The position numbers and the translations under genes are program-made. DNA of 9,664 bases. Source: Bacilli bacterium. GTDB lineage: Bacteria > Bacillota_I > Bacilli_A > RFN20 > CAG-826. Positions 1 to 9,664 of this stretch are shown piece by piece. The stretch spans positions 1 through 9,664 of the forward strand of contig JAKSVY010000055.1 of NCBI GenBank assembly GCA_024413875.1. The letters run 5' to 3'. A model generated the notes under the pieces. It saw only the letters and a program-made list of their open reading frames with translations. It was not told the DNA's origin and ran no database searches. Numbering within the stretch: position 1 is the stretch's first letter; each line of letters starts with the position of its first letter.

Positions 1-224
1 ATATTGAACCTGAAAAAGGTTTAGCAAGAATTGCTGCTAACAAAGGAAGAGAAGTAAATCGTTTAGATTTAGAAAAGATTGAATTCCACCACTTTGTTAG
101 AAACACATTCTTAGATCTCGCTAAGAGATTCCCAGATAGATATGTCGTTCTTGATGCTTCAAAATCTTTTGAAGAAGTTATTGAAGACGCATATAACGCC
201 ATTAAAGGAAGATTAGGTAAATAG
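1..224 (+). CDS. tmk: Thymidylate kinase, C-terminal part (5' truncated)
   Basis: This is the last ~74 codons of thymidylate kinase (dTMP + ATP to dTDP + ADP, cytosolic dTTP synthesis). The gene enters from the left edge; the first whole codon is at position 3 and the TAG stop is 222-224. The visible protein begins IEPEKGLARIAAN and continues with GREVNRLDLEKIEFHHFV, the end of the 'D-x-x-P-E-x-G-L-x-R' strand plus the LID/NRLD region typical of Tmk. It then has LAKRFPDRYVVLDA and a C-terminal helix ending KGRLGK. holB follows 3 nt later, the same neighbour as in Bacillus although there yaaQ and yaaR intervene. The missing N-terminus would carry the P-loop. Identification rests on these motifs and on the neighbourhood. 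Confidence 0.93.
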   Translation, partial: IEPEKGLARIAANKGREVNRLDLEKIEFHHFVRNTFLDLAKRFPDRYVVLDASKSFEEVIEDAYNAIKGRLGK

Positions 225-227
225 TTC

Positions 228-1472
228 GTGAATATTAACGAATACTTAAATAAACATCAACCAATTATCTTTCACACAATTGTTAATGCAATTGAACAAG
301 ATCATCTTTCGCACGCTTATTTATTATGCGGTTCACCAGGAATGCCTTTAAATGAGGTTGCCTTATTTATCGCTAAATCAATTATTTGTGAACATAGAAA
401 TCCACTCGCATGCAATGAGTGTCTTACATGTTTAAGAATTGATGAAGGTAACTACCTTGATATTAAAATTATCGGTGGTTCTAAAACAGGTTTTAAAAAT
501 GATGATGTTCAAGAGATTCTTGATCGAATCAATTCATTAGTAATGGACCATAAGCTTGATAAAGATGATGCATCGAATACTTATGAAACCTTTAATTACT
601 TAATTAACAGCAAGACTGGTCTTAAGAAAGAAGACTTAAAAGAACTTATTGAGTCTGCAATCAGTGTTGCAAACAAAAGAAAAGAAGTTGATATCGAAGA
701 TGTTAATGATGTTATTGAAAAAATTAACTTAGTTGCATCAAAGAAATCAACAATCAAAAAAGAAGACACTCAAGACATTATTGAGGCGTTTAGTTTAACT
801 GCTAGTGAAAAAGCGGGTAAGGTTATTTACATCATTAACTGTGTTGAAACAATGACCACTGCTGCGGTTAACTCACTTCTTAAATTTTTAGAAGAACCTG
901 GCAAAGATGTATACGCTATCTTAACAACAGAAAATGAAACCAAGGTACTTCCTACTATTATTTCAAGAACTCAAACATTGAAAATGAGAGCGATTGAAAG
1001 AGATAAAATCATTGAAGAGGCTGTTTCTTATGGAGTCAATAAAGAAGATGCTGAATTATTAAGCTATCTTTATAACGATGGGGAAACGATTAAAAGCTAT
1101 TCCGAAGGTAAACAATACGCTTTAATCAAGGAAATGGTTTTAGACACAATTGAAGCACTTAATGAAAACAAATTACGTGCTGCATACGTTATGGATAAAG
1201 ATATTATTCCTAACGCAAAAACAAACGATATTGTAAGAACATATCTCTCACTTCTTTCAACTGTGTTCCAAGATATCTTAAACACAACATATAAAACAGA
1301 TATAACTTTACTTAGTTATACTGATATAATTAATGACTTAAGCAAGAAGCTTAAGCATATTGCCTATAGCCTTCGCGCTATCCTCGCGGCAAAAAACAAA
1401 TTAGAAATAAACGTGAATATCCCCCTTTTATTGGATCACGTAATATATGAAATCACAAGGGAGGACATATAA
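228..1472 (+). CDS. holB: DNA polymerase III delta' subunit with an expanded 22-residue repeat array
   Basis: Delta' is a stator subunit of the clamp loader that places the sliding clamp on DNA. The start is GTG at 228, 3 nt after the tmk stop, with only a weak SD (AGG near 215), so translation is probably coupled. Visible: HAYLLCGSPG (29-38) in the degenerate P-loop position and lacking the GKT of a functional Walker A; a zinc module with C54, C62, C65, C68; the AAA+ core KVIYIINCVETMTTAAVNS and LLKFLEEP (217-224); and SRT at 246-248 where the family has the SRC motif. The protein is 414 aa against roughly 330 for Bacillus HolB. The excess lies between the zinc module and the KVIYII strand, where a module consensus hydrophobic-K-x-[DE]-D-x-x-[DE]-x-[ILY]-[DE]-x-[IFA]-[NS] recurs at residues 89, 110, 132, 154 and 176. 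The last copy aligns with the normal family segment. The C-terminal collar-like helices (from ~255) are ordinary. ricT begins 1 nt after the stop. Confidence 0.93.
   Translation: MNINEYLNKHQPIIFHTIVNAIEQDHLSHAYLLCGSPGMPLNEVALFIAKSIICEHRNPLACNECLTCLRIDEGNYLDIKIIGGSKTGFKNDDVQEILDRINSLVMDHKLDKDDASNTYETFNYLINSKTGLKKEDLKELIESAISVANKRKEVDIEDVNDVIEKINLVASKKSTIKKEDTQDIIEAFSLTASEKAGKVIYIINCVETMTTAAVNSLLKFLEEPGKDVYAILTTENETKVLPTIISRTQTLKMRAIERDKIIEEAVSYGVNKEDAELLSYLYNDGETIKSYSEGKQYALIKEMVLDTIEALNENKLRAAYVMDKDIIPNAKTNDIVRTYLSLLSTVFQDILNTTYKTDITLLSYTDIINDLSKKLKHIAYSLRAILAAKNKLEINVNIPLLLDHVIYEITREDI
492..818 (+). repeat. Five-copy 66-nt tandem coding repeat inside holB
   Basis: Translated, this stretch holds five consecutive modules of 21-22 residues. 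Their cores begin FKNDDVQEILDRIN (89), LDKDDASNTYETFN (110), LKKEDLKELIESAIS (132), VDIEDVNDVIEKIN (154) and IKKEDTQDIIEAFS (176). The phrase SKTG precedes copy 1 (85-88) and copy 3 (128-131). The DNA copies have diverged, so the array is recognised at protein level. The second copy is the most degenerate. Four extra copies of 22 residues equal 88 aa, which almost exactly explains the length above the usual HolB size. This points to stepwise internal duplication of one native helix. Confidence 0.85.
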
Positions 1473-1473
1473 T

Positions 1474-2691
1474 ATGGAAATTACACATTATGTACCTATA
1501 AAATTCACTAATTCTTCCAAGTCATATTACTTTGGAACTGAATTAGGTGATTTAAAAGTAGACGACTATGTCGTTGCGGAATCAGTTAGAGGTATGCAAG
1601 TTGGTATTGTTACTGATAAACCTACCCCTATTGCAAAATATAAAAGTTCATTGGAACTTAAACCAATCCTTAGAAAGGCCACTAAGGAAGATTTAATCGT
1701 TCATGAAGATAACTTAAGAAAAGCAAAAGAATCTATTAAGATTGCTAATGAAGAAATTGAACAACTTAAGTTAGATATGCACACAATCGAAGCGGAATAT
1801 TCTTTAGATTGTTCAAAGATTACTATCACATACGTTGCGGATGAACGTGTTGACTTCCGTGAATTACTCAAGGTTTTAGCATTCAAACTCCGTTGCCGTA
1901 TTGAACTTAGACAAATTGGTTCAAGAGATAAGGCTCGTATGGTTGGTGGTATTGGTATATGTGGACTTCCACTTTGCTGTTCAACATTCTTAAATAACAT
2001 TGAAGGTATCTCTATTAATAGAGCAAAGAACCAAATGTTATCTTTAAACATCCCTAAGTTAAGCGGACACTGTGGAAAGCTTATTTGTTGCCTTCTTTAT
2101 GAAGATGAAGCATATACAGAATTAAAGAAAGATTTCCCACGTATTGGTGAAACTGTAGTTAAGGATGATATTAAATTTAAGGTCACTTCTTATAATGTTT
2201 TATCACGTGTTATCAAACTTGAATCTGAAGAAGAAGATATTCAATTTGTACCACTTGAAGAAGTTAATGCTTTATTAGGAAGAGGCACAAGAAAGCCACA
2301 ACCACAATATAATCCAGCGGCAAACAAGGAACAATACGCTAAACCTAATAGAGACAATAATAGACCACAAAACAATAATCAAAATAAGCCTAATAATAAC
2401 CAAAATAGGAATAATAGCAACCGCCCTCAACAAAATAATAGCGGTAACCAAAATAATGGCCAAAATCGCCCAAATAATAGACCAAACAATAATAACAATA
2501 GATCACAAAATAATAGACCTAATAACAATAATCAAAATAGAAATAATAGGCCTGAACAAAAGCCTGTTGAACCAAAGGTTGAACAAACAAACACTACTGA
2601 AACAACAGTAAATAACAACCCAAACAATTCAAATAGACGTCACGGACCAAACCGTAACTTCCACTACCACAAAAACAATAACAGAAGATAA
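1474..2691 (+). CDS. ricT: RicT/YaaT, PSP1-domain Y-complex subunit with Asn-rich tail
   Basis: In Bacillus RicT joins RicA and RicF in the Y-complex, which binds Fe-S clusters and works with RNase Y in mRNA maturation. The ATG at 1474 is chosen because AAGGGAGG (1457-1464) sits 9 nt upstream; an in-frame ATG at 1447 lies inside holB and before this SD. The product is 405 aa. Residues 1 to ~270 are the PSP1-type body: THYVPIKF at the N-terminus, a helical stretch at ~70-110, then MVGGIGICGLPLCCS and LSGHCGKLICCLLYE. These give two CX4CC sets (C163/168/169 and C200/205/206), the conserved cysteines expected of RicT. Residues ~272-405 are a low-complexity tail with about 50 Asn, plus Arg, Pro and Gln, ending HYHKNNNRR. 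Bacillus YaaT is about 275 aa, so the tail is extra. It lies between holB (1 nt) and rsmI (2 nt). Confidence 0.92.
   Translation: MEITHYVPIKFTNSSKSYYFGTELGDLKVDDYVVAESVRGMQVGIVTDKPTPIAKYKSSLELKPILRKATKEDLIVHEDNLRKAKESIKIANEEIEQLKLDMHTIEAEYSLDCSKITITYVADERVDFRELLKVLAFKLRCRIELRQIGSRDKARMVGGIGICGLPLCCSTFLNNIEGISINRAKNQMLSLNIPKLSGHCGKLICCLLYEDEAYTELKKDFPRIGETVVKDDIKFKVTSYNVLSRVIKLESEEEDIQFVPLEEVNALLGRGTRKPQPQYNPAANKEQYAKPNRDNNRPQNNNQNKPNNNQNRNNSNRPQQNNSGNQNNGQNRPNNRPNNNNNRSQNNRPNNNNQNRNNRPEQKPVEPKVEQTNTTETTVNNNPNNSNRRHGPNRNFHYHKNNNRR
2287..2688 (+). other. Low-complexity Asn/Arg/Pro/Gln-rich C-terminal tail of RicT
   Basis: The DNA is dominated by AAT/AAC with interspersed AGA, CCA and CAA codons, giving repeated NNRP, NNNQN and NRNN phrases. 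About 50 of 134 residues are Asn and very few are hydrophobic, so the segment should be disordered. Reading frame and stop are intact, and rsmI follows immediately, which argues that the tail is translated and not a frameshifted extension. A patch with Glu, Val and Thr (EQKPVEPKVEQTNTTETT) splits it before the basic final NRRHGPNRNFHYHK part. Confidence 0.85.
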
Positions 2692-2693
2692 AT

Positions 2694-3545
2694 ATGAGAA
2701 GCCAAAACTTTGTTGATAACAAACCATTAATCTATTTAGTATCCACTCCAATCGGAAACTTGAGTGAATTTTCACCACGTGCGATTGAAGTTATTTCTGA
2801 TTGTGATTTAATCGCTTGTGAAGATACAAGGAACACAGCAAAGTTATTATCATTCTTTAATATTTCTAAACCACTTGTGTCACTTCGTGAACACAACGAA
2901 GTTAGTGAATCACTTAACATCATTGAACAAATCAATTCAAGAGGAATTAAAGTTGTGTATGTTTCCGATGCTGGTTATCCATGTATTTCTGATCCAGGCG
3001 CTAAGCTTGTTGAACTTGCTTTACAAAACGGAATCAACGTTTCAACAGTAAGTGGTCCTAACGCTGCATTAAATGCTTTGGTTGCATCAGGACTTCCTTG
3101 TGACCATTTCTACTTCCACGGATTCCTTGATCCAAAAAACAAGGTTCAAAAAGATGAACTCAGAAAGTTATCTACTAAAGAAGAAACACTTATTTTCTAT
3201 GAAGCACCTCATAGAATTATGGATACATTAGAAAATATGTATGAAATTCTTGGTGATAGAAAAGCTTGCTTAGCAAGAGAATTAACTAAGAAGTTTGAAG
3301 AATTTATTAGATTATCTCTTAGTGAAATGGTTCAACTTGATCCAAACACTTTAAAAGGTGAAATGGTTGTTATTGTTGAAGGTAAAACAAAAGAAGATAA
3401 TCCAACATTAACGGATGAGGAAATTATCAAAATGGTTAATGATGTAATTGCAACTGGAGTGTCAACAAAAGACGCAATTAAAAAAGTTGCTGAGATTACA
3501 AACATCAACAAAAACACTGTATATAAAATTTATCATGTAAATTAA
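2694..3545 (+). CDS. rsmI: 16S rRNA 2'-O-ribose C1402 methyltransferase RsmI
   Basis: RsmI uses S-adenosylmethionine to methylate the ribose of C1402 in the 16S rRNA decoding centre. At 283 aa it has normal family length. Motifs in order: LIYLVSTPIGNL (12-23), IACEDTRNT (40-48), LREHNE (64-69), VYVSDAGYPCISDPG (88-102), VSGPNAALNALVASG (119-133) and FYEAPHRI (168-175), all diagnostic of the tetrapyrrole-methylase-like RsmI/YraL fold. The C-terminal TGVSTKDAIKKVAEITNINKNTVYKIY is the small HTH-like tail of the family. The ATG is 2 nt after the ricT stop with only a weak purine stretch (AGAAG), so translational coupling is likely. In Bacillus yabA lies between ricT and rsmI; it is absent here. 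The stop overlaps the start of the following terminator stem. Confidence 0.96.
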   Translation: MRSQNFVDNKPLIYLVSTPIGNLSEFSPRAIEVISDCDLIACEDTRNTAKLLSFFNISKPLVSLREHNEVSESLNIIEQINSRGIKVVYVSDAGYPCISDPGAKLVELALQNGINVSTVSGPNAALNALVASGLPCDHFYFHGFLDPKNKVQKDELRKLSTKEETLIFYEAPHRIMDTLENMYEILGDRKACLARELTKKFEEFIRLSLSEMVQLDPNTLKGEMVVIVEGKTKEDNPTLTDEEIIKMVNDVIATGVSTKDAIKKVAEITNINKNTVYKIYHVN

Positions 3546-4264
3546 ACAGCATTAACTTGCTGTTTTTTCTTATTTATTAACCAATAGATAAGTATGTATA
3601 GTGAGCAAGCTGCTGATGATTCAACCCATAACATATACCAAGAAGTAAAAAATGGTAAATCACTTAAAATTGGATTACGAATATTCATCGCGTCAGGGAA
3701 TTTGAAAGCATATATTTCAATAACACCAACAAGCATCATGATTCCATAACCAACAACAAAAACCGGAATCTTCTTAAAAGAAGGTGTTATATATCCTTTT
3801 AAGAAGATAATTAAAACAATCCATACATCAATAGAGTGATGTAACAATCCAGTAATATTTACAATATGGTAGGCTGGAAACGTTGATAAATAGTCTGGAT
3901 AGATAGTAGAAATTAATCCACCCATAAACGCCATAAAGCAAACAAAATGTAAAACAATATTATTCTTTTTTCCAAACAAAACCGCTAAAGATAAAACAAA
4001 ACCAGCAAATGAACAAAAACTATATGGAAACATCATATACATTTTCATTCCTTCAAAGTTGTGGTTAACCTTGAAGATTGTACCAAAAATAACATTGATA
4101 GTTACCGCAAGAAGCAAAGCGCCGCCGCTTATTTTTAACACAAGATTAAATGATTTATCATTAGTTTTCTTATATACAAAATAGCCTCCTAAAATATATC
4201 CGGTAAAGGCAATTAATAAAAATATAATGTGATATAAGCAAAATGGTTCAGATTTCATCCACAT
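3542..4264 (-). CDS. YwaF/TMEM164-like polytopic membrane protein (paralog A)
   Basis: Starting at the ATG at 4264 (MWMKSEPF), this is a ~240-residue protein of about six to seven hydrophobic segments. It aligns by eye with paralog B: PFCLYHIIFLLIAF versus IFGLKHLIIVAVCI at the N-terminus, FPYSFCSF versus LPFHLCSI, GGLISTIY versus GGIAAIFI, a shared His in LLHHSI versus FGYHVGI, and NPILSDLPF versus NPPMDGLPF. The likely family is YwaF/TIGR02206/TMEM164-like. Cys84 and His143 are 59 residues apart, near the 60 of paralog B. Human TMEM164 is, as I recall, an ether-phospholipid acyltransferase with a conserved Cys and His; transfer of that activity is inference. The start is uncertain: no SD precedes this ATG, and the frame stays open upstream through a hydrophobic stretch to beyond the tetR stop. 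It lies 64 nt downstream of tetR, probably in one transcript. Confidence 0.72.
   Translation of the reverse strand: MWMKSEPFCLYHIIFLLIAFTGYILGGYFVYKKTNDKSFNLVLKISGGALLLAVTINVIFGTIFKVNHNFEGMKMYMMFPYSFCSFAGFVLSLAVLFGKKNNIVLHFVCFMAFMGGLISTIYPDYLSTFPAYHIVNITGLLHHSIDVWIVLIIFLKGYITPSFKKIPVFVVGYGIMMLVGVIEIYAFKFPDAMNIRNPILSDLPFFTSWYMLWVESSAACSLYILIYWLINKKKQQVNAV
3544..3569. terminator. Bidirectional intrinsic terminator between rsmI and the - strand membrane gene
   Basis: AAACAGCA (3544-3551) pairs perfectly with TGCTGTTT (3558-3565) around the 6-nt loop TTAACT, followed by a T run to 3568. On the - strand the same hairpin is followed by TTTAATTT, a weaker T tract. The genes are convergent, and the stem encodes the last codons of the - strand ORF (QVNAV), so both stop codons lie in or beside the hairpin. 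Confidence 0.8.
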
Positions 4265-4328
4265 AGAGCGGATTATAACACAAGAAAATAAAAGACCCCA
4301 TATTAAATAGAGCCTTATATTACAATTG

Positions 4329-4871
4329 TTATTTTTGTTCCGATTTTCTGATTTCGTTATATAAAATTGTGGCAATCTCTTCAGTGTCACAATTGCTTTT
4401 CTTTTCAACCCAGCCAAAAACAATAGCGAGAACTCCCGAATTACGATACATAACTTCGATTCTTTTTGTTGGATCAGTGATGTTATATCTTTTGATTTCG
4501 TATTCACTTTGAGCATTTGTAATTGCAGCTTTAAATCTATTAGATTCATTTGATTTAATAAATCTCATTAAAACTTCATTACCCGCAATGTTTTTCATGT
4601 ATTTGGCAACATAATCTGGGCCAGTAGTATTTTCAATATAATAACTATCATATAAAACATCATTGACCTTTGAGATTGCGTCAATTTGGTCATAAATAAT
4701 ATCTTCAATTAACGAATCTATATATGAATAATACTCGTAAAAAGTAGAACGATTAATTTGGCATTTCTTGCATATTTCTGAAACATTAATATCCAAAGGG
4801 CTCTTAGTCATGAGCAAAGATATATAGCAATTTTTTATCTTGGTTTTTGTTCTTTCTCTTTTATTATTCAT
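4329..4871 (-). CDS. TetR-family transcriptional regulator
   Basis: A 180-residue DNA-binding regulator. The start at 4871 (MNNKRERTKTKIKN) is preferred over an in-frame ATG at 4973: it gives the standard TetR N-terminus, has a G-run (4881-4885) 9 nt upstream that can act as SD, and lies downstream of the predicted promoter. The HTH is DINVSEICKKCQINRSTFYEYYSYIDSLIEDI (~22-53). The rest is helical, and the ending SGVLAIVFGWVEKKSNCDTEEIATIL resembles the TetR_C_7/DhaS-type ligand domain. It is divergent from the alcohol dehydrogenase and upstream of membrane paralog A. The 31-bp element at 4932-4962 overlaps its -35, so autoregulation is likely. A second copy of that element at 6321 suggests that it also controls a downstream transcript. 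The ligand is unknown; an alcohol, aldehyde or lipid would suit the neighbours (inference). Confidence 0.88.
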   Translation of the reverse strand: MNNKRERTKTKIKNCYISLLMTKSPLDINVSEICKKCQINRSTFYEYYSYIDSLIEDIIYDQIDAISKVNDVLYDSYYIENTTGPDYVAKYMKNIAGNEVLMRFIKSNESNRFKAAITNAQSEYEIKRYNITDPTKRIEVMYRNSGVLAIVFGWVEKKSNCDTEEIATILYNEIRKSEQK

Positions 4872-4908
4872 AATTATTTGCCCCCGCGTAATAACCTTAT
4901 CAAATAAT

Positions 4909-4937
4909 ATATTAAAATATTTAATAAAAAATTCCAA
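4909..4937 (-). promoter_or_regulatory. Predicted tetR promoter
   Basis: Read on the - strand: -35 TTGGAA (4937-4932), a 17-nt spacer and -10 TAATAT (4914-4909), with transcription expected near 4902 and a ~30-nt leader to the ATG. Each hexamer matches consensus at 4 of 6 positions and the area is very AT-rich, so the exact -10 is uncertain. The -35 is made of the outer half of the operator-like element, as expected for autorepression. Confidence 0.5.
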
Positions 4938-4962
4938 CACTTGTTGTTTTTTGTTGGTTGAA
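4932..4962 (+). promoter_or_regulatory. Operator-like element, copy 1 (tetR/adh intergenic)
   Basis: The 31-bp element starts TTCCAACAC and ends TTGGTTGAA. Its core CAACA-CT-TGTTG (4935-4946) is a perfect 5-bp dyad; CCAACA (4934-4939) also faces TGTTGG (4952-4957) 12 nt away. It overlaps the -35 of both divergent promoters. A copy differing at 4 of 31 positions (9, 16, 17, 23), without gaps, lies at 6321-6351. Position and duplication make it the best candidate site for the TetR protein. Confidence 0.7.
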
Positions 4963-4986
4963 TCACTATGCATTCAATATTAGTAT
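4958..4986 (+). promoter_or_regulatory. Predicted alcohol dehydrogenase promoter
   Basis: -35 TTGAAT (4958-4963), 17-nt spacer, -10 TAGTAT (4981-4986). Start of transcription is expected at about 4993-4994. The call is supported by the second copy of the region, which keeps the hexamers TTGAAC and TAGTAT at identical spacing (6347-6375) while the spacer between them has drifted. Confidence 0.65.
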
Positions 4987-4993
4987 TTGGAGC

Positions 4994-5010
4994 GGTAGGA
5001 TAAACCTACC
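4994..5010 (+). promoter_or_regulatory. 5'-terminal hairpin of the adh mRNA leader
   Basis: GGTAGG (4994-4999) pairs perfectly with CCTACC (5005-5010) across the loop ATAAA. It begins at the predicted transcription start and ends 5 nt before the strong SD AAGGAGG (5016-5022), which is 9 nt from the ATG. A hairpin right at the 5' end that leaves the SD free is the arrangement of a 5' mRNA-stabilising stem. It shows no riboswitch-like complexity. Confidence 0.6.
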
Positions 5011-5031
5011 CATATAAGGAGGCATTATAAA

Positions 5032-6249
5032 ATGCAAAGATTTACTTTACCAAGAGATTTATATCACGGTGAAAACGCTTTAGAAGCATTAAAGACTTTT
5101 AAAGGTAAAAGAGCTGTCATTTGTATCGGTGGTTCTTCAATGAAAAAGTTCGGTTTCTTAGATAGAGCTATTAGCTACTTAAAAGAAGCTGGAATGGAAG
5201 TTGCAATTATTGATGGTATTGAACCAGATCCATCAGTAGAAACAGTTATGGCTGGTGCAGCTAAAATGATCGAATTCCAACCAGATTGGATTGTCGCTAT
5301 CGGTGGAGGTTCTCCAATCGATGCTGCAAAGGCAATGTGGATTAAATACGAATACCCACAAACAACATTCGAAGATATGTGCAAAGTCTTCGGATTACCA
5401 ACATTAAGAACAAAAGCAAAATTCTGTGCTGTTTCATCTACATCAGGAACTGCTACAGAAGTTACTGCATTCTCAATCATTACTGATTACAAGAAAGGTA
5501 TCAAATACCCTATCGCTGACTTCGAAATTACTCCAGATGTCGCTATTGTTGATCCAGCACTCGCTCACACAATGCCACATAAGTTAGTTGCACACACAGG
5601 TATGGATGCTATCACACACGCAGTTGAAGCTTATGTTTCTACATGTAACTGTGATTACACAGACCCATTAGCACTTCACGCTATCAAGATGATTAAGAGA
5701 GATTTAGTCAACTCTTATAATGACGATATGGCTGCAAGAGATGCAATGCACGATGCTCAATGTTTAGCAGGTATGGCATTCTCAAATGCATTACTCGGTA
5801 TTGTTCACTCAATGGCTCACAAGACTGGTGCTGCATTCGCTGATTATGGCGCACACATCATTCATGGTGCTGCTAACGCTATGTATTTACCAAAGGTTAT
5901 CGCTTTCAATGCTAAAGATGAAACAGCAAAGAAGAGATATGGTCAAATTGCTGACTTTATCGGTTTAGGCGGTAACAACGATGATGAAAAGGTTGCATTA
6001 TTAATCAAGATGTTACGTGATATGAATGATGCATTAAATATTCCACACTGTATCAAGAATTATGGCGCTGATTCATATCCATGTGAAAATGGTTTTGTTC
6101 CAGAAGAAGTTTATTTAGCACGCCGTCACGACATTGCTGTCAACGCTATTGCTGATGCATGTACTGGTTCAAACCCACGTCAACCTTCAGTTGAAGAAAT
6201 GGAAAAACTCTTAGATTGTGTTTATTACGATCTTGATGTTAACTTCTAA
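5032..6249 (+). CDS. Iron-containing (group III) alcohol dehydrogenase
   Basis: A 405-residue soluble enzyme of the Fe-ADH family, interconverting primary alcohols and aldehydes with NAD(P)H. The N-terminal Rossmann-like half has AVICIGGSSMKKFG (28-41) and WIVAIGGGSPIDAAK (86-100), the GGGS nucleotide-binding loop. SSTSGTATEVT (135-145) follows. Predicted metal ligands are D192 and H196 (HTGMDAITHAVEAY), H259 (IVHSMAHKTGA) and H278 (HGAANA), all present. The end, ACTGSNPRQPS, resembles the ADH half of AdhE and butanol dehydrogenases; the AdhE aldehyde-dehydrogenase half is absent. SD AAGGAGG is excellent. Codon use differs from the neighbours, with many C-ending codons (CAC, GCT/GCA, ATC, TTC), which suggests high expression. 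It is monocistronic with its own terminator and is divergent from tetR. The true substrate and the NAD/NADP preference cannot be read from the sequence. Confidence 0.93.
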   Translation: MQRFTLPRDLYHGENALEALKTFKGKRAVICIGGSSMKKFGFLDRAISYLKEAGMEVAIIDGIEPDPSVETVMAGAAKMIEFQPDWIVAIGGGSPIDAAKAMWIKYEYPQTTFEDMCKVFGLPTLRTKAKFCAVSSTSGTATEVTAFSIITDYKKGIKYPIADFEITPDVAIVDPALAHTMPHKLVAHTGMDAITHAVEAYVSTCNCDYTDPLALHAIKMIKRDLVNSYNDDMAARDAMHDAQCLAGMAFSNALLGIVHSMAHKTGAAFADYGAHIIHGAANAMYLPKVIAFNAKDETAKKRYGQIADFIGLGGNNDDEKVALLIKMLRDMNDALNIPHCIKNYGADSYPCENGFVPEEVYLARRHDIAVNAIADACTGSNPRQPSVEEMEKLLDCVYYDLDVNF

Positions 6250-6272
6250 TTTAACTGATTAATCAAAAAACT

Positions 6273-6307
6273 AAGTAGGGACATAATATTTGCTCCCTAC
6301 TTTTTTA
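6273..6307 (+). terminator. Intrinsic terminator of the alcohol dehydrogenase gene
   Basis: AAGTAGGGA (6273-6281) pairs perfectly over 9 bp with TCCCTACTT (6294-6302) around a 12-nt loop, followed by T residues to 6306. It starts 23 nt after the stop. It isolates the dehydrogenase from the promoter copy that begins at 6321. Confidence 0.9.
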
Positions 6308-6320
6308 GTAAAAACTTATT

Positions 6321-6351
6321 TTCCAACATTTGTTGCATTTTGATGGTTGAA
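6321..6351 (+). promoter_or_regulatory. Operator-like element, copy 2
   Basis: It has 27/31 identity, ungapped, with the element at 4932-4962, including the CAACA-TT-TGTTG dyad (6324-6335) and the closing TGGTTGAA. It lies 14 nt after the adh terminator, where no protein gene follows on the + strand. Confidence 0.7.
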
Positions 6352-6375
6352 CGCGTTTTTAAACAATAATAGTAT
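6347..6375 (+). promoter_or_regulatory. Predicted promoter of a non-coding transcript
   Basis: -35 TTGAAC (6347-6352), 17-nt spacer, -10 TAGTAT (6370-6375). This matches the adh promoter in hexamers, spacing and position relative to the operator. Over 64 ungapped positions (4932-4995 versus 6321-6384) I count 46 identities, concentrated in the operator and the -10 area. A GG follows the -10 at the same distance in both copies. Confidence 0.6.
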
Positions 6376-6382
6376 GTTGATA

Positions 6383-6587
6383 GGTTTTAATCATTTCGAT
6401 TATTGAACCAAATTACAGAATATAATTACCTCCCAATTTGGAATCTTGATTCACTTTATATTCCTGTAATTCTATGTTCCAAACCAAGTTACGTAGATCG
6501 TAATGTGTAAATTATTGACCTCCAATCAATTGATAGGAACAAAATAAAAAGTAGGCTCATCCCTATTCTCCATGACCTACTTTTTCT
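6383..6587 (+). ncRNA. Putative TetR-controlled C-rich small RNA (novel)
   Basis: The predicted transcript is ~205 nt, from the GG 7 nt after the -10 to the T run of the terminator at 6546-6590. Structures seen: (1) a 5' hairpin, GGTTTTAATCAT (6383-6394) with ATTATTGAACC (6399-6409), one C-U mismatch and one bulged U, capped by UUCG; (2) a long arm AATTACAGAATATA (6411-6424) with TATATTCCTGTAATT (6457-6471), 14 bp with one bulge, enclosing a loop that contains ACCTCCC (6428-6434); (3) TTACG (6489-6493) with CGTAA (6499-6503); (4) a second GACCTCC (6517-6523); (5) a terminator loop CCCTATTCTCC (6561-6571). The C-rich segments could pair with Shine-Dalgarno sequences. Only tiny ORFs without SD occur (MLIGFNHFDY, MFQTKLRRS, a 14-codon one), so coding is unlikely. 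Gram-positive sRNAs such as RsaE and LhrC use similar C-rich motifs; homology to them is not claimed. Confidence 0.55.
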
Positions 6588-6590
6588 TTT
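6546..6590. terminator. Strong bidirectional terminator (small RNA and membrane paralog B)
   Basis: AAAAAGTAGG (6546-6555) pairs with CCTACTTTTT (6576-6585). After one bulged C, TCAT (6557-6560) pairs with ATGA (6572-6575), leaving an 11-nt C-rich loop. T-rich tracts follow on both strands. It sits directly after the paralog B stop on the - strand and closes the putative small RNA on the + strand. Confidence 0.88.
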
Positions 6591-7384
6591 TATTCTTTTA
6601 CTTCCGGCTTCTTTTTTAAACCTTTGAAGAATTGAATGATTGGATAAATATAACAAAGTGTTGCTGCAAATAAACAAAGCAATGAATAATGTGCGATATA
6701 AACACCCCATCCATATTTCTTTGTTAAGAATGGAAGCCCATCCATCGGTGGATTTACAACATACATAAAGTTAATGTCGTGAACATAATCTGCTAAGGCA
6801 GAGTTAATGTAGATTGCGATAAATAATGTCGCGACCAACATAATTAAGCAGTTGCGGTAATCTTTAATATCGAATTTAACTTCCTTACTAACAAGTAAAT
6901 AGATTGCAAATGTTGCAATACCAACATGGTAACCAAAATATTGTAAAGAAAGGATCCATAAACCATTAAGTGAAGATGATGTTGCGATAAATATCGCTGC
7001 AATACCTCCAATTAAACATGTTGGAAGCATAAAGCTTAAGATAAGTTTTCTAAGTTTTTCATTCTTAGATAGATTTAAAATGATAATAAAGATAATTTGA
7101 ATTGAGCAAAGATGGAATGGTAAATCTGTTTTTGGTAAGTACCCAGAATAAGTTGTGTCACCATGGATACTATCAACAATGCTGTGTTCATTAGTGATAA
7201 TGTAGTAGATAACCTTAATAGATTCTGAAACAATACCAACAATTAATAAAATTCTAAGCATTGTGTTTAATTTGAGTTTTCTTCCAAAGATAACACCTAA
7301 CACGATTGCAATGATACACACTGCAACAATAATTAAATGTTTTAACCCAAATATAGAGTGGCTTGAATAAAATATTGGATTCAT
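6590..7384 (-). CDS. YwaF/TMEM164-like polytopic membrane protein (paralog B)
   Basis: A 264-residue integral membrane protein. The start at 7384 (MNPIFYSS) is chosen because AAGGAG lies 5 nt upstream (7395-7390 region); the ATG at 7402 precedes that SD. About seven hydrophobic segments are visible (~14-34, 42-62, 92-104, 114-134, 143-165, 178-196, 227-253), with a basic C-terminus GLKKKPEVKE. YwaF/TIGR02206 features: GLKHLIIV near the N-terminus, LPFHLC (88-93), His153 in YFGYHVGI, and INFMYVVNPP (204-213). The family includes human TMEM164, which I recall being reported as a phospholipid acyltransferase using a Cys and a His; here C93 and H153 are the candidates, by analogy only. It lies 42 nt downstream of the LexA/LuxR-type regulator on the same strand and ends at a strong terminator, so the two probably share a transcript. 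Confidence 0.8.
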   Translation of the reverse strand: MNPIFYSSHSIFGLKHLIIVAVCIIAIVLGVIFGRKLKLNTMLRILLIVGIVSESIKVIYYIITNEHSIVDSIHGDTTYSGYLPKTDLPFHLCSIQIIFIIILNLSKNEKLRKLILSFMLPTCLIGGIAAIFIATSSSLNGLWILSLQYFGYHVGIATFAIYLLVSKEVKFDIKDYRNCLIMLVATLFIAIYINSALADYVHDINFMYVVNPPMDGLPFLTKKYGWGVYIAHYSLLCLFAATLCYIYPIIQFFKGLKKKPEVKE

Positions 7385-7426
7385 AAAATCTCCTTCATAC
7401 AAATTTAATACTAAGATGAGGTTTTA

Positions 7427-8629
7427 TTATAAGAATTGCTTAATAGCTTCTTTCAATTCCTTACGGCCCGATACTCCAAGTTTTAAATATATTGAACTTA
7501 GATAATATTTAACGGTTTCTGGTGAAAGGTATAACTTATCAGCAATTTCTTTATTTGAGTAATTCATGTGAATAAAGTTGATAATTTCAACTTCACGGAA
7601 TGTAAAGTGTTTATTTGGATTATCACCCACTAATGCTTGATGGATTTTGTTATATCCACTTGCTAAATGTTCGATTAAGTTATCAATTCTTTCAACAAGT
7701 GTCTCATCGTATTCATCTAAAATTGGGCACATTACGCTTCCTAAGGTCTTTCTTACTTCCGCTAAAGGAATTAACCATCCGTGTCTAACACAAGTCTTAA
7801 TTGCCCCGTTTAAATGCACATCTAAGAATTCATCATTACCAGCATAGTGATACGCGATTGCAAGATATAAATCTAAGTAAACTTGAACAACATCAATATG
7901 TTGAACATAGGCAAATGAACAAATAGGTTCAAGCATATGAAGGGCTTTCATTTGATTAGTGTTAATAGCCCTAGACACAAAAAGTAATGTCGCTAAAGGG
8001 AATGCTTCATTTCTAACTTTATAAAACCTTCCATCATCAATCCACTTAGGGCAGTTATCTTCTTTAGCCTTAAGAATTGATGTAAAGAAATATGTAATGA
8101 GTTCTTTTTCTTTAACTTCAGAAATGTTCTTAGTTTGATAAGCAAGTAATGTTTTAAAGAAATCTTTCCAATATTCAATATGCCCTGTACAAATAGATGA
8201 CCAGCATAATGTAAGCTTCGCTCCAAACATAATGCTTAAGTCATTACTATCTTTAAGTAATTCCTTGCTCATTTCTTGAGCGAGCTCATAATTACCTTTT
8301 AAATAGTTATCTTGGGCAGATAATAATTTCTTCTCTTCATCATTTAAAAGGTCTTCATGATTACTTGCGTCACACATAATTAAGAAAGGGTAATCAAAAC
8401 GACGTGTACGTTCTTCTTTTTGGCTTGTTAATTTAATGTGTTTAAATCCATCATCAACAAGGATTCCTCTTTCTTTTAATTTATTAATATCTGCACTTAC
8501 CAAAGAAAGAGATGAGTAATCTAAATTCTCTTTAATTTCTCTATATGTTGGGCACTCTCCGTGGAGCGCAAAATAATCTTTAATGTAGTTAGCTGTGTTA
8601 TTAATTCTTGTTTCGTTAATCTTTTTCAT
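7427..8629 (-). CDS. Two-headed regulator: LexA-type winged helix plus LuxR-type HTH
   Basis: A 400-residue cytosolic protein with no membrane segment. Residues ~5-66 (TANYIKDYFALHGECPTYRE..., ending KERGILVDD) match the LexA DNA-binding winged helix, with the hallmark G-x-x-P-T-x-R-E-I. Residues ~95-330 are helical and TPR-like (NYLKGNYELAQEMSKELL, VYLDLYLAIAYHYAGNDEFL), resembling the C-terminal scaffold of MalT/LAL regulators but with no P-loop ATPase. Residues ~341-397 are a LuxR HTH: FTFREVEIINFIHMNYSNKE, then IADKLYLSPETVKYYLSSIY, then KLGVSGRKEL. There is no LexA Ser/Lys protease domain, so it is not LexA. The gene lies 61 nt downstream of the phosphoesterase and 42 nt upstream of membrane paralog B, which it may control. 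No SD precedes the ATG; a TATAAT lies 7 nt before it. Signal and targets are unknown. Confidence 0.85.
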   Translation of the reverse strand: MKKINETRINNTANYIKDYFALHGECPTYREIKENLDYSSLSLVSADINKLKERGILVDDGFKHIKLTSQKEERTRRFDYPFLIMCDASNHEDLLNDEEKKLLSAQDNYLKGNYELAQEMSKELLKDSNDLSIMFGAKLTLCWSSICTGHIEYWKDFFKTLLAYQTKNISEVKEKELITYFFTSILKAKEDNCPKWIDDGRFYKVRNEAFPLATLLFVSRAINTNQMKALHMLEPICSFAYVQHIDVVQVYLDLYLAIAYHYAGNDEFLDVHLNGAIKTCVRHGWLIPLAEVRKTLGSVMCPILDEYDETLVERIDNLIEHLASGYNKIHQALVGDNPNKHFTFREVEIINFIHMNYSNKEIADKLYLSPETVKYYLSSIYLKLGVSGRKELKEAIKQFL

Positions 8630-8636
8630 AATATAT

Positions 8637-8655
8637 ATTATAGAACATTTGTTCT
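8637..8655 (-). promoter_or_regulatory. LexA-box-like operator overlapping a TATAAT -10 at the regulator start
   Basis: AGAACA-TT-TGTTCT (8642-8655) is a perfect 14-bp dyad containing GAAC-N4-GTTC. Read on the - strand it is AGAACAAATGTTCT, matching the Gram-positive LexA/DinR consensus core GAACRNRYGTTC. Its last T starts a perfect TATAAT (8642-8637 on the - strand), and the ATG is only 7 nt further on. The -35 position is poor. Either a true LexA or the regulator's own LexA-type domain could bind. Confidence 0.6.
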
Positions 8656-8663
8656 TTTATATT

Positions 8664-8680
8664 TTATGTAATATACATAA
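8664..8680. promoter_or_regulatory. Second dyad in the regulator upstream region
   Basis: TTATGTA (8664-8670) and TACATAA (8674-8680) form a perfect 7-bp inverted repeat with a 3-nt centre, 8 bp further from the gene than the LexA-like dyad. There is no T run after it, so it is not a terminator of the phosphoesterase gene. It may be an operator, but the AT-richness makes chance likely. Confidence 0.3.
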
Positions 8681-8690
8681 TTAATCAACC

Positions 8691-9664
8691 TTATTTGCAT
8701 ACTCTCAAGATTTTGTCTTGGAGTTCTGGCCACTTATCAGCGTTTTTAATATTAGTCCACTTAACATCTTCACTAGATATCTCAAAAATTGAATATCCTT
8801 TTAATAATTGTTTTTCTAATTTTCTTTTGAGAACGTTATAACTACTATATCCACTTGATTCACAGTAACCAAGTTTTACTCCTTGGTAACTTAATATAAA
8901 GTCATTAATGTGATCGTGCCCTGATATAACTGCCTTAGTAGAACCAAGTTCTTTAATAACACCAAACATTCCAGAGTTGTGTCCTGGATGGCAAATTGCT
9001 TCTCTTCTTTTTCCATATAAAATCATATCGCCATCACTATTAGGAACATTGTATTCAGGAGTTTCATTAGTGACACTAATCTCACCAGTAATTGATTCGT
9101 AAGCTGTTTTATATTCGCATAATGGAATGTGAACAAACATCATAGACTTAACGAAAGAACCACTAAATGTATTAATATCCTCTACTTTTTCTTTATACCA
9201 GTTGATTTGGGATTCTTTAATGTAATCATAATCGTTATAGTTAATATCTATAATTTCACTTTTATATTTTTCTAAATCTTCTTTACTCATCATTTGATGT
9301 CCATCAAGGAAATATAAAGATTGATATATTTCGTTATTTGAATTAGCGATATTAATTACATAATTACCACACCCATCAACAAAGGTTCCATCTTTAAGTG
9401 TTTGTGATTTTTCACCCAAGAAATACTTTGATTTTGAATAGATATCAAATATCTTATCTCTTGAAATACTGTATTTATTATCACCTTCATGGTTTCCTAA
9501 AACAGCCGCCCAATAAACACCAAGTTTATCCATAACACCACTGAATTGCTTAGCGCGTCTTTGATTAAATGATGAAGTTATAATATCTCCATCAAATATC
9601 ACTAAATCAGGTTTTTCATTGGTGATATTTCTAATCATCATTTCTAATGAAATACGACCTTTTC
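8691..9664 (-). CDS. Calcineurin-like metallophosphoesterase (5' truncated by window edge)
   Basis: A dinuclear-metal phosphoesterase. The frame stays open to the right edge (first visible residues KGRISLEMM), so the N-terminus with the first D-x-H metal motif is missing; 323 residues are visible. Motifs present: PDLVIFDGD (second motif, GD), VLGNHEGD (GNHE in place of the commoner GNHD), FVHIPLCEY and SGHDHIND (the final GHxH motif). Between them, GNYVINI, a LYFLDGH strand and an INWYKE helix follow the layout of the Dcr2/purple-acid-phosphatase-like branch, including the HIP..EY phrase. Substrate is unknown, and no signal peptide can be judged without the N-terminus. The regulator gene follows 61 nt downstream with no convincing terminator between, so read-through is possible. 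Confidence 0.85.
   Translation of the reverse strand, partial: KGRISLEMMIRNITNEKPDLVIFDGDIITSSFNQRRAKQFSGVMDKLGVYWAAVLGNHEGDNKYSISRDKIFDIYSKSKYFLGEKSQTLKDGTFVDGCGNYVINIANSNNEIYQSLYFLDGHQMMSKEDLEKYKSEIIDINYNDYDYIKESQINWYKEKVEDINTFSGSFVKSMMFVHIPLCEYKTAYESITGEISVTNETPEYNVPNSDGDMILYGKRREAICHPGHNSGMFGVIKELGSTKAVISGHDHINDFILSYQGVKLGYCESSGYSSYNVLKRKLEKQLLKGYSIFEISSEDVKWTNIKNADKWPELQDKILRVCK

Follow-up and report, generated by a model that had tools for sequence, protein, structure and literature searches.

A candidate regulatory RNA within a predicted DhaS-like fermentation regulon of an uncultured Bacilli bacterium

The window analysed here, a whole stretch of 9,664 nucleotides from a low-GC Bacilli bacterium, carries on its + strand, between the gene for an iron-containing alcohol dehydrogenase (adh, + strand) and a convergent membrane protein gene (tm2, – strand), a predicted RNA unit whose operator, promoter and terminator are well supported at the sequence level. 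The best overall explanation, to which we assign a probability of roughly 0.4, is that a DhaS-like regulon includes a candidate regulatory RNA of about 205 nt acting via ACCUCC. In the proposed mechanism, a DhaS-like TetR-family regulator would bind CCRACANNTGTTGG and a third TGTTGG half-site, and would control a small fermentation regulon consisting probably of its own gene, the adjacent adh and the separate non-coding transcript, which is expected to begin near 6383 and to stop at the terminator in 6546–6585. Bound upstream of and against a weak –35 element, the regulator would more likely activate than block transcription. The two partly exposed ACCUCC segments of the RNA, if they act at all, would probably cover ribosome binding sites, and turning on reductant disposal might in this way also lower other mRNAs.

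The 5' part of the window holds holB, psp1 and rsmI on the + strand; the PSP1-domain protein has a long Asn-rich tail (2300–2690) in which N, R, Q and P residues are frequent. They are followed on the – strand by tm1 (3542–4264, start uncertain), a TMEM164-type membrane gene, and by tetR (4329–4871), encoding a DhaS-like TetR-type regulator of 180 aa recognized by protein-family and PDB matches; being co-oriented, tm1 and tetR possibly form one operon. The protein search and the duplex tests with tm1 began at 4330 and not at the start codon, which probably lies at about 4264. Divergent from tetR, adh (5032–6249, + strand) encodes a protein resembling the C-terminal part of bifunctional AdhE. 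Its predicted mRNA leader, as read from the sequence, opens with the hairpin GGTAGG-ATAAA-CCTACC (4994–5010) just 5' of the Shine-Dalgarno sequence, and a terminator stem read in the same way (AAGTAGGGA/TCCCTACTT, 6273–6302, + strand) parts adh from the RNA unit. The convergent tm2 (6590–7384, – strand), also of TMEM164 type, ends at the terminator of the RNA unit, so that TMEM164-type (acyltransferase-related) integral membrane genes lie on both flanks of the tetR–adh–RNA cluster. Beyond tm2 lie, also on the – strand, a gene for a LuxR-type regulator (7427–8629, 400 aa), in which a C-terminal HTH of LuxR type is the sole Pfam hit with E of 1e-3 or better, and then a metallophosphatase gene (met).

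The evidence for the RNA unit starts from its upstream region. The predicted operator (6323–6346, + strand) consists of the palindrome CCAACA-TT-TGTTGC, of the CCRACANNTGTTGG type, and a third half-site TGATGG, and it directly abuts the –35 element of the RNA promoter (6347–6375, + strand; –35 TTGAAC, 17 bp, –10 TAGTAT). A second copy of the operator (4934–4957, + strand) occupies the divergent tetR–adh intergenic region and is followed by the adh promoter (4958–4986, + strand; TTGAAT-N17-TAGTAT). The resemblance to the adh promoter region reported in the preliminary description is borne out, as 6323–6375 and 4934–4986 agree at 39 of 53 positions, against 28 of 53 for the runner-up when both strands of the window are scanned. 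Common to both sites is CCAACA-n-TTGTTG-N6-G[AT]TGG followed directly by TTGAA[CT]-N17-TAGTAT, and exact matches to each shared part occur within the window only at these two places. When mismatches are allowed, the parts taken singly give 4 matches versus 1.5 expected, 15 versus 12.3 and 5 versus 5.4, which is near chance, so that the evidence lies in their combination. The hexamers by our own count agree with the consensus at 8 of 12 positions, and because of this weakness the promoter was missed by a generic promoter scan; the evidence for it is the shared operator plus the spacing. Since adh is flanked by two operators, 1389 bp apart, 6323–6346 could also be mainly a DNA site, serving for looping with the 4934 site or for titration from it, with the RNA as a by-product; this appears improbable, the site being accompanied by a promoter in adh-like spacing, an element superfluous for a site that only binds the regulator.

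The predicted non-coding transcript (6383–6587, + strand, about 205 nt) is taken to start 7–8 nt past the –10 element and ends at an intrinsic terminator (6546–6585, + strand) with the stem AAAAAGTAGG/CCTACTTTTT and a loop containing CCCTATTCTCC. The terminator fold (6541–6590) has a z-score of –5.7, matched by 0 of 300 shuffles, in agreement with the earlier claim of a strong terminator; a simple terminator scan missed this hairpin because its loop of 11 exceeds the limit of 8 set in the scan. The hairpin is usable on the – strand as well, for the convergent tm2, and may serve tm2 alone. The fold of the whole 205 nt is also better than chance (z –3.7, 0 of 200 shuffles as good, or –4.1, 0 of 300), an excess owed mostly to the terminator: with the latter removed, 6383–6540 gives z –1.71, barely above chance, and 21 of 300 shuffles fold equally well. 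As background, 242 sliding stretches of 158 nt from the window have a mean z of –0.83 (sd 1.16), a value of –2.7 or below being reached by at least 14. Among the individual elements, the 5' hairpin (6383–6409, + strand) has z –2.3 (8 of 300 shuffles as good) and the long-range stem (6411–6471, + strand), whose large loop contains ACCTCCC, has z –2.2 (11 of 300). Domain three of the RNA is ordinary, at z –0.5 (75 of 300). The structure given in the preliminary description is thus weaker than claimed there, the hairpins themselves being modest, and the UUCG loop ascribed to the 5' hairpin has to be abandoned: the fold predicts AUUUC as the loop and places the G of UUCG in a base pair.

The coding potential of the unit is low, as had been claimed. 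On the + strand, 6383–6587 has a single frame, of 35 codons with a TTG start (6403–6510), and on the – strand there are frames of 24 codons (6413–6487) and 73 codons (6489–6710), the latter overlapping tm2 in a different frame. A six-frame search for protein similarity against 196 loci and the masked window gave none, with a best E of 0.45. That the RNA unit encodes a very small protein, for which the 35-codon frame would be the candidate, is thus a distant alternative, given that no Shine-Dalgarno sequence can be read ahead of the TTG and that six-frame similarity to the fetched loci is absent. At the level of sequence the unit combines what marks a small RNA (sRNA), namely its own promoter and terminator (the latter common to tm2) and no coding frame, and a non-coding transcript from 6383 is likely.

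The three C-rich segments noticed earlier are all present on the + strand. ACCTCCC (6428–6434) and GACCTCC (6517–6523), both similar to anti-Shine-Dalgarno sequences, have mean unpaired probabilities of 0.66 and 0.72, respectively, and CCCTATTCTCC (6561–6571) lies fully open in the terminator loop. In 3000 shuffles of the 205 nt (the motif having been picked post hoc), ACCTCC occurs on average 0.076 times, so that its two copies correspond to a P of 0.0017, compared with 0.027 for the two copies of CCTCC and 0.037 for the three of CTCC. Duplex formation was assessed with nine stretches of the window as start regions, those of tm1 and met at uncertain starts, against 200 shuffled RNAs: the duplex energy was equalled by 4 of 200 shuffles for the LuxR-type gene, by 25 of 200 for adh and by 66 to 175 of 200 for the other seven. 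The LuxR stretch has no GGAGG-like sequence, and one low value among nine tests is weak. Longer duplexes, computed with no shuffle control and not counted as evidence, were best for adh (–26.1 kcal/mol), tetR (–24.8 kcal/mol) and psp1 (–23.6 kcal/mol). The proposal that the RNA pairs with ribosome binding sites is based on its two ACCTCC motifs, the nine stretches showing no clear target preference, and a translation-controlling sRNA is possible.

Relatives of the RNA were sought in several ways. No Rfam family reached its gathering score in the window, and RsaE was absent even among the five weak matches (E 0.19 to 6.4), which belong to snoRNA, microRNA and viral families and were judged to be due to chance. 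In 279 genomes of one bacterial order, blastn found no homolog of the RNA beyond short matches; at E up to 0.1 these occur in 113 of the 279, the best (E 3.3e-5) across 34 query bases. Among the 30 loci returned, 26 were viewed as alignments only and four (L111, L113, L116 and L135) were examined for frames; in all four the match falls within an ORF, for which reason they were rejected as homologs and the blastn matches are taken as chance. A single-sequence covariance model detected no relative in the same 279 genomes, its best score being 20.5 bits versus 200 for the RNA itself; the four genomes with a match at E up to 0.1 were dismissed without inspecting the loci. By both methods the RNA went undetected in a genome (G003) in which the regulator is present, and likewise in the nearest genome reached (G001; blastn best E 0.09, covariance model none). 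The tm2 protein was also tried as a guide to the RNA unit and given up: genome G239 encodes a protein 64% identical to it, but another gene comes next there. That genome has six matches to the tm2 protein, some of which are fragments at contig ends.

These negative searches favour a further reading, in which the operator and promoter are those of a decayed or lost gene of the regulon and the transcript, running up to the terminator of tm2, has no function. The near-chance fold once the terminator is removed and the position of the terminator right behind the convergent tm2 fit this as well. Against it, the operator has stayed intact together with both promoter hexamers and their 17-bp spacing, six-frame similarity to proteins is absent from the 196 loci and the masked window, and ACCTCC is present twice; we regard such a remnant as unlikely, while giving it more weight than any of the alternatives described so far. 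The preferred reading of a regulatory RNA would make it a lineage-restricted sRNA candidate within a fermentation regulon.

Eight proteins of the collection searched match the regulator with E of 0.001 or below; relatives P0001–P0006 among them span identities of 99 to 59%, a single one reaching 99%. Its best named family is TIGR02366 (DhaS), with E 2e-6 and 27.9 bits, far below the curated cut-off of 129. In the PDB, where 12 distinct sequences match, the first is 3kkc, a TetR-family entry with no specific name, and the second is DhaS (2iu5, E 9e-7). We take DhaS, going by the family and entry names, to be a TetR-family activator of dihydroxyacetone kinase. Pfam gives no domain at 1e-3: TetR_C_8 stays below its cut-off (E 0.0055, 17.2 bits versus 26.1), and TetR_N is detected in two of the seven members of the regulator alignment. 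Since the Pfam TetR models are below cut-off, the TetR-type assignment is based on TIGR02366 and the PDB matches. DhaS is thus the nearest named family, from which the regulator differs both in a score far under the cut-off and in its linkage here to genes for an alcohol dehydrogenase, a hydrogenase and a short-chain-type (SDR) oxidoreductase.

Whether the operator belongs to this regulator was addressed by comparison across genomes. Among the 279 genomes, which represent the order of G001, a profile built from seven regulator sequences gave five matches in four genomes at E up to 1e-15: G003 contributes two, and G143, G165 and G140 contribute a single match apiece. In a class-wide sample of 395 genomes there was none at E up to 1e-25. 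No relative of the regulator was found among viral contigs, seven of which contain the operator pattern. The pattern CCRACANNTGTTGNNNNNNGWTGGTT, with up to one mismatch, has eight matches in seven of the 279 genomes. Three of these are exact, two in G003 and one in G143, which are the genomes holding the three best TetR matches of the 279, and the reversed control has 0 of 279. Two exact matches sit just outside a frame matched as TetR homolog, at distances of 11 bases (G143, C109) and 12 bases (G003, C106), and the third, in G003, lies 6.7 kb from the tetR ortholog, before NuoE-like, NuoF-like and hydrogenase genes. The hydrogenase is a group A6 NADH-dependent [FeFe] enzyme (NF040763, 829 bits, cut-off 765). 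The same genome has a TetR paralog (L147 4325–4855) and, divergently oriented to it, a gene for an SDR oxidoreductase (L147 3368–4267), whose promoter reads GTTGG-TTGTAG-N17-TATGAT, with the spacing of operator, –35, 17 bp and –10 as in the window. The tetR site of G003 keeps the palindrome and lacks the third half-site, and its hydrogenase promoter has no good hexamers at that spacing. The adh of G003 adjoins a Rex-like gene, named so by reading of the sequence, and is outside the control of this operator.

The pattern for the loose searches was drawn up after the G003 hydrogenase site was known, and the order-wide pattern after the sites of the G003 paralog and of G143 were known, so that the matches are not independent of the patterns and the counts represent support and no blind test. 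That the exact matches stay confined to G003 and G143, where the best TetR matches lie, was not built into the pattern. Over 28 kb of G003, patterns derived from the window gave, with up to two mismatches, 24 matches, mostly meaningless, among them CCGACACTTGTTGG upstream of the tetR ortholog and CCGACACTTGTTGCATTATGTTGG upstream of another operon. With up to three mismatches, forward and reversed patterns gave 14 versus 10 matches in G003, 12 versus 8 in G004, 20 versus 4 in G001, 14 versus 2 in G239 and 7 versus 4 in G002, and the last three genomes have no regulator match despite their loose operator matches; the reversed pattern being a poor yardstick at this level, only sites with zero or one mismatch were used. 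Two further G003 sites with 2–3 mismatches (L161 and L166) were rejected as operators, as both fall within ORFs. G001 is a draft metagenome-assembled genome (L001, Bacillales bacterium SUG1798; RsmI 80% and adh 90% identity), in which adh has neighbours different from those in the window, no operator is seen by eye upstream of adh or found genome-wide at up to one mismatch, and the regulator is absent at E up to 1e-15. There, adh is followed by a short frame of about 44 residues (L001 5500–5660), by eye similar to a single-span membrane peptide and with no visible likeness to the RNA unit of the window. The operator of the window is thus common to sites beside homologs of the regulator, and the control of the RNA unit by the adjacent TetR-type regulator, proposed in the preliminary description, is well supported by the G003 and G143 comparison, the binding itself being a prediction.

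TetR-family members are mostly repressors, and the preliminary description assumed that a ligand releases the regulator from the DNA. In this classical scheme, which concerns the direction of control only and is compatible with the other readings, the ligand would induce the dehydrogenase and the RNA jointly. It is favoured by the third half-site touching the –35 and by the weak match (E 5.7e-4) that the G003 ortholog has to FabR, a repressor, whereas the nearest named family, DhaS, is an activator, and the weak hexamers stand downstream of the operator, whose end coincides with the start of the –35 at three promoters (adh, RNA and G003 SDR) in constant spacing. We judge repression plausible, at somewhat under even odds. 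Because the regulator is DhaS-like and its operator abuts the –35, the odds of activation are no lower than those of repression, and release of a repressor by ligand is no better supported than activation; on balance we lean towards activation.

Orphan sRNA candidates are common. The firmer result is an operator for a DhaS-like regulator family, linked to an alcohol dehydrogenase, an [FeFe] hydrogenase and an oxidoreductase. Should the RNA be produced, it would join RoxS as a further and independent sRNA wired into a regulon for the disposal of fermentation reductant, in a host group known here solely from metagenome-assembled genomes. The fullest version, a new sRNA that does not descend from RoxS, is induced together with adh by a DhaS-like activator and reduces translation from other mRNAs through its repeated ACCUCC, is rather unlikely taken as a whole. 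If true, it would mean that a fermentation/redox regulon of uncultured gut bacteria has acquired an RNA arm by independent evolution, with an NADH-dependent hydrogenase falling under the activator too in a relative (G003).

A limited literature search brought up no sRNA described as controlled by a regulator of DhaS type, and two known systems offer themselves for comparison. RoxS/RsaE of Bacillus subtilis and Staphylococcus is similar in being an sRNA under the transcription factor of fermentation genes, and RoxS is reported to have a role in NAD+/NADH balance (PMC5419742); the factor there is Rex, whereas here it would be a DhaS-like TetR regulator, and an Rfam match to RsaE is absent. The streptococcal csRNAs of the CiaR regulon were predicted by the same logic, from a regulator-specific intergenic promoter followed by a terminator, and were partly verified by Northern blots; they have unpaired anti-Shine-Dalgarno segments, as is predicted in part for the RNA described here, and are activated by the response regulator via TTTAAG-N5-TTTAAG (PMC3091779, PMC4507080). 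In addition, 53 of 61 csRNAs contain CAU, a possible anti-start codon (PMC3091779, PMC4507080). The CiaR repeat TTTAAG-N5-TTTAAG is not seen by eye in the promoter region 6311–6383, and the several sibling csRNAs contrast with the single unit predicted here. If functional at all, the RNA unit would resemble RoxS and the csRNAs in its action, but it belongs to neither.
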